DNA of 64,000 bases from Viridothelium virens (taxonomy: Eukaryota; Ascomycota; Dothideomycetes; Trypetheliales; Trypetheliaceae), in NCBI GenBank assembly GCA_010094025.1, contig ML991858.1:34606-98605 (forward strand), in the 5' to 3' direction. The notes under the pieces were generated by a model. It saw nothing but the letters and a program-made list of their open reading frames with translations. It was not told the DNA's origin and did not search any database. Position 1 is the first letter of the stretch, and every line of letters begins with the position of its first letter. The translations under genes and the position numbers were made by a program. Positions 1 to 64,000 of this stretch are shown piece by piece.

Positions 1-384
1 TCCGGACTTCGTTCCATTGGATCCGAGACTGTCGCGACCGTTCCGCACTTCCGGCTGCGGTAATTATAGCAAGCTTTGCGCCTCTACGCCTCTCCACAGG
101 CTAGGCGTATATCAGCTTCTGAACCAGCAGACTGGTTGTTGGCTTGTGTGACACTTGACTACCCATGTTGTTAGACATTGCAGCTTCAAGAAAAGACAGT
201 AAGATTGGATCATGATATCTCAAAGCGTATTTTACATCACCCACAGTAGATTGCAGTCTTTGCTTACTTCGTGTCAAATGGAACTGCTTTCAGCTCATAT
301 GATAACATTGGTCTCAATCGAATTGCTTATCGCTTCTGCTCCATGTCTTTATTCCATTCAACAGGCCAGTTCTCTGCTGTTTCC
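1..384. other. Intergenic left edge, no supported gene
   Basis: Only short open frames run through this stretch, and none resembles a known protein. A 131-codon frame from 212 lies in a different phase from the acyltransferase that follows and shows no family motif. The segment probably holds the promoter and 5' leader of that acyltransferase. Confidence 0.5.
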
Positions 385-1830
385 ATGTGTGAATCAAGCA
401 GCATACAGTCTCTTGACGTTTCAGGCCCGGCTTTTGAGCTCAAGTTGTCCCCTTTTGACGCGCGGATTCCACCTGTGTATTCCAAGAGAGTTTTACTTTT
501 CCCATTGTCAGAAGCAACTCAACAGCACAGGCATAATATCATTGACCTACTTCGCGAGGCTGTACAATCGACCGTTGAAGGATTGCCGTTCCTTGCAGGT
601 TCAGTAGTGCCTTTCTCGAAGGGGCGACCATGACTTTACCGTCTACATGGCCAGGGCGCTGTACGCCTCGAGGTTTGTGACCTTAGCCACGAGCTCGACT
701 ACGACAAGTTACGAGAAGCGCAATTTGTGAGCTCATTGCTGGATTCCGACAAGATTCGTCCAAAGGCAGAACCTCCTGTCGACGTCTGCCGTTTGCGCGC
801 CAATTTTGTTGCCAATGGGCTGATTCTAGTCGTTCCCATCGCTCACACCGTCTGCGACGGGCGTGGAATCACTGAAGTTCTCAGCGTCTTTGCGAAGCAC
901 TTTCGCCATCGTTCGAATATTGAGTTCATCTCAAGTGAAGAAAATGCACACACCAAACAGTTCTACAAAGCTGACCGCACAAACGTCCTGTCCAGCAATG
1001 GTGCCTCTGGCACCATCAAGAACCACATGGCCTGGAAAGCGCTTCCACGAACGCCTCATCTCAGTAGCAGTAGTTTCGTACCACCAACCGGCATTTGCGC
1101 AAACTTCAGAATCAGCAGTGACGCGCTGCGCACACTGAAGCTACTGGCATTGCCGCCCAAGCCCATCCTCGCCGACTGCGCATCCCCCTCGACCTACATC
1201 TTTACACACGACGCCATTTCCGCCCTGCTCTGGTGCAACATCATGCGCGCACGGCGTCAGGCGAACATCCTCGACGAAAACGCCATAGTATACGCCATCT
1301 TCCCCGTCGACTGTCGTGCCCGACTTGGGCTACCAGCACCATACTGCGGTAACGCAGTGTACACGACACGTACTGTGCTTCCTCTCCGCACTCTCACACA
1401 GCCCATTGCAATGGACGAACATGAGTCTGATCCTCTACAAATCTCAGGCCTCCAAGCTGCCGCTCTTGACATCCGCGCCGCTCTAATACAGGTGACAGGT
1501 GATGTCTTCCGCGACTTCCTTGGATTCGTGGAGAAAAATGATAGTACGATGGCTATGCATATGGCCGGTTTCGAGGAGTTGGGAAGTTCGAACATGCTGC
1601 TGACCAGCTACTTCGGATTTGACCATCATGGACTCGACTTCGGCGAGGTGCTGGGTGGGCGAATCGAGGCGTTTCGCATTCCGTCACAGGGCTTGCTGCC
1701 AGGAATGCAGTTTTTGCTGCCACGTCTTCCTGATGGAGGATGCGAGATTGTGATATTTGATTCCAAAGAGGTGGTCGAGGCCTTAGATGCCGATGCGATC
1801 TGGAAACAAATGGCAGTGAGGCAAGGTTGA
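385..1830 (+). pseudogene. BAHD / trichothecene 3-O-acetyltransferase-like acyltransferase with one in-frame stop
   Basis: The frame encodes about 480 residues, the usual length of fungal BAHD-type acyl-CoA-dependent acyltransferases. These transfer acyl groups to hydroxyls or amines of secondary metabolites. Visible motifs are the catalytic HxxxDG box (HTVCDGRG, near 843-866), an N-terminal PFLAGSV segment typical of the first half-domain, and a DFG-like motif (DFGEVLGG) near the C-terminus. I start at ATG 385, just before the family-like N-terminus; ATG 271 is also in frame. A TGA at 631-633 interrupts the frame, while residues on both sides still read as family sequence in the same phase. 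A 51-nt intron (604-654, donor GTAGTG) could remove the stop but would also remove family-like residues, so I favour a recent nonsense lesion or a sequencing error. The substrate cannot be told from sequence. Confidence 0.72.
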
Positions 1831-4259
1831 AATGCAAAGATATGAGTGTGCTACAGCGGCGAGTGATATCGTTCTGCGGATTGAGCGATGGCCGGATGTG
1901 GAAACGATCTGAAGTGAAATATTTTTACCTGGATTATGTTTCTGATGCTGCCTTTGAACTACGTCGGAACGACGTACTCATAAAGGATCAGCGAAACCTG
2001 TCCTGACCGTCCAGCTCGGCTGTAGGGGCTGCCGAAAAACGACGCCAAAATATTTGGTTGCCTTTGCCGTGAGAGATGCCATTGGTATACGAGCTCGAAT
2101 CCTACACATACTCAAAATAGCGACGATACGTACTCGTATAATCGGCTCGGCCGCTGAGAACTCGAACTCGAATATGATTAGTGCTTGATCATTGGAGGAT
2201 CTTACTGTCTTCTATTCTGGCAAATGAGGCACTAAATTTCTCTAGAAGAGATTGTTCTGGTCACCTTGTGTGCATGAAGAGCGACATAAAGATGACGCCC
2301 AACAACTCCAAGCTTCTAAAGTGGTCATAACGAGGCAGGAGAAACTACCCACCGCTACAAGTACAAGGCTACGTTCACAACACGCGAGTCATCATGAAAG
2401 TGCATCAGCTTTTGATTTCAGCTTTACGAATGCCTTAAATTAGCAGTCGAATTGGCAGACATTCGAACCCTTTTGGCGAATAGAAACTAGACAGACCCTT
2501 GGTGACCTGATGTGAACCCATGCTCACGTACAATGCCATGCACGCCAAGATAGCAAAAAGCACTTCGATGTCTCACTCGGCGTGTGATGAACTCCCATGC
2601 ATTCCTGAATATCTGAGACTCTCACACTTGCAGAGTTGCTGCTATTCTTAGCAGATTACCCACAATGTAGACGGTCTAAAAGCGTATTCGGTAAAGACGA
2701 AGTTGAGAATCGCCCGCATGCTTACAGCATATTTAGAGAAACGAAGTCGTGGGGAGCCAGTCAAGTGTAAGAAACCAAGCCTCAGATACTTTGGAGTGAC
2801 TCCTTTATGATACCCTCACGTCTGGAGCTACTCACTGTGTGCACCTCCCTATTGATGTTCGTCAAACTGGTTAAGGTGCTTAACTGACGTATAGTATGAG
2901 TCAGTCTGTGGTCAAGGCCTAAATAGCTGAGTATAGAATTCGTGACCAGACATCAGCATGGCCTCAAATGCCCCACTAGTCGAAAGAGTTAGTCCATATA
3001 TAAGAAACGCTCTTCTTTCGAGCGATCAGCTACGCATTGAAAGCGTTTCGAGACGGATCGGCAGATTCAAGGCTTTAGGCAATGCCCACGAGGAAGAAAT
3101 TCGGCATGGGTCAAAGTATGATCTATAGGCTCGGCCAATACCGTACATTACGTCGCGCTTCCCGAAGGCAGAATTTAAACCCTTCAGATCAGCGATGCGC
3201 CGGTAGTTGGAACAGGACCACAACACATTAGGCATGTCCGGTCAAATGGAACAACTTTAACACAGAGGAGCCATCTTTACTTGATGTAAGCTTAGCCCTA
3301 TCCTGAAATGTAGAGCCATGGTGGCTGAAAGAAGGCTGGATTTGCTGTGGTTGAGGCAGCGGGAACGACAGTGAATTTCTCCACGAATTGAACGTAAGCA
3401 GTAGAAGGCAAAATTGCAAACCAAGTCCCCGGAATGTCGACTCTTCTGGAAGTTTCAAGCTTGTTTCTGGATGTCTAAAGTCCAGGCGGTAGCGAGTTCA
3501 CGGGTAAAGCACTCAGCACGCGGGCGGATAGTCCGAAAGGAACAGCGTTGGAGGGAATCTGAAGCATCAATAGGCCAAAATGGAAAATCTGCATATGCAG
3601 GTCTTTAAGATCTTTATGAGAAGCATCTTGATATATTTCTGAGGTGTTGGTCGCGCGTATGTCGGCCGAGATACAGAAAGCCCCTGCGTTTGCCTAAAAA
3701 CGGCCGGACGGGGGCAAAGCGCGGGTCGCAAGAGTTGTACGTCCGGAGCAGAGCAGGGGGTTCAGCTTGGCTGGGTCGTATACGCTCATGAAAGGTCTTA
3801 TTGATCGATGATGGCGTTCAATGAAATTTTGCCAACGGCCAGGCGCTTTTCGCCGGGCGATGCCACAACGACAAAGATTCCAACAAACTCAGGCTCGGAG
3901 GCTTGCCAAGGCAGCTTCCGTGCATAATGACTCGGCCAGGGCTGGAAATGCTGAGAATCCAATGTCAGTCAAAGCCCTGGGTGTGGTCTAATTTGCACTG
4001 CGGAAGTATTCAGGCTGAAAACCGAGAAGGGTTTATCAAGAGTTGCCATGATCATGGCAGGCATTGCTGAGACTCGCCATTTGCTCCTGCTCACTCGTAA
4101 GTGCTTTGATTTAAGGAAGTACCTCCTTGGACTGCCGAAAACTTGCTGCATGATCAAGACTCCAACCCTCTTTATAAAAGCCTTCGGCACTTGCAATCAA
4201 GTTGAACCATTTCTTCTGTGAATATCAAATATCCTCCATCATTTTAATGCCCAGTCAAG
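1831..4259. other. 2.4-kb intergenic stretch without a supported gene
   Basis: Open frames here are at most about 76 codons, overlap on both strands and lack recognisable domains or plausible exon chains. Just before the next gene, 4170-4259, lies a short AT-rich leader, probably the reductase promoter. I saw no clear transposon ends. Confidence 0.5.
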
Positions 4260-5324
4260 ATGGTACAGGCGCAAGCCCTCACGAAGTCCATGCAAACGGA
4301 CGAAGATACCGGCCTTCCGTTGGTCACATTTCAAGAATCTGGGCGAGAGTCACTTGGACCCAGGGATGTTCTCATTCGATTCCTTGCTGCTCCAATCAAT
4401 CCACTCGATATCCTGGTCCTCGCTGATGTCTATACTACCAAGCCGCACCATTACCTTCGTGGTGAGCCGATTATGGGCTATGATGGGGTTGGTGAGATAG
4501 TTCTCCGTGGGGCAGCTGTCAGTGATGTTTCGCCTGGCGATATTGTCATTCCAAGCAAGCTCGGTATGGGAACATGGAGGACACAGGCGGTTGTCAATGT
4601 GGAGTGGGTGCACAAGATTGATCAGCCAAGCAACAATACGTTTGCGGCAATGATGTACAGCACAGTCGCACCAGGCTTCCTCTTGGTCGAAGACATGTGC
4701 AATCTGAGGCCTGGCGATTGGATTATCCAGAATGCGGCCACATCTGCAATTGCTCAAATGGTTGTCCAATTTGCTCGTTTAAGGAACATACACACTATCG
4801 GGATTATTCGAGATCGTGATGTAGCAGAGGCTGAATCGGTGAAACAGACTTTGCATCAACTTGGATCAGAAATAGTGTTGACGGAGAGCGAAGTGGAAGG
4901 CAATGCGGAGATCGGGTCCAAGCCTGTCAAGCTAGCATTGGACTGTGTCTCTGGAACTTCTGCGAGGAGACTGGTAGACTTGCTATCGACTGGAGGAACA
5001 TTCGTTCAGCTAGGGCTCGTCGCTGAGCGGCAGGGACAGCTTCCTTTGGACGCAACGAACCGTTCCGGTCACACGCCGACTTTCAAAACGTTTCGCAGCA
5101 AACCTCAGATGGCATTAAAATCTCGGGAAGAACAAGCTCACATGTTCAACGGATTTGTCGCTCAATTCAATGCCGGAGAGCTGGTGTTGCCACCGCTGGG
5201 GCTGGAGACAATACTTTGGAATTCGAGGGAGCCAGAGGTCAGCTCTGAAAGGATCGTGAAAGCAGTAAAGCGAGCCCAGAGCGGGAGACTTGGTCAGAGA
5301 AAGCAGGTCATGATCTTCATATAG
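4260..5324 (+). CDS. Enoyl reductase of the MECR/Etr1 type (MDR superfamily)
   Basis: This intronless gene encodes 354 aa of a zinc-free medium-chain dehydrogenase/reductase. The closest pattern is trans-2-enoyl-ACP/CoA reductase (yeast Etr1, animal MECR), which makes the NADPH-dependent last step of mitochondrial fatty-acid synthesis. Matches include the AAPINPLD segment near residue 45, a nearby Tyr in DVYTTKP at the place of the Etr1 catalytic Tyr, the GTWRT motif near residue 105, and a Rossmann region containing NAATSAIAQMVVQFAR and IGIIRDRD, where typical members have NGANSAVGQ. The glycine-rich loop is therefore degenerate. The C-terminal FWxxxW-like segment of canonical Etr1 is not evident, and no mitochondrial presequence is visible (MVQAQALTKS). 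It may be a cytosolic paralog acting in secondary metabolism rather than the housekeeping enzyme. It follows the broken acyltransferase on the same strand after 2.4 kb. Confidence 0.8.
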   Translation: MVQAQALTKSMQTDEDTGLPLVTFQESGRESLGPRDVLIRFLAAPINPLDILVLADVYTTKPHHYLRGEPIMGYDGVGEIVLRGAAVSDVSPGDIVIPSKLGMGTWRTQAVVNVEWVHKIDQPSNNTFAAMMYSTVAPGFLLVEDMCNLRPGDWIIQNAATSAIAQMVVQFARLRNIHTIGIIRDRDVAEAESVKQTLHQLGSEIVLTESEVEGNAEIGSKPVKLALDCVSGTSARRLVDLLSTGGTFVQLGLVAERQGQLPLDATNRSGHTPTFKTFRSKPQMALKSREEQAHMFNGFVAQFNAGELVLPPLGLETILWNSREPEVSSERIVKAVKRAQSGRLGQRKQVMIFI

Positions 5325-8300
5325 AAATAGATGTAGCGCCCACTTATTTCTTTTTGTTGATGTCTTTCGTTAATTCTGGTATGATGAGAGCTACGGAAGC
5401 GGACGGAAATTAGATGTGGTCAAAGCTGAGGATCCAACAGATTGTCACCATTTTCAACCGCTAGAGATTCATAACTATCATTCGAGACTAGAGAAGGGAA
5501 CGCTTTCTTTTACTCTCAGAAGACGACTGTGTTTATCCGCTGACTGTAATCTCTCTGTCTTTGTCAGCGAACACTTGACTCAGAAACCGCGATATCTCTA
5601 TTATCATCCTTCATCCCATTGGTGATCTTCTTGACATGCACCTGAGGTACGCTTACACTAGTCATTAAAGCGAGCGTACGCTTAATAACGTCTAGCAGAT
5701 CTGCTAGATGCCAGATGTTTGTCTAATATCTGGTGGGGTCGACCGGGGCCTCCGTCCCCTGGTCTACCACTACTGTGGATATCATTTGGTTTGCAGCCCA
5801 TGTAACGGATGTCCACCTACTGATTTGATGTTGTAACAAACAACTGAATGGGTGGTGAAAGCTTATAGATTAAGCTATGGAGGCAAGGATATCTATATAC
5901 GTAGCCAATTCACGAACCTCACTCCTATTCACGTGATAGGATTGCCAATTTCCTCATAAGATTGCCTTCTCACACATCACATGCAACATCATGATTGCGC
6001 CCAAATCTACAAATGACAGGCGATAAATATCCCCGCATCTGGCGCTGAAATGATCGCAGTGTGCAGTGCATTGTGTTACAGACTTTCCATCAAAGTAAAA
6101 ACAATAGCTACTGCAAGGTGAGCAAATAGGCAACGAGATTCTTGGCTAGGGAAGAGATTGCAGCGACGTTGGGACGCCCTCAGCACTCTGCATCATCTGA
6201 GGTGCAGAGGCTGAGTGGGCGTAGAAGAAGATTGGGCAAAGCTTACGGAGAAAGCGGTTCTGTTCGATCTACCCATGGCTAAATGGAACAGTGAGTGGCT
6301 ATGGCCCCCAGTAACGCGGCGATAAGCATTAGAAGACAAAGCGGTTCGTCGTGGTTGGAAAAAGCGATGCAGACCCAGAACGACAACTCTCCAAAAGCTG
6401 TTTTCACATGGACTACGTGGATGAATGGGTCGCATAGATATCCCTGTCGACTTCAAAGGTTGCTTCATCAATGATTAACAGGCGTCAAATTAGGAAGCTC
6501 GCCTATTTTCGTGGAGACAACCCTGCTGCGAGACGCGTAGGCAGAAACATATCACTTTTGCTGCTCCTCTACAAGCCTTATCCTTTCCGCCGAAGTGTTT
6601 CGCCTCGCTTGCATGTGTTCTGATGAGTCTCCGTCCGGGTAGGCATCAAATCAAACCGAAAACAGAGTGCTTTTGCTACGTTACGCGCAAATAGCGGTAA
6701 GTCGGGCCCGCGTTTCTCATGAGGTCACTACATGATGTTCCAATACCTTCGCTAGTTGAGATCAGTAGTAATCCCACTTGACATTAAGGGAGCTCTCGCA
6801 CGGGTTAGCGGCTAACCAAATACTACTCTTGCAGCTCTAGTCATCGTCCGATCACCCGTGACGAGGTCACCCACCTTATCTTTATGTTTTCGTATGTGAA
6901 GAATAGCGTTACTTGGAAAGATGACTTCGAGTGTCGTTACTAGAGAAAGGAAAAGGGAGCTAGGTACCATTGTCCAGTTATGGACGATTCAAACGTTTGA
7001 AAAAAAGGTAAAGTGATCCAGTCTGACGCTCGCAAGACTTGTTCTCCCAGACCCGGTTTTTCCCTTTACTATCTGGCAGTATTCCTACACCCCGTGGAGG
7101 CGATATGTTTGCATTAGAGGAGATGCACAAAGAAAGTGAACCAGTAAGCTATTGACGTTAGTCGCCTTTCTTATCATCAGTCAGAGGCGGACCATCTCAA
7201 TGTTACAGACTTTCCAGGGCAACGGCGTTGATTACAATCTAGTGAATCCCCTCTATTCACGCGAGCACGCCATTGTTATCACATGCGCAATCATTCTGCT
7301 GTTGCCACTACTGCATCTGCCGGTAATACTTTATTTTCATCTCTTGTCAATCCTAACTTGCTTTCCGAGCCAACAGACAAGAAACACGCCGTACCCGCCC
7401 ACAGGCGGTCAAGTTAGCGGTAGATATGATGGTAGCTTTGCTCGTTGCATCAGAGTACCGCCTTGAATCTAATGGAATGAGGGAAAAAGACCAATTATTA
7501 AATAACATCGAGACATATAATCGAACGATTTAGCAAGTCAATCATACTCATAGAGTGGGAACAATGTGGACACTAACGCTGAGGTTTACTCGGAGTTAAA
7601 GGTGACCGGCATGGAGAGCTGAGGGTTGTGGACGCATTTACCTTCGCATTGTCCCCATCTGGCAATCCTATTAGTCTGAAGGCTAAATAGCACGGCTTTG
7701 CTCCGCTTACCAGCAATAGCGATCGTGGCCAGTTCCATCAAATAGATGCATATGCATAGGCGTTTCCAGCGACTTCAGGGGTGTGGAGAGAAACCAGAAA
7801 TGAAACTGGGGACTACGCTTACTTTTCTCCGTGAAGGGGACGGCGAGGAGGAAGCTGAATAGGGGATTTTCAGTGCAAAGGGCATTAAACTTTTTACGGT
7901 AATGGTGGACTCTGACTAAACTATTACAAGCTGTACTTGAGAGTGTTACTTGAATAGAAATCGATAGTACTAGTGGATGGCAACAGGAAATTCTGGACGG
8001 GTCTTGAAAGGTTAAGATCTTGACATGGATCATGTAGAGTACGACTAAGTTGTATTAAGCTTTGATGGGGCAACAAAGAAAAACTTAAAAATTAGACATT
8101 AAGAATTTGCCATTGTGCTTATCGAAGTCTTGAGGAGCTCTTCTTCGTTGTCCTTAAATAAGACATTGCTGCAGAGGCACTCCCACTGACAGTCGAGAGC
8201 GATATTTGTCGCCTCGTGCAGTGTTCACACTTCTTGATCTTACCCAATCTAGAATATTATAATCGCCTACGGACGTTCATCATCAGAGCTGAGTTATTTT

Positions 8301-10215
8301 CCGAAGGCAGGGTGAACTTTGAGAATATGCTGGACCCGGTACTCGTCATGCCCCTGTCTCCCAGTCTGGATAGGTGCAGCGCGGCAACGGGAGCGTCTTT
8401 GACTGCTGTACCATGTGTGTGGCGCAGAGTCTACTCGCATGCCCTCTTCAGTAAATATCCCCGAAGACACTATACCCGGCGCCGCCCCAACTAACGCGAA
8501 GGAGTCTATGTTTGGTCCATTGTGGCACCTGATTTGGAAACTTAACGTGGATGCACGGTGCGGTGGTTCCCAGCAAGCATGTAGGGCTGCAGGATTACTG
8601 CAAGATCGGGTGAAAGGGATACTAGACCTAGCGGTGGCCCTGCTCCAGATATGCCGACGTGGTTTTCGACAATAATAATCACCCTGCTTCGATGCCTTAA
8701 AGGGCCTTCCGATCAGGAGAATACGTTGCCTACCCCTACTTGAAACCAGAGCCGTGAAGAATTTGAGATGAATGTGTGTCGAAAATCAATATCTCCGAAG
8801 CCTTACCATTCGTAATGTACGGTAAGAAGGGCCACAAGGGCCCATGGACGGTAAGCCAGCAACCCAAGTACTTGATCATGCATCTTTCCTCGTCAACATC
8901 GTCGCTTTCATCCTTGTACATATGTGAGAAACATGACGGTCACGCCCAAAGCAACCGCCCGAGCCTGCGTCAGAAAGGGCTGAATCGGCTACTTCTCAAT
9001 CTTCATCAGCCAAATCACTCATGCTCCTTTTCTCTCCCCCTTCCTCTCTCTTCAAAGTATGCTAGCATACTGATTTCTGAAATAGTCAGCTCGAAGCCGA
9101 ATTTCACCGTTTTCTATTCTCATGCTTCTGTAAGCTTGAATACCACCTTCAGCCTTTCTTAGAAATTCTGGAACAAGTACTCTCCTAAGGCTTTCAACCC
9201 ATGTAGTATCACGATCCTTATCAAAGAACTCAGACGAGCTGACAAGACAACTCCTTAGATTCTTCATTCTGAGCTCTTAGCATACTTAGTCCAGCAGCTG
9301 CGTCTTCGCCACCGAACACTGCAACACTTGGTTTATCCCCACGGAAGGAATCAGCGGCCCCTTTCAATCGCTCTCCACTTCACCTATTCCCCAGCTTTCT
9401 CGCTACTGAGCTCCCCCCTTGCGATCCGGCATCGCCATCCAATGAATCATCGGGATGTTAACGCCAGAGCAATCCAAACACTGATCCCTGTCGCAAAAGC
9501 TGCGTCACCTTGCAATAGCTCGCAGTCCAAATCTTTGGCCAGTAGCCGGCTCGCTCTTCTATGAAATGTCACGAAGGACTTTCCAGAGTTTGCGAACTAT
9601 AAGAGGGGATGTACTCGAGACCAGCAGCCAAGAAGATATATAAGGAGATGTCCTAAACGAGTCAGTGATTTCAGGACGCTCCTAAGAACCGAGCGGTTTT
9701 GCAGCGGTTTTGCTAGGCTGTAACCCTGTATACTGTGTAGTTGGTGTAAAACTCGTGTGAATGCATCTCTCCCATTGGGAAAAGCATGTATGTTTGGAGT
9801 GACGGAGATACCCAAGTATGAACGGAGAGAAAGCTTATTGGAAAGGAGCTATAATCAGTGATGAGAAGGATGGTACTAAATTGATGCTCCACAATCAGGA
9901 GAGCGCTAGCTTTGCTCTGAAAGACTGGTAAACTTTTCTGCATTTCCGATTGCTTTTGCGGAGCAGTCCAAGCTTCACCATCAGTCCTTTTCAATACGTG
10001 TTGAGACTTTGTTTGTGACTGAGACACACTTATCAGTACCAGCCTCCTTTCGGAACCGCTGAAATATAAAACTATTGCCCTCAGTAGCCCACCAAGACAT
10101 CGTCATCAGGCTGCTTTTTTGCGCTTTCCAAGAGCCTGGATGATGCATCATCACGGTTCGCAAAAGTTCGAGCACAAACAAAAAGCTCTCATGACGGCTG
10201 TGAGCTATGAATACT
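5325..10215. other. 4.9-kb gene-poor stretch
   Basis: No open frame here exceeds about 130 codons and none shows a domain I recognise. Overlapping frames at 8216-8494 and 8415-8675 could be remnants of one gene, but no motif supports that. A frame at 7152-7466 contains a hydrophobic stretch, perhaps a relic of a membrane protein. The only structure I noted is the hairpin run at 5667-5770, listed separately. Base composition is similar to the neighbouring genes, so this is not an obvious AT-rich RIP island. Confidence 0.5.
5667..5770. repeat. Run of four adjacent inverted repeats (hairpin cluster)
   Basis: Four potential stem-loops follow each other in about 105 bp. First, ATTAAAGCG pairs with CGCTTAAT around a short loop near 5667-5687. 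Second, there is a perfect 18-nt palindrome at 5691-5708 (TCTAGCAGATCTGCTAGA). Third, CCAGAT at 5711-5716 pairs with ATCTGG at 5728-5733. Fourth, an imperfect GC-rich stem joins 5733-5748 to 5756-5770. No coding frame explains them. They could be a decayed mobile-element end, a structured RNA or a recombination-prone site; sequence alone does not decide. Confidence 0.5.
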
Positions 10216-11408
10216 TCATGTCCAAAGTAAATGTGGTTTTCGAGCTTCGCCCCTCTCCAAAAATGCTCTAAGGGAAAGCGGCTGCCTTGATAAGCACAAC
10301 CTTCCGGAGTCCACGAGCCGCCAGGATTGAGTCTCAACCCGATCATCAGGTCTTTCTTTAACCGGCGTCTGTTGCTATTAAACCTACCGACCTGGGCATG
10401 GTGAGTGATCGGTCAGTGCCTGAGATTGAGCGCGCTTACCGTGATTCGTCTTCCTTGTCGGAGAATGCCGAACCTGATATCTTCACCTTGTAGAACGTTC
10501 TCAATGCGACACACAAAGCTAAATCTGGGATACTGCTGCGGGTCCAGGAAGCTCGGAATCCCCTCTGGAATACACTGTTCAAGAGCTGCCACTACAGTAT
10601 CTTTGAACAACTGACGTAGATCCGATGGCCAGTATCTCGAGGTTGTGGAGTCAACCCGTCGAGCGCCAAAAAGCGCAGGTTGGAACTCTTCCTTGTCATA
10701 TCGCTCAATGAAAGCAGTGATGGACTTGTTTAGCTTGTCTATCTTGATGGCTCTATCGCTTCGTGAGTGGGTTTGCTGGATCTGCTCTTTTTCCAGGTGG
10801 CCTAGTTGCAGGCCCAGTATCTTGGCTATGTCACTGCCGTCTTGGGCTACTGAATGACCAGTGACGGAGTTGAGTATTTTCTCATTGTGAGGGGCATTGT
10901 GAACTCGTGTGCTGCCCTGCAGCGAAATTTGCCCTTCGTGGGCTGTCTTTGCATTCACAGTCCCAGAACCGTCAACACAAGAACCACGAGGGCACTCGCG
11001 TGCCCTATCTTGGATAGGCTTGCCGTTTCGATGATCGTTCTCCTGGGTAACGGGACATGACTGAGGGTCCTGATAAATTTGACATTCTGCAGCACTGTTT
11101 CCAAGGTTTGCGGTCAAGGGGTCACCATTTTCAGGTACAGAGGGGTGAGATGTCGGTCCGGAGTGATCGGCAGTCTCCGATTCATCATGACATGTAGTCA
11201 ACATGGCAATAAGTTCTGTGATCTTAGCCTTTATCTGATCCTCCAGTATGTCTGTTCTAACGTAGGTGAGCCCTTTCCTACTGATTTTCTCGGGTGGAGG
11301 CGATGCGTCCGATGACTCCTCGGCCGATCGCTTACGACTTGCCGGACTCGCTGACAGTGGAAGAAGTGGTAGGAAAGAGACTTCTCCTGATTTCCTGGGA
11401 TCTGCCAT
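10216..11408 (-). CDS. Hypothetical protein, two exons, probably nuclear
   Basis: I do not recognise this protein. The model is complement(join(10216..10374,10440..11408)), about 375 aa. The intron has donor GTAAGC, a CTGAC branch site and a TAG acceptor; an alternative CAG acceptor six bases further on would start exon 2 at 10368. The N-terminus is Ser/Pro-rich with basic clusters (SRKRSAEE, EKISRKG) that could serve as nuclear localisation signals. A short helical region follows, then about 150 low-complexity residues, then a more ordered segment near residues 220-320 containing AFIERYDKEEFQPALFG and FSFVCRIENVLQG, which may be the real domain. The frame stays open upstream to 11651, but that part is serine- and leucine-rich and looks like 5' leader, so I chose the Met at 11408. 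Confidence 0.55.
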
Positions 11409-13514
11409 TCTAATATAGAATGAGATTAAATACTTCGGGTGAAATAGTCGGTGATGTGATGCTCGAACGATGTACAAAGCGAGGGGCCGAGAAGATGTTA
11501 CCCTGGAAAAGTGAAGTTTGAGGCAATTTCGTATCTTCTGAGAAAAGATCAAGGTGAGGGTATCGATGTGATAGGCCAGCGTGGTGTCCAGCGGAGTTCC
11601 AGGCGAAATGCTGTGACGTAAAAGGGTTGGCAGAAAGAGAAGGGATGGCAATATATTGTCGATGATTTGCTCGGAAAGCGATGTTAGCGTGCGATGTGGT
11701 ATACCCTAAGCTGCGAGCGTTGCTTATGTGACGTTACAAAACTGAGTATCACCTGTTGGAAAGTGTGTGCAGCCGGCGAGATCAGATGAAATGAGAGCAA
11801 TAGTAGCAATATGTGACTTGCTTCAAGTTTGAGCTCCGCCAAGAGATGAACCAGATAGGGATGCCTGAATAGTAAATGAGAAAGGTTCTACTAAATGTGG
11901 TACAGGCTTTCACGAATAGACTAGTGGTCCGGGCATGGCTTTGGTTAAAGGCTCAATGCTCTTTGAGGGATGATCGAAGACTGCGTGCCGCTATGCCGAT
12001 TGGGACTCAGTCTCATGTATTCTTCATTTCGTTTCACCTAGGAAATCTGTGGACCACTTATGGGTTGAAGCAGAGTGCTCTTGATGATACTTGAAGTTCC
12101 AGAATTCTTAGGATCAAGGAAGCGTCCCGGCTCTGGGCCGGAGAATAAGAAATATCCTTGGCAGGAGAGTTAACTTCGGGCCTTGTTCTAAGTGAAAGGT
12201 CTGCAGGTATCATCAGTAGATTCACATAACAAGATGTGTAGTCATCGCTCTCGACTTGGGGCGAATGTGCTGCCTGGTAGATTGCGTAGCCTTCAGTTTT
12301 AGAAAGACGAGAACTTGATCAGAAAGCGATCGGAGGAAGGCATGCTGGTCCTTCGAAGTTGCTTCCCATTGCTCATCTTGCAAGTTCACGTAATGACTCC
12401 TCTCGATTGAACTTGATTGATCATAACTTAGTCAAGACAAGTGTCATCACACAATTTGCACCTGTGATGAATGCCTTGACCAACCTCACATATATCATCC
12501 ATAGTTTGGATCACTGAATTTTTCGTAGAATAAGCCTCGGCTAATTTGGCCATGAAGGGCTTCAGTGGTTCTCTAGCATGCATCGGCATGGTCGAATATA
12601 TTGTGGTCGACGACAATCTCGTCCCAGGCGTACACCCCATATAGAGCAGCAGAGAGTGTAGCAGTCACAATCTAGTTGACAAGTGCAACCGTAGGTATGC
12701 GCTCTCGAGACTCGCCTTTCAGATTGACCACATACCTCCCCCTAGCTCTCTTGACAGAAGCCAATGACAATGATGTCGAAGAAGCGTTCTAGTCATCGAG
12801 ATCCAGAACCTAGTTGTCCGGCCTTAGTGTCGACGACATTTTGAGATTCTGTTTGGCGAGTAAGAGCTATTGAAGTGCCCAAAGAATTATTGACTATTGC
12901 GGGCATAGGAAGAGCCTTCCATCCTAGTTCAAACAAGTCATACTACCCATACAGCACCACCTTTGCGGTTTTTAGTGAGGTTTCTCGGACAGTTTGGCTA
13001 TTGGTTTAGGCAAAGTCTTCGGCACTCCACTATGGTCCACGAACAATCTGGGGATGATGTGCAAGCATATGCGGAAACTCCAGCCGAGAACCTCCGTAGA
13101 TCATACAAGGAAGTGGTGAAAGCCTCCACTCAGGTAATTTCAGAAGGAGCCCCACGTCGGATGGACACTTCCGAGGGATGCCTCTGCAAATTGTCAAGTT
13201 GGAACAACCTGCAGGCATCCATGAGTGTACATGCAATGACAACTGGCGGTACCAGATTGGTGTCCTTCCCTTCAAATCCCATGAGAACCAACAATCAAGG
13301 TAGACCTCAGACCAATTTTATTCTTAATGCCTCTCCCATGTGTCCCCGGATGGAAGATGGAATCACGTTCGAGCTGTACGCATTCCAGATGATACAGGTA
13401 ACGCAACTCAGTAGCTGAGTCAAGACTGAATGAGTTGAGATTCGGGCTCCTTGGGCCGTTGCGGAAATTGATGGGGTTTTCGTTGGTCCTTGCCGAGCAC
13501 AGCTGGTACTTATA
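11409..13514. other. 2.1-kb intergenic stretch without a supported gene
   Basis: Short frames only. The longest is 151 codons at 12963-13418 on the plus strand; it is overlapped by a frame on the other strand and has no motif or convincing splice partners. The right part probably holds the 3' UTR of the minus-strand gene ending at 13515. Confidence 0.45.
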
Positions 13515-14180
13515 TTAGATACTTCTATCTTTCTCTGCAATACCCTTGATGAACAACATACCACGTTGGTAAAGCTCGTATCCGCAAACAATAAGTATAG
13601 GTAAGGCAACAATGAGAGACGTGATCCTGAGCCAAAGCAATGTCTGTCAAATTCTCGGAGCTTCTAGGTCTGCATGGGCTAGCTCATACCTCCTAGATGC
13701 GCCCTTGTATTTCTCGGGCAGTTTCCCAGTTCTGACTACCTCTTCCGCTGCCTTTCTTCCCGCTTCTGTATCTCCCTGTCTGGAAAGCACATTGATGATG
13801 AAAGAAGTCCATGCTCTCACTGGTTGCAGACTCGCAGATTCGGGTTGTGGAATGTTTCTGCCTGAAGCCGTTCCTTTTGTCTGCTTGGCGTTCAGAGCCT
13901 CGGTCTTTAGAGAAGTCGATTTTGTCGCCGCCTTGTAGGGCAAAGGCTTGGAGGCAGGGTTAGGAGCTGATTTGGCGGCAGCTGAGGATGGAGAGAGACC
14001 GTTTGACTGAATTAGGGGGGTTGCATGTAGGCTTCTGCAGGTATATGCTGCAGGGCGTAAGGTGTCACGCAGGTCATTGAATTTCCCAGGGCAGTGCAGG
14101 AGGAAGGCTTGCTTTTCCATCTTCTGCAATTTGACCAAAATTGGAGCTCTTGGGCTCAATGGGATTGGGAATTCTCTCAT
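13515..14180 (-). CDS. Predicted mitochondrial single-pass membrane protein
   Basis: The model is complement(join(13515..13626,13690..14180)), 200 aa, or 180 aa if the Met at 14120 is used. The 63-nt intron has donor GTATGAG and acceptor CTCAG and restores a frame that otherwise stops at once. The N-terminus is basic and rich in Arg, Ser and Leu (LRPAAYTCRSLHATP), as expected of a mitochondrial presequence. An Ala/Ser/Pro-rich spacer follows, then a conserved-looking block (AWTSFIINVLSRQGDTEAGR, then LPEKYKGASRRITS) and a C-terminal transmembrane helix (LIVALPILIVCGYELYQR). I recall this architecture from uncharacterised fungal mitochondrial proteins but cannot name the family. Its start faces the Arg/Asp-rich gene at 14570, so the two may share a promoter region. 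Confidence 0.65.
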
Positions 14181-14569
14181 TGGTGATGGTGGGGTGCCCG
14201 TTCGGGTGATAGGGCTCGTTGAACGTTGGAGGGCAGAAAAGTGATTGTGCGGGATCGGCCGATTGGAGAGTATTCACAAGATTGGTCCACAGTGATTGAA
14301 GCTGGAGGTCTGCTCCGTACAATAGCACAATAGGGTGATAGCATTCACCGCCTCGCAGTGAAGATAGCCGTTTCTGGAGTGGTGTGTAATGGTGCAGCCA
14401 CGTTACGTCAAGGCGCAGAGCCACGCACCCCCATCACGCCGCATCCCTCCCCATTCCACTTTCGACTTTGCTCCGCCCCATCGTATTTGAAGCCGAGCCT
14501 GCTCCACTACTTTTCTTACTTCGCTCAACGATTCGTTTCCTCAAGAGAAGATAGTTATCCAACTTCATC
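14181..14569. other. Divergent intergenic region, probable shared promoter
   Basis: The stretch separates two genes transcribed away from each other. The minus-strand frame here (to 14424) is open but resembles leader rather than protein. No other feature is visible. Confidence 0.45.
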
Positions 14570-15748
14570 ATGCCCCCCTATCCTGAATCTCAGGAACGAC
14601 GTCCTCGCGAGCGTGACGACCTTCCACCGCCGCCACCTCCGCCTTATCCCGGCGACCGAGAAGGCTACGACCCCAACAGCCAGCGACCACGACGCCCCCG
14701 TGGTTCACCATACGGCGGTTCTTCATCAGGTCCGGATATCCCTCCTCCACCTATCGGTCCATATGCTAAGCCGAAAAAAGGGTACGACCCCCGCCAACCC
14801 AGCTTTCCTGACGAGCGTTCCTACCTCAATGGCGAAGCTCCGGACCTCGAACGCAAGGTGTCGCCCCGCCAGCATGAATTCCGCCAGAAACGCGGTGGCT
14901 ACGAGAGCGACGAAGGCGATGCCCTGAGACGATCCAAGAGAGGCAACGACGACGGCGGAAGGCCTCGACGTCCCAAACCAGACAATTTTGACGATGTACG
15001 GGACCCTCGTGACATTGAGCCCGAAGCCCACCGAGAGCCTCGTCGTGACGCTCCTCGCTTGCGACCCCCTCCTCCGGGTCAATCTCGAGGGAGCTATTAT
15101 GACGAGGACCCAGCAGCAAGGGAACCCCCCGCCCCTCGCCGTCGCCACACTGAACGACCACCTCGGTCTCAGCCCCAGTACGATGATGATGACGAAGAAG
15201 ATTACGGCCGTCGCCGCCGACCCCCGCCTCGACGCCGCAGCGACGATGACGAGACGTACGCCGACCGTGGCTACCGCTCTGACGGACGCCATGCCCGTCG
15301 CCGTGAGCCGCGCGAGGATCGGGGCTACCGCTCGCATGGTGAAGACGATCGACGCAACAGGCGCCGTGACAGCTACGACGACTATGATGGTGATTATGAT
15401 CGTCAGCGACGTCGGGCTGGTCCGCGGGATGATCAGAGGCGTAGCGATTATGGGCGCCAGGCTGACTACTGGCGTGAGAAGAGTCGAGACCGAGATAGGG
15501 ATCGAGACCGCAATCGGAAGGTCAGGTATGATGATGACGACGATGATTATGACGATCGGGATCGTAGACACAGGGACAGAGACAAGAAAGGAAAGGATAA
15601 GGATAGGCGAAAGTGGAATGAGAAAGTCAATAAGGACGACTTTGGGAGATACGTCAAGACGGGCCAGAAGCATTATCAACAGTGGGCGCCAGTACTTCTG
15701 CCCGTCGCAAAGAGCTTGGCGAAGACATATATGGATTCGAGGAGATGA
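14570..15748 (+). CDS. Arg/Asp/Tyr/Pro-rich low-complexity protein
   Basis: A single 392-codon frame encodes a protein dominated by Arg, Asp, Pro and Tyr. The N-terminal 60 residues are proline-rich (DLPPPPPPPYPGD). The middle is a long series of RD, DD and YR clusters such as RDRDRDRDRN and RYDDDDDDYDDRD. The last about 45 residues are more ordered (DDFGRYVKTGQKHYQQWAPV, ending AKTYMDSRR). The charge-alternating composition is expected to be disordered and resembles RS/RD-like RNA-associated or scaffold proteins; that function is only inferred. The ordered C-terminus is the part most likely to be conserved. I chose the start because it opens the compositional domain and follows a normal leader. 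Long open frames on the other strand (for example 14726-15760) result from the skewed codon composition. Confidence 0.7.
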   Translation: MPPYPESQERRPRERDDLPPPPPPPYPGDREGYDPNSQRPRRPRGSPYGGSSSGPDIPPPPIGPYAKPKKGYDPRQPSFPDERSYLNGEAPDLERKVSPRQHEFRQKRGGYESDEGDALRRSKRGNDDGGRPRRPKPDNFDDVRDPRDIEPEAHREPRRDAPRLRPPPPGQSRGSYYDEDPAAREPPAPRRRHTERPPRSQPQYDDDDEEDYGRRRRPPPRRRSDDDETYADRGYRSDGRHARRREPREDRGYRSHGEDDRRNRRRDSYDDYDGDYDRQRRRAGPRDDQRRSDYGRQADYWREKSRDRDRDRDRNRKVRYDDDDDDYDDRDRRHRDRDKKGKDKDRRKWNEKVNKDDFGRYVKTGQKHYQQWAPVLLPVAKSLAKTYMDSRR

Positions 15749-16304
15749 GGTCATTTTCAAAGAGGCCGACAGTGGGTAGGGCGCGAAGGTGGGAAATACC
15801 TCTGCTCAATCATCAGATTGCTTATGGCTTGTCCATCTTTCACAAAACTTTCTGTATTCATACTCTAACCTTCATTTCATGTTTACGAGTAACGACCTTT
15901 GGATACCAGGGAAAAGTAAAATGATCAAGTCTCTATTGGTTTATCTTGCATCTCTGTATTCTACGCCTCGTGTTCATAGTTCCACCGTGCCCTTATGCTC
16001 CATTTCCAACTCTGCAGATATCACATGAGGAGCCTCTGGACGGCCCGAGGATGCATAGTAAACTACCTACCAAAGAAGTCAGGTGGCAGGGCTCTCCCTG
16101 AAAGACCGATCCCTTAAAAATGGACCTTTCACCCTCTTCCCAAATCATGTATTTTCTTGTCGTGTCCCTGTTCGTGGACGTTTACGACGGCTGAAATCAG
16201 CTACATCAACTTCATGTGATGAGCAAGGAGAAGCGACAGCTCCACATCTCGTATCAATGAGTATGCGCATATCCCGAAGAACCCAGAGCCCGTGTAAATA
16301 ATTC
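15749..16304. other. Convergent 3' region, no gene
   Basis: Two genes end towards each other here. Only short frames without motifs are present; the stretch should contain both polyadenylation regions. Confidence 0.5.
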
Positions 16305-17832
16305 CTATACATCGTCCCCACGATAATGCCCAGCAACCAAGAACGCCAACTCTAGTGCCTGCTTCTCATTGAGCCTCGGATCACAGTACGTGGTATAGTT
16401 GAGACTAAGATCTTCCTCCACAAGGCCTTCACTTCCTCCAATGCACTCCGTCACCGCGTCGCCCGTAAGTTCGAGGTGCACACCGCCTAGGAAGGAGCCA
16501 TGCTCGCGATGTATGCGAAGTGCGGACGCTACTTCGGAGAGAATGGAGGAGAAATGGCGAGTCTTGATGCCTGTAGGGGTTGACTTGGTGTTTCTGTACG
16601 CCATTAGATACTTTCTTTACGAACCTGATAGAAACCATGACGCCTTACCCGTGCATAGGATCGCATTGCCAGACAACAGTATGACCAGTCGCCTTGACTG
16701 CCTCAATATGCGGACCGAGCATCGTTTCCACCTTACCCTCACCGTAGCGCGTGATCAACGTCACCTTTCCAATTTCTTTATTCGGATTTACGATATCCAA
16801 GAGTTCGACGAGTTCATCGCTCTTCATTGAAGGCCCAACTTTGATGCCAATAGGATTTTCTACGCCCCGGAAGTATTCGACGTGTCCGCCATCGATCTGC
16901 CTGGTGCGATCCCCGATCCAGATGAAGTGGGCAGACGTGTTATACCAGCCCTTACCATCGGCGTCTAGAGGACTTGAAACGATCTTCCGATTCTTCGGAT
17001 GCTTCAATCTTCGTGTAAGTGCTTGCTCGTACTCAAGCAATAAGCCCTCATGACTCGTGTAAAGATCCACTGTCTCAAGCTGCCCCGCGGTATCGGCGCC
17101 TATTGTACGCATGAAACGAAGCGATTCGGTAATACTGGAGACGATCCTCGAGTATCTCGCTTGCAAAGTTTTATCTTTCACATGTCCAAGTTCCCAGTCG
17201 AGAGGGTCATGTAGGTCTGCAATACCCGATGAAATCTGCCCTCGAACATAGTTGAGCGTGGCAGCAGAATGGAAGTAAGCGCTTACGAGCCTTTCAGGAT
17301 CTAGTGCTCGGGTATCTGGATGATAGCCATTGAGGATGTCGCCCCTGAATGATGGGACTTCTTTGCCATCAATGATTTCTGTGGGGCTCGACCGAGGTTT
17401 TGCGAACTGCCCAGCCATGCGCGCTATGCGAACTACTGGCTTATTTGCGCCCCATATAAGGACAAGGGACATCTGCAGGAGTAGCTTGATTTTGGAGTCG
17501 ATTACAGAGTCTTCGCAATAGTCGAACAATTCCGCACAGTCACCACCCTGAAGTAGGAATGCATTTCCGAGTGCGACCTCTCGTAGGTTGTTCCTAAGCG
17601 CGTGTATCTCCACTGGCGTGACTATCGGGGGTAACTTCTCAAGCTTCGTGATTGATCTCTGCACGGGGATTTGGTCTGGATATACTACTTCTTGCTTCAC
17701 GGGCTTCTCTCTCCAAGACGACGGAGACCAACCCTTTTCAGAGGGTTCATCTTCTTTTAGCCCTTCGACAGTTATGTTCGTTTGTTTTAAGCTGCCATTA
17801 ATGATAGCTCCATGAGGACCGTTAGATGCCAT
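16305..17832 (-). CDS. Class II 3-deoxy-D-arabino-heptulosonate-7-phosphate (DAHP) synthase
   Basis: The enzyme condenses phosphoenolpyruvate and erythrose-4-phosphate, the first step of the shikimate pathway to aromatic amino acids. The model is complement(join(16305..16593,16649..17832)), 490 aa, the normal size of the plant-type (class II) enzyme. The 55-nt intron (GTAAGG...GTACAG) splits the codon after CDPMH, so the conserved DPMHGNT motif appears only after splicing. Other class II motifs are LQGGDCAELF near residue 95, RMAGQFAKPRSSP near residue 140, WYNTSAHFIWIGDRTRQ near residue 300 and GIKVGPSM near residue 335. The N-terminal tail contains no organelle signal, consistent with a cytosolic fungal enzyme. 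Filamentous fungi usually carry this form (the Trp-sensitive isozyme in Neurospora) beside class I isozymes; the regulatory specificity here is unproven. Confidence 0.95.
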
Positions 17833-18511
17833 GTTTTAAAATATTCAGCTCCTGAGTCTTAGTATCTTACGAGTCGCTTTACTCGCCGGGATCGAGGTTG
17901 TTTCAAGTATTAAATTGCTGGCCTGCAGGTTCCGAAAAGGTAGCAAAGAGCAGATGAAATTGCCAACTTCCTTCAAAACGAATTATGAGACGTGAAACAC
18001 ATGCAGACTTCAGTCACGCTGCAATCCAGACACTTGCTGAGCGTCCAATATGCGTTCAATTGTAAGAAAGGTTCAAGGAGAAGAATGTTTTCAGGGAACA
18101 CTGAGCGCCAGTGATTGTTTTGTAAAACGGCCAAGAATGTGTTCTCCAGTTGTGTGGGTGGATAAAATCCCTTGATGACTCTTTCATTCGATAATGGTAC
18201 GAGTGTCTGCTGTGAGAAGCGCATGAATTACCACAGTTGCATGGAAACCGAGCACAAGATCAAGGAAACAAAGATATCCTTAACGAAAGTCGATAGGCAA
18301 CCCTTCAGTTTCAAGGAAGAGAAAATTAATCCTAAATTCCAAAAATCGGCAACGTTGCGGCAAAATTATCTCACCGAAGTATGAAAATCCGGGGAAAGCT
18401 CGCGACTGCCCCCATCGTTCTCGACTTCATCCACGGCTAAATCCCGCCAGCTCACCACTGATCCCACCACTCTTCTTCCGCCTCAATCACTCAATTGCTG
18501 GCTCTTTCAAG
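17833..18511. other. Divergent promoter region between DAHP synthase and HYPK
   Basis: The stretch lies between two divergently transcribed housekeeping genes. Small open frames at 17973-18224 and 18172-18384 show no motif. It is best read as two promoters and leaders. Confidence 0.5.
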
Positions 18512-19047
18512 ATGGCAGAGCCCCAACCTGCGAGCATCCACGAGGGTGCTGACCCTGACGCAGCCGAAGCCTCCGAAAACCCCTCCGTCCCCGCCACCGC
18601 CGACGACCGCAAAGCTGCTGCGGCCCTCTCATCTCTCGAGACGCACGGGGGCGCTGAGGATGAGGAGTCGGGGAGGAAGAAGCTGAATGTGGATGCTGAT
18701 GCATTGGGGAAGGCGATGCGGAATCTGGAGATTGTGGCGGGGGAGAACCGGGGAGGGGCGAAGGGGAAAGAAGAGGTAAAGAAGGAGGAGGTGAAGAGAG
18801 TGAAGGTTGAGGCGAAGGACGTGGTCTTGATGGTAAGATTCGTGTCTTTTCATGTTAGCATGGGGTTTCGGGGCTTGGTTGGCATGAATAAGAAGTTATG
18901 GAGGAGATATCAATGGATCACACAGCTAATGGCAGCCTCCAGGTTGAACAATTGGACCTCTCGAAACTAAAGGCGACGGATTTGCTCAAGGCACACGATG
19001 GCGACCCAATCAAGGCAATGACGGCCTATGTGACTGCTCCTGTATAA
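18512..19047 (+). CDS. HYPK: HYPK-like protein (NatA N-terminal acetyltransferase regulator, NAC-alpha UBA domain)
   Basis: The model is join(18512..18832,18943..19047), 141 aa, with a 110-nt intron (GTAAGA...CTCCAG) exactly between codons. The N-terminal half is acidic, Ala/Ser-rich and probably disordered. The part after residue 60 matches HYPK: a basic, Lys/Glu-rich helix (VKRVKVEAKDVVLM) that in known HYPK contacts the NatA complex, followed by a UBA-like domain (VEQLDLSKLKATDLLKAHDG, then DPIKAMTAYV) running to the C-terminus. Without the splice the UBA domain is lost and the frame ends in unrelated sequence. HYPK binds ribosome-associated NatA and modulates co-translational N-terminal acetylation. 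Confidence 0.9.
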
Positions 19048-19678
19048 ACTCAAGTCCTTCCAAGCAAGTTTTACGCCGCGATATCCAAAGTCACCCGCAT
19101 TGCAGGAGTTTGGGCTATCATAGATTCCATACTCACGCAATTTAGCAAGAGCTAATTCGAAACATCAGTCAATTCTCGAGTAGATAATTTTGTTTGCCTT
19201 GCTCGTCCTCATCGCAGAGCATCATCAGCTGGCATGTAAAAGGAAGCCTGCAGGTCAAATGTGATCTACATCTAACCCGTAGCTCTTTTCTGCACGTGTA
19301 GGGAAAGAAAGGCTAATGTTTATGTATATATATCTTGGCAGTTTTTTTCTTTCTATTTTTCTTTTTCCCTTTTCGTAGTCCTTATTGAACAAGAGGGGAG
19401 AGCGGCGTCAAGTTTCCACTTGGCATCCTTTCCATCGCCGCGTCTTCTTGACGTCACCTCCTCTCCTAAAACCAAAAGAGACAGGGAAAGTTGGTCAGGT
19501 CAAATTACAAAGAATGGAATTTAGGACATGTCCTAAGTAAGACCAGCACCCGCACTTTGGATCGCTAAGCGTATGATAATCCTGTCGAGGTCCACAATTT
19601 CGTTGGAGCTAAACTACGGAAACTTCACCGTGCACCTTTCGATCCCAGTACTACCTCAGATATCTCACTAGAAGTAGC
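19048..19678. other. Convergent 3' region with pyrimidine tract
   Basis: The HYPK gene and the next minus-strand gene end here. A T/C-rich tract lies near 19335-19375, after a TATATATAT stretch. No gene is supported. Confidence 0.5.
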
Positions 19679-20742
19679 TCATGAGGTATCCCACACAGTT
19701 GAGAACGGCTCATGCCCATGTTCGCTGCGTTGGCCCTCCCACCTGCTGTCTGTCCAAGATTCCGTTGAAGTCGAACTTGCGCTTGTGACGTAATATTCCC
19801 GTTCTTGGCCTTGTTCAGCTTCTTTCCATGGTTTGGCCTTCAGAACGTATTTGAGGATCTCAAGGACAGTTGGGATGGCGTTGCGTCCTTTCAGAGTGGA
19901 TTTACCCATGTCGGGCTTTACTCTATCACGCTCAGGAGCACCCCAGACTCCACCGTACTTTTCATGCTGCCAGCCTTGTCTAATCACATTACAGAGATGC
20001 CACTCGCCGGTCTTGGTAATGGTGAATATTACAAGCGGCTCCCATTGTATTCCATCGCTGCTCCAGTTTTTGGTAACGTAACTAAATTTACCGAACTGTG
20101 GGAAAATCAACATGGCTGTCGATAACGCTTGATGCGGAGGAAGGTGAGCCTACTTACAGCGACGTAACTGTTCTTGCGCACGATTGCGATGTGTTCATCA
20201 GCGGAAGCCCCCTCGCCAGGACTGCAGACGAGTTCGAAGTATTTAATCTTCTCAAGATCTCCAAGCTTGATCACATCTTCTGGATCGTGTTTTTCAACAA
20301 GCAACATGATTGACGCTTTAGCTAGTTTCACCACCTCCGTAACCATCACATTCTCTTGTGCTTTTGTCGTGCGAACTTCTGCACTGTCCTCGTTGGTCAT
20401 GCGCTTATATTCTCGGCGGACCTTCTTGATGAGATCTTTGAAGTCGCGGTCTTCGTCTTCGTCTTCGTAGTCGGTGTATTCGTCCTCTTCCCCATCAGAG
20501 TCTCCAGTATTCTCCAAGGGCTCATCGGCTGAGATTGGTACTGAGAAGGCCAAAGTGCCCTTGGCCTTGCTCTTTGCAGCCTTTCTCTTCGGCATTGGAA
20601 TTTCAGAGTCGCTGTTCGCAGCACGCTTTTTGAGCCCTGCTGTGTTGCGGTCATTGATAGCGTTGATGCTACTACTGATGCCCTCGATAACAGAGCCCTT
20701 TGGGGAGGGGTCAGAACCCTCAGCGATGGATGAGCCCGTCAT
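19679..20742 (-). CDS. Hypothetical acidic protein, two exons
   Basis: I do not recognise this family. The model is complement(join(19679..20095,20158..20742)), 333 aa. A 62-nt intron (GTAAGT...CCACAG) joins two frames in phase at a codon boundary. Residues 1-110 are disordered, with basic clusters (MPKRKAAKSKAK) suitable for nuclear import and then a strongly acidic run (SDGEEDEYTDYEDEDEDRD). Residues 110-300 look like a folded domain: a helical segment (DFKDLIKKVRREYKRM), a Val/Lys-rich helix, strands, and a tryptophan-containing core (FTITKTGEWHLCNVIRQGW, KYGGVWG). The gene is tandem with nbs1, whose stop lies about 240 bp upstream of this start. A nuclear role is a guess from composition. 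Confidence 0.65.
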
Positions 20743-20981
20743 GGTAGCGATGGCACTCCGAGGTCTTGAAATGATGAATGGAGTAAGCGATCAAAGGTGA
20801 AGGCAGAGAGTCAAGGAAGTGAGTGAGGTAGGAAAGAAGATGAGAAGCTGTGGCATGTGACATCACCTCAAAGAGAGCTAAGAAGTGAGTCAAGTGATGG
20901 CATGTAAGAGGTTGGTGAAAGCGACAGTGAGGATCAATGCGTAGCTGTGTGTTCCGTCCCAGAATCAGAACGCTATATCCA

Positions 20982-23800
20982 CTAATCCTGCCTCCTCCGC
21001 CTGAACTTGAACTTCAACCCATCGCCCTCGTCGTCCTGTCGTGCTGCTTTCTGGCCACTATCTAACTTACTCCGTCTCTTGGGCTGTGGCATGGGCTCTA
21101 TCTCTTCTCGCGCCGGCCTCTTTCCCTTACTCTTCTGCGTCTGCGTCTCCGCTCTCGATGTCTGCGTTGGATGCCGAATGCTCTCATCATGTTGGGTACT
21201 GATCTTGCCTCTTTCTCCAGCCCGCTCCTCAGCTCTCTGGTCAACTTGCTCGGTCTGTCTCGCTCGAATTACCTCTTCAGATTCAGACTGTTGGAATGGC
21301 TGGCCAACCTCGGCTTCCTGTCCCAAATTCTTGCTCCTGCCTTCACGTCGGCGGTACTTGTTTGAGTCTCCCTCATCTTCGTCCTGGGTCTGCCTCTGGC
21401 TTCGACTCTTCCTCGTCAGGCTCTGCGATTCCGTCCCTGCTCGACCCTCACTTGGAGTATTGCCCCAATTCTCTCCCCTTAGCCCAAAGCTCTTCCTTTT
21501 CACTTCCTCCATCGGGACAAATACCTTCTGCCGCCTTTTCTGTACCTCCTCGTCTTGTCCTCTTCGCCTAAATCCCTTGAAATTTTTCCTTCCATTCCAA
21601 CGCTGGTCCCACCGCACATTATCCGGTCCCCTACCCTCTTGCCCATCACCGTTTCCTTCAGAAGGCCGTGATCGCATCGGTACTTCCATCGTGTCCACTT
21701 TCACCAATCCTTTCATGTCCTCGACAGTCAAACCATCAATCGCCAGCGCCTCTCTCAATGCTTCCTGATCTCGCTGAGCCGCCTCATCCTCAGCTTCTCG
21801 TCTGGAACGGAGTAGTGCATTGTAGTCAACATCCTCGACTTCCGTCTTCGGCTTCTTGGATGAAGATGGCTCTTCCTTGATCTCATCGCTTGCTTTGCGT
21901 TTCCCGCTCGTCTCTGGAGTAGGTGTACCACGTTCAAGGCGTCGACGTTTTAGGGCCGCGGCACCTGGGAGGAGATCATCGACCGCAGCTTCGGGGTCTG
22001 GTGATGGTGATAGAGGCCGTTTCTGGGTTACGGCGGGCTCAGAGGGTGACGCTGGCGTAATCGTAACTTTGGATCTGGTAGACTTTGCTGGAGCTGGGGT
22101 TGGAGATTGGGCAAGTTCTCGATTTTCTGTGATTGGTGGCTTGGAGGTAGGATGAGATTCTCCAAAGTCATCGAAGCCTATAAAACGGCTTGTGATGATT
22201 CCACGGCGCCCTCGACGTCGGGTTGTTGCAGATGGAGCCGGTTTGGAGGGGTGACGTGTGTCTTGCTGGGGTTGTTCAGCTTCAATCTGCTCAGAAGCTG
22301 ACGATGGTGGCGCTTTCAGCTCCGGTGACGCTGCGGCTGACCTGTTCTCTAGTGTGCTACCTTGCTCCTGTTCTGGCTCAGCGATACCCGAAGAGGATGC
22401 TTTCATTGAGGGGAGCTTTGCAACTTTCTCGCTAGTCGTTCCTCGTTCTGTCTCAATCTCGGCTCGATCATCGTCTTCAAGTGGCCGTCTTAGCGGACTG
22501 GCATTATTTTGGAGGATAGCGTCTAAGAACTCATTTTGCTCGACAGACCTCAATCCCAATTTCACATCCACCCGCTGTTGTAGGTTAGTCATCCAGTTAG
22601 ACCACTCTCCCTTCGGCCGTAGTCGAACCACAACCACGCCAGTCTTCTGTTGGGTCGTATTCTGGAGCTCGTTGATGTCTTTGTAGCCCGAAACATTGGT
22701 AACATAGTCAACGATCTGGTCTACCGTAGTTTGACCAAGGTTAAGCTCATAGATCAAAGCTTTTCCATGTCCTTCGGTGATAGGAGCTTGTAGAGCATCG
22801 AATTGATCGGAGCTCAAGAAAACGAAGGTGAGTCCGCCGAAGACATCCGCCCTCTCCGGTCTTGGATTGAACGCTCCTGGTGGTCGTGGGATCGGTTCAT
22901 TACCTGCAGGAGGTAGGAATGGTGTTGCATCAGGCCAATTAGCATCAAAGTCCTGCTCCAAAGATGATGGAAGTGGATCTGAAGGGTCTGCCGGATTTGG
23001 GATTGGAGTGGTTGCGGTAGCTATGGCATCGATGAAGCCTTCCGTCACAATTGGTTTAGCATTGATGAGAGCTTCAAGACCTTTGGTGGTATTACGTCGT
23101 GCCGCAACGACATGCGTGGTTTTTCCTACAATGTATTCGTGCACGGTCTTGATATCGAGGGGCTCGAGGCGATATTGATGCGGAGCGATGGGATCGTCGT
23201 CTGCGCGTATTTGCTTGCTTGGGAAGTTGAAAGAGAGAACTGCAGGGTTCCACTTGATTCTGCAGAACAACATTAGCTGTTGCTATACGAAGTTTTACCC
23301 ACCCGATACTAACTTGAAAACGCATTCATAGCTTCCTAAACGAAACTCGTGCTCGGTCTTGTCTAGAGTCCGAGTCTCCTTGGCAAACTTCACTCCGTCA
23401 AGCCAAGTCCCAATCTTGGAAAGCTCCTCAAAGGTAATGGTACTTCTAGAATGAATTCTTGCCTACAAGAGTATTCAGCGAAGAGGAATGTAAGCAAAAC
23501 CACCACGCTACTTACCCCACCACCTGGATTTACGGGACCGACGTGGATAACGAGATGTTTTCGAGACACAGATTTATTTTCGATGGCAAATGAGTCTGAA
23601 CCTTCTGATCAGAGGTACTGCTTGTCGAGCCGAGAAATTGACTAACTCTTCTCTTCCTTATTCTGTGTGCGCCCGAAGATAGTTCGCGAGCCAGGCCGGA
23701 GCCACAGCCTTTTCCCTAATATTCATCTCAGCTTCTAGAATGTCAACATTTCGTTCAACCTACCTCCCAGATGTGAGCCATCACATTCGATAGTCCACAT
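20982..23800 (-). CDS. NBS1: Nbs1/nibrin homolog (Mre11-Rad50-Nbs1 DNA-repair complex)
   Basis: Nbs1 is the phosphopeptide-binding adaptor of the MRN complex, which senses and processes DNA double-strand breaks and activates the ATM/Tel1 kinase. The model is complement(join(20982..23259,23314..23462,23516..23604,23647..23715,23764..23800)), 873 aa. Four introns of 42-54 nt crowd the first 115 codons, and every junction keeps phase. The spliced N-terminus gives an FHA domain: GSRTIFGR near residue 20 and FAIENKSVSRKHLVI near residue 42, with the phosphopeptide-binding Arg and the Ser-x-x-His. Two BRCT-like regions follow, near residues 116-190 (TTHVVAARR, AKPIVTEGFIDAI) and 240-340 (FGGLTFVFLSS). 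The rest is disordered and charged and ends in a basic tail (KFKFRRRRQD) that recalls the aromatic/basic C-terminus by which Nbs1 contacts ATM/Tel1. The 37-nt first exon is the least certain. Confidence 0.9.
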
Positions 23801-23996
23801 CTCCAAGGGCGAATGAGTTCTGTAGCAATATCGAGGTTTGCGGAGCCGAGTAGAAATCGAAGTGGCGTCCATAATCTAGGCAGACGCGCGTACCCCGCGC
23901 GAGCTCACGTGATAGATCAGTCCCAATCGGGAAACATCATGACTTCCAGTTCACTGTTTACATCCATCCCGCCATCTCAGCATCCTTAAGACTCGC

Positions 23997-24035
23997 ATGG
24001 ACTCCAATCGACATTCCTTTCTTTACTTCAAATGA
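23997..24035 (+). promoter_or_regulatory. Upstream ORF overlapping the start codon of the WD40 gene
   Basis: A 12-codon frame begins with ATG at 23997 and ends with TGA at 24033-24035. That stop overlaps the main ATG (24032-24034) as ATGA. Such an arrangement permits termination-reinitiation and may set the translation level of the downstream protein. This holds only if transcription starts upstream of 23997. Confidence 0.4.
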
Positions 24036-27000
24036 GCCAGTCGAGAGAAGTGGAGACTGAAAACACCCTACATCACAACTTTGAATTCCCTCTGGACTAT
24101 TACCTAAGTATCACAACAGAGAATCGGATCCTCTCCTGGGATGCCAATGACCTCCGAACAATTTTTCAGTCGAAATCTGGGGGTATCCTCAGTGCCAAGG
24201 CAATCGAAGATGGCGGAAGCAAACTGGCCGTTGCAGATAGCCAAGTTGTTCTCCTTCACGATTACGAGCGCGGTTCATCGAAGACGTACAATTTAAAGGG
24301 TACAGATGCAAGTTGTAATGCTTATGCCGTAGCAACGAGCAGGTATTGACGTGTCAATACAGGACGAAGTTCGGCTTCTTACGTACTCGAGAGATTCGAA
24401 ATGCCTGTTTTTCACGACATCACTACAAAATGCCGTGCAACGCTATTCTATCAATGAATCCCGCCTCCTCAACCCTGGATGCGCCCATCCTTCTCCTCCG
24501 ACTGTCCTAGCTGTGTCGCCGAGTTCTCATTTACTGGTCTCTGTGTCTGCTACTCCACCGGTCGTTTTTCTTCAAAATCTCACATATGGGACATCACCTC
24601 TGCTACTAAATCCAATAGCTTCAACTAGCGCAGTGACCATAGCTACGTTCCATCCTCAACGAACGAACATATTTCTTCTAGGATTCTCGGATGGTACGGT
24701 CGCGGCATACGATGCGACCAAGGTATTTGGAGACGGGTCCATCAAAACATCTGCAGAGCTTGCAAAGAGTGGTGGGATGGGAGAAATTGGACACTTGAAG
24801 AAATTGCATGGGGTCATTACGCGGCAAGAGACGAAAGGCAACACGGCACGTGGAGAAGGCTCAATTGATGTTCTCCTTGGTAGTCGGGCTGAGAGCGTTA
24901 CGGCAGCAGCGTTCATGCCGGGTCATAAAGCACGTGCCGTGACTGTAGGTGCAGATGCTAAGTGTCGCTTAATCGACTTCCGAGGCGGTTCCACAATTTT
25001 ACGCACTTGGAAGATGAGAGCTCCGGCTACTTCTCTATCGATCCTGTCCCTGAAATCAGATCGCCGGACACAGAGCCAGTTGTCGCACGATGGGCCCAAG
25101 GCCATAAATCAGAAACGGTCCCGTCAAGAAGCTTGCAAAGATACAGCTTCTAGCAGCAATATGCTTACGGATAGCCTGCTCGCTGTCGGGCGGGTCGATG
25201 GCAAAGTTGCCTTATTTGATAGTGTTGGTACATGGCTGACTGAGCGGGAAATGGACCCCCAAGCTAATCCTGTCATTGATGTTGAATGGGTACAAGGGGC
25301 CATACCAAAGCCGATCCTGGAGTCAGGTGGTGGACCAGACCTCTTACATTCGAGGGATGTTGGTCCTGAGATAGATGATCAGACGAGCCGCGAGAGCAGG
25401 GCTGAACTTCGTTCACCTGGAGCTAGTCCTACCGGTACTAAAAGAAAGCATTCCGGGACTGCCTACCAAGTGACTGGCGGCTACGACCAAGAAGAAGGCG
25501 AAGCGAATTTCAAGCGACGAGCCAGGTCGCCAACCGTCGGAGATAGAGGATTGGCTCAGCCAATCGACTACTTGGACCTTTTTTCACCTGTGAAGAAAAA
25601 TCTCCCACCCGATTCTGGAGCTGGTAATGCAGATTCAAACGCTATACTCAGGAAAAAGAGTGTTAGCTTTGAGCAAAATGAAGTTGTAGGACGCCAGTCT
25701 GATCCGCCATCTCCTCCAACAAAGCCGTCGTTATCGTCGCCACCAAATGACCTTTCCGAGCGAGCTAAGTCGGTTACTTCTTCTCAAGAAGACAGTGCTC
25801 AAAGAGGTGCTCAGTCCAATGCAATTCGACCGTCGACAGTAATGAACAAGTCCTTTCGTCGCATGGGCTCCCCATTTATGGATGACGCGAACTCATTAGA
25901 CTCGTCGAATTCCATCGATTCACGATCCGATGGGGCATCTCTCGAGCATTCTAATCTACTTGCGGACCTCAAACGAATTGGAAACCGTGGCTCCAGCAGT
26001 AACAGAAGCGGAACTGCTTTATTCGCGCCATACATGAAACCTGCACTAAAACCATCCATCCGTAATGACAAAGATAGAGAAGAAAACAGAACGTCACACT
26101 CGAAAACGTCACACTCTAAAAATGGCAGCAGCGAGTTGGAAAATTCGTCCAGTGCAGTCAAAAGCGAGAGTTCCAGCACGTCCGGACAAAGTAACGGCAC
26201 CAGCGAAGACATCTGGCTGGAATCCTCCAGTCCCGCCAAACATTCCCGATCTCGCCGTCGCCCTCCACTACCACCACGTTCGGCACTCAATCAGACCGCG
26301 ACCGCTTCTCCTCCCATCTCCCCGAAAAATAGTCTCCCCTCACCATCTCGATCCAAAAGTCCACCCCAGCCCCCCTCGCATCCCGCCCTCCGAAGCGATC
26401 TGTCTGTCAATCCTTCTACAACCGAGCCGTTTCCTCCATTCGAAACCGCATCCGTACCCACCGACTTCTCCGGCATATCCCCTGCGTCCTCTTCGACCGT
26501 TTCTCCCAGCGCTCTCAAGCCTGCCGATCCTTACCGCAACGTGTACAGTCCTTCTAACCGTGTTGACACTGGCCCCTTGCTCTTTTACCAGGAAGCCATC
26601 GAGCACCATCCGCCTCCATCCCGACGGCAAAGCATTGCAAATCGACTGAAGCCGCGGCTGACGCCGTCAAATGCTGGGGAGCTAGGGGCAGAGAAAAATG
26701 ATGGAAAAGAAGGGCCCGAAAGGAGGACTGGCTGGAACCAGGTCAAGGAGGTGCTGAGTCCACGGCGCAGGAGGGAGCGAGAGGAAGCGAGGGCAAGAGA
26801 GAGAGAGCGAGAGGAAGGTAGGGAGGTAGAAAGACGGGAGGCGTTGACGAAAGAGGCGGAAAGGAGGGAGAAGGAGAAGGAAGTGAAAAGGAGAGAGGAG
26901 AAGGAGAAGGAGGCGAAAAGGAGAGAGGATGTTGAGCGAGAGTTGAAAAGAGAAGAGGAGCACATAGCGTCCAGAGAACTCGAGCGCATTCGACTTCAGG

Positions 27001-27281
27001 GGCGGATGCGGGAATGGCTCCCTTCCATCGAGGTGCGTGGTTCGGAGCTTTACGTAAAGCCGGAGTTTCCCATTTCGGGAAATGAGTATCCGAAAGTTGG
27101 GCCTGAGACCGCACAACCGCGTAAGGAGCACCCACGAAGGGAACAATCACGAAAAGAGGAGTCAGGGCATGCATGTCATTGTACAGAGTGTCCGCATCTA
27201 AGGGGCGAGTTGCAGAAGCTAAAGAACGAGGTGGCACACCTGAGAGCAGAGATATTAGTTCTAAAAGGCGGAGATCCTTGA
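24032..27281 (+). CDS. WD40-repeat protein with long disordered region and C-terminal coiled coil (possibly NEDD1-like)
   Basis: The model is join(24032..24307,24363..27281), 1064 aa. The 55-nt intron uses a GC donor (GCAAGT) and a CAG acceptor; this is the choice that reads straight through the repeat (KGTD then DEVRLLTYSRD). Residues 1 to about 330 form WD40-like blades (ILSWDAND, LLTYSRDSKCLFFTTS, IATFHPQRTNIFLLGFSDGT). Residues 350-880 are Ser/Pro-rich and probably disordered. Residues about 885-970 are a highly charged single-helix or coiled-coil region with repeated KRREEKEKEAKRRE units. The tail holds a small Cys cluster (HACHCTECPHL) before a last coil. This order resembles NEDD1/GCP-WD, which recruits gamma-tubulin rings to centrosomes or spindle pole bodies, but the match is architectural only. 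The gene is head-to-head with nbs1, the starts being 231 bp apart. Confidence 0.75.
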
Positions 27282-27723
27282 GGCGTTTCAGGGAAGTTCT
27301 ATAGAGCGTTGGTGTTAGGATACTACTAGTGGCATAGCATGCGGTGCTTAACATATCTCGCTTGGGATGATACGTTCGTTTTGCTTGTATGGTTTGGCGT
27401 TGTTCATGTTTGCTGCTATGCTCTCTAGATACCCTGCAGTCATGCTCCTGAAATGCATTTTATGACGTGAATCTTTTGTACAAGAGCATGGATATGTTCG
27501 TCTATGGTATCACGTTGATCAATCTAAAATACAGTGAACTCTCACATCCAAGGCACCGCCTCAATGCTTTTCTGCCGCCTATGCATACATGAGTCACCTG
27601 CTCGCGTACGAGCCAGCGATGATCGCAATCCGAAAATCTAACAACCTCAAGTCTAGGTGTCTGTAGCTATCGTTAGAGAACCTGGAGACGAGTAAAACAT
27701 CAGTGCTCAGCGCGAGGGTTGAG
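27282..27723. other. Convergent 3' region
   Basis: The WD40 gene and mitochondrial EF-G end towards each other. Nothing else is recognisable. Confidence 0.5.
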
Positions 27724-30331
27724 CTATTTCTTATGTTTCTCCGCCATTTCCTTTTCATGCTTAGCCATTAACTCCCTTTGCGTCTGAGGTAGAACGGGGG
27801 AATAGTGAGAGAACTCCATTGTCTGTGAAGTAGTCAGCACGGCGGATCGGAAGATGGGAATGAGGCTCGCATACATATTCTCCCTTTCCTTGAGTAGCAG
27901 CTCTGATATGACTCGATATGCCAAACTTTCATACCGCAGATCAGCTAGGTTGACTCAAAATCCATTGTCGTCTGTGATTAGACTTACCATGTTACTCAAC
28001 GGCGTATCCGCCCACACTGTAAAATCTTCGGTACCAACTTCCGAATCATTTATCACCGCGTTGCGCTTATTCAACAAGCCGACCACATTGCCCTGGAATT
28101 CACTCGGGGCGACGACCGTCGTCTTCATCATTGGCTCCAGGACCTGCCCGTTCTTCGCGCTGAACGTCTTGCGCACCGCTTGCATCGTTGCGATCTTGAA
28201 CGCGTTCTCAGAAGAATCGGTCGAGTGAATGGCTCCATCCTGCATCACCATACTCGAGCCCAAGACTTTGTGTCCCAGTAGCGGTCCCTTTTCGCACGCT
28301 TCGTTGAATCCCTTTTCACACGCATATATGTACTTCTCGGGAATATTGCCTCCTGTCACCGTACTCTCGAAAGAGTTCTCCGCTAGCGCACCTGTTGGTT
28401 CCATATATCCGATGACCCGCGCGTAATCACCAGCACCGCCGGTCTGTTTCTTGAGAAGGTGATCGAAGGGAACCTTCTGCGTGAGGGTCTCGCGGTAGGC
28501 GACCTGAGGCTGACCCGTCTCACAGTCGACCTTGTATTCGCGGCGCATACGCTCGACGTAGATATCCAGGTGGAGTTCGCCCATACCTGAGATAATAGTC
28601 TCTTGGGATTCAGGGTCGACATGGACACGGAAGGTCGGGTCTTCGCGCTGGAAACGGTTCATGGCTTTGGAGAAGTTGGCACCATCTTTGCTTTGCTTCG
28701 GTTTGATAGACAGGGAGATGACGGGTTCGGGGACAAACATAGATGTCATAGTGTAGCCGAGAGAGCCATCAGTGAAAGTGTCGCCTGAGGCGCAGTCGAC
28801 GCCGAATACAGCGCAGATCTCGCCGGCACCAATCTCTGGAACCTCTTCCATCTCATTTGAGTGCATTCGCACTATTCTTGGGACCTTGACCTTTTTGTCG
28901 GTCCGGGCATTAAACACCGTCATTCCTTTTTTAAGTGATCCCTGGTAAACTCGGATATATGTCAATTGGCCGAAATTGCTTTCTTCGAGCTTGAAAGCCA
29001 GACCAACGAATGGCAGTGATTGATAAGAAACAAGTTTGACAGGTACCTCGGACCGTGACCTGTCCAAGGCAAGATTTTCAACCTCGGAAGGATTTGGAAG
29101 AAAGTCGCAAACGGCATCTAGCATAGGCTGAACAGACGTATCCGCAAGCGCAGATCCCATGAAAACCGGCGAGAATTTACGCGAGATTGTTGCTCTTCTG
29201 ACAGCAGCTTTCATCTGTTCTGGTGTCGGTGTCCGCTCGTCCAGAAATATCTCGGCTATATCTTCGTCAACATCCGCCAGTGTTTCGATTAGCTTCGCTC
29301 TTCTTTCCTCAGCCAAGCTCTTAACCTCCGCAGGTATCTCATCCTTCTCCACGATTATCTCTCCCTTTTGCCCTTCATTGTAGATAGCCTTCATACGAAT
29401 CAGATCGACGACCCCTCTGAATTCGTCCTCAGTGCCGATGGGGACCTGCATAGCAGCTGCTGGGAGTCGAAGTTTCTGGTTGATCTGCTCAATGGCTTTG
29501 AATGGATTTGCGCCCATGCGATCCATCTTGTTGATGAAAGATATCCTTGGGACGTTGTAACGCCGCATTTGTCGATCCACCGTGATTGTTTGCGATTGAA
29601 CTCCTGATACAGCGCAAAGTATCATGACAGCTCCATCTAGAACCCTCAATGCTCTCTCTACCTCTATTGTGAAGTCTATATGGCCGGGGGTATCGATCAA
29701 ATTAATATGATACCTCTGCTCCTTTCCATCCTCTGTCTTGAGCCAGTCGCAGAATGTCGCTGCGGACTGAATTGTGATACCCTTTTCTCTCTCCAAATCC
29801 ATGGAGTCCATTTTCGCACCGATTGCATCCTTTCCTCGAACTTCGTGAATAGACTTTATTCGCCCGGTGTAAAAAAGGACACGCTCTGTAGCTGTAGTTT
29901 TGCCGCTGTCAATATGCGCCTGTCGATTTTAGTCACCCGCATACATGTGTTCCGAATCATGACATACAGCAATACCAATATTACGAACTTTAGACAAGCG
30001 TGCAGCCTCTTGAGGATCAAGGTTCTGGATAATGGTTTCTTGGGCCAGAGTTTGGGGGTCTTCAGTAGCTTGCTCAAGTCTGATGTTAAAGTTAGCTTCG
30101 CTGGCTGCCCGAGTCTTTTCTCTGTACTCACACTGCAGCTGCGGCTCCGGACTGATGCCGTCTTGCTCTCCATGACCAAGGATCTGCAGAAGGGGTGATG
30201 GTAGCGGGTCGTAGAACAGCGGCCGAGGCGTATCGCCGTTGTATCACCCTTAAGGGTGCCGTGCATTGTGAGACACCGAGACGTGAGCAAAGAGCTCGGG
30301 TCCCAGCTCTACCCACGGCATTGACCCTCAT
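27724..30331 (-). CDS. MEF1: Mitochondrial translation elongation factor G (EF-G1)
   Basis: This GTPase drives ribosome translocation in mitochondria. The model is complement(join(27724..27822,27875..27925,27988..29919,29968..30079,30132..30331)), 797 aa, the normal size. Introns of 48-62 nt have good donors (GTGAGT, GTATGT, GTAAGT, GTATGC), and each junction falls within conserved sequence. The first exon gives an Arg/Ala-rich presequence ([19 protein letters not shown]) for mitochondrial import. G-domain motifs are AHIDSGKTT near residue 105 (G1, completed by the exon 2/3 junction), GITIQSAAT (G2), DTPGHIDFT (G3) and NKMD (G4). Domain IV and V elements include [15 protein letters not shown] 51-nt microexon supplies [17 protein letters not shown], and the end is a Lys/Glu-rich tail. 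An in-frame Met at 30451 would add 40 hydrophobic residues; I prefer 30331 for its better presequence. Confidence 0.95.
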
Positions 30332-30624
30332 TGACGGAACGTAGCAGGAGCTGAAGAGGAAATGGGTTGGGACGAGAAACCTGAAGATCGTCGACGCGAA
30401 GATCAAAAAATTGATCGGAGGTCGGAGTTTGCGAAATGGGAACGAGGTCACGTGCTCTCAGAGCAACTGTCAAGGACAAAGGGGAGTATTCTACCGTGAA
30501 GGAGAGATATATAGGTACTTTACTGGGATCGTAATATCTTCTGGCATACGGCTATGTAGGTAAATCATGTCTCGTCATCTCCGTCTTTCTGAACGCCGCG
30601 TAAGAAGGGCGATTGGACCCTTAT

Positions 30625-32512
30625 TCAGAGCATCACCAATCCAATGCCTCCAGCTTGCTTCTCGTCCACCTGATTTGCTTTGTTCAGCCCTCCCGTGACA
30701 GGTGCTGTGCGATAATTGTAGAGATAATAGTGGAGCAGTCCATCACCCGGGCCAAATTTCTGGTCCTCAAGAAATAGTGGGTTATCGAGATGGGTGAGTG
30801 CGTTGAAAACATCGAATTTGGCCTGCAGCACGTTAGGTATTAACTTAGAGGGACGAAGAGAGTCGAGTTACCTCCTTTGCAAGAATCAAGGCATCCTTCA
30901 TCAATGCATTCAGTCGGGCCTTGTATGCAGCCTTATCGTTTCCGAATGCGGCCTCGGAGGCATAGTAAAATAGATATGCAGCCTTGATGGTATCGTATTT
31001 TTTGGCATTAATGATCGTCGACTCTAGGATGTAGAAAGAAAAGAAATCGGTTATTTTGTGAGTCTCTGGATCCTCAGAAACATAGGCCCAAACAACCCGC
31101 TCGGGTGCGCTGGGATCTGCATGATCTATTAGCCAATGTTGTACTTCTTCTTTGGTGAACAATGGTGCCAGCTCTGTTCGCGCAAGGTATCTTTTGAGCA
31201 GATCAAGAATGGCTTCAACGTCTTTAGTCTCCATTGGTCGTAGGCCCTGAATCTCTGTTTGCGTCGGAAGCTTGTATCTCGCAATTTGACGCAACGGAGT
31301 ACTGCCGGGAGGCAATGGAGAGAACTCTACGTCGTACAGTTTCTGCCAGTCAAGACTGCGGTGAAAGTAACGGCACGTTGCCACAGGAGTAGGAATGAGG
31401 GTACCCGCCGTGTAAACTGCTTGGTATATACCGGAGAGATGGGTACGTCGCGTGATTTCCTTGATGAGGACAGGAGCCAGACGCTTCTGGCGGACTTTCT
31501 TGTGGTTACACATGAAGTTTATTTCTGTGCAGCTGATTGTTCTCTGGCGGACACGCATATTGACCGGGATTCCTGATATGAACGCCACAAGTTTTTGTGA
31601 TTGTGAAGCACGAACGCCTACGTGCCATTCTTTTCGCCAGCCAGGTGCCATAAGCGCCCTTCGTTTATTAGTACATCATCTCATCGAATTTGGTGAAAAC
31701 CTTACCATTTCAGGAACGAGGAGGAGTACTTGAAGCGAAACATTGATTCATGGTCCTCAACGTAGTGGTTAGAAAGAAGGTCATAGACTTCGTCATGCTA
31801 AAGCGTATCAGCTTTATTGTGCTTTTGTGACAGCAAATGACCGTAGACCTACTTGCTGAGGGTCAGTCAAATCCATGGTAACCCACTCGAAGCCAGCAGG
31901 TAGCGGAGCGGGTTCTTTGGGCACTCTCTCGGGATCGACAGCTTGGATTTCGCCTTCTTCTGACGGCTGATCATCAAATTTTGGAACAGGCTGAGTCTTC
32001 CAGAATTTGTATTGAGCTAAATCTTTTTGATGCGGAGCAGCGGCACCCTGGCGTCGCAGAAGTCAGTCTTAGCAAGCCTACACTCCGGATGAAAATGTGG
32101 AGCAGAATGAAAGAATATGTACCGCTCCAGTCACCATATCTCCAAGCGAGAGCTTTTTTATGAAGTCTTGAATTTCAGACGGACTTTTGCGTTCGAGCTC
32201 ATCCTTCAAACTGGGATTAATTTGGGCAAGTTGGTTGAGCTGCTCTTGGCTAAGTTGAGGTTTTGTATCAGCTTTCCCAGAACCCTCAGGGTCTTTGCGA
32301 CCTGTCAGAGCTTCCTTGAGCTTCTTCTTCTTGGACATCTTTTTCTTTTTACTCGATCCTGTTGCCGCAGCCCCTCCATCTTGGTGGTCCCCAGGACCTT
32401 CTTCACCTGAATGATCGTCCTCATCCGATTCGACACCAGCTTGAGCTAGCACCTCTTCAGAGTCACCTTTGGCTCTCTCCCTATCGGTAGTATGGAGCTC
32501 ATCAGGCATCAT
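30625..32512 (-). CDS. NMT1: Glycylpeptide N-tetradecanoyltransferase (N-myristoyltransferase)
   Basis: The enzyme transfers myristate from myristoyl-CoA to the N-terminal glycine of target proteins. The model is complement(join(30625..30822,30872..31658,31706..31797,31853..32047,32123..32512)), 553 aa, with introns of 47-75 nt. Residues 1-130 form a variable tail with a Lys-rich cluster ([17 protein letters not shown]) of the type that tethers NMT to ribosomes. The catalytic core begins at [12 protein letters not shown] near residue 140. Family signatures are [20 protein letters not shown] near residue 270 (acyl-CoA site) and, after the last intron, [17 protein letters not shown]. The chain ends GGIGLVML, matching the catalytic C-terminal carboxylate region of the family. 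Two Met codons stand at the start. Each exon junction restores conserved sequence, for example SFLKW/ALMAPGW. The gene is tandem with MEF1, about 290 bp apart. Confidence 0.95.
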
Positions 32513-33298
32513 GGACTGACATTTGCGTACATGGAGGAAGGAATATGCTGAGTATCAGGCAGAGGTTTATGTTTGCCTCTAGCGTGAACTAGGTAACCTC
32601 GGCTAGAGTTGCCCAAGTCTTTCAGTGGAGATCAAACTCCCTCCAAGATATTCACTCCGCGGCTTCTGGGGTTCTGGTCCAGCCATACCGGCCTTGCAAG
32701 GTCTGGATAGGCAAGGCCACTTTCCTAAAGATGTTTATTTGCGAGGTTCGTGAATAAGCTCTATGGAAACATAAATTCGGACTGAGTCTAACCAAGTATC
32801 TTAGCGGTCCGTTAGAGGTAGGGGTTTCAACTGATTATGGCTTCCCAAAAAAAGGTGTGTACTGTTCATATCTCTTTCTCTTCCTAGATTCGAGCGCTTG
32901 CGGTAATATCTCAAGCTACCGTCCACGTTCGATCAAACAAATACCGATTGCAGCGCTCCTGAGTTCAGCAAGGACACGCTTGTATGCGATAACTTTTGTC
33001 CCTTCCCACATAATTGATAACCCTGCTTCCTTGGATGCGACAGACTAGAAACCACACAGATAGTATTGCGGACCTGGTAGGATTTAATGGGTTCTTTTTA
33101 TGCCGTGCTTAAATCCTAACTTTGTCACTACTTCAAGAAGTCACCTCTGACGTTTCAACATTCTAACTCAGTAGGTAAAATGAGGAGTGAGGAGGAAGAC
33201 GCTTTCTCCTCTAAGCACCCCAATTTACTAACACGTGCGCGAGGAAACCCGGAGGCATTCCACGAGTAAGTGAAATTCGTCGACTCTCGATTATAGAT
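32513..33298. other. Divergent intergenic region
   Basis: The stretch separates NMT1 and the BTB gene. A possible ATG at 33180 opens 29 codons and ends at a GTAAGT-like site, but no splice from it reaches the BTB frame in phase. Nothing else is supported. Confidence 0.45.
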
Positions 33299-34138
33299 AT
33301 GGAACTGGCTGTCGGAGACATAGGAATCAGCGAATTCCTCTTCCGAGATATCACGCTTCTCGAGTGCAGCGTGCTAATCGCTTCTAGGATTTTAGAGAAA
33401 GATTTACGCACATTCGAGATCGGACCTGACAAAGAGCTATTCTGCATGCCCGCAGCTGTCTTGATTAAACTTTCTCATTACTTCAAAGTCCTTCTGACCG
33501 GTGATTTTGCCGAAGCTACGTCCCAAGATCCGATTTCTCTTCCTGAGGACAGCGTTGCCGCATGGACGCTGTTCAGATACTGGATCTACTACGGTGATGT
33601 CCGCCATGAGAAGAGTCATAAAACTGCATACTGCCACGTTGAGGCTCTTGCCCAGGACCTTGAAGACTTTCTCGATTTGTGGATACTGGCAGATAAAACT
33701 GGGATCAATATTCTTGAAAATCTCGCTACCAGGGAGGTTTGCCATATATTGTATGGATACAGTCTGCAAAAGCGGGTCCTCGATACAAATTATCAAGACA
33801 GTCTATCTCCCGAGGTTCTAATTCCGATGATCGAAACTATACCTCCTGGCTCGCATATTTATACCATTCTGATGGAAGTCGTGGCCGATTCCCTCGTGGC
33901 ATACGACCATGACATATTCGACTATTCAAAGCTACTTTCTAGCAAGGATTTCGTTCAAGGATATACTACAAGGCTCGTGTTCAATCTTCAGTTCGGCACG
34001 CGGTTAGACTTAGCCTTTGATCCTGAAACATATCTTCTACCCGAGGCCTTATCTGACCCTTACTTTGACTGCAAGATAAGACCGTTTCCAGGACTTCATC
34101 TTGCTGAAGAGGCAATAGGTCGGCTTAAGGAACGTTAA
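33299..34138 (+). CDS. BTB/POZ-domain protein
   Basis: This intronless gene encodes 279 aa. Residues 38-130 match the fungal BTB/POZ fold: a first strand (TFEIGPDKELFCMPAAVLIK), SHYFKVLLTGDFAEA, then the LPEDSVAAWTLFRYWIYYGD helix and strand. The usual His of the xHxxxL motif is replaced (FCMPAAVL). A BACK-like helical tail follows (DLWILADKTGINILENLA) and no zinc finger or kelch repeat is present. Such short BTB proteins are numerous in ascomycete genomes; some serve as adaptors of Cul3 ubiquitin ligases, but no partner is evident here. The N-terminal 30 residues are atypical, so the true start could be an internal Met or an unseen upstream exon. Confidence 0.8.
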   Translation: MELAVGDIGISEFLFRDITLLECSVLIASRILEKDLRTFEIGPDKELFCMPAAVLIKLSHYFKVLLTGDFAEATSQDPISLPEDSVAAWTLFRYWIYYGDVRHEKSHKTAYCHVEALAQDLEDFLDLWILADKTGINILENLATREVCHILYGYSLQKRVLDTNYQDSLSPEVLIPMIETIPPGSHIYTILMEVVADSLVAYDHDIFDYSKLLSSKDFVQGYTTRLVFNLQFGTRLDLAFDPETYLLPEALSDPYFDCKIRPFPGLHLAEEAIGRLKER

Positions 34139-35301
34139 TTTCAGATCACCTATCAGTTCTAGAGTTCTCTTCAATGTCCCTTATTGCTTTTCCGTGAATG
34201 TCGAAACAGACTGTGCTGTTGTTTCGGCGAGTCTAACGATACTTGTATCTGGGAACAAATTACAGCAGACGAGAAAGGCCAGAGCTTGCAGCTTACCCTG
34301 AATTAGGGGAAAGGTGATGGATGAGGCCATTTTAAGAAGCGGATTCACAAAATTTACAGACAGCTTCAATGGTGAAGGAGATCGACGACCAAATCTGCAT
34401 GGAGTATTTCACTAGAAACCTTCCTCCCTTAGCTCTAGAAGCGTATTGTTTAAACGATATCAAGTTTTGCTTTGAGTCATTTCGTATCGGCACGAGCTTG
34501 GAATTGCTCCTAGTCTCATGTCTTATTCATCGTATCCCACGTCAAATATAATTCGACTAACCCATCGACTCTGGTCCATAGCATTGCTGTACTAAGAGCT
34601 CTCATACTGCACCGGGATATCTACCTCCGCTTGGGTCAATATCTTTCCCGTCGCCGTCGTTTCATTGACAAGTATCAGGTTCGAAAAGCCCATCACCTGC
34701 ACGCCCTGGTATTGTGGATCTGTCGATAGCCTGGGCCTACTGTCATGAGCCTTCGACTGCTTGCAAACGTCTTCTTCAACCCACCCCACTATACACACTG
34801 CCAGAAGGGTGGAACTCACGAAGTATTATTAGAGGACCCCTGAACCTCAATCACCGCCCCGCTCAAAACTACGCATCACTGACTAATATCAATCTTCAGA
34901 TTCGAAGTCGCCCTCGGTACACCCGACTCGCCCATTCGTCGCGAAGCCTCTTTCTGTCGACTGTCCCTCGGTATCCTTGCCTGGGGTCTAACTTATAGTT
35001 GTACCTAGGTAGAGCAGCTATCTATATGTGTCTCCAATATTTGGTTTACCATTCAGTTGGTTAGGCGGAAGCCAAATTTCAGGAGAAGGAGCTTATTCAT
35101 CAAGTCGCACGCATCACTAATAAGGTTTTTGCCTGACTCACACCAGGGAAACTAGCACTATAAAGCACATGTAAAGGCATCTTCTGGTTTCTCATTCAAA
35201 TACTATGAAACGACTATATCAATCATTCTTCATCTCTCAACAACCCATACTGCATCTCTGGAGCTCTCCTTGAGCCCCTATCATCCTCGACTGACACTAG
35301 A
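34139..35301. other. Intergenic stretch without a supported gene
   Basis: Short frames occur on both strands. One minus-strand frame at 34592-34819 contains hydrophobic strand-like sequence (GVQVMGFSNLILVNETTATG) and could be the last exon of a small gene, but I found no upstream exon. Confidence 0.4.
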
Positions 35302-36300
35302 ATGACGTCCAGAACTTTCCATCCCTTCCCTAGATTGCCGAAAAAGTTGAGGGATGAAATTTGGGCTCTTTCGATTCGGCCCGAACGACCGGGTGCACAC
35401 TTTTTTACCATCTTCAACAGTGACAACTCCGCTGAATTGCTTACTATGCGCCACTATGCACTGCTCCATGAACAGCGCCGCCATTGTAGCCTCGCTGCAC
35501 CTCGACGCAACGTTTTAGACCCCCAAAAGCCGTCATGGACCGACGGAAATCGCTCCACATATTTGATTGACAGTGGGTTATGGGCGGCGTCCCAGGAGTC
35601 GAGAGAAGCGGCAGAGAGACATTTTCAGGTTTTGCAGTGGAGAGCGAAGATGGAGCAGCCTGTTGACGTGGATTATGAAAAACTTTAAGATCTCCCCAAG
35701 GTCCCAGCTGTCGGATCCTTCGCAGCCAACGGCGAGTGGTGGCGATGTACGACATATCCCAGATGTGATCTGTTCTGCCTCCAGCCATCGGACGCCAGCA
35801 CCGTCGAGTGGGAAGCCTTGTGGGTTACTGTACCTATCTTCGATCCCGTTAATGGCTACTATGTCGGACACATTGCCCTCGACTACGATCCAGAATGGTA
35901 TCATGAGCTTCTTCAAAATAATGAAACATGGACGAACCATGGTACGCTTGGATGCGCTATTAGAGCAGCGACCAACCAGGATAATTGGGTGGAGAAATTG
36001 TGGTTTATTGCTTTTCGCATTCGTAGACGTTCGCACGACTGCGCTGCAGTGGAAAAATCGGCAGGATTTCGACACCAGTTCGATGGCAACGGTTGCAGGT
36101 TCACAGAGGTGCAGTATGGCGATCCGGAATGGGACACCGACCAAGAATGCGACATCTTTGAGTTTCTGTACTATGTTGATATCGAGGTGAGCGAATACAT
36201 TCACGAATGCGTTCACATGGACGATAGCGAGGAGCCGATCACCGACCATTACGGGGCGCCCAGCGTCGGTGTCCTGGCGTATGAAGTGGACGCTTCCTGA
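35302..36300 (+). pseudogene. 2EXR-domain protein interrupted by one in-frame stop
   Basis: The frame opens with the 2EXR signature of fungal proteins (FHPFPRLPKKLRDEIWALS), an F-box-like module of unknown function, and continues with family-like segments (GLWAASQESREAAERHF, then GEWWRCTTYPRCDLFCLQP). The two halves, 35302-35688 and 35689-36300, lie in the same frame and are separated only by TAA at 35686-35688. The sequence on both sides of the stop still reads as protein. A 72-nt intron (35629-35700, weak donor GTTTTG, acceptor CCCAAG) could remove the stop in frame and cannot be excluded. Read through, the product is about 331 residues, a normal size. I favour a young nonsense allele or sequencing error over two genes. 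Confidence 0.65.
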
Positions 36301-38149
36301 ATTGGTCCTGATTTCGCGATCTCCAGCAAGAAGGTCAGTGGAAGAGCGAATACCCACGACAGGCCATTCGAACGATGTACATGTTGGAGAGTTTCGGGTG
36401 ATAACTTCGGCTGCTGTGACGCTGATCGGGCACTGGTATCGACATGCAAGACACTTCGGGAGTAGTGGCGGATAAAGGCAATTAGCGATTCGTTAGTGTA
36501 TATGTAAACAAATATCTATTCTCAGATGTAATTTACTACACTACTCTCAGTACCTAACTGCTTTGCGGGCTACTAACCACCGCTGAATACCAGCACTAGA
36601 TGGCTGATAGCCACTGGCCCTGTGAATCAAATATAGTAATGCTCTTCGTAGCAGAGATGGCGTTTGAATGCGACTATTTAGGATGCTTTGGGTTCGCTTA
36701 CCTCTAGTCGTAAGCCACAACTGATTAAAAACAATTTGCCCGATTATCGTCAACGACATTCTAAGTCTATAACCACGGTCTTTAATCTCAACGACACTTT
36801 AAGTAACCAGCACACTACCAATAGCTGTACAGGAAGTTACGTGTAGGGAGCATTTCTAGAAGTCCATAAAAGGACCTTGTCGACCACACAACCTGCAGCA
36901 TCTGCAAAACCTCAGAAACCTCAGAACGTGCTCCATGTACAACCTCTACGCGTCTACATCGAGTGATAAGTGGGGAAGACTAATTGAGTGTATCAAGGGC
37001 CTCTGCCCTCTGCTTTCGCAAATATGCTTCTGAACTTTTCTGAGTTCTATGCGATAAGCTATATCTATGAAATGCTGAAAAACTTGACTTCGAACAGCAC
37101 GATAGGATAACACAAGATTTCGAAAGGGATCATCAAAAGAGAGCGGTATACTCCATCCCTCAGCGACACAACCAAAGAGCATCACTTGTACTATCAAGTT
37201 AATCTTGCCCCCAATCGACGCCCTCGCCCTCGCCTCTCTGTGCGTCAGCTATCACTAATCCTTTTGAATTATCTCATAAGTTAGGCTCCAGATGGCGCAG
37301 GATCTAAGGAAATGAGATTGAGATGGGAGAAGGGCGGTTGCCTAGGAGCGCCAGGCTGGCAGTCGATAGGTTCAGGGAATAAGTTTCACTTGGATACCCG
37401 GGATGAACTTGAGTGGAAAGTGTCACTGGTCATGTAAACCAGCATAATTGAAAGTCATATATGTACAGTAAATGCCTTCAATATAGCATTTTCCGAAGTG
37501 GGCTAACCCAGTGTACCTGCATGCAACTCATTCCCTGAGCCAGGTGGCAGTCACGATAGGCGTACCTGCCACTTTACAAGATGGCCATAGAATCTTGACG
37601 CCACTTAGGTACGTCAAATCTCCTTCTACACACTTCTAAACTCATCGGAATTGGCGCTTATATCATGTTTGTTTTGCTCTAAAGGTCAAAGTATTGATTT
37701 GATATACACGTATAGCTAACAACGATGGAATCTAGATCGATTTCAATAATTAACTCTACTCCGATACCTCACGGGGCTGGGGGGTTCCTCAACTGGTAAT
37801 CAATACAATGTTTGTTCAACCTTACTGTTGTGACCAGGTTGGCCCAGGTTAAGGCGGTGCTAACATCAACCAACAAGGTCATAACAGTAAAGTCGGAATG
37901 ACATTGTATTAATTACCAGTTGAGGAATCCCCCAGCCCCGTGAGGTAGGTAGCTTATGTAAGTCAGCTTCGGAATCACGTAACCATTGGGTACTTTCTTC
38001 TTCAGGGTAGGTTAAAGTTTCAGGAGTGCCTAAGCTAGCTTCGCGAAGTGCTACGGATGTCTACGTAACAAGTTTATCAGCGTCAGGGATCCCTACTTCA
38101 TGGGCAGACGACAGAAGTCGAGAATTCCACCAACGGTGGGTTCGCCTCT
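36301..38149. other. 1.8-kb intergenic region containing a MITE
   Basis: No gene is supported; open frames are under 85 codons and lack motifs. The palindromic element at 37767-37945 is listed separately. The right part includes the 3' end of the F-box gene. Confidence 0.5.
37767..37945. mobile_element. 179-bp palindromic MITE with TA target-site duplication (Tc1/mariner-like)
   Basis: Two arms form a long imperfect inverted repeat. The outer about 45 bp (starting CCTCACGGGGCTGGGGGG on the left) match the right end with two transitions only. The inner arms still pair, for example CTTACTGTTGTGACC with the reverse complement of GGTCATAACAGTAAAG. TA dinucleotides flank both ends (37765-37766 and 37946-37947), as expected for a Tc1/mariner-type insertion. 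There is no coding capacity, so it is a non-autonomous element. The mismatches between the outer arms are G/A or C/T, consistent with ageing or mild RIP. It lies about 200 bp beyond the F-box gene's stop codon. Confidence 0.85.
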
Positions 38150-40718
38150 CTAGAACCACCTCCTCTGCTCCAACTTCTCTTTCCTCCTTTCGGGCTCCAA
38201 CTCCTCCCTAGGCCCCTTGAACCTCAGAATCTCATCGTTAATGCCGATCCTCACGTCAATATCGAAAATGTTACTTGTCGCTGGTTCTGACCCTAGGCTA
38301 AAGCTGGCTCGTACTCTCACCCCACCCTTTCTTCCCTTAGCCGCAGAGCTCAGATGCTTGGCCACCATATCTCTCACCTGCCTCGCGAGCATGTCTGGCG
38401 CATACTTGCTCCGTAGCTGTGCCGCCCAGGCTCCATCTTCTTTCTCATCCCCAGACAATGGCACCAGCGCAGTCGAAGATGAATCTCGAGCATTGAGCCA
38501 ATAGTCGATAATCTCGCGATCCCGCCAGTCATCCTCAAAGAAGGTCAGGATCCACATCGACAGTACAAGCTGGCGAAGCGCATGGAAATGGCGCAAAGGA
38601 TAGAGGAAAGAGTCTGTGATCGCCGTCGGCGAGCCTAGGATTGGCGACCCCTGGTATCCGCAGAACTTGAGCTCTGTCACCGTCGCCGCATGGAGCGATG
38701 CAATCATATGAAGCATTGGCGGTTGCGGACCGGGTCCAAACGTGGGAACATAAGGCTCCTGCGGTGGCTGTAGCGGGCTTGACGCATAGCGCACAACGGT
38801 GTCGATGTCTTCCGCCTCGAGAAATTCGGACGCAGTGAGGAAGTGACCGTCCTCCAGGTGACCGATATCGTTACCATTCTCGCCCCAAGTGTTGCCGAGT
38901 GGAGAGGAGACGCCAATGGAGACGATACGCTGTAAGGGACAGTGACGCAGCGCACGCAGCGTTTCACGGCGTTCGTCCCGCGGGATGCAACCTTCGATTT
39001 TGACGTGGGCGACAGAGCGCATGCGGGAGGCGAAGTGGGTGATGAAGAGGCGGCGACGCTTGCGTTCGGCAAAGGACATGATCCGTTCGTCAACCTGGGA
39101 GTGGGGTTCGCCCTGGTCATTGTAACGGGCATCGATACGCAGGTCGATAATGGAAGTTGAGAGACTGTCGATTATTTGGTCGATGCGATTCCGTGTGTCG
39201 AGTGTCTCTTCGTACTGGGTGAAGAATTGAGCCATGGGCCAGCCGAGACACTTCAGGTTCCGGTGTGCTTCCATGAAGGCCAGGAATGATAGACCCAAGG
39301 TTCCGAACAATGGTACTAAATCGTGGACCAGTACGCCTCGCGTGACTGCGTTACGAAGCTGAAACGCGCGTAGATTTGGGAATCTAAGCCTTGATATATT
39401 CTCTAGAAGAGGCATAAATAAATGACCCTGACGAGCATATTTCTTATATGGATGGGAGACTAGAAAGACCCAGTCGAGGTTCAAGCTTGTCAACGTGGCC
39501 ATTGATCCAGCCAGAAGACTAGCCGCAAACTTTGCTGGGGCATTTTTCGCAGCTCGAAGACGTACCATTTGTCTGTAATTCTGTGCATTGTCCATCCAAA
39601 CAAGGTGTGCCCCCATCCCAGAAGGGTGTGCCTCGGGTAACACTTCCTGGTGGCTTGCGATATAATTGTAACCATCCTCGCTACTTACGAGCTCACTGAT
39701 CCCTGGAAGACTGTCATAGATGCGCGTATCGAAAGCTTTAGAAACGTCGAAGATTGTGCCAGGCCTGATGTAGTAGCCTCCCTCATCTAATCCAGGATCC
39801 AGAAGATCCCGACGATCCGGAACTTCCAAGGGTTTGTTGAACATTGAGATATCATATTCATCATGCAAGGTCGTATAGTACAAACCTCCTTTTCCATCAT
39901 GCATGGCCTGCTCTATACCTCCACGCATGAGTACTTTTCTTGTGGTAGCGTAGATGGGCGTAGGGGCAAGTCGCATACGCCTAAAGCGGACGACTTCCAG
40001 TCCGTCGAAATCGCACTGATCTTGCTCATGTTGGAATATGCCCTCTATGGAGCAATTTTCGAGCCATAGCCTTCTGATAGAGATATTACGAGGTCTATAC
40101 CGATCGAAGAATCCAGTTATTAGCTCAACCGTGAGAAGCCAATGCCCGTATAGAATCCTCAGGGTCTGTACGTTGACTAAGTTCCGAATTGCATGTTTCA
40201 AAAGACAAGCAAGTCGGATATCGGAAGATATAGTTGGACTCTTGAAAGGCATCTTTGGGAGTTCTTGGAAGCTATCCGGTGAAGGAAGGTGGCAGCGGTG
40301 CGTGAGTTCGACGACATGCTTTGCAATATGTGGGTGCCTGACAATCTATCAGTCGGATCAGAGGATTTGAATGTGTACTACTGACTTTGCGAAGATGAGC
40401 AACTTTCTTAGTATTGGAGTGTCATCATGTTCGTCTATGAGTGTCTCATTCTCGGGATCGTCGCCTTCTGTGTAAACTGTGGCGCGATCGTGAGGCGTTC
40501 TACAGTCGACAAGCTCCACAGATTTCCATATTCGTGGAGATGAATGGATATATAATCGTTTGGACACAAGACTTGTCTGGCAAAGGTCTTGCCGAGAAAG
40601 GTATTGGAAAATGCTTGATAAAAGCTCTTCAGGCAGATGCAGTAGCTATTTCGCATCAGTCACTGCTGAGAAAAGCTTGGCGGAGGAAATATACAGTTCC
40701 CGAAGCTTGACTAGCCAT
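38150..40718 (-). CDS. F-box protein, large fungal type
   Basis: F-box proteins recruit substrates to SCF ubiquitin ligases through Skp1. The model is complement(join(38150..40337,40386..40645,40695..40718)), 823 aa. The 24-nt first exon and introns of 49 and 48 nt are chosen because they restore an F-box right after the start: LHLPEELLSSIFQYLSRQDL near residues 10-30, followed by SLVSKRLY. Skipping the 48-nt intron would stop the frame after RKLLIFAK; splicing it continues with HPHIAKHVVELTHRCHLPSP, a phrase I associate with fungal F-box proteins. The remaining about 700 residues show leucine-rich, strand-like segments (ISIRRLWLENC, LTSLNLDWVF, VTELKFCGYQG) suggesting a degenerate LRR-like substrate domain. 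Residues near the end are charged. The substrate is unknown. Confidence 0.82.
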
Positions 40719-40923
40719 CTGACACGCTTCCGTGGCGTAAATCCGGACGCGCTAGATTGACAAGGCGTAAAGGCATCCAATCGACGAAAGTATCTTGTCA
40801 GCCTCACCAGACGTGATGCTAATAAGGAGTATAGTACACGAAGAGTCAGTATTTCAAAAGTTAGGAGAGACGCATGGTGTTTACAAGATTTCTCCTCGTT
40901 TCGGCGGCGAAAATTCACCGTCG

Positions 40924-41356
40924 TCAACCCACCTGGCTAGCTATACATCTCACCGTATCATCATCACTGAATGACGTGAGGTGTTTCGTTGGAACGGGAT
41001 TGGAAGCGGTGAGAATTCTGCCGCCCAGCCAAATCAAGCTAGCACCCTGGCGCGTCTGGGTCAAAGTACCAGATGCTTTGCGTAGTGCCAGACTCACTAA
41101 GAAGAGCCTTATTGACTTCCATCCTATTTTCTTTCCAGTCCCGTACCCACATACCTCCGTATTCAGTGGCGAATCCTGCGAGGCAAACGACGAGCAGGAA
41201 GTCGACGAGAGTCGCGTTATCCAGCGCCCGCCAGGCTCATCGAGGGAGACGGGCACGCTTAAGGCGCACGACAGGTCGCCTCACACCAACTGATGGCAGA
41301 CGTAAGAGGCAGGAGACTGGGTGGGAAGCTATTTGATACCAGATGGTGTCGGTCAT
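40924..41356 (-). CDS. Possible small single-pass membrane protein, three exons
   Basis: This is a tentative model, complement(join(40924..41096,41155..41235,41287..41356)), 107 aa. Two phase-1 introns of 58 nt (GTATGT...CTTCTTAG) and 51 nt (GTGTGA...GATGAG) link a short N-terminus (MTDTIWYQIASH) to one hydrophobic helix (TLVDFLLVVCLAGFATEYG) and a polar tail. The first intron upstream has a weak acceptor. The second looks strong, although leaving it unspliced also gives an open reading to 41050. I know no family for it. Evidence is the helix and splice signals only, so it could be chance. It would be tandem with the F-box gene. Confidence 0.3.
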
Positions 41357-41963
41357 GCCTCCAAAAACAGGACCAGGCCCTGCCCTCCACGGCCGCCATC
41401 CAGTCAATCTTGGCGTCGAATGCACGTTTGCCACCCGCTCCACCCCTCCCAACTTTGTGCCCCAGCTACTCATGCACGAGCTTTTACCGCTCGCAAGTCC
41501 CTGCTGATGCGCTCGGACGCACTTGAAGGCATACTTACAGTTCCTGCATAAAATCCATTCTCATTCGAGCGCCAGCATCGGGCCGCCTGCTTAGAAGATG
41601 CAGCTGCGGTAGCTTCTTTTTCGTCTGCTCTACCCTCGGCCTTGCAAGCAGCAAATCATGTCTCCCTCGGCAACACCGTGGGCCTGGTTCGAGCCCTATC
41701 TACCATCTCTCAGCCTGCTTGGAGCTCACCTGCAAAGGCAAGGTTTGCGCGGGGCACGCAACGTTCCGTCAGCTTTTATTGCAAGCCGAAGCTGTACAAT
41801 GATCGTCACGTCCTTGCCCCGGGTCACATTGGCGTGACGAGACACTGTAGATATATAAGATGATATGATGTCCAGACCAGTCTGGAATCGCCATCGCGTC
41901 TGAAAGTAGGACAGCTAGGGTGATCTTACAGCTCTCGCTCTCTATTCAGCAAGCCCGGCGAGT
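41357..41963. other. Promoter region of the Vps62-like gene
   Basis: A TATATAAG box lies at 41852-41859, about 105 bp before the ATG at 41964, so the start of transcription probably falls near 41885-41900. Short open frames here have no motif. Confidence 0.5.
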
Positions 41964-43027
41964 ATGCGGTCGTTCTCTTCTCTTTCCGTCATCTCCCTCT
42001 TGGGTGCGGCAACCAACGTCATCAGCCAAGCTCCATCTGGTGTACCCTCTTTTGTCACCGAATATGCACCTATCAACTATCTTTATTCGGGAGAAGTCTA
42101 CTTTCCGTCTGATCTCCAAAATCAGCTAAATAATACTACCCCGGAAGTCAACTTCACTGCTGTTCAGGGGGTTCCATCACCCTTGACGCTTGACAATCTG
42201 GATCAGCTCAACAACCTGCCCCCGGCGAACGGTACCAATGTTTACCTCACATCTAACGACAACATTGAGACAAACCCGGCTTGGCTCATCGGTGTTGCTC
42301 CTACCAATAACAAGACCGACGGTGTCACTTCTGCTACAATCGTCGTAAACGATCATGGCAATGGACTCGTAGATGCATTCTACTTTTACTTCTACGCTTT
42401 CAACTATGGCGGCGAGTACGTTGGACAGATTCTAGGTGATCATGTTGGCGACTGGTAAGTGGCGAACCCATGTGGTTAGAGTAACTGGCGAGAGCTAAGA
42501 CATGCAACAGGGAGCATAATATGGTGCGCTTCGAAAACGGGACCCCCTCAGCCGTGTGGTACAGTCAGCACAGCAATGGCGAGGCCTTCACATATGAGGC
42601 TCTGAACAAGACCAACGGTCGACCGATAAACCTTGTCGCCAACGGGACGCACGCTAACTACGCGATTGGCGGCACGCATGATCACACCATCCCAGATCTC
42701 AATCTACCCGAGGGATTCGTCGAGGATTACACCGACTTTGGCGCGATCTGGGATCCGCTACTGAGTGCCTATTACTACTCTTACAATGCAAACACTCAAG
42801 AGTTCTCCGCATACGACGACAGCACGCCGGTCAACTGGCTCAACTTCACCGGACAATGGGGTGATGACCAATATCCAAATAGCGATCCTCGCCAAAAGAG
42901 TCTCCTAGGCCTTGCGTACAAATATACTGGCGGTCCAACCGGCCCAGAGGACAAGCAGCTGAACCGGACGAACATCTGTCCCGATAATGGCGATGCTTGC
43001 ATCGTTAGAACTATGCTTGGACCCTGA
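41964..43027 (+). CDS. Secreted Vps62-like protein
   Basis: The model is join(41964..42454,42511..43027), 335 aa, with a 56-nt intron (GTAAGT...AACAG) that splits the Trp codon of the conserved GDW-EHN motif. The N-terminus is a clean signal peptide (MRSFSSLSVISLLGAATNVISQ). The mature part matches the fungal Vps62/DUF946 family: EYAPINYLYSGEVYFPSD, then a FYFYFYAFNYGG segment, HVGDWEHNMVRFENG, and HANYAIGGTHDHTIP near residue 215. The family name comes from a yeast vacuolar-sorting screen, but most fungal members are secreted and their biochemical role is unknown. Several N-x-S/T sites suggest glycosylation. A TATA box about 105 bp upstream points to regulated expression. The gene is next to the secreted GH5 enzyme. 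Confidence 0.88.
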
Positions 43028-44026
43028 AGATTATCATAATAATGGTATGTTTGGAATGTTTTGGATACAACGACAGCACACGAATGGATAGACAAGTGCA
43101 TGGGAAGGTGAACCGTGGCTCCTTTTAGGCAGATGTCTTACAGTCAACTGACTACAGTACGACTCTGTAGAGTAACATATGTAATAATTAAATTCATGTC
43201 TCCTCTAATCAAATCGTGCGCTAATGCACCCCACAAAGACGACACACAGGAACTGCCGGTTATAGAAAAGTCAGTCTCTGCAAGTGTACCGCCGTTGTCA
43301 GCAGCTGCGTCAACAGTGAGCATGCTAATGTTGTATTTGGCCATTCAGGCGATTGAATTTTCCCAGGCCCTGGATTTAACAGATGAAAACGCCTAAATGC
43401 AGGGTCGGTTGGCGGCGATGATCTACCGCTACTCTAGAGTGCCGCTTCGGTTGCCATCCGTCTCAACTCCACTTTCTACTTTTCACACACCTCCTACTAT
43501 TGGCTTTGATGGCATCAACTTTCCAATTCCACACCCTGTCACTTCGCTGTCCGTTGCTCTTCGCATCTCTTAGCCTTCGATTCAATGCAGCATATTCTGC
43601 TGTATCACTTTTGCATGCTAAGAGGAGGGGTCCTGTCGTTGGATTTCCAGCGCTAGTTGCTCCTTGTAGAATAGCCTGTTTCATCCCCTTCAATTCCGGG
43701 ATCCCGCGGCCGAAAATATATTAATTTGGTCCTCAATGATTGATGGAAACAATAGAATGCCAAGGACAAGAGGTCTAAGCAAGCGTTTCTCCTAAAGCTG
43801 CTCTCTAGTATTCATCCTTCATTTCGTCGGTAGCGGAATCAGCCGTCAGTCCAGATTGGCATCAGTACTGTAAGTACATAATGGAGCAGATTTCTTGCCA
43901 AGGTTTCTTTCTTCCTTCAGCAACCTCTTTTGGCTCCACTGGCTTGAGTGCCGACACTTTCGATTCTTATATATACTATACATTATCTTATTGAGACACT
44001 TGTCTTGCCTCTCTCATTCAGAAAAC
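43028..44026. other. Intergenic region with GH5 promoter
   Basis: A TATATATA-type box occurs at 43967-43980, about 50 bp before the GH5 start codon. Frames at 43115-43396 and 43463-43693 show no family features. Confidence 0.5.
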
Positions 44027-45076
44027 ATGCATTTCTTCACTTTGGCCGTGGCTGCTGCCACAGCTGCTTCGGCGGCGACCATTCCTCAAAAGCGAGGCAC
44101 AGCTACAGCTGAGGCTCCTGCTGCTTCCTCTTCCGGTGCCTTCGAGTTCTTCGGTATCAACGAATCTGGTGCGGAGTTCGGCAACACCAACATTCCTGGC
44201 GTCTATGGTACCGACTACACCTGGTACGATCTCTCCACCATCGACACCTGGATCAGCGCCGGCATGAACATCTTCCGCATCAACTTACTCATGGAGCGTC
44301 TCACCCCCTCTGGCCTCACCGGCGCCCTCGACTCCGCTTACAGCGGCAACCTCACCCAGACCGTCAACTACATCACCCAAAAGGGCGCCTACGCCATCAT
44401 CACCCCCCACAATTACGGCCGCTTCAACAACGCCATCATCACCGACACCTCGGGCTTCGGAACCTGGTGGAAGAACGTTGCCAAGCTATACGCCAGCAAC
44501 AGCAAGGTCGTCTTCGACACCAACAACGAGTACCATGACATGGACCAATCCCTCGTCGTGAACCTCAACCAAGCCGCCATCAACGGCATCCGCGCCGCCG
44601 GCGCCACCTCGCAGTACATCACGCCCGAGGGCAACGCGTACACGGGCGCCTGGTCCTGGACGCTCGACAACTCCGCCGGCAACAACGGGGCGACCATGGG
44701 CGCGCTGACCGACCCCTCCAACAAGCTCATCTACCAGATGCACCAGTATCTCGACTCCGACTTCAGCGGCACCTCGGCCACCTGCAACAACGCGACTGCC
44801 CTGTCTGACACGCTCAAGAGCGCCACCGCCTGGCTCCGCGCAAACAACAAGGTTGGGTTCCTCGGCGAGTTTGCGGGCGGTATCAACAGTCTGTGCGAGG
44901 AGGCGATCACGGATGGCTTGAACTACATGAGATCGAATGCGGATGTGTGGAAAGGAGCAGCTTGGTGGGCAGCGGGACCCTGGTGGGGTACGTACTTGTA
45001 CTCGGCGGAGCCAACGAGTGGTGTTGCGTACCAGTATGTGACGCAGTTGGCTAAGACCTATGGTGTCAAGGTATAG
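44027..45076 (+). CDS. Secreted GH5 endo-beta-1,4-glucanase (GH5_5-like)
   Basis: The product is a 349-aa extracellular cellulase that cuts internal beta-1,4-glucosidic bonds. I start at ATG 44027 rather than the in-frame 43895 because it opens a signal peptide (MHFFTLAVAAATAASA), followed by a Kex2-like KR at QKRG. A Thr/Ala/Ser linker precedes the GH5 barrel. Visible family motifs are FEFFGINESGAEFG, GMNIFRINLLMERL, and IITPHNYGRF. The acid/base Glu is at residue 168 (FDTNNEYHDM), and the nucleophile Glu at 281 (VGFLGEFAGG). WWAAGPWWG follows near the end. No cellulose-binding CBM1 domain is present. GC-rich third codon positions suggest a highly expressed gene, and they explain the 239-codon open frame on the other strand. 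The gene is intronless. Confidence 0.95.
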   Translation: MHFFTLAVAAATAASAATIPQKRGTATAEAPAASSSGAFEFFGINESGAEFGNTNIPGVYGTDYTWYDLSTIDTWISAGMNIFRINLLMERLTPSGLTGALDSAYSGNLTQTVNYITQKGAYAIITPHNYGRFNNAIITDTSGFGTWWKNVAKLYASNSKVVFDTNNEYHDMDQSLVVNLNQAAINGIRAAGATSQYITPEGNAYTGAWSWTLDNSAGNNGATMGALTDPSNKLIYQMHQYLDSDFSGTSATCNNATALSDTLKSATAWLRANNKVGFLGEFAGGINSLCEEAITDGLNYMRSNADVWKGAAWWAAGPWWGTYLYSAEPTSGVAYQYVTQLAKTYGVKV

Positions 45077-48000
45077 ATGAGAAGAAGAAAAGATGACGGC
45101 GGGAAGGGGTGGGAGAGACAGGGAGATGTGACCTTCTTGTACATACTTCGCAATCATCACGCCCAGTCGAGGCGGCTTGCATTGAATTTGTTGCGGAACC
45201 ATGTCTCGACTGCGTGAAATCCTCCTCGATCGAAGCTTCTATCCCTTGTCAAGTTGGGATGTTGTACACCGCCAATGATCACGTGCTGAGCTTGTCCCAT
45301 CTATATCTGCTGGTCCATGCACAACGGCCTTTTGCAACTTGGCAAGCCGGTGGAAGGATGGTGATCGTCGCTATCGTCGTAGAAAGCTCATTAGAGAGGG
45401 TGTAGTCGCCATTTCGAAGGTGAGAAACATGATGAGCGTGTCGTGTATGAACAAGCACTTTTCGTACGTTTCCAAAAATCTGCAGTTTTTGTAGCGGTAT
45501 CTTCATAGTTTGACATTGTCTTCTCTGCAACGAACCATGCTGCTTGCGCTGTTCCTCGGCCATAGTATTCCCATCATCGTTTTTCTTGTGAGATAGCCAC
45601 CTAAATACGGAGGTTAGAGTCCCAGCTTGAACAAGCCATCTCCCTTGGCATCAAAGTCATGATCTTGACCCCCTGGCTAAAATCCTCAGTCCTTTTCCAA
45701 TCCAAGTGCTACGCTGCCAGAGGGTCAATTGAATAGAAAGAGGCTGTGAGGCGAGGCTTCCGTGGGAAAGCTCAAGGAAATGGTTTAGTATGCTGTCGGT
45801 GTGGAAGCTTTCATTTCTAGAGTTAGTTAGTCGAAGGTCTGGGGAGGAAGAAATTTAGAGATTTACGACACCTTGAATTGCTATCGGCCAGCGTTTGTTT
45901 AGATAGCTAATCGACGCGCCTATTGCACAATGCTTCTGCCAGGCATAGAGTACCTAATCCTGGCATTCACGAAATTGCCATTCATGATCAATGATTCTTT
46001 CTGTCATGGATGTGACCGTGTCGCCCGTGTCCCGTGGCCGCGGCTGCCTGCCACTAAGCTATTGATGTCGGTGAGCATATCTACAATCACAGTCAATTCG
46101 TATGGTAGCGAATCTGTCCGCCCTGGGTTACCTACTGTTGTGGCACGTCATGCCTACTCCCTGTGGCCTAAGTCACGCGGGAAATCCGGACTCGGGAATG
46201 TGGCTTGCGATGAGCCGGCTGGCTGAGAGCATCCGTGGGAGAACAACAGTGCACCATCAACAGTGACGGTGGCTTGCTCTTCGTGCTCCTCGGGCTTCTC
46301 CATGGTGTCCCATTACGAGGAGAATGTAAACTCAGAGTGCTCGAAAGAAAGCTATGAGATCCCGCCTGTAGATATGAAGAATAAACACCACTCATCAAGG
46401 AAGGGCCAAACTTGATCCCGATACGTGAGCTTCATTGATTTGATTATGGGAGCGATTCTATATCACGAAGCAAGTAGATAGCCTGAAACTCCATGAAACA
46501 CTGCGTAATGGGTCGTGGCTTCTTTCGCGATCGCTACTGTTCTGCTCCACCTTGGGCCTTGCCACCATGCCATCACACAACTGCGTTTACCAAAGAGAAC
46601 TTCATGAAGCTTTCTTCCCCATATCCATGCTCAAGGCACAGCAAATGATGAAAAAGGGAAGGTCGCGTCAGCCCGAGGCAGTGCAAGACGGGCGACACTG
46701 TGGGTGGAAAGATGAGCAAGCTCAGCGCCAACCACCCAATTTCCAAAAATAGGTATAATCAATAAATGTGTCCGTAGACACGTTTCAGAGATTAAACTGA
46801 AAAGAACAGATACTACACTTGATCTGCAAAGGTTGTTAGCAAAAGGTGCGCAGGTGGTAATGGTGCATGGATGGTCACGTACCTAAGCCAAAAGGCAAAG
46901 AGAGCTAAAGAAAAGAAGAGAAGGTTGGAGTAGGAGGGGGGACCTGATAATATACTTGGGCATGGCGCTAGGCACTAGCGTAATTACATAAGCCGGCCGG
47001 CGGGGTGGCGGACTTGGTGGGACTGCTGCCTGCCCGTCAAAATATCACAGTGGGGCTAAATGAGGACCTCACCACTCTCACTTTCCACTCTCACCTCTCT
47101 TACTACCAAATCACGTGAAGTATAGCCATGCACTGGAGAACAGAGGGTCAGAACCTTCTGCCATCTTTAGAAAGGCAGTCGAAACTTTGATTCTACCCTA
47201 TTCAGTTTATATCGACCAAAGTGAGAAGTGAGATCATATTCAAGACCTCGATTGGGGATCCAATACCGAATTACGACTGTCAACAATCTCTTTCTGCTTC
47301 GCTTCGTCTGGAGAAATTTCACTCAGGATCTTTAATACTCCCGATGTCATCAAGTCTTGGCCCTTTTTATTCATTCCTCGCTGCCAGACCGCGTCATGTT
47401 ATCTAGATACGTCGCCAAAGTAACGAAATGCTTCCATATATACTCATTAGCCGTGCTTTTTCTCACTGAGCTACGCCAAGTAACTGCCAGGTTTGGACAC
47501 CGAAATTCATGATGAACACCTAGGCATGAAATAGAGGTCGTTGCTCCTAATTCGGCACACAATATCACGCGCCTCCTTTCGCAGCTAGTGGGCTAATTTC
47601 GAACGCCCACTACTGAAGCCCATTCTCGGGAAGCTAGGACATGATCCTAAGGGTCCGGCCCATCCTACCGTACCAGGCGTACCTACTGAGCAGCTTATTT
47701 TCAGGGGATCAAATTGAGAGGCCCAGGGTTGAGTGCCAAACCAACGATGCCAATTTTGCTTTCCCAAAAGTAGGCCGCACTCTCCCTTGCGTAAAGCTGA
47801 TAAATCCTCTTTATCATCGAAGTTAGGCGGCTGACATTATTGACTACGACGTAAGGGGGGGACTAGAAATGGGAGTAAGTCGATGTGAATCAATGTAAGT
47901 CGATTCTGATTAGACTGAGCCGCGCCTGAGCGACACGAGCCGTTGTGAATGCTCTGGATGAGGGCCTTCTCGTATCATCAAAGGGTTGTGGTATTCACGC

Positions 48001-48189
48001 CCTACTCCAGTGACTCAATAGGCCTACAAGTTGGAGATTGTGACATGCGCATGACATGCGTCAGACACAACCATTAAATGTCATAACTCGAAGCACAATC
48101 CTACTCTTCCAAGAAATTTTCTTTATAATCTTATGTTTTGAACTCATTTTCCACTAGAGAGAAATCCAATCTTCAAACCAGGATAGTGA
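45077..48189. other. 3.1-kb gene-poor stretch
   Basis: Open frames do not exceed 98 codons and none shows a motif. A GC-rich palindrome (GCCGGCCGGC) occurs near 46993-47002. A short direct repeat containing GTAAGTCGAT lies near 47875-47910. No mobile-element ends were found by eye. Confidence 0.5.
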
Positions 48190-48943
48190 ATCTTTGCTCA
48201 TGATGTTGTCGAGATACCGATATCTCGCATTATTGGCAATTTACTTCGAAAAAAATTTCCAAAACAAAACGAACCATATTACGACAGACTATCGACAAGC
48301 TTCTACACCTATGACAAATACTGGAGGAAAGGCGCAAGGCCCTTGCAGCTCAAAGCAGTCAACTGCTCGTGCGTGACACCCCTCGCCGCTCCATGTGATA
48401 TACACTTCTCCAAATATGAGGTGAAAGAGATGAAATGGAATTGCTTTGGGCGAAGGCTAATGGCGGACCAGGAATCAGCCAAGATTTGCCGGGAACTGCG
48501 ATGCGTGCAAGGCGAACTCGGGTCTGAGAAAATTGAGTGCTGATGAGAGTCAGCTCTGGATACAAATCCAGGACAGAAAAGCTCTGAGGACAGCACAGGA
48601 CATCTGGGGCAGGAGAGCCGCGCAGCAGGCGAGCGAGATCAATCAGGCTATCGGGGAAGTAAGGCGCGTTTCAGCAATGAGAAACAAAGGACAGAGGAGA
48701 CGCAAACAAAACGATTCCGAGGTGAGAATAAAGCGGCAAGTTGTCGTGGATATGATCATACACAAGGTAGACAACAGCCAGAGGGCCTTGAAGGATCATG
48801 AAGAGAGTGTAAAGAAGTCATACCGATCGGTGGTACACAGTGGACCACAAACCGGCAACTCCCTTTACTTCTGTTTCGATCATAGGCAAGAGTATGCTGA
48901 TCAAATTGGTACCGAAGTAATTCATTTCATAGGCTTATTGTGA
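48190..48943 (+). CDS. Tandem orphan family, copy A (possibly pseudogene; 5' end unresolved)
   Basis: This is the first of three paralogs of a family I do not recognise. The supported exons are about 48190-48368 and 48472-48943, joined by a 103-nt intron (donor GTGCGT, CTAAT branch, acceptor ACCAG). That intron is phase 2 and splits a Ser codon as TC|G. The junction lies in Cys-Ser-(8 residues)-Cys-Asp-Ala-Cys, aligning residue for residue with copies B and C. Upstream of the junction, an aromatic and basic stretch (FYTYDKYWRKGARPLQ) parallels the others. Exon 2 is Gln/Arg/Lys-rich and helical. Exon 1 is open back to TAG/TGA at 48184-48189 but contains no in-frame ATG; ATG 48200 and 48203 are in another frame. 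Either an upstream exon exists or the copy is decaying. Confidence 0.5.
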
Positions 48944-49339
48944 AGATTCTGACATGTGTGAGATCTTTGACAGTTCCATTCGCTGCAAGAAATTCTCAAT
49001 CATTGCCAACCTCCGCCAACAATCTATAGTCACGTGTCGGAGTTTCCTTGCGGTCACAAAATGTCACTACTTCTTGATAGTCAGCTTCCTATCGACCTTG
49101 AAACAGGAAATGCCTATCTCAAAAGTCATTCACGTTCCTCTTGATGTTATTCTTTGTCCTAGGAAGGGTACAAGTGTTTCTGGTGGAGTCACCTCTCGTG
49201 AACCGGTCCGAAGTCATGGACGATGCTTTGCATGGCTCCTATATCCTCACAATGGCTTCAAGCACCACTAGAACATATTCTAGCCTCTTTGTCTTGACCG
49301 AACTTTGACACCTCACCTTTCGAAGAACCCAGCTACACT
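48944..49339. other. Spacer between copies A and B
   Basis: A 105-codon frame at 48954-49271 has no motif. The segment should contain the end of copy A's transcript and the promoter of copy B. Confidence 0.4.
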
Positions 49340-49970
49340 ATGGGCAACAAGCAAAGCAAAGCTTCAGACAATCACCAATGCCACGTGGCTCTGAATCGAA
49401 TGATAAACAGGTACATTTACTACTTGGTGCACGGCCGAGACACCATTGAATTTGATCCAATCTCTTGTCCGTACGTAGCATACTAATACTTCAACCAATA
49501 CGCATCTTACCCTGGAAGATTGATAGCGGCCATTGGTCGAAATTCCCTAAAATGGTTACTGACGAGCGGCTAGGCAATTGCGGATCACAGGGCGCGACTG
49601 CAGTGCATGCCACGCCAGGGGCGAGATGACTCGACTGAGCCAGGAGAAGTTCGACTTCCTGCGGCGTATCCCGCGCGCACAGTCAGCAAAAGAGATGGCC
49701 GAGGCGATTTCCGTTAACCTTAGCTCGGATAAAAATAGACAGCTGGTTAGCAAGTATCTTCAGAGAGAGCTGCAGCTTTTGGACGAACTACCGGAGTCAA
49801 CCACGCAAGAGGAGCTACAGCTAATACAGAGCCAAATAGAAGCAGTGCAAGCTGAAAAATTGAATGAACTTTGGGCCTTCATTAAGGAGTGTGATAGCAT
49901 GCTTGGAGAAGTGCGTCAATTGGTCGACTCATCTGGAATTGGTCGACAGCCAACGCAAGTTCGGCGTTGA
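49340..49970 (+). CDS. Tandem orphan family, copy B, with N-myristoylation motif
   Basis: The model is join(49340..49470,49574..49970), 175 aa. The 103-nt intron (GTACGT...CTGACGAGCGGCTAG) is phase 2 and splits a Pro codon as CC|G, just as in copies A and C. The protein begins MGNKQSK, a textbook N-myristoylation signal (Gly2, Ser6, Lys7), so it may sit on membranes once the initiator Met is removed. Exon 1 ends in the family pattern Cys-Pro-(8)-Cys-Ser-Ala-Cys (SCPQLRITGRDCSAC across the junction). The rest is an alpha-helical, Glu/Gln/Leu-rich coiled-coil-like region (QLVSKYLQRELQLLDELP). There is no signal peptide or transmembrane helix. I know no related domain. Confidence 0.65.
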
Positions 49971-50622
49971 TGAGATGGGGAGATAATGCAGGCGAGATTG
50001 TGTATCGGGTCCTGAAGCACAGCTGCACCCGTGCGTTTAGCCAGGGAGGTCTGGACTCGCCTGGCTAGTCGTTTGGCATTCACCAGACGGGCGTGAGATC
50101 TTCTGGCAAGGCTTGTTTGTGAGTTGGATGACCTACTCGATCTCAAGGGTCACTAGTTTTCCTGCAAATATTCCAAGATTAAATGTAATGCGCATGACTT
50201 TTGTATGAGCTATTAGTCCTATCATCGTGCTTGTGATTCACTCTCTGGGGGCTCCTTGACTCGCGAGTAGGTGACGCTCGTCAGCTAAGATCGAGTCCGT
50301 TGAAAGCCGAATCTAGTAAGTGATAGGCTCAAGGAGCTCTCGTTGACCATACAGTGGCCTGTTTTCAATGGATTTCATGCGAGAAGCCGATGCTGACTCC
50401 ATGCGACAATAAGGCGTGAGCTTCGGGTGACCAACATGAGCAATAATAGTCATATCGGTAGTTGACGGCTACGGAGTTGTGACAGACATCGATCCAGGGT
50501 AGATAAGCGTCGAGCGATTCCTCATCATAATTTCTTTTCCCTAGAAATACTACTCCACTACTTTCAATCGTACCTTTCCAGGAAGATCAAGAGACGTTTT
50601 AGGGGAGCGCTCAACTTACTCC
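49971..50622. other. Spacer between copies B and C
   Basis: No gene is supported. A minus-strand frame at 49916-50146 overlaps the end of copy B and shows no motif. Confidence 0.45.
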
Positions 50623-51544
50623 ATGATGAGTAACGCATCTGATAAGGAATCCGAAGCGCCAGTTCCACTGCACCATGACCCATGCTTTCGTAGGCTTCGT
50701 AAATTCTTCGATTATTACCGCAAGTTCAGCAACGAAGGACCTTCTACGTTCGACGGACGCATGCATGAGCCCCTGACTATTTGCCCGTAAGTTATTTTCT
50801 CGCCGTCCGGCTGTCTTTCACCACATGTTGCCTCCGCAAAGCAGGGCAATGCGATTGATTAATATAAGGCATGTAACATATGAACTGACTATTTGAAGGT
50901 TTATGAGCACCCTTGGCGGCCAATGCAGTTCGGAAACGCTCAAACGTAAGCTGCTGAACCATATGCTTCAAGAATTAGAAGTCTGGACGGAAATGGGCGA
51001 GATTGGTTCTCAGCTTGAGGATGAAACCACTCGCCGCCGTCGTTCCTTGTTCCGGAAAACATCGAAGGACCTCCGAAGTGAGTTTCATGAGGAGATGACG
51101 CTGGAATCCCTGGAATCCAAAATGAGAGATGCCAAGCCAGGAAGTAAGACTGTAGAAAATTACAGTCGTGAGCTTAAAAGAGCCCGGGGAAAAGTTCTTC
51201 TGGAGTTCGGCCGCTTCCTGAGAGACAACGAGAACGACATGGAGAATTGGCGTTCGGTTACCGAGAAGGCTATCAATGAATGCTTGGCAAAGGAAATCAA
51301 AGCTTTGATGCAGGCGGAGATGATTCCTAACGAGCAAAAGACTGCCCCGAACGAGCAAAAGACTGCTCCGAACGAGCAAAAGACTGCCCCGAACATACCA
51401 AAATCCAAGACCAAGGTTTCGAAAGATGTAGAAAAGCAGTCTGGAACTGTAACCAAGAAGAGTCTACCTACTCCAGGACAACGTGTGATGGAAAGGCAAA
51501 AGCCCAAGGGAGCAGGTAGCTCAAGCGAGCATGCTAGAAAATAA
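50623..51544 (+). CDS. Tandem orphan family, copy C, with three 21-bp repeats
   Basis: The model is join(50623..50786,50899..51544), 269 aa. The 112-nt intron (GTAAGT...CTGACTATTTGAAG) is phase 2 and splits a Pro codon as CC|G. The junction gives Cys-Pro-(8)-Cys-Ser-Ser-Glu, so the last Cys of the A/B motif is lost. Exon 1 has the aromatic and basic segment seen in the paralogs (RRLRKFFDYYRKF). Exon 2 is a long charged helical region (DLRSEFHEEMTLESLESKM), then three perfect or near-perfect NEQKTAP repeats at 51329-51391, then a basic Ser/Lys-rich tail that copy B lacks. No signal peptide or known domain is present. Copies B and C are both intact by my reading. Confidence 0.68.
51329..51391 (+). 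repeat. Three tandem 21-bp repeats inside copy C
   Basis: The unit AACGAGCAAAAGACTGCCCC(G) occurs three times head to tail with one third-position difference, encoding NEQKTAP each time. The repeat keeps the frame, so length polymorphism between strains would be tolerated. Confidence 0.9.
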
Positions 51545-52080
51545 GAGAGCCAGTCAGTGGAATTGAGGCTTACCTCAGGGGCAGCGCCCAATGGATAAGC
51601 CTATCATCAGAGTCTTACTAGACATACTTTCGTATGCCTCACCTTGAGTTTCCGGCAGTCGTGGTTTTGTGCATTGGAACTTCATAATGTAGAATCTGTA
51701 TCGTAGACGAGAGTCATTGAAGACCCAGCAGGCTGGATGGCAGAGTCTTCAGGGCAGCTCTATTGTACAATTAGTGCTGAATAGTGTTTGAATTTGACAA
51801 GTAGCTTTCTTGCCCTGCCTACTGTCATCTGACAGCGTGCTGCCATCAAAGCCGTGAGGGTGCTGGTGCCGTGAGGACGAGGGTGCCGCGAGTGTCTCGT
51901 CACTCCCGTGTCGGAAAGCAAGCGGACCGAAGACCGCGGGGCAGAGATTTCGAGTTAAATCAATAACGGCAATGCAGAAGCTACTATTCGATTCCGCAAC
52001 AACATCCTCTCACCCCTACTGTATATTTGATTGCTGTCGCCATAAGCGAGGTCGACCGTGTCGGTCCCCAAGATTGAATC
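51545..52080. other. Intergenic region
   Basis: No open frame with recognisable features. It includes the 3' region of copy C and the promoter of the PBDC1 gene. Confidence 0.5.
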
Positions 52081-52797
52081 ATGTCACTTGGGCCCCCGGG
52101 TGCAGAACTGGACCCGAATCAGGCTGAAAACAATCCTGATGTATGTTATGAAGTCATTGACCTTGTTCCATGGCCGAGACCTCATGCTAACGGCTTTTCT
52201 GTAGATCGAACACCAATTTGCTGTCAAAGGTGAGCTTCACGGGCGATTACTCTGCTAAATCAAGCAAATGTGCTGATCCTCCCCTCCCTCCGAAGTCGTC
52301 GAACACGTCGAAGCTTACTGGGGTCTTTTGAACAAATGCCGTGGCAGCGAATTGCGTCTCACTAAACTGGACGATGATATCTACAACCACTTCAAACGAG
52401 AGTTTCCAGACTATGACCTCAAAGCTACTATCAATGAAGATGAAATGAAGAGCAAGAAGGGCAAAGACCGATGGCGCGACTTCATCGAGACGTACAAGGA
52501 GACGGTCAAAGATTACAACTTTGGAACAATATTAAGATCGAATCCATCGTTTGAATATGGTGAGAAGGAGACAATACTTGGTAGGTCGGGCCGGGAAATA
52601 AGGTATGACCGCTATAGAATTGACTGACGAGCGACAGTGGTGCGGATGCAGTTCTACGCTGTTGAGATTGCTAGGTAGATGAGACCATTGCTTAAAAGTC
52701 GATATATTGCTCGCGCTGACTATTCAATAGGAACCGCGAAGGTCTGAACGACTGGGTCTACGAAAAGAATCACCCTGAGCAAGCAAAAGCTGCATAG
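52081..52797 (+). CDS. PBDC1: PBDC1/Chp1-like protein (eEF1A biogenesis chaperone family)
   Basis: The model is join(52081..52140,52205..52229,52296..52580,52638..52674,52731..52797), 157 aa, the usual size. Four introns of 56-66 nt all keep phase; two exons are only 25 and 37 nt. The spliced product matches the conserved PBDC1 (UPF0368, yeast Ypl225w) pattern: VEAYWGLLNKCRGSELRLTK, HFKREFPDYD, KGKDRWRDFIETYK, VKDYNFGTILR, then QFYAVEIARNREGLND and WVYEKNHPEQ. Members have been reported as dedicated chaperones that help newly made eEF1A fold at the ribosome. The old name, polysaccharide biosynthesis domain, is misleading. Here the motif after ILRSN is interrupted by the third intron, so an unspliced reading ends wrongly at 52627. 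Confidence 0.92.
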
Positions 52798-53357
52798 CTA
52801 CTGGATTTCGGGCCACATGAGGTCAAGTTGGGACATTGTAGGCTCACTCACGGTAATGATTACCGTCGGCGAAATAACAGCAAAGCATCGCGAAGAGTCT
52901 GTAGACGCGACGAAAGCGACAAATTTTGAGGTGCCATTTCCATCTCTGTCGCTTCCCAGGATCACTTTCGATTTGTTGGTCGAACCGAAAACATTGCTCA
53001 CGACTAAAATATTCCTTCTTCTTCACTTGCGTCATAAGTGATAAATGATGTTTGGTTGGGTGGACGCGCAAGACGACCCAGAGGTGCAAGGCAGTGTGTC
53101 TTGTTCTAAGCGAGGATAGGTTGCTGCAGAGAACAATAGCAACGCTCAACGCGCTACCTCACGCTACGCAATACTCGAACAACCCATTCTGCGTGCTGCT
53201 GAGCTAGGTTCCATTCCATGCAAATCTATTTGTGCCTATCCACCTTGACGTCAGATCTCTGTCTGCAGACCATTGATCTCATCGCCACCCATCTTCTACT
53301 ATTTCGTAAACTCCTCTATATTGAGTTCGTATTGGCAACGGATTAGGCTCAGAATAA
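52798..53357. other. Intergenic region
   Basis: Between PBDC1 and the ABC transporter only short overlapping frames occur. It should contain the transporter promoter. Confidence 0.5.
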
Positions 53358-56300
53358 ATGCCTCAGGATGAGAAAGACCAAGGTCAGACGGAGGAGGATA
53401 ATCTAGACGACAGCCAAGAAGCTCGCGTGGCTCCATGGAGCGCGCTATTTACTTTTACGACCAAAAGACATACTGGTGTCCTTTGCCTCGCTCTCGTTTT
53501 TTCGGTCATCAGTGGCGCCAATGTTCCCGCCAAAGCATACCTCATCGGCAAAGCCTTTAATTCCTTTACCACATTCGGCGCGGGTCAGATATCAGGCGCA
53601 GAACTCAAGAAAGAGGTAGCCAAATACTGCACATATCTTGCTGTAGTCGGGCTTCTCAATTGGTTGACAAGTGCCGCCTTTTTCATGTTCTGGCTAGCCT
53701 TTGCAGAGATGCAGGCCAAGTGCGCTCGAGATCGTGTATTTGAAGGACTTCTTGAAAAAGATATGACGTGGTACGACCTGCGGAAGAATGGGATTTCAGC
53801 GTCAATCCCAAGATTTCAAATGTACGGACAATTTTCGAGGAAGCACAAAACACTCGCTAATTCCTGCCAGGCAGATTCGGGAGCTTCAAACAGCACTATC
53901 AGCACCCATGGGTGACCTGGCTCAATACACTTTCGTCTTTTTCTCCTGCCTCGGACTTGCCTTTTACTATGCCTGGGATCTGACTCTCGTCACCATCGCC
54001 GGAGTACCAGTCATCTTTGTCGGTGTCAGCCAATTTTCGCGACTCGTTCATGCTGCCATTGGAGATCAGCAGGAGGCAATGACGGAAGCGTCTAAGCACA
54101 CAACAACCGCCTTCTCTTCGATTGACATTGTGAAATACTTCAACGGTCAAAAATGTGAGGTGGACAAATATAAAAATGCAATTGGCGTTGCAGCGAAGCA
54201 TTACGGCCGTCAAGCGCATTGGAACGCCTTCCAGCAAGGCTTTGTCACGTTGTGTACTAGGGCAATGTTTGTGCAAGGCTTCTGGTACGGTAGCACACTC
54301 ATTGGTGGGAACAAGAAAAGACCTGGCCAAGTGCTCACCACTTTTTGGGCTGCGTTACAGGCGGTTGGGGCATTACAGTCCATTCTCCCACAGATGATCG
54401 TACTCGAGAAAGGGAGAGCGGCAGGAGCAAAGTTGCGGCGAGTGGCTGAACAGGTCCATAAGAGACAAGCCAAGAAAGTGGTCATTGAAATACAAAGAGC
54501 CGATGCCAGCTCAGGTGGAATAAACTTTGAAAACGTGAGTCATGCATGAAAGGACTGTATGATACTGTGATTGGCAGCTGACTCCTTCAAGGTCTCCTTT
54601 GCCTATCCGTCACGACCAGATCAAAAGGTACTCAGAGATGTCACGCTGGCATTCCGAGCGGCTGAGACGACTTTCGTCATTGGCAAGAGCGGATCTGGGA
54701 AGAGTACGCTCGGACAACTCTTAATGCGCTTTTACAACCCGGAAGCTGGTAAGATAACGTTGGATAGGACTTCAATCTCAGATCTTAGTACCACGTTCCT
54801 CCGCAGCAATATCACCCTCGTTGAACAGCAAAGCATACTGTTTAATGATACCATCTACTGGAATCTTGCCTTCGGTAGTAGAAACGGCAGAGAGGTATCA
54901 GAGAAAGAGGTCCGAGATGCCATCGCTTTTGCTCTCCTCCAACAAGCTGTCCAAGGTATGCCAAATAGCCTCGATACTATGGTTGGTGCACAGGGAAGCT
55001 CTATGAGCGGTGGCCAAAAGCAGCGTATGGCCCTCGCCCGTACCAGAATTCGTGATACTCCCATCCTCATCTTAGACGAATCAACCAGCGCACTGGACCA
55101 CACGACACGGGAACTGGTAATGCGCGCCATTCGAATTTGGAGAGAGGGTAAGACAACGTTGATCATTACGCACGACATCGCAGCGATTGAGCCCCAAGAC
55201 TTTGTGTATATTATGGAGGATGGTGCAGTCGTTGAACAAGGCTATCGCGATAAAATTGAAACAGTACAGGACTCTCCATTTCAGGGATTTATCACGGCCG
55301 GGAAGCTTCCCTCGACCCAAGCCAGTCCGAGGTCGAGCCCCACCAAAAGCGACCTTTTTACTCGAAGGAGCTCTTCGGTAAAACTCCAAGACTCTATTCC
55401 ACCCCATCTCAACATGAAAGATACTCCTTCCCAGAGAACATCGTACGCATCGCCCAACATCTCGCCACGCCCAAAATCTGCAATTTGGTCTCCGTACGCT
55501 CTTACCATACAAGCCTCACCAGCGTCTCCTTTTCAACGGCCTCTAAGCGTTTCAATGACGCCCCAATCGAATCCGCGGTGGTCACTCTATATGCCTGATG
55601 ACGAGGCTCGGCCGCCTAAGCCTCCCCCCAAGGAAATGCAGAGTGGACATCCCAAGCAGCACTCCAACATGCAGCAAGAGTTGATAGGGAAGAGAAACGG
55701 AAGGACCGATGAACAAGCGACGCCGTCTCGAGTTAGAGATTCACCTGCAACGTCCCTGCCAAGGGATCGATCTGTCTCCCCTCTATCGCTTGATTCAGAT
55801 ATAGGGCAACAAGCTCGAGTTAAACCTACCGCGGAAGAAGATGGCTCCTCCACGAGCGAGATCTGGCCAGCGAGGAAGATACTTACGACAGTCTGGCCGT
55901 CGCTCGGATGGTCGACAAGACTTGTACTGCTTCTGGGCTTCATGGCTGCTTTAGCGCACGCTGTCGCTATTCCCATATTCTCATGGCTCTTCTCTAGATT
56001 AATTTCCACCTTCTTCAATACAGCTGAGCGCCAAAAAGACGCGATGACGTATTCACTTGGGATCTTAGCAATCGCTTTTGGCGATGGCTTCGGCATTTAC
56101 TTCATGCATATGCTCCTTGAGTATTGTGGTCAATGTTGGGCTGATCATATTCGCCTTCGAGCTCTTGCTCGCATACTTGCACAATCTAAGGAATTCTTTG
56201 CAAGGAAAGAAAACAGTGTCTCGCGTCTCGCCGAATCACTAGACCGTAATGCCGAAGAGATGCGATATTTAGTCAGTCGCTTTGCTGGTTTAATCTTTGT

Positions 56301-57780
56301 TGCGATCGTTATGATGGGCACCAGTATCGTGTGGGCTCTAGTTGACGCTTGGCAAGTCACTCTCATCGGCTTAGTATGCGCCCCATACGTCTATGCAGTG
56401 TCTAAAGCATATGCTGCTATCTCTTCGAAATGGGAATCCATTTCCAACGACGCTGCTGAAGCTGCCGCAGCTATCTTCACTGAAACTTTTACGTCGATCA
56501 AAACTGTACGCAGTCTGACACTTGAGGGCCATTTTCGACGCAAACACCTTGCTGCCACTCAGCAGTGTCTTAAAGTCGGACTGCAAAGGTCTTTCTACAC
56601 CGGTTTCTTCTTTGGTCTCACAGAATCCAGCATCCAGTTCGTCACGGCGCTTATCTTCTACTCCGGCGCTCTGCTCGTGTCTCGAGGACATATCGCCGTC
56701 CCCTCGATCATTGGCGCTTTCAGCCAACTCCTATTCAGCATCGCTAATGTCAGCGGCATTCTCGAGTTCATTCCGCAAATGAGCTCTAGCCTCGACACAG
56801 CAACTCGTCTTCTCCGCCTCGCGAACCTCTCCACCAGCAGCTCCCACGAATGCGTCGGCCATGCCTACATCTCTGCCATCGGCGATATCGAATTCCGCAG
56901 CTGTAACTTCAGCTATCCCTCCCATCCTCGCGACCTTGTCCTCTCCAATCTCAACCTAACCATCAAACGCAATCGCACTATTGCACTGGTCGGCGCATCG
57001 GGCAGCGGCAAATCTACCATTGCCTCCCTCATCCTAGGTATTTACCCTCCCAACCCGTCACCAGTCTTCGATCTCCGTGCCCCGCCACCCCTTTGCATCT
57101 CCGGCCGTTCGATCACTCGCCTCGATATCCCCACGCTGCGGAGCCTCATCGGTGTTGTTCCCCAGACACCTATTCTGTTCCCTGCGAGCCTCTACGAGAA
57201 CATCGTATACGGCCTACCGGAAGGCAGTCCCTACCGGCGTCGAGAGAACGTGCGGAAGGCAGCACAACAAGCAGGTGTCGACGAGTGGATCTCTAGTCTG
57301 CCGGAGAGTTACGACACAGTCATCGGAGAGGGTGGTAGTGGGCTGAGCGGCGGGCAAGCGCAACGTGTGGCAATTGCGAGGGCGCTGGTGAGGGAAGTCA
57401 AGTGTTTAGTCCTGGATGAATGTACGAGTGCGCTGGATGTGGAGTCAAGTGCTTTAGTGAGAGACACGATCGTGACGGTGACGAGAGAAAAGAGGGAGAG
57501 AGATGAAGGGATGACTGTGCTGATAATAACGCATAGCGTCGAGATGATGAGGATTGCTGACGATATTGCGATGTTAGAGAAGGGAAGCGTAGTAGAGGAG
57601 GGTGATTTTGAGGGTTTGATGAAAAGGAAAGGTGCGTTTTGGAGCCTAGTCAGAGGAGTGGAGGCTGAAAGGGGGCATGTTGAACCGGCAGAAAAGACAG
57701 GGAAGGGAAAGGAGGTTCTGAAGAGGTCAGAAAGTCACGAGGCTGAGGATCGCACTGTGGGATATGGCGAAGCTTTTTGA
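53358..57780 (+). CDS. ABCB full transporter, Ste6-like a-factor pheromone exporter
   Basis: Ste6-type pumps export the farnesylated a-factor mating pheromone across the plasma membrane. The model is join(53358..53821,53871..54534,54592..57780), 1438 aa, arranged TMD1-NBD1-TMD2-NBD2. The 49-nt intron joins IPRFQ to QIRELQTALS, and the 57-nt intron joins FEN to VSFAYPSRP; both repair conserved blocks. NBD1 has Walker A GKSGSGKST near residue 407, signature SMSGGQKQR near 515 and Walker B ILILDESTSALD. A roughly 190-residue Ser/Pro-rich linker follows. NBD2 has Walker A GASGSGKST near residue 1178, signature GLSGGQAQR near 1291 and Walker B CLVLDECTSALD. Six-helix bundles flank them. The order, the size and the N-terminal PWSALFTFTTKRH phrase point to Ste6/AtrD-like pumps, but drug export cannot be excluded. 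Confidence 0.88.
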
Positions 57781-58895
57781 GAGTACGAGTAATCAGCCTT
57801 GTTATACATGATGGCCTTTCAATGCTCTGAGAAAGTCCGAGGCAAAACGCTGGCGGCAGGGGCACGTAGCGTAATGTTGATACTCGACTACTAGAAATAT
57901 CTTATGTCAGTCAAAATCAGCCTCCCTCTCTTATCCGAATCTGCGTATATAAAGCGAATGAGGTTTGCGCTCTTCCTCCTAGAGATGGCGGTGGAAGTAG
58001 TCATCTTCGCCTGTCAATCCTGTTATGTACCTAGTAAGGAGTCCCGTCCGGTACCTAGCCATTCGAACCCAACACCTGATCTCCGACGAGGGGTTTTTTG
58101 GTCTCGACGTGTCTCTAGAAATTTTTTCTGTACGTCGTCGTAAGCAATTACCGCAGTCAGCGTAAAATATAAAGTATCTGAGAGATCTTTGAACACTTCC
58201 ATTTCGATTGGGAGCATTTAGCAAATAAGGGACTTATCGTTTCTATGCTTTGAACAGAATGCAGGTGTCTATCATGGCTACGCAGCTCAAGCGAAAATCT
58301 ATGCAATGAAGGTATCATACACAGGACCTCCGCCATACAATACATTGATCAATCAGCTCATGTAATTGAACCCAAAGACATAACATGAGCTGTATTCACT
58401 TCCCTTACAAAGGCTTAGCTGCTGCGGGATTTATATGGATGTCGTCACGATCATACAGACCAGGATCAAAATAATTGAGTACCGCCATCGTAACGAAAGA
58501 TACTAGATGCTCTTTCACCAGCAGATGGTGATCATGGGATGTCTACTCCTTTTGTGTAGGTCGTGAGAGTGGGAGAAGGGGCGCCAGTGTGGCCAATTCC
58601 GAAACACTTCTACATACACCAAAGTCTACACCCTATATGGTTGGTCTTGGTGATAGCTTTCCAAACCCTATTCTACATTATGTGAGACTCACTGGCGTAC
58701 TCGACACTTTTGGCGGAATTGCCTGCCGAGCTTCCACACACACCCCTGGACGCGCCTCGATTATAAGACGCGTTACTTCATCTTGAAGATATCTCTAGGT
58801 TGTGTAACGCATCCAAAAGTAAGTTCAAGCACAAGACTGCTGATACTCGTCAATACTGGTTCAGTCGAAGCCCTTGTCTGGAAACTGTGACTTGA
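57781..58895. other. 1.1-kb intergenic region
   Basis: No supported gene. A GTTCGAAT string on the minus strand near 58063-58070 looks like a tRNA T-loop, but no stems form around it. Confidence 0.5.
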
Positions 58896-60409
58896 ATGTT
58901 CAACATGTCAGATCCACTTAGTCCTCAAGGCAAAGAAACTCATGGGCTCGGCCTAAATTTCCACTTAACCACGGATGACTGGAAAGCTAGTCAGGGTGGA
59001 GACAGGCGAGCATTTACATCCTCCATCGGAGCTGAAGCAATGGGCCTTGGTGACCTAAGGCCTGAGACATTGGATGAAAATTACGAGAGTGACGACTCCA
59101 CGATTCGCGCTGATAGGGATGGCAATAGTAGCATAGCCGACAGCACTACTGGAAGCACACAGGATCCGAGCCTTCTTCTAGCGGAGGAATCTGGCAACGA
59201 CTCCCAAGAGCACGGTACACTCCGCCAGCTTACCAATATCCACTCACTTGCCGGGGATCACGATTCTGGGGAAAGCGGTTCTGGGGAAAGCGATTCTGAG
59301 GAAGGCGATCTGGAAGTTCCTTCTTGTCAAAGCGGAAGTGACGACGAGATGCCCCCCAAAAGTGAATCTGACACTGTAGGAAACGTGCAGGAGGCACGAC
59401 CCCATCGCAAATCGAAAGGAAAGGCCGCTATAAAGGTAAGTGGCAAGTTCTGTCCAAACTAATAAAGCTTACCAAATTTTTTCCAGTTTGATGAGGAACT
59501 GGCTCAAGGCAATTTCTCCCAACAGACGAGACCGCGTGGTAGAAAAGGAAGCGTCCACCGAAAGGATCCCGAGTCATCACCAAAGCGCAAATCCATCAAG
59601 CTGATGATAAAATTTTCTACCGAGACCAAGATTAACGAGTCAACACAGAACAAACCAGCGTCTGCCGAAGAAAACCCTCCCTCAGTGTCGACGGGCCCCT
59701 CGTTAGCAGTCGACAAGTCACCCAAAATGAGATCCGAAGAGTCTTTCAATGTTGATGACTACGAAATCGAGCCCGCCACCGAGAAACCAACGCGTTATGC
59801 CAACCTCCACAGACTCGTTGACATGTTTAGGTTCTCATCAACAACCGACGACTTTGCCCGCGCGCTAAAGAACCACTTTACTGGCGATGAGTTCCCGGTC
59901 ATCGTAGCTCCGGAAAAGCGTTTTGAGGAAATCATGCCTCGTGTGTCGCCGGAAGTACTGCTGGAAATCTTTGACGCTTCTGAAGATGAGGAGGACTTTG
60001 AGGACAGGGTCCGAAACCACCACCATGGGAAGAACTACATGATTACGATGGAGGACTGGGAGTATGACAGTGGCAGTTCTGGGTCCGCTGAGTTGAAGAG
60101 AGGAAGATCTGTAAGAGGGCCAACATCGGTTGGTCGAAGAGGTGCAAGGCGTCTGAGGGAAGATCAAAGCTGAAGTAACAGATGTCGGATGTCGCAATGC
60201 GAGCGATACAGCTAGGCCTAAGGAACCGAAAACAGAGCGTCGTCCAATCTCTAGCCCTTGAACCACACGATACCGATCTGCCCCTTGAACGAAGTAGCGA
60301 AGAAACCCCGCCCCAATCTTGTGACGAATCCGAGGGAGACCACTGGGATGAACCTAGCTCGATATTTGAACCAGAGAGTTACGATGAGATGGAGGAAGAT
60401 GGAGATTGA
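58896..60409 (+). CDS. Hypothetical Ser/Asp/Glu-rich acidic protein
   Basis: I do not recognise this protein. The model is join(58896..59435,59487..60128,60182..60409), 469 aa. The first intron (51 nt, GTAAGT...TTCCAG) is convincing. The second (53 nt, GTTGGT...AACAG) is weaker; without it the protein ends at 60173. Residues 1-180 are disordered and acidic, with a repeat-like run (DSGESGSGESDSEEGD), then a basic patch (PHRKSKGKAAIK). After the first intron come more basic patches (RPRGRKGSVHRKD) and an ordered segment near residues 275-350 (RYANLHRLVDMFRFS, DFARALKNHFTGDEFPVIV, PEVLLEIFDASEDEEDF). The final part is again acidic. Composition suggests a nuclear or chromatin-linked protein; that is a guess. 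Confidence 0.6.
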
Positions 60410-63240
60410 TTGATTGAGTGCAGCAAAACTCTAGATGATCAGGATTAACAGAGGGTTTCTTTTCAGTGGTAAGAGACTTTATATGATGCAGACATGCAAG
60501 TTTCTGTACTGACACAACTCAGGACTGCCATTCTTAGATAGGTACAAACCTTTTCAGAAATGACACTTATTCTCAAAGAATTCCTATTTTCCCACGTTGC
60601 CGCTTCACACCCCTCATATCCTCGCAATTGTTCGTTAGCCCTTCCATCGCAATCTTGAAGAAGTCAATGGCACGCGGTCCTAACGAGATCAAAATTACAC
60701 TCACCATCGTCGATTCTAAATGCTAGAAGTGAATAAGTGTGGCTTATTGCATCACGATTCTGGGCGGAATGAGGACGGAGATGAAAACTGAGACACTATG
60801 TCTCTTTCAAAAGTAGGAAGCCAAAATTAAAAGACAAAGGGGACGAAGGTGAAGTCAAATCGAAACAGAACGATAGCTGCTTATGAGTGAAAGTTTCTCG
60901 TGCTTCAGAACCAACGAATTCTACGGTGAACCAAGTGCAATCACGCATGGACAATACCTCGAATGCCTAGCACTGCACACGGCTTTGATCTACTTCGATG
61001 GCCGTACTCGGGGAGCAAAGAGACTTTCTGGCCTGTAGACTGTCAATTTTCCGGGTTAAAGAGCTCTTCCCTCTAACGACGCCATCCGCAGGTAGGCATC
61101 TCAATGAACGGTGCCCTGAAAACGCTTACAGCACCTTCAGGTTGACCATCAACTTCGCAATGTTCACCCACAATTGCAAAGCGGAGCTCAGTATCGAGGT
61201 TTTAGGTATCTGCGGAAAGAGAGGAGACATCGTACTGGACATCAGCCTAGAGAATGTCAGTGCGGTGGAAAAATGTTGGCCTTGGGTCTTCCAAATTGGC
61301 CGATGGCATCTTATCCGTCATCTAGGGCTACTTGATTTGCGAAGGGGACCCATATCCGCACTGCTAACAACAGCAAGGTTCTCAAACCCATACGACGACA
61401 TTGGTGATTTCGAGGCATCATCAAGAAGGGTAAAACAAATGTGAAGGACGTGCCATCCTTCAAACCGACGTGGATAGGTGTTCGTGAGGCCTTGAAAAGC
61501 GTCAGAGCACAAGGTAAGTTATTGAGCAAGATCTGATAGATGGTATGCCCTTGATCTCGGCGTATTCGAAAGCTTCCCAGCCCACGAAAGTCAGTCAAGG
61601 TCGATCCGGAAGGCTCCGCAAGTAGCATCTCCGGCATGGCGTCGGGAGATAATAAGCTGGTCAAGCTAGGAATGCTCGGCACTGCACTGGGGACTTGCCG
61701 TAGGTTCACCCTTCGTCAATGGGCAAATGCAGTGCCAAAGGACTTTGTAAGTTAGACCGGAACAGGAGATACAGCAAACATCGCTGAAAACCTGGCAGCA
61801 TTCACATTCCTTACTACCAGCCTATCTTTCATAAATGCCGGTTGGCCGTTAATTGATGGGTTTTGAGTATTCCTGTGGACCGTCTAGTCTCAATGCCTGC
61901 TATCGTCGTGAGAACAGCCGAAACTACGGAGAGCTCGTCAAATTCCCACGATCGAGGAAATTGGACGAATTACTTGAATTCAGAAGGAGATCGAGATCGA
62001 CTAAGAGCTAAGGGAGTTGGGGAAGATGCTGGGAAAGTGAGGAAGGTGTCAGTTGGTACGAACCGTTGAAATTCTGGTCTACCTGTCCGCACCTTGGAGA
62101 GTGTCGTTGAATCAAGGTTTACTGGTCTGTTCTTTCCATCCACTGACATATGATAATTGTGAGATTTCGAAGCATGACTGCTAACTTTGGGATGATCTCC
62201 CTTAGCTTAGTACAGCTCTGTATCATATTCTCGCATAGGACTCTGGACCGGAGCCGGAGCTAAACCAAGAGTCCCTATGAGCACCTCAGATGACTAGTGG
62301 ACAGGACATGTCAAAGCCGAACTATTCTATTCTGGATTCCTTGGGGAGTGTATGTCCATAATTGAAGGCTAGACGAAGGTGGTCAAAGCAGGCACAGCGG
62401 TGAGCAAATTGCGTATGGGTACCACTCTTCGCAATTCCAGGGAAATAAGGTTTAAAGGAGTTCCAGCGACAGAATTGAGCAAGTGTATGAGACAAGGCTT
62501 TTCGGTCTGAAAAGATGGGGGTAAGATGAGGTCTGCATCGCCAAGTCCAGCAGGTTTGTCGCGAGAATGGCACGCTAAAGCCCTTCCAGTTAGTTTCTCG
62601 GTCATCATCTTGGTTCCGGTTGCTCCGTGCTATCCACTTTACGCCACTCTCGCGCTCCAGTTGTCTTGTCTCTCGAGTACGGAGTATCAACTGCTCTTTG
62701 TTGAGTACTGCTTACATGCCCCAGCAATCGGGCTCCTCGCCCTCGAGAGGCAGCATTGCAGTAGAGTTTTATTGGCATTACTTGTCACTGAGCAATGCTC
62801 CGACATCCACAAAAGGTGGGTAAGAATGACCGATTGGCATTCAAACATCGCACATGCACAGGAAATATTCGTTACCGTTCCATGATTGTATTGGAATAGG
62901 GGAGTAGCGACGCGCATATTTAGAGATCTCCTCAACGTATACATCAGTCGCTGACGACGAAAATTTTCGACGTGGCTGGTGGTCCCACGATAACCGTACT
63001 TCCAAAGGCAAGATGATCCTTGATGACTGCTCTTTGCGCGTTTCCAGGCTTCCTCTCGAGTTCGCTCAAGATTGATAAATGGCTCTTGTTCTCCTGTTCT
63101 TCATTTTTTTCAAAGCATTCACTCTTCAGTAGAGTCGTTCGTTCAATGTTACTGGATATATAGATATACCAGCTTATCTCTGCTTCCGTCAACCAAAATT
63201 CGATTTTTAGATTGGTCGGTTTCCTCATTTTCTCTGGACA
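60410..63240. other. 2.8-kb gene-poor stretch
   Basis: Open frames reach at most 148 codons (60998-61444) and show no motif or convincing splice partners. A frame on the other strand overlaps part of it. No repeats or mobile-element ends were evident. Confidence 0.45.
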
Positions 63241-64000
63241 ATGAGGGTTCCCATCTTTCCCTTCATTGCCAGCAGCAATGAGCTAGTCACCCGCAGCGGC
63301 TCCTGTAGCTTCTCCCTCACTGCAAAAGGAGGTCCGGGCGGCAAAGTTGGCCAACTGTATGATGGACAGAACCGTATCGGGGATCATAGTCTTTCGCCGG
63401 GTTCATATTCCATCAATGATCAAGGAGGTCAGTTGCGATGCCTTTCTGTTCGACAGAAGATCTGACGTTTCTAGGCATCACCGATAGTAAAGGACGGGGT
63501 TGTATCTTGACGCCGCCGACTAGCCAATTCCAATGTGATGCCGGTGCTGCTCCATCTCCCGGCTTCACCATCGGCCACGATGGAACTATCTCCTACCATG
63601 GGAGCCCTAATCTTTGGACTTGCCCTACTGAGGCTAATGGTGGCTACAACATCTATCAGACACCACCAGCTCACCAACAAGGATGCTCGGAGATAATTGT
63701 CGAGGTTGATAACTGCAAACCTGACTACCCTCCACCCCCACCTCCGCCACCGCCTCCACCACCTCCACCACCACATACCAGCAGCAGCTATGAGATACCA
63801 CCCCCGCCGCCCCCTAGTTGGAGTCCTTCACCTCCTCCACCACCTTCGATAAGCACGAGCTGTACCACTAGCTCGAGCGTTCCTCCTCCACCGCCACCTC
63901 CCCCTCCTCCACCTCCTCCACCAACTACCTGGAGCTCGCCCCCTCCTCCACCGCCATCCACAAGCACGAGCTGTACAACCAGCACGAGCGTCCCACCTCC
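63241..64000 (+). CDS. Pir1-type cell-wall protein with proline-rich Cys-containing repeats (partial, runs off the window)
   Basis: The model is join(63241..63427,63478..>64000), open at the right edge. The 50-nt intron (GTCAGT...TTTCTAG) follows NDQGG and restores the domain. Residues about 20-150 match the C-terminal-like domain of Pir1-type cell-wall mannoproteins: FSLTAKGGPGGKVGQLYDGQ, SPGSYSINDQGG, GRGCILTPPTSQFQCD, GFTIGHDGTISYHGSP, then an internal YNIYQTPP and a Cys-containing end. A long Pro-rich region follows (runs of up to about 15 Pro) broken by STSCTT-type blocks and TTWSS. The start lacks a convincing signal peptide (MRVPIFPFIASSNE), so an upstream exon may be missing. The family resides in the fungal cell wall, covalently bound to glucan or by disulfides. 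The rest of the gene lies beyond 64000. Confidence 0.8.

Follow-up and report, generated by a model that had tools for sequence, protein, structure and literature searches.

What does an intron at the same place in three neighbouring frames reveal about their origin, and what would the ancestral gene have encoded? The window (the whole stretch of DNA analysed, 64,000 nucleotides; C88:34606-98605) runs to the end of its 98.6-kb contig, in a genome of 30.7 Mb on 175 contigs. Its gene content includes a U2 snRNA, a GH5 cellulase, PBDC1, and an ABC transporter. Together with the 56-66 nt introns of PBDC1, these genes would suit a filamentous ascomycete. Between the U2 snRNA and PBDC1 genes lie three frames, A, B, and C, all on the plus strand. 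Each carries its intron at the same spot in one cysteine-bearing segment, which makes it most likely that all three descend from a single gene copied long ago. We give a probability of about one half to the reading that they arose through ancient tandem duplication of a small fungal gene with two exons.

The array and its shared intron

The features of the locus are as follows.

46657-46908, minus strand: U2 spliceosomal RNA gene (121.2 bits)
48190-48368, plus strand: A exon 1 reading frame, open after the TGA at 48187-48189, without an in-frame ATG
48369-48471, plus strand: A phase-2 intron, 103 nt, GTGCGT...CTAAT...CAG
48472-48943, plus strand: A exon 2, CxxC and charged tail, to the stop
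49340-49470, plus strand: B exon 1, ATG at 49340, starting MGNKQSK
49471-49573, plus strand: B phase-2 intron, 103 nt, GTACGT...CTGAC...TAG
49574-49970, plus strand: B exon 2, to the stop (whole product, 175 residues)
50623-50786, plus strand: C exon 1, ATG at 50623, starting MMSNASDKES
50787-50898, plus strand: C phase-2 intron, 112 nt, GTAAGT...CTGAC...AAG
50899-51544, plus strand: C exon 2, to the stop (whole product, 269 residues)
51329-51394, plus strand: in-frame tandem repeat in C, 21-nt unit (seven residues), 3.1 copies
52081: ATG of the PBDC1 gene

Two observations concern the surroundings. The U2 snRNA match, 252 nt against a 192-position model, exceeds the family consensus in length; and on the minus strand, positions 38150-40252 hold an open frame of 700 residues that matches nothing in Pfam at E 0.01.

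The intron lengths, phase, codon splits, and cysteine spacing first read from the DNA were confirmed in all three frames. The split codons are TC|G in A and CC|G in B and C; the junctions read CSNQPRFAGNCDAC (A), CPQLRITGRDCSAC (B), and CPFMSTLGGQCSSE (C), and share the motif Cys-[Ser/Pro]-8-Cys-x-x-[Cys/Glu]. The donors are GTGCGT, GTACGT, and GTAAGT, and matches to a CTRAY branch site (CTAAT, CTGAC, and CTGAC) lie 12, 12, and 11 nt before the intron end. The AAG acceptor of the C intron is of an uncommon kind; A has an alternative acceptor 12 nt further downstream, ending at 48483. The description of these introns as about twice the usual length is fair against PBDC1 alone, whose four hand-placed introns measure 64, 66, 57, and 56 nt.

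Starts and stops are clear in B and C, and codon-usage support is highest for C and lowest for A. Scored beside 78 non-coding frames (mean -0.046), C exon 2 reaches 0.165, a value attained by 3 of those frames; B exon 2 follows at 0.084 (4/78), then A exon 2 at 0.057 (11/78) and C exon 1 at 0.054 (11/78). The first exons of A (-0.016; 26/78) and B (-0.060; 40/78) look non-coding, and because first exons are short their scores say little. The length of the C repeat unit, 21 nt, is divisible by three. No RIP signature survives in the array, where the composite index is -0.68 against a mean of -0.57 (127 one-kb windows, none above 0). Together, the in-frame repeat and the absence of this signature suit expressed genes that have diverged better than an array decaying throughout by mutation. 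B and C probably are expressed genes. (The repeat, at 51329-51394, is possibly variable in length among strains.)

The missing start of A

The original prediction of three neighbouring genes with a common intron stands for the junctions; for A as a complete gene it is not confirmed. The A frame opens at 48190 because a TGA ends at 48189, and from there to the intron it contains no in-frame ATG (an ATG-bearing frame in another register overlaps exon 1). Nor, for intron lengths of 45-200 nt and a GT[AG]NG or GTNNGT donor, does any ATG-bearing exon at 47700-48200 connect to it. The start may have been lost or be non-AUG, a frameshift or a sequence or assembly error may hide it, or the first exon may be of an unusual kind.

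One explanation compatible with shared origin is that A is a decayed copy, a pseudogene whose start is gone, leaving just B and C as genes. We regard this as a serious prospect, a little short of even odds. It accommodates both the lack of an in-frame ATG or ordinary upstream exon and the codon usage of A, non-coding-like in exon 1 and slightly better in exon 2. However, the splicing signals of A, its junction motif, and an exon 2 frame of 160 codons are all intact, and an assembly error or unusual first exon would explain the missing ATG equally well. The long second exon by itself proves little, since open runs of 160 codons arose in 72 of 1000 simulated 4.6-kb stretches.

How far the likeness goes

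The CxxC form of the junction pattern with a CAG or TAG acceptor occurs twice in the window (A and B), whereas 100 simulated windows contain no instance; dropping the last Cys gives a simulated mean of 0.06 per window. (C falls outside both patterns because of its AAG acceptor.) The strict motif was set after the data were seen, so these counts flatter it; an all-against-all ranking is the fairer test. Candidate introns were defined by a GT[AG]NG donor, an [ACT]AG acceptor with CTRAY upstream, a length of 45-150 nt, and a frame open for 35 codons ahead of the junction and for 32 beyond it. Both strands of the 98.6-kb contig yield 117 such introns, including those of A, B, and C, each open in just one phase. 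When the 117 spliced peptides are compared in 6662 pairs, leaving out places less than 400 nt apart, A-B ranks first, A-C eighth, and B-C twenty-third; with A's alternative acceptor, A-C rises to third.

Shuffling points the same way. Global alignment scores are reached by 0 (A-B), 0 (A-C), and 16 (B-C) of 2000 shuffles, and scores of the coding DNA at the junction by 3, 0, and 0 of 300 mononucleotide shuffles, which do not keep codon structure. The introns show no likeness (686, 121, and 868 of 1000 shuffles reach the A-B, A-C, and B-C scores), and neither do the 300 nt upstream (260, 31, and 134 of 300). Likeness in coding DNA, but in neither introns nor upstream sequence, is expected if the protein segment alone was kept. 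The tails likewise have no significant mutual similarity (537, 537, and 175 of 1000 shuffles).

Could the likeness be an artefact of how frames and splice sites were chosen, with A, B, and C unrelated? Over the aligned products, C is just 18% and A 16% identical to B, and alignment A2 of the junction segment retains five invariant positions (L, Y, G, C, and C) in 71 columns. Leave-one-out profiles built from two of the genes place the third at the top of the contig frames in one of nine tests (C, E 1.6) and at rank 8 in two; six return nothing, and unrelated frames score higher in most. B-C similarity is weak by both rank and shuffling. Nevertheless, every junction is open in a single phase, and A-B still comes first of 6662 equally selected pairs; we therefore judge an artefact unlikely. 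Tandem duplication remains our preferred reading, at a strength that differs among the pairs: with the likeness confined to about 70 residues and profile recovery weak, the sequences make A and B likely paralogues, and C a probable one. The proposal of a local tandem family is thus borne out for the junction domain, best for A-B and least for B-C. Its divergence may reflect rapid evolution or simply great age.

Searches for relatives

Queried by tblastn at E up to 10 with the A, B, and C products (residues 1-196 of 269 for C) and with the first-exon segment of C, the 30.7-Mb genome returned the query loci alone. The same method fails to link A, B, and C to one another, so distant copies could escape it. 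Two junction patterns used for a genome search took B as their template, and neither of them fits A or C. One recovered B alone; the other recovered B and two further places, both of which lack the second half of the motif, and a reversed control pattern also gave one match.

A plus-strand frame at 8255-8353, YYNRLRTFIIRAELFSEGRVNFENMLDPVLVMP, shows some likeness to the exon 1 segment of A-C (E 0.086). It is the best non-self match in the contig with the full and first-exon profiles, two of the three used. Inspection revealed no second exon, and the genome held no other match. A decayed fourth copy is possible, as is a chance resemblance.

That the frames contain no known domain holds within Pfam-A and NCBIfam (A, B, and C), PHROGs (B and C), and PDB sequences (B and two profiles). 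Nothing exceeded the cut-off for A, B, or C in Pfam-A or NCBIfam, or for the junction pieces in Pfam. Several weak matches were judged to be chance. In Pfam these were DUF7455 for A (E 0.0013; 18.6 bits where 27 are needed), HEAT_PSME4_mid (E 0.053) and DUF2433 (E 0.16) for B, and Retrotrans_gag (E 0.032) for C, all below cut-off; the best NCBIfam match (E 0.013) also fell below cut-off. The best in PHROGs had E 0.022, and the best among PDB sequences had E 0.03 (B) and 0.19 (profile A1). Profile A2 matched no PDB sequence; profile A2 and C exon 2 found no relative in viral contigs, nor did B in prokaryote genomes. The junction piece of B weakly resembles zf-nanos (PF05741; E 0.044), but its 14.5 bits lie under the 27-bit cut-off, and the pieces of A and C have no match.

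Comparison with DUF3716 and secreted effectors

DUF3716 is a fungal cysteine domain of unknown function; the genome search confirmed its accession, PF12511. The search found six places, five of them over the 22-bit cut-off and none in the window. The contigs carrying four of those five measure 17-22 kb, and three of the five stand in AT-rich DNA. Our literature search found no papers on this domain.

Might the junction segment be a reduced, diverged half of DUF3716? The two share a GxCxxC and a genome that carries the domain at five places over cut-off, and one copy, L018, has a further Cys about ten residues upstream (C-x10-C-x2-C-K, against C-x9-C-x2-C-K in A). However, the full cysteine set, CxxC ... 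C ... GxCxNC ... C, is absent from A, B, and C when A2 is compared with alignment A3 of five copies: the first CxxC, the PF-x-x-C, and the last Cys are missing. The three copies read for introns (L018, L019, and L022) have none at the corresponding place. Moreover, hhalign gives a probability of 1.6% over just 13 columns, the DUF3716 profile ranks A, B, and C at 11, 14, and 7 among the 89 candidate peptides listed, and Pfam scans list the domain for none of them. We consider this derivation very improbable.

Three of the DUF3716 copies contain in-frame stops: L018 on contig C156 (GC 0.36, TpA/ApT 1.26, composite index 0.31), L020 on C61 (0.35, 1.15, and -0.04), and L021 on C144 (0.30, 1.35, and 0.38). 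Judged by composition, they could be RIP-mutated relics in AT-rich DNA.

Least probable of all is a secreted effector-like family: a report (PMC3582587) describes powdery mildew CSEPs and RNase-like effector candidates as highly diverged paralogues recognised through one common intron position, the same logic as here, but the array has three genes, Pfam scans give no RNase family match, and by inspection the N-termini of B (MGNKQSK) and C (MMSNASDKES) are polar and appear unlike signal peptides. The Y/F/WxC motif of CSEP-like secreted effectors, named in the title of PMC2886064, is absent by inspection ([YFW]-x-C, up to the junction) from the B and C translations.

A possible function

Two cysteines of the motif are invariant in all three frames; the third occurs in two, and is Glu in C. 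No set of four conserved Cys/His, as in a four-ligand zinc finger, is present. Such a site is not conserved, because Glu takes the place of the last Cys in C, and A exon 1 has no further Cys or His near the motif. Two invariant cysteines with a third in two of three frames are more in keeping with a small knuckle that binds a metal or a partner than with a complete zinc finger.

The tails were expected to be charged, helical, and strongly diverged. Charge and divergence (no significant mutual similarity) are evident, and helicity appears in low-confidence models of B and C. AlphaFold2, given single sequences, predicts helices for B exon 2 (mean pLDDT 52.7, low) and for the first 138 residues of C exon 2 (62.1, also low). 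The helical moment was reached by 17, 18, and 75 of 500 shuffles for A, C, and B, respectively.

We infer a cytosolic ancestral protein in which a short cysteine motif lay towards the N terminus, followed by a long, charged tail that was helical and perhaps a coiled coil. The C-x9-C-x2-C motif would probably bind a metal ion or a partner, and the tail probably would self-associate or hold a partner. The start of B, MGNKQSK, presumably fits the usual N-myristoylation rule, and B may be tethered to membranes in this way. The most likely kind of function, yet a doubtful one, is that of a helical adaptor bearing a cysteine knuckle, each functional step being our own conjecture. More broadly, but still tentatively, the array could represent a new small family in which an N-terminal C-[PS]-x8-C-x-x-[CE] segment sits on a rapidly changing helical tail, its tandem members diverging as adaptors, one of them membrane-tethered.

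Implications

To call the array an undescribed system goes too far: it offers nothing beyond three small genes that would bind them into a system, and one of these, A, is possibly a pseudogene. As a small tandem family of diverged members, the array is nothing out of the ordinary. Fungal genomes commonly contain such families with no known relatives, and given how common they are this array by itself changes little. If real, it would illustrate that a shared intron can betray common origin once likeness in protein sequence is nearly gone, and it would provide a short seed motif for finding relatives in other fungi.
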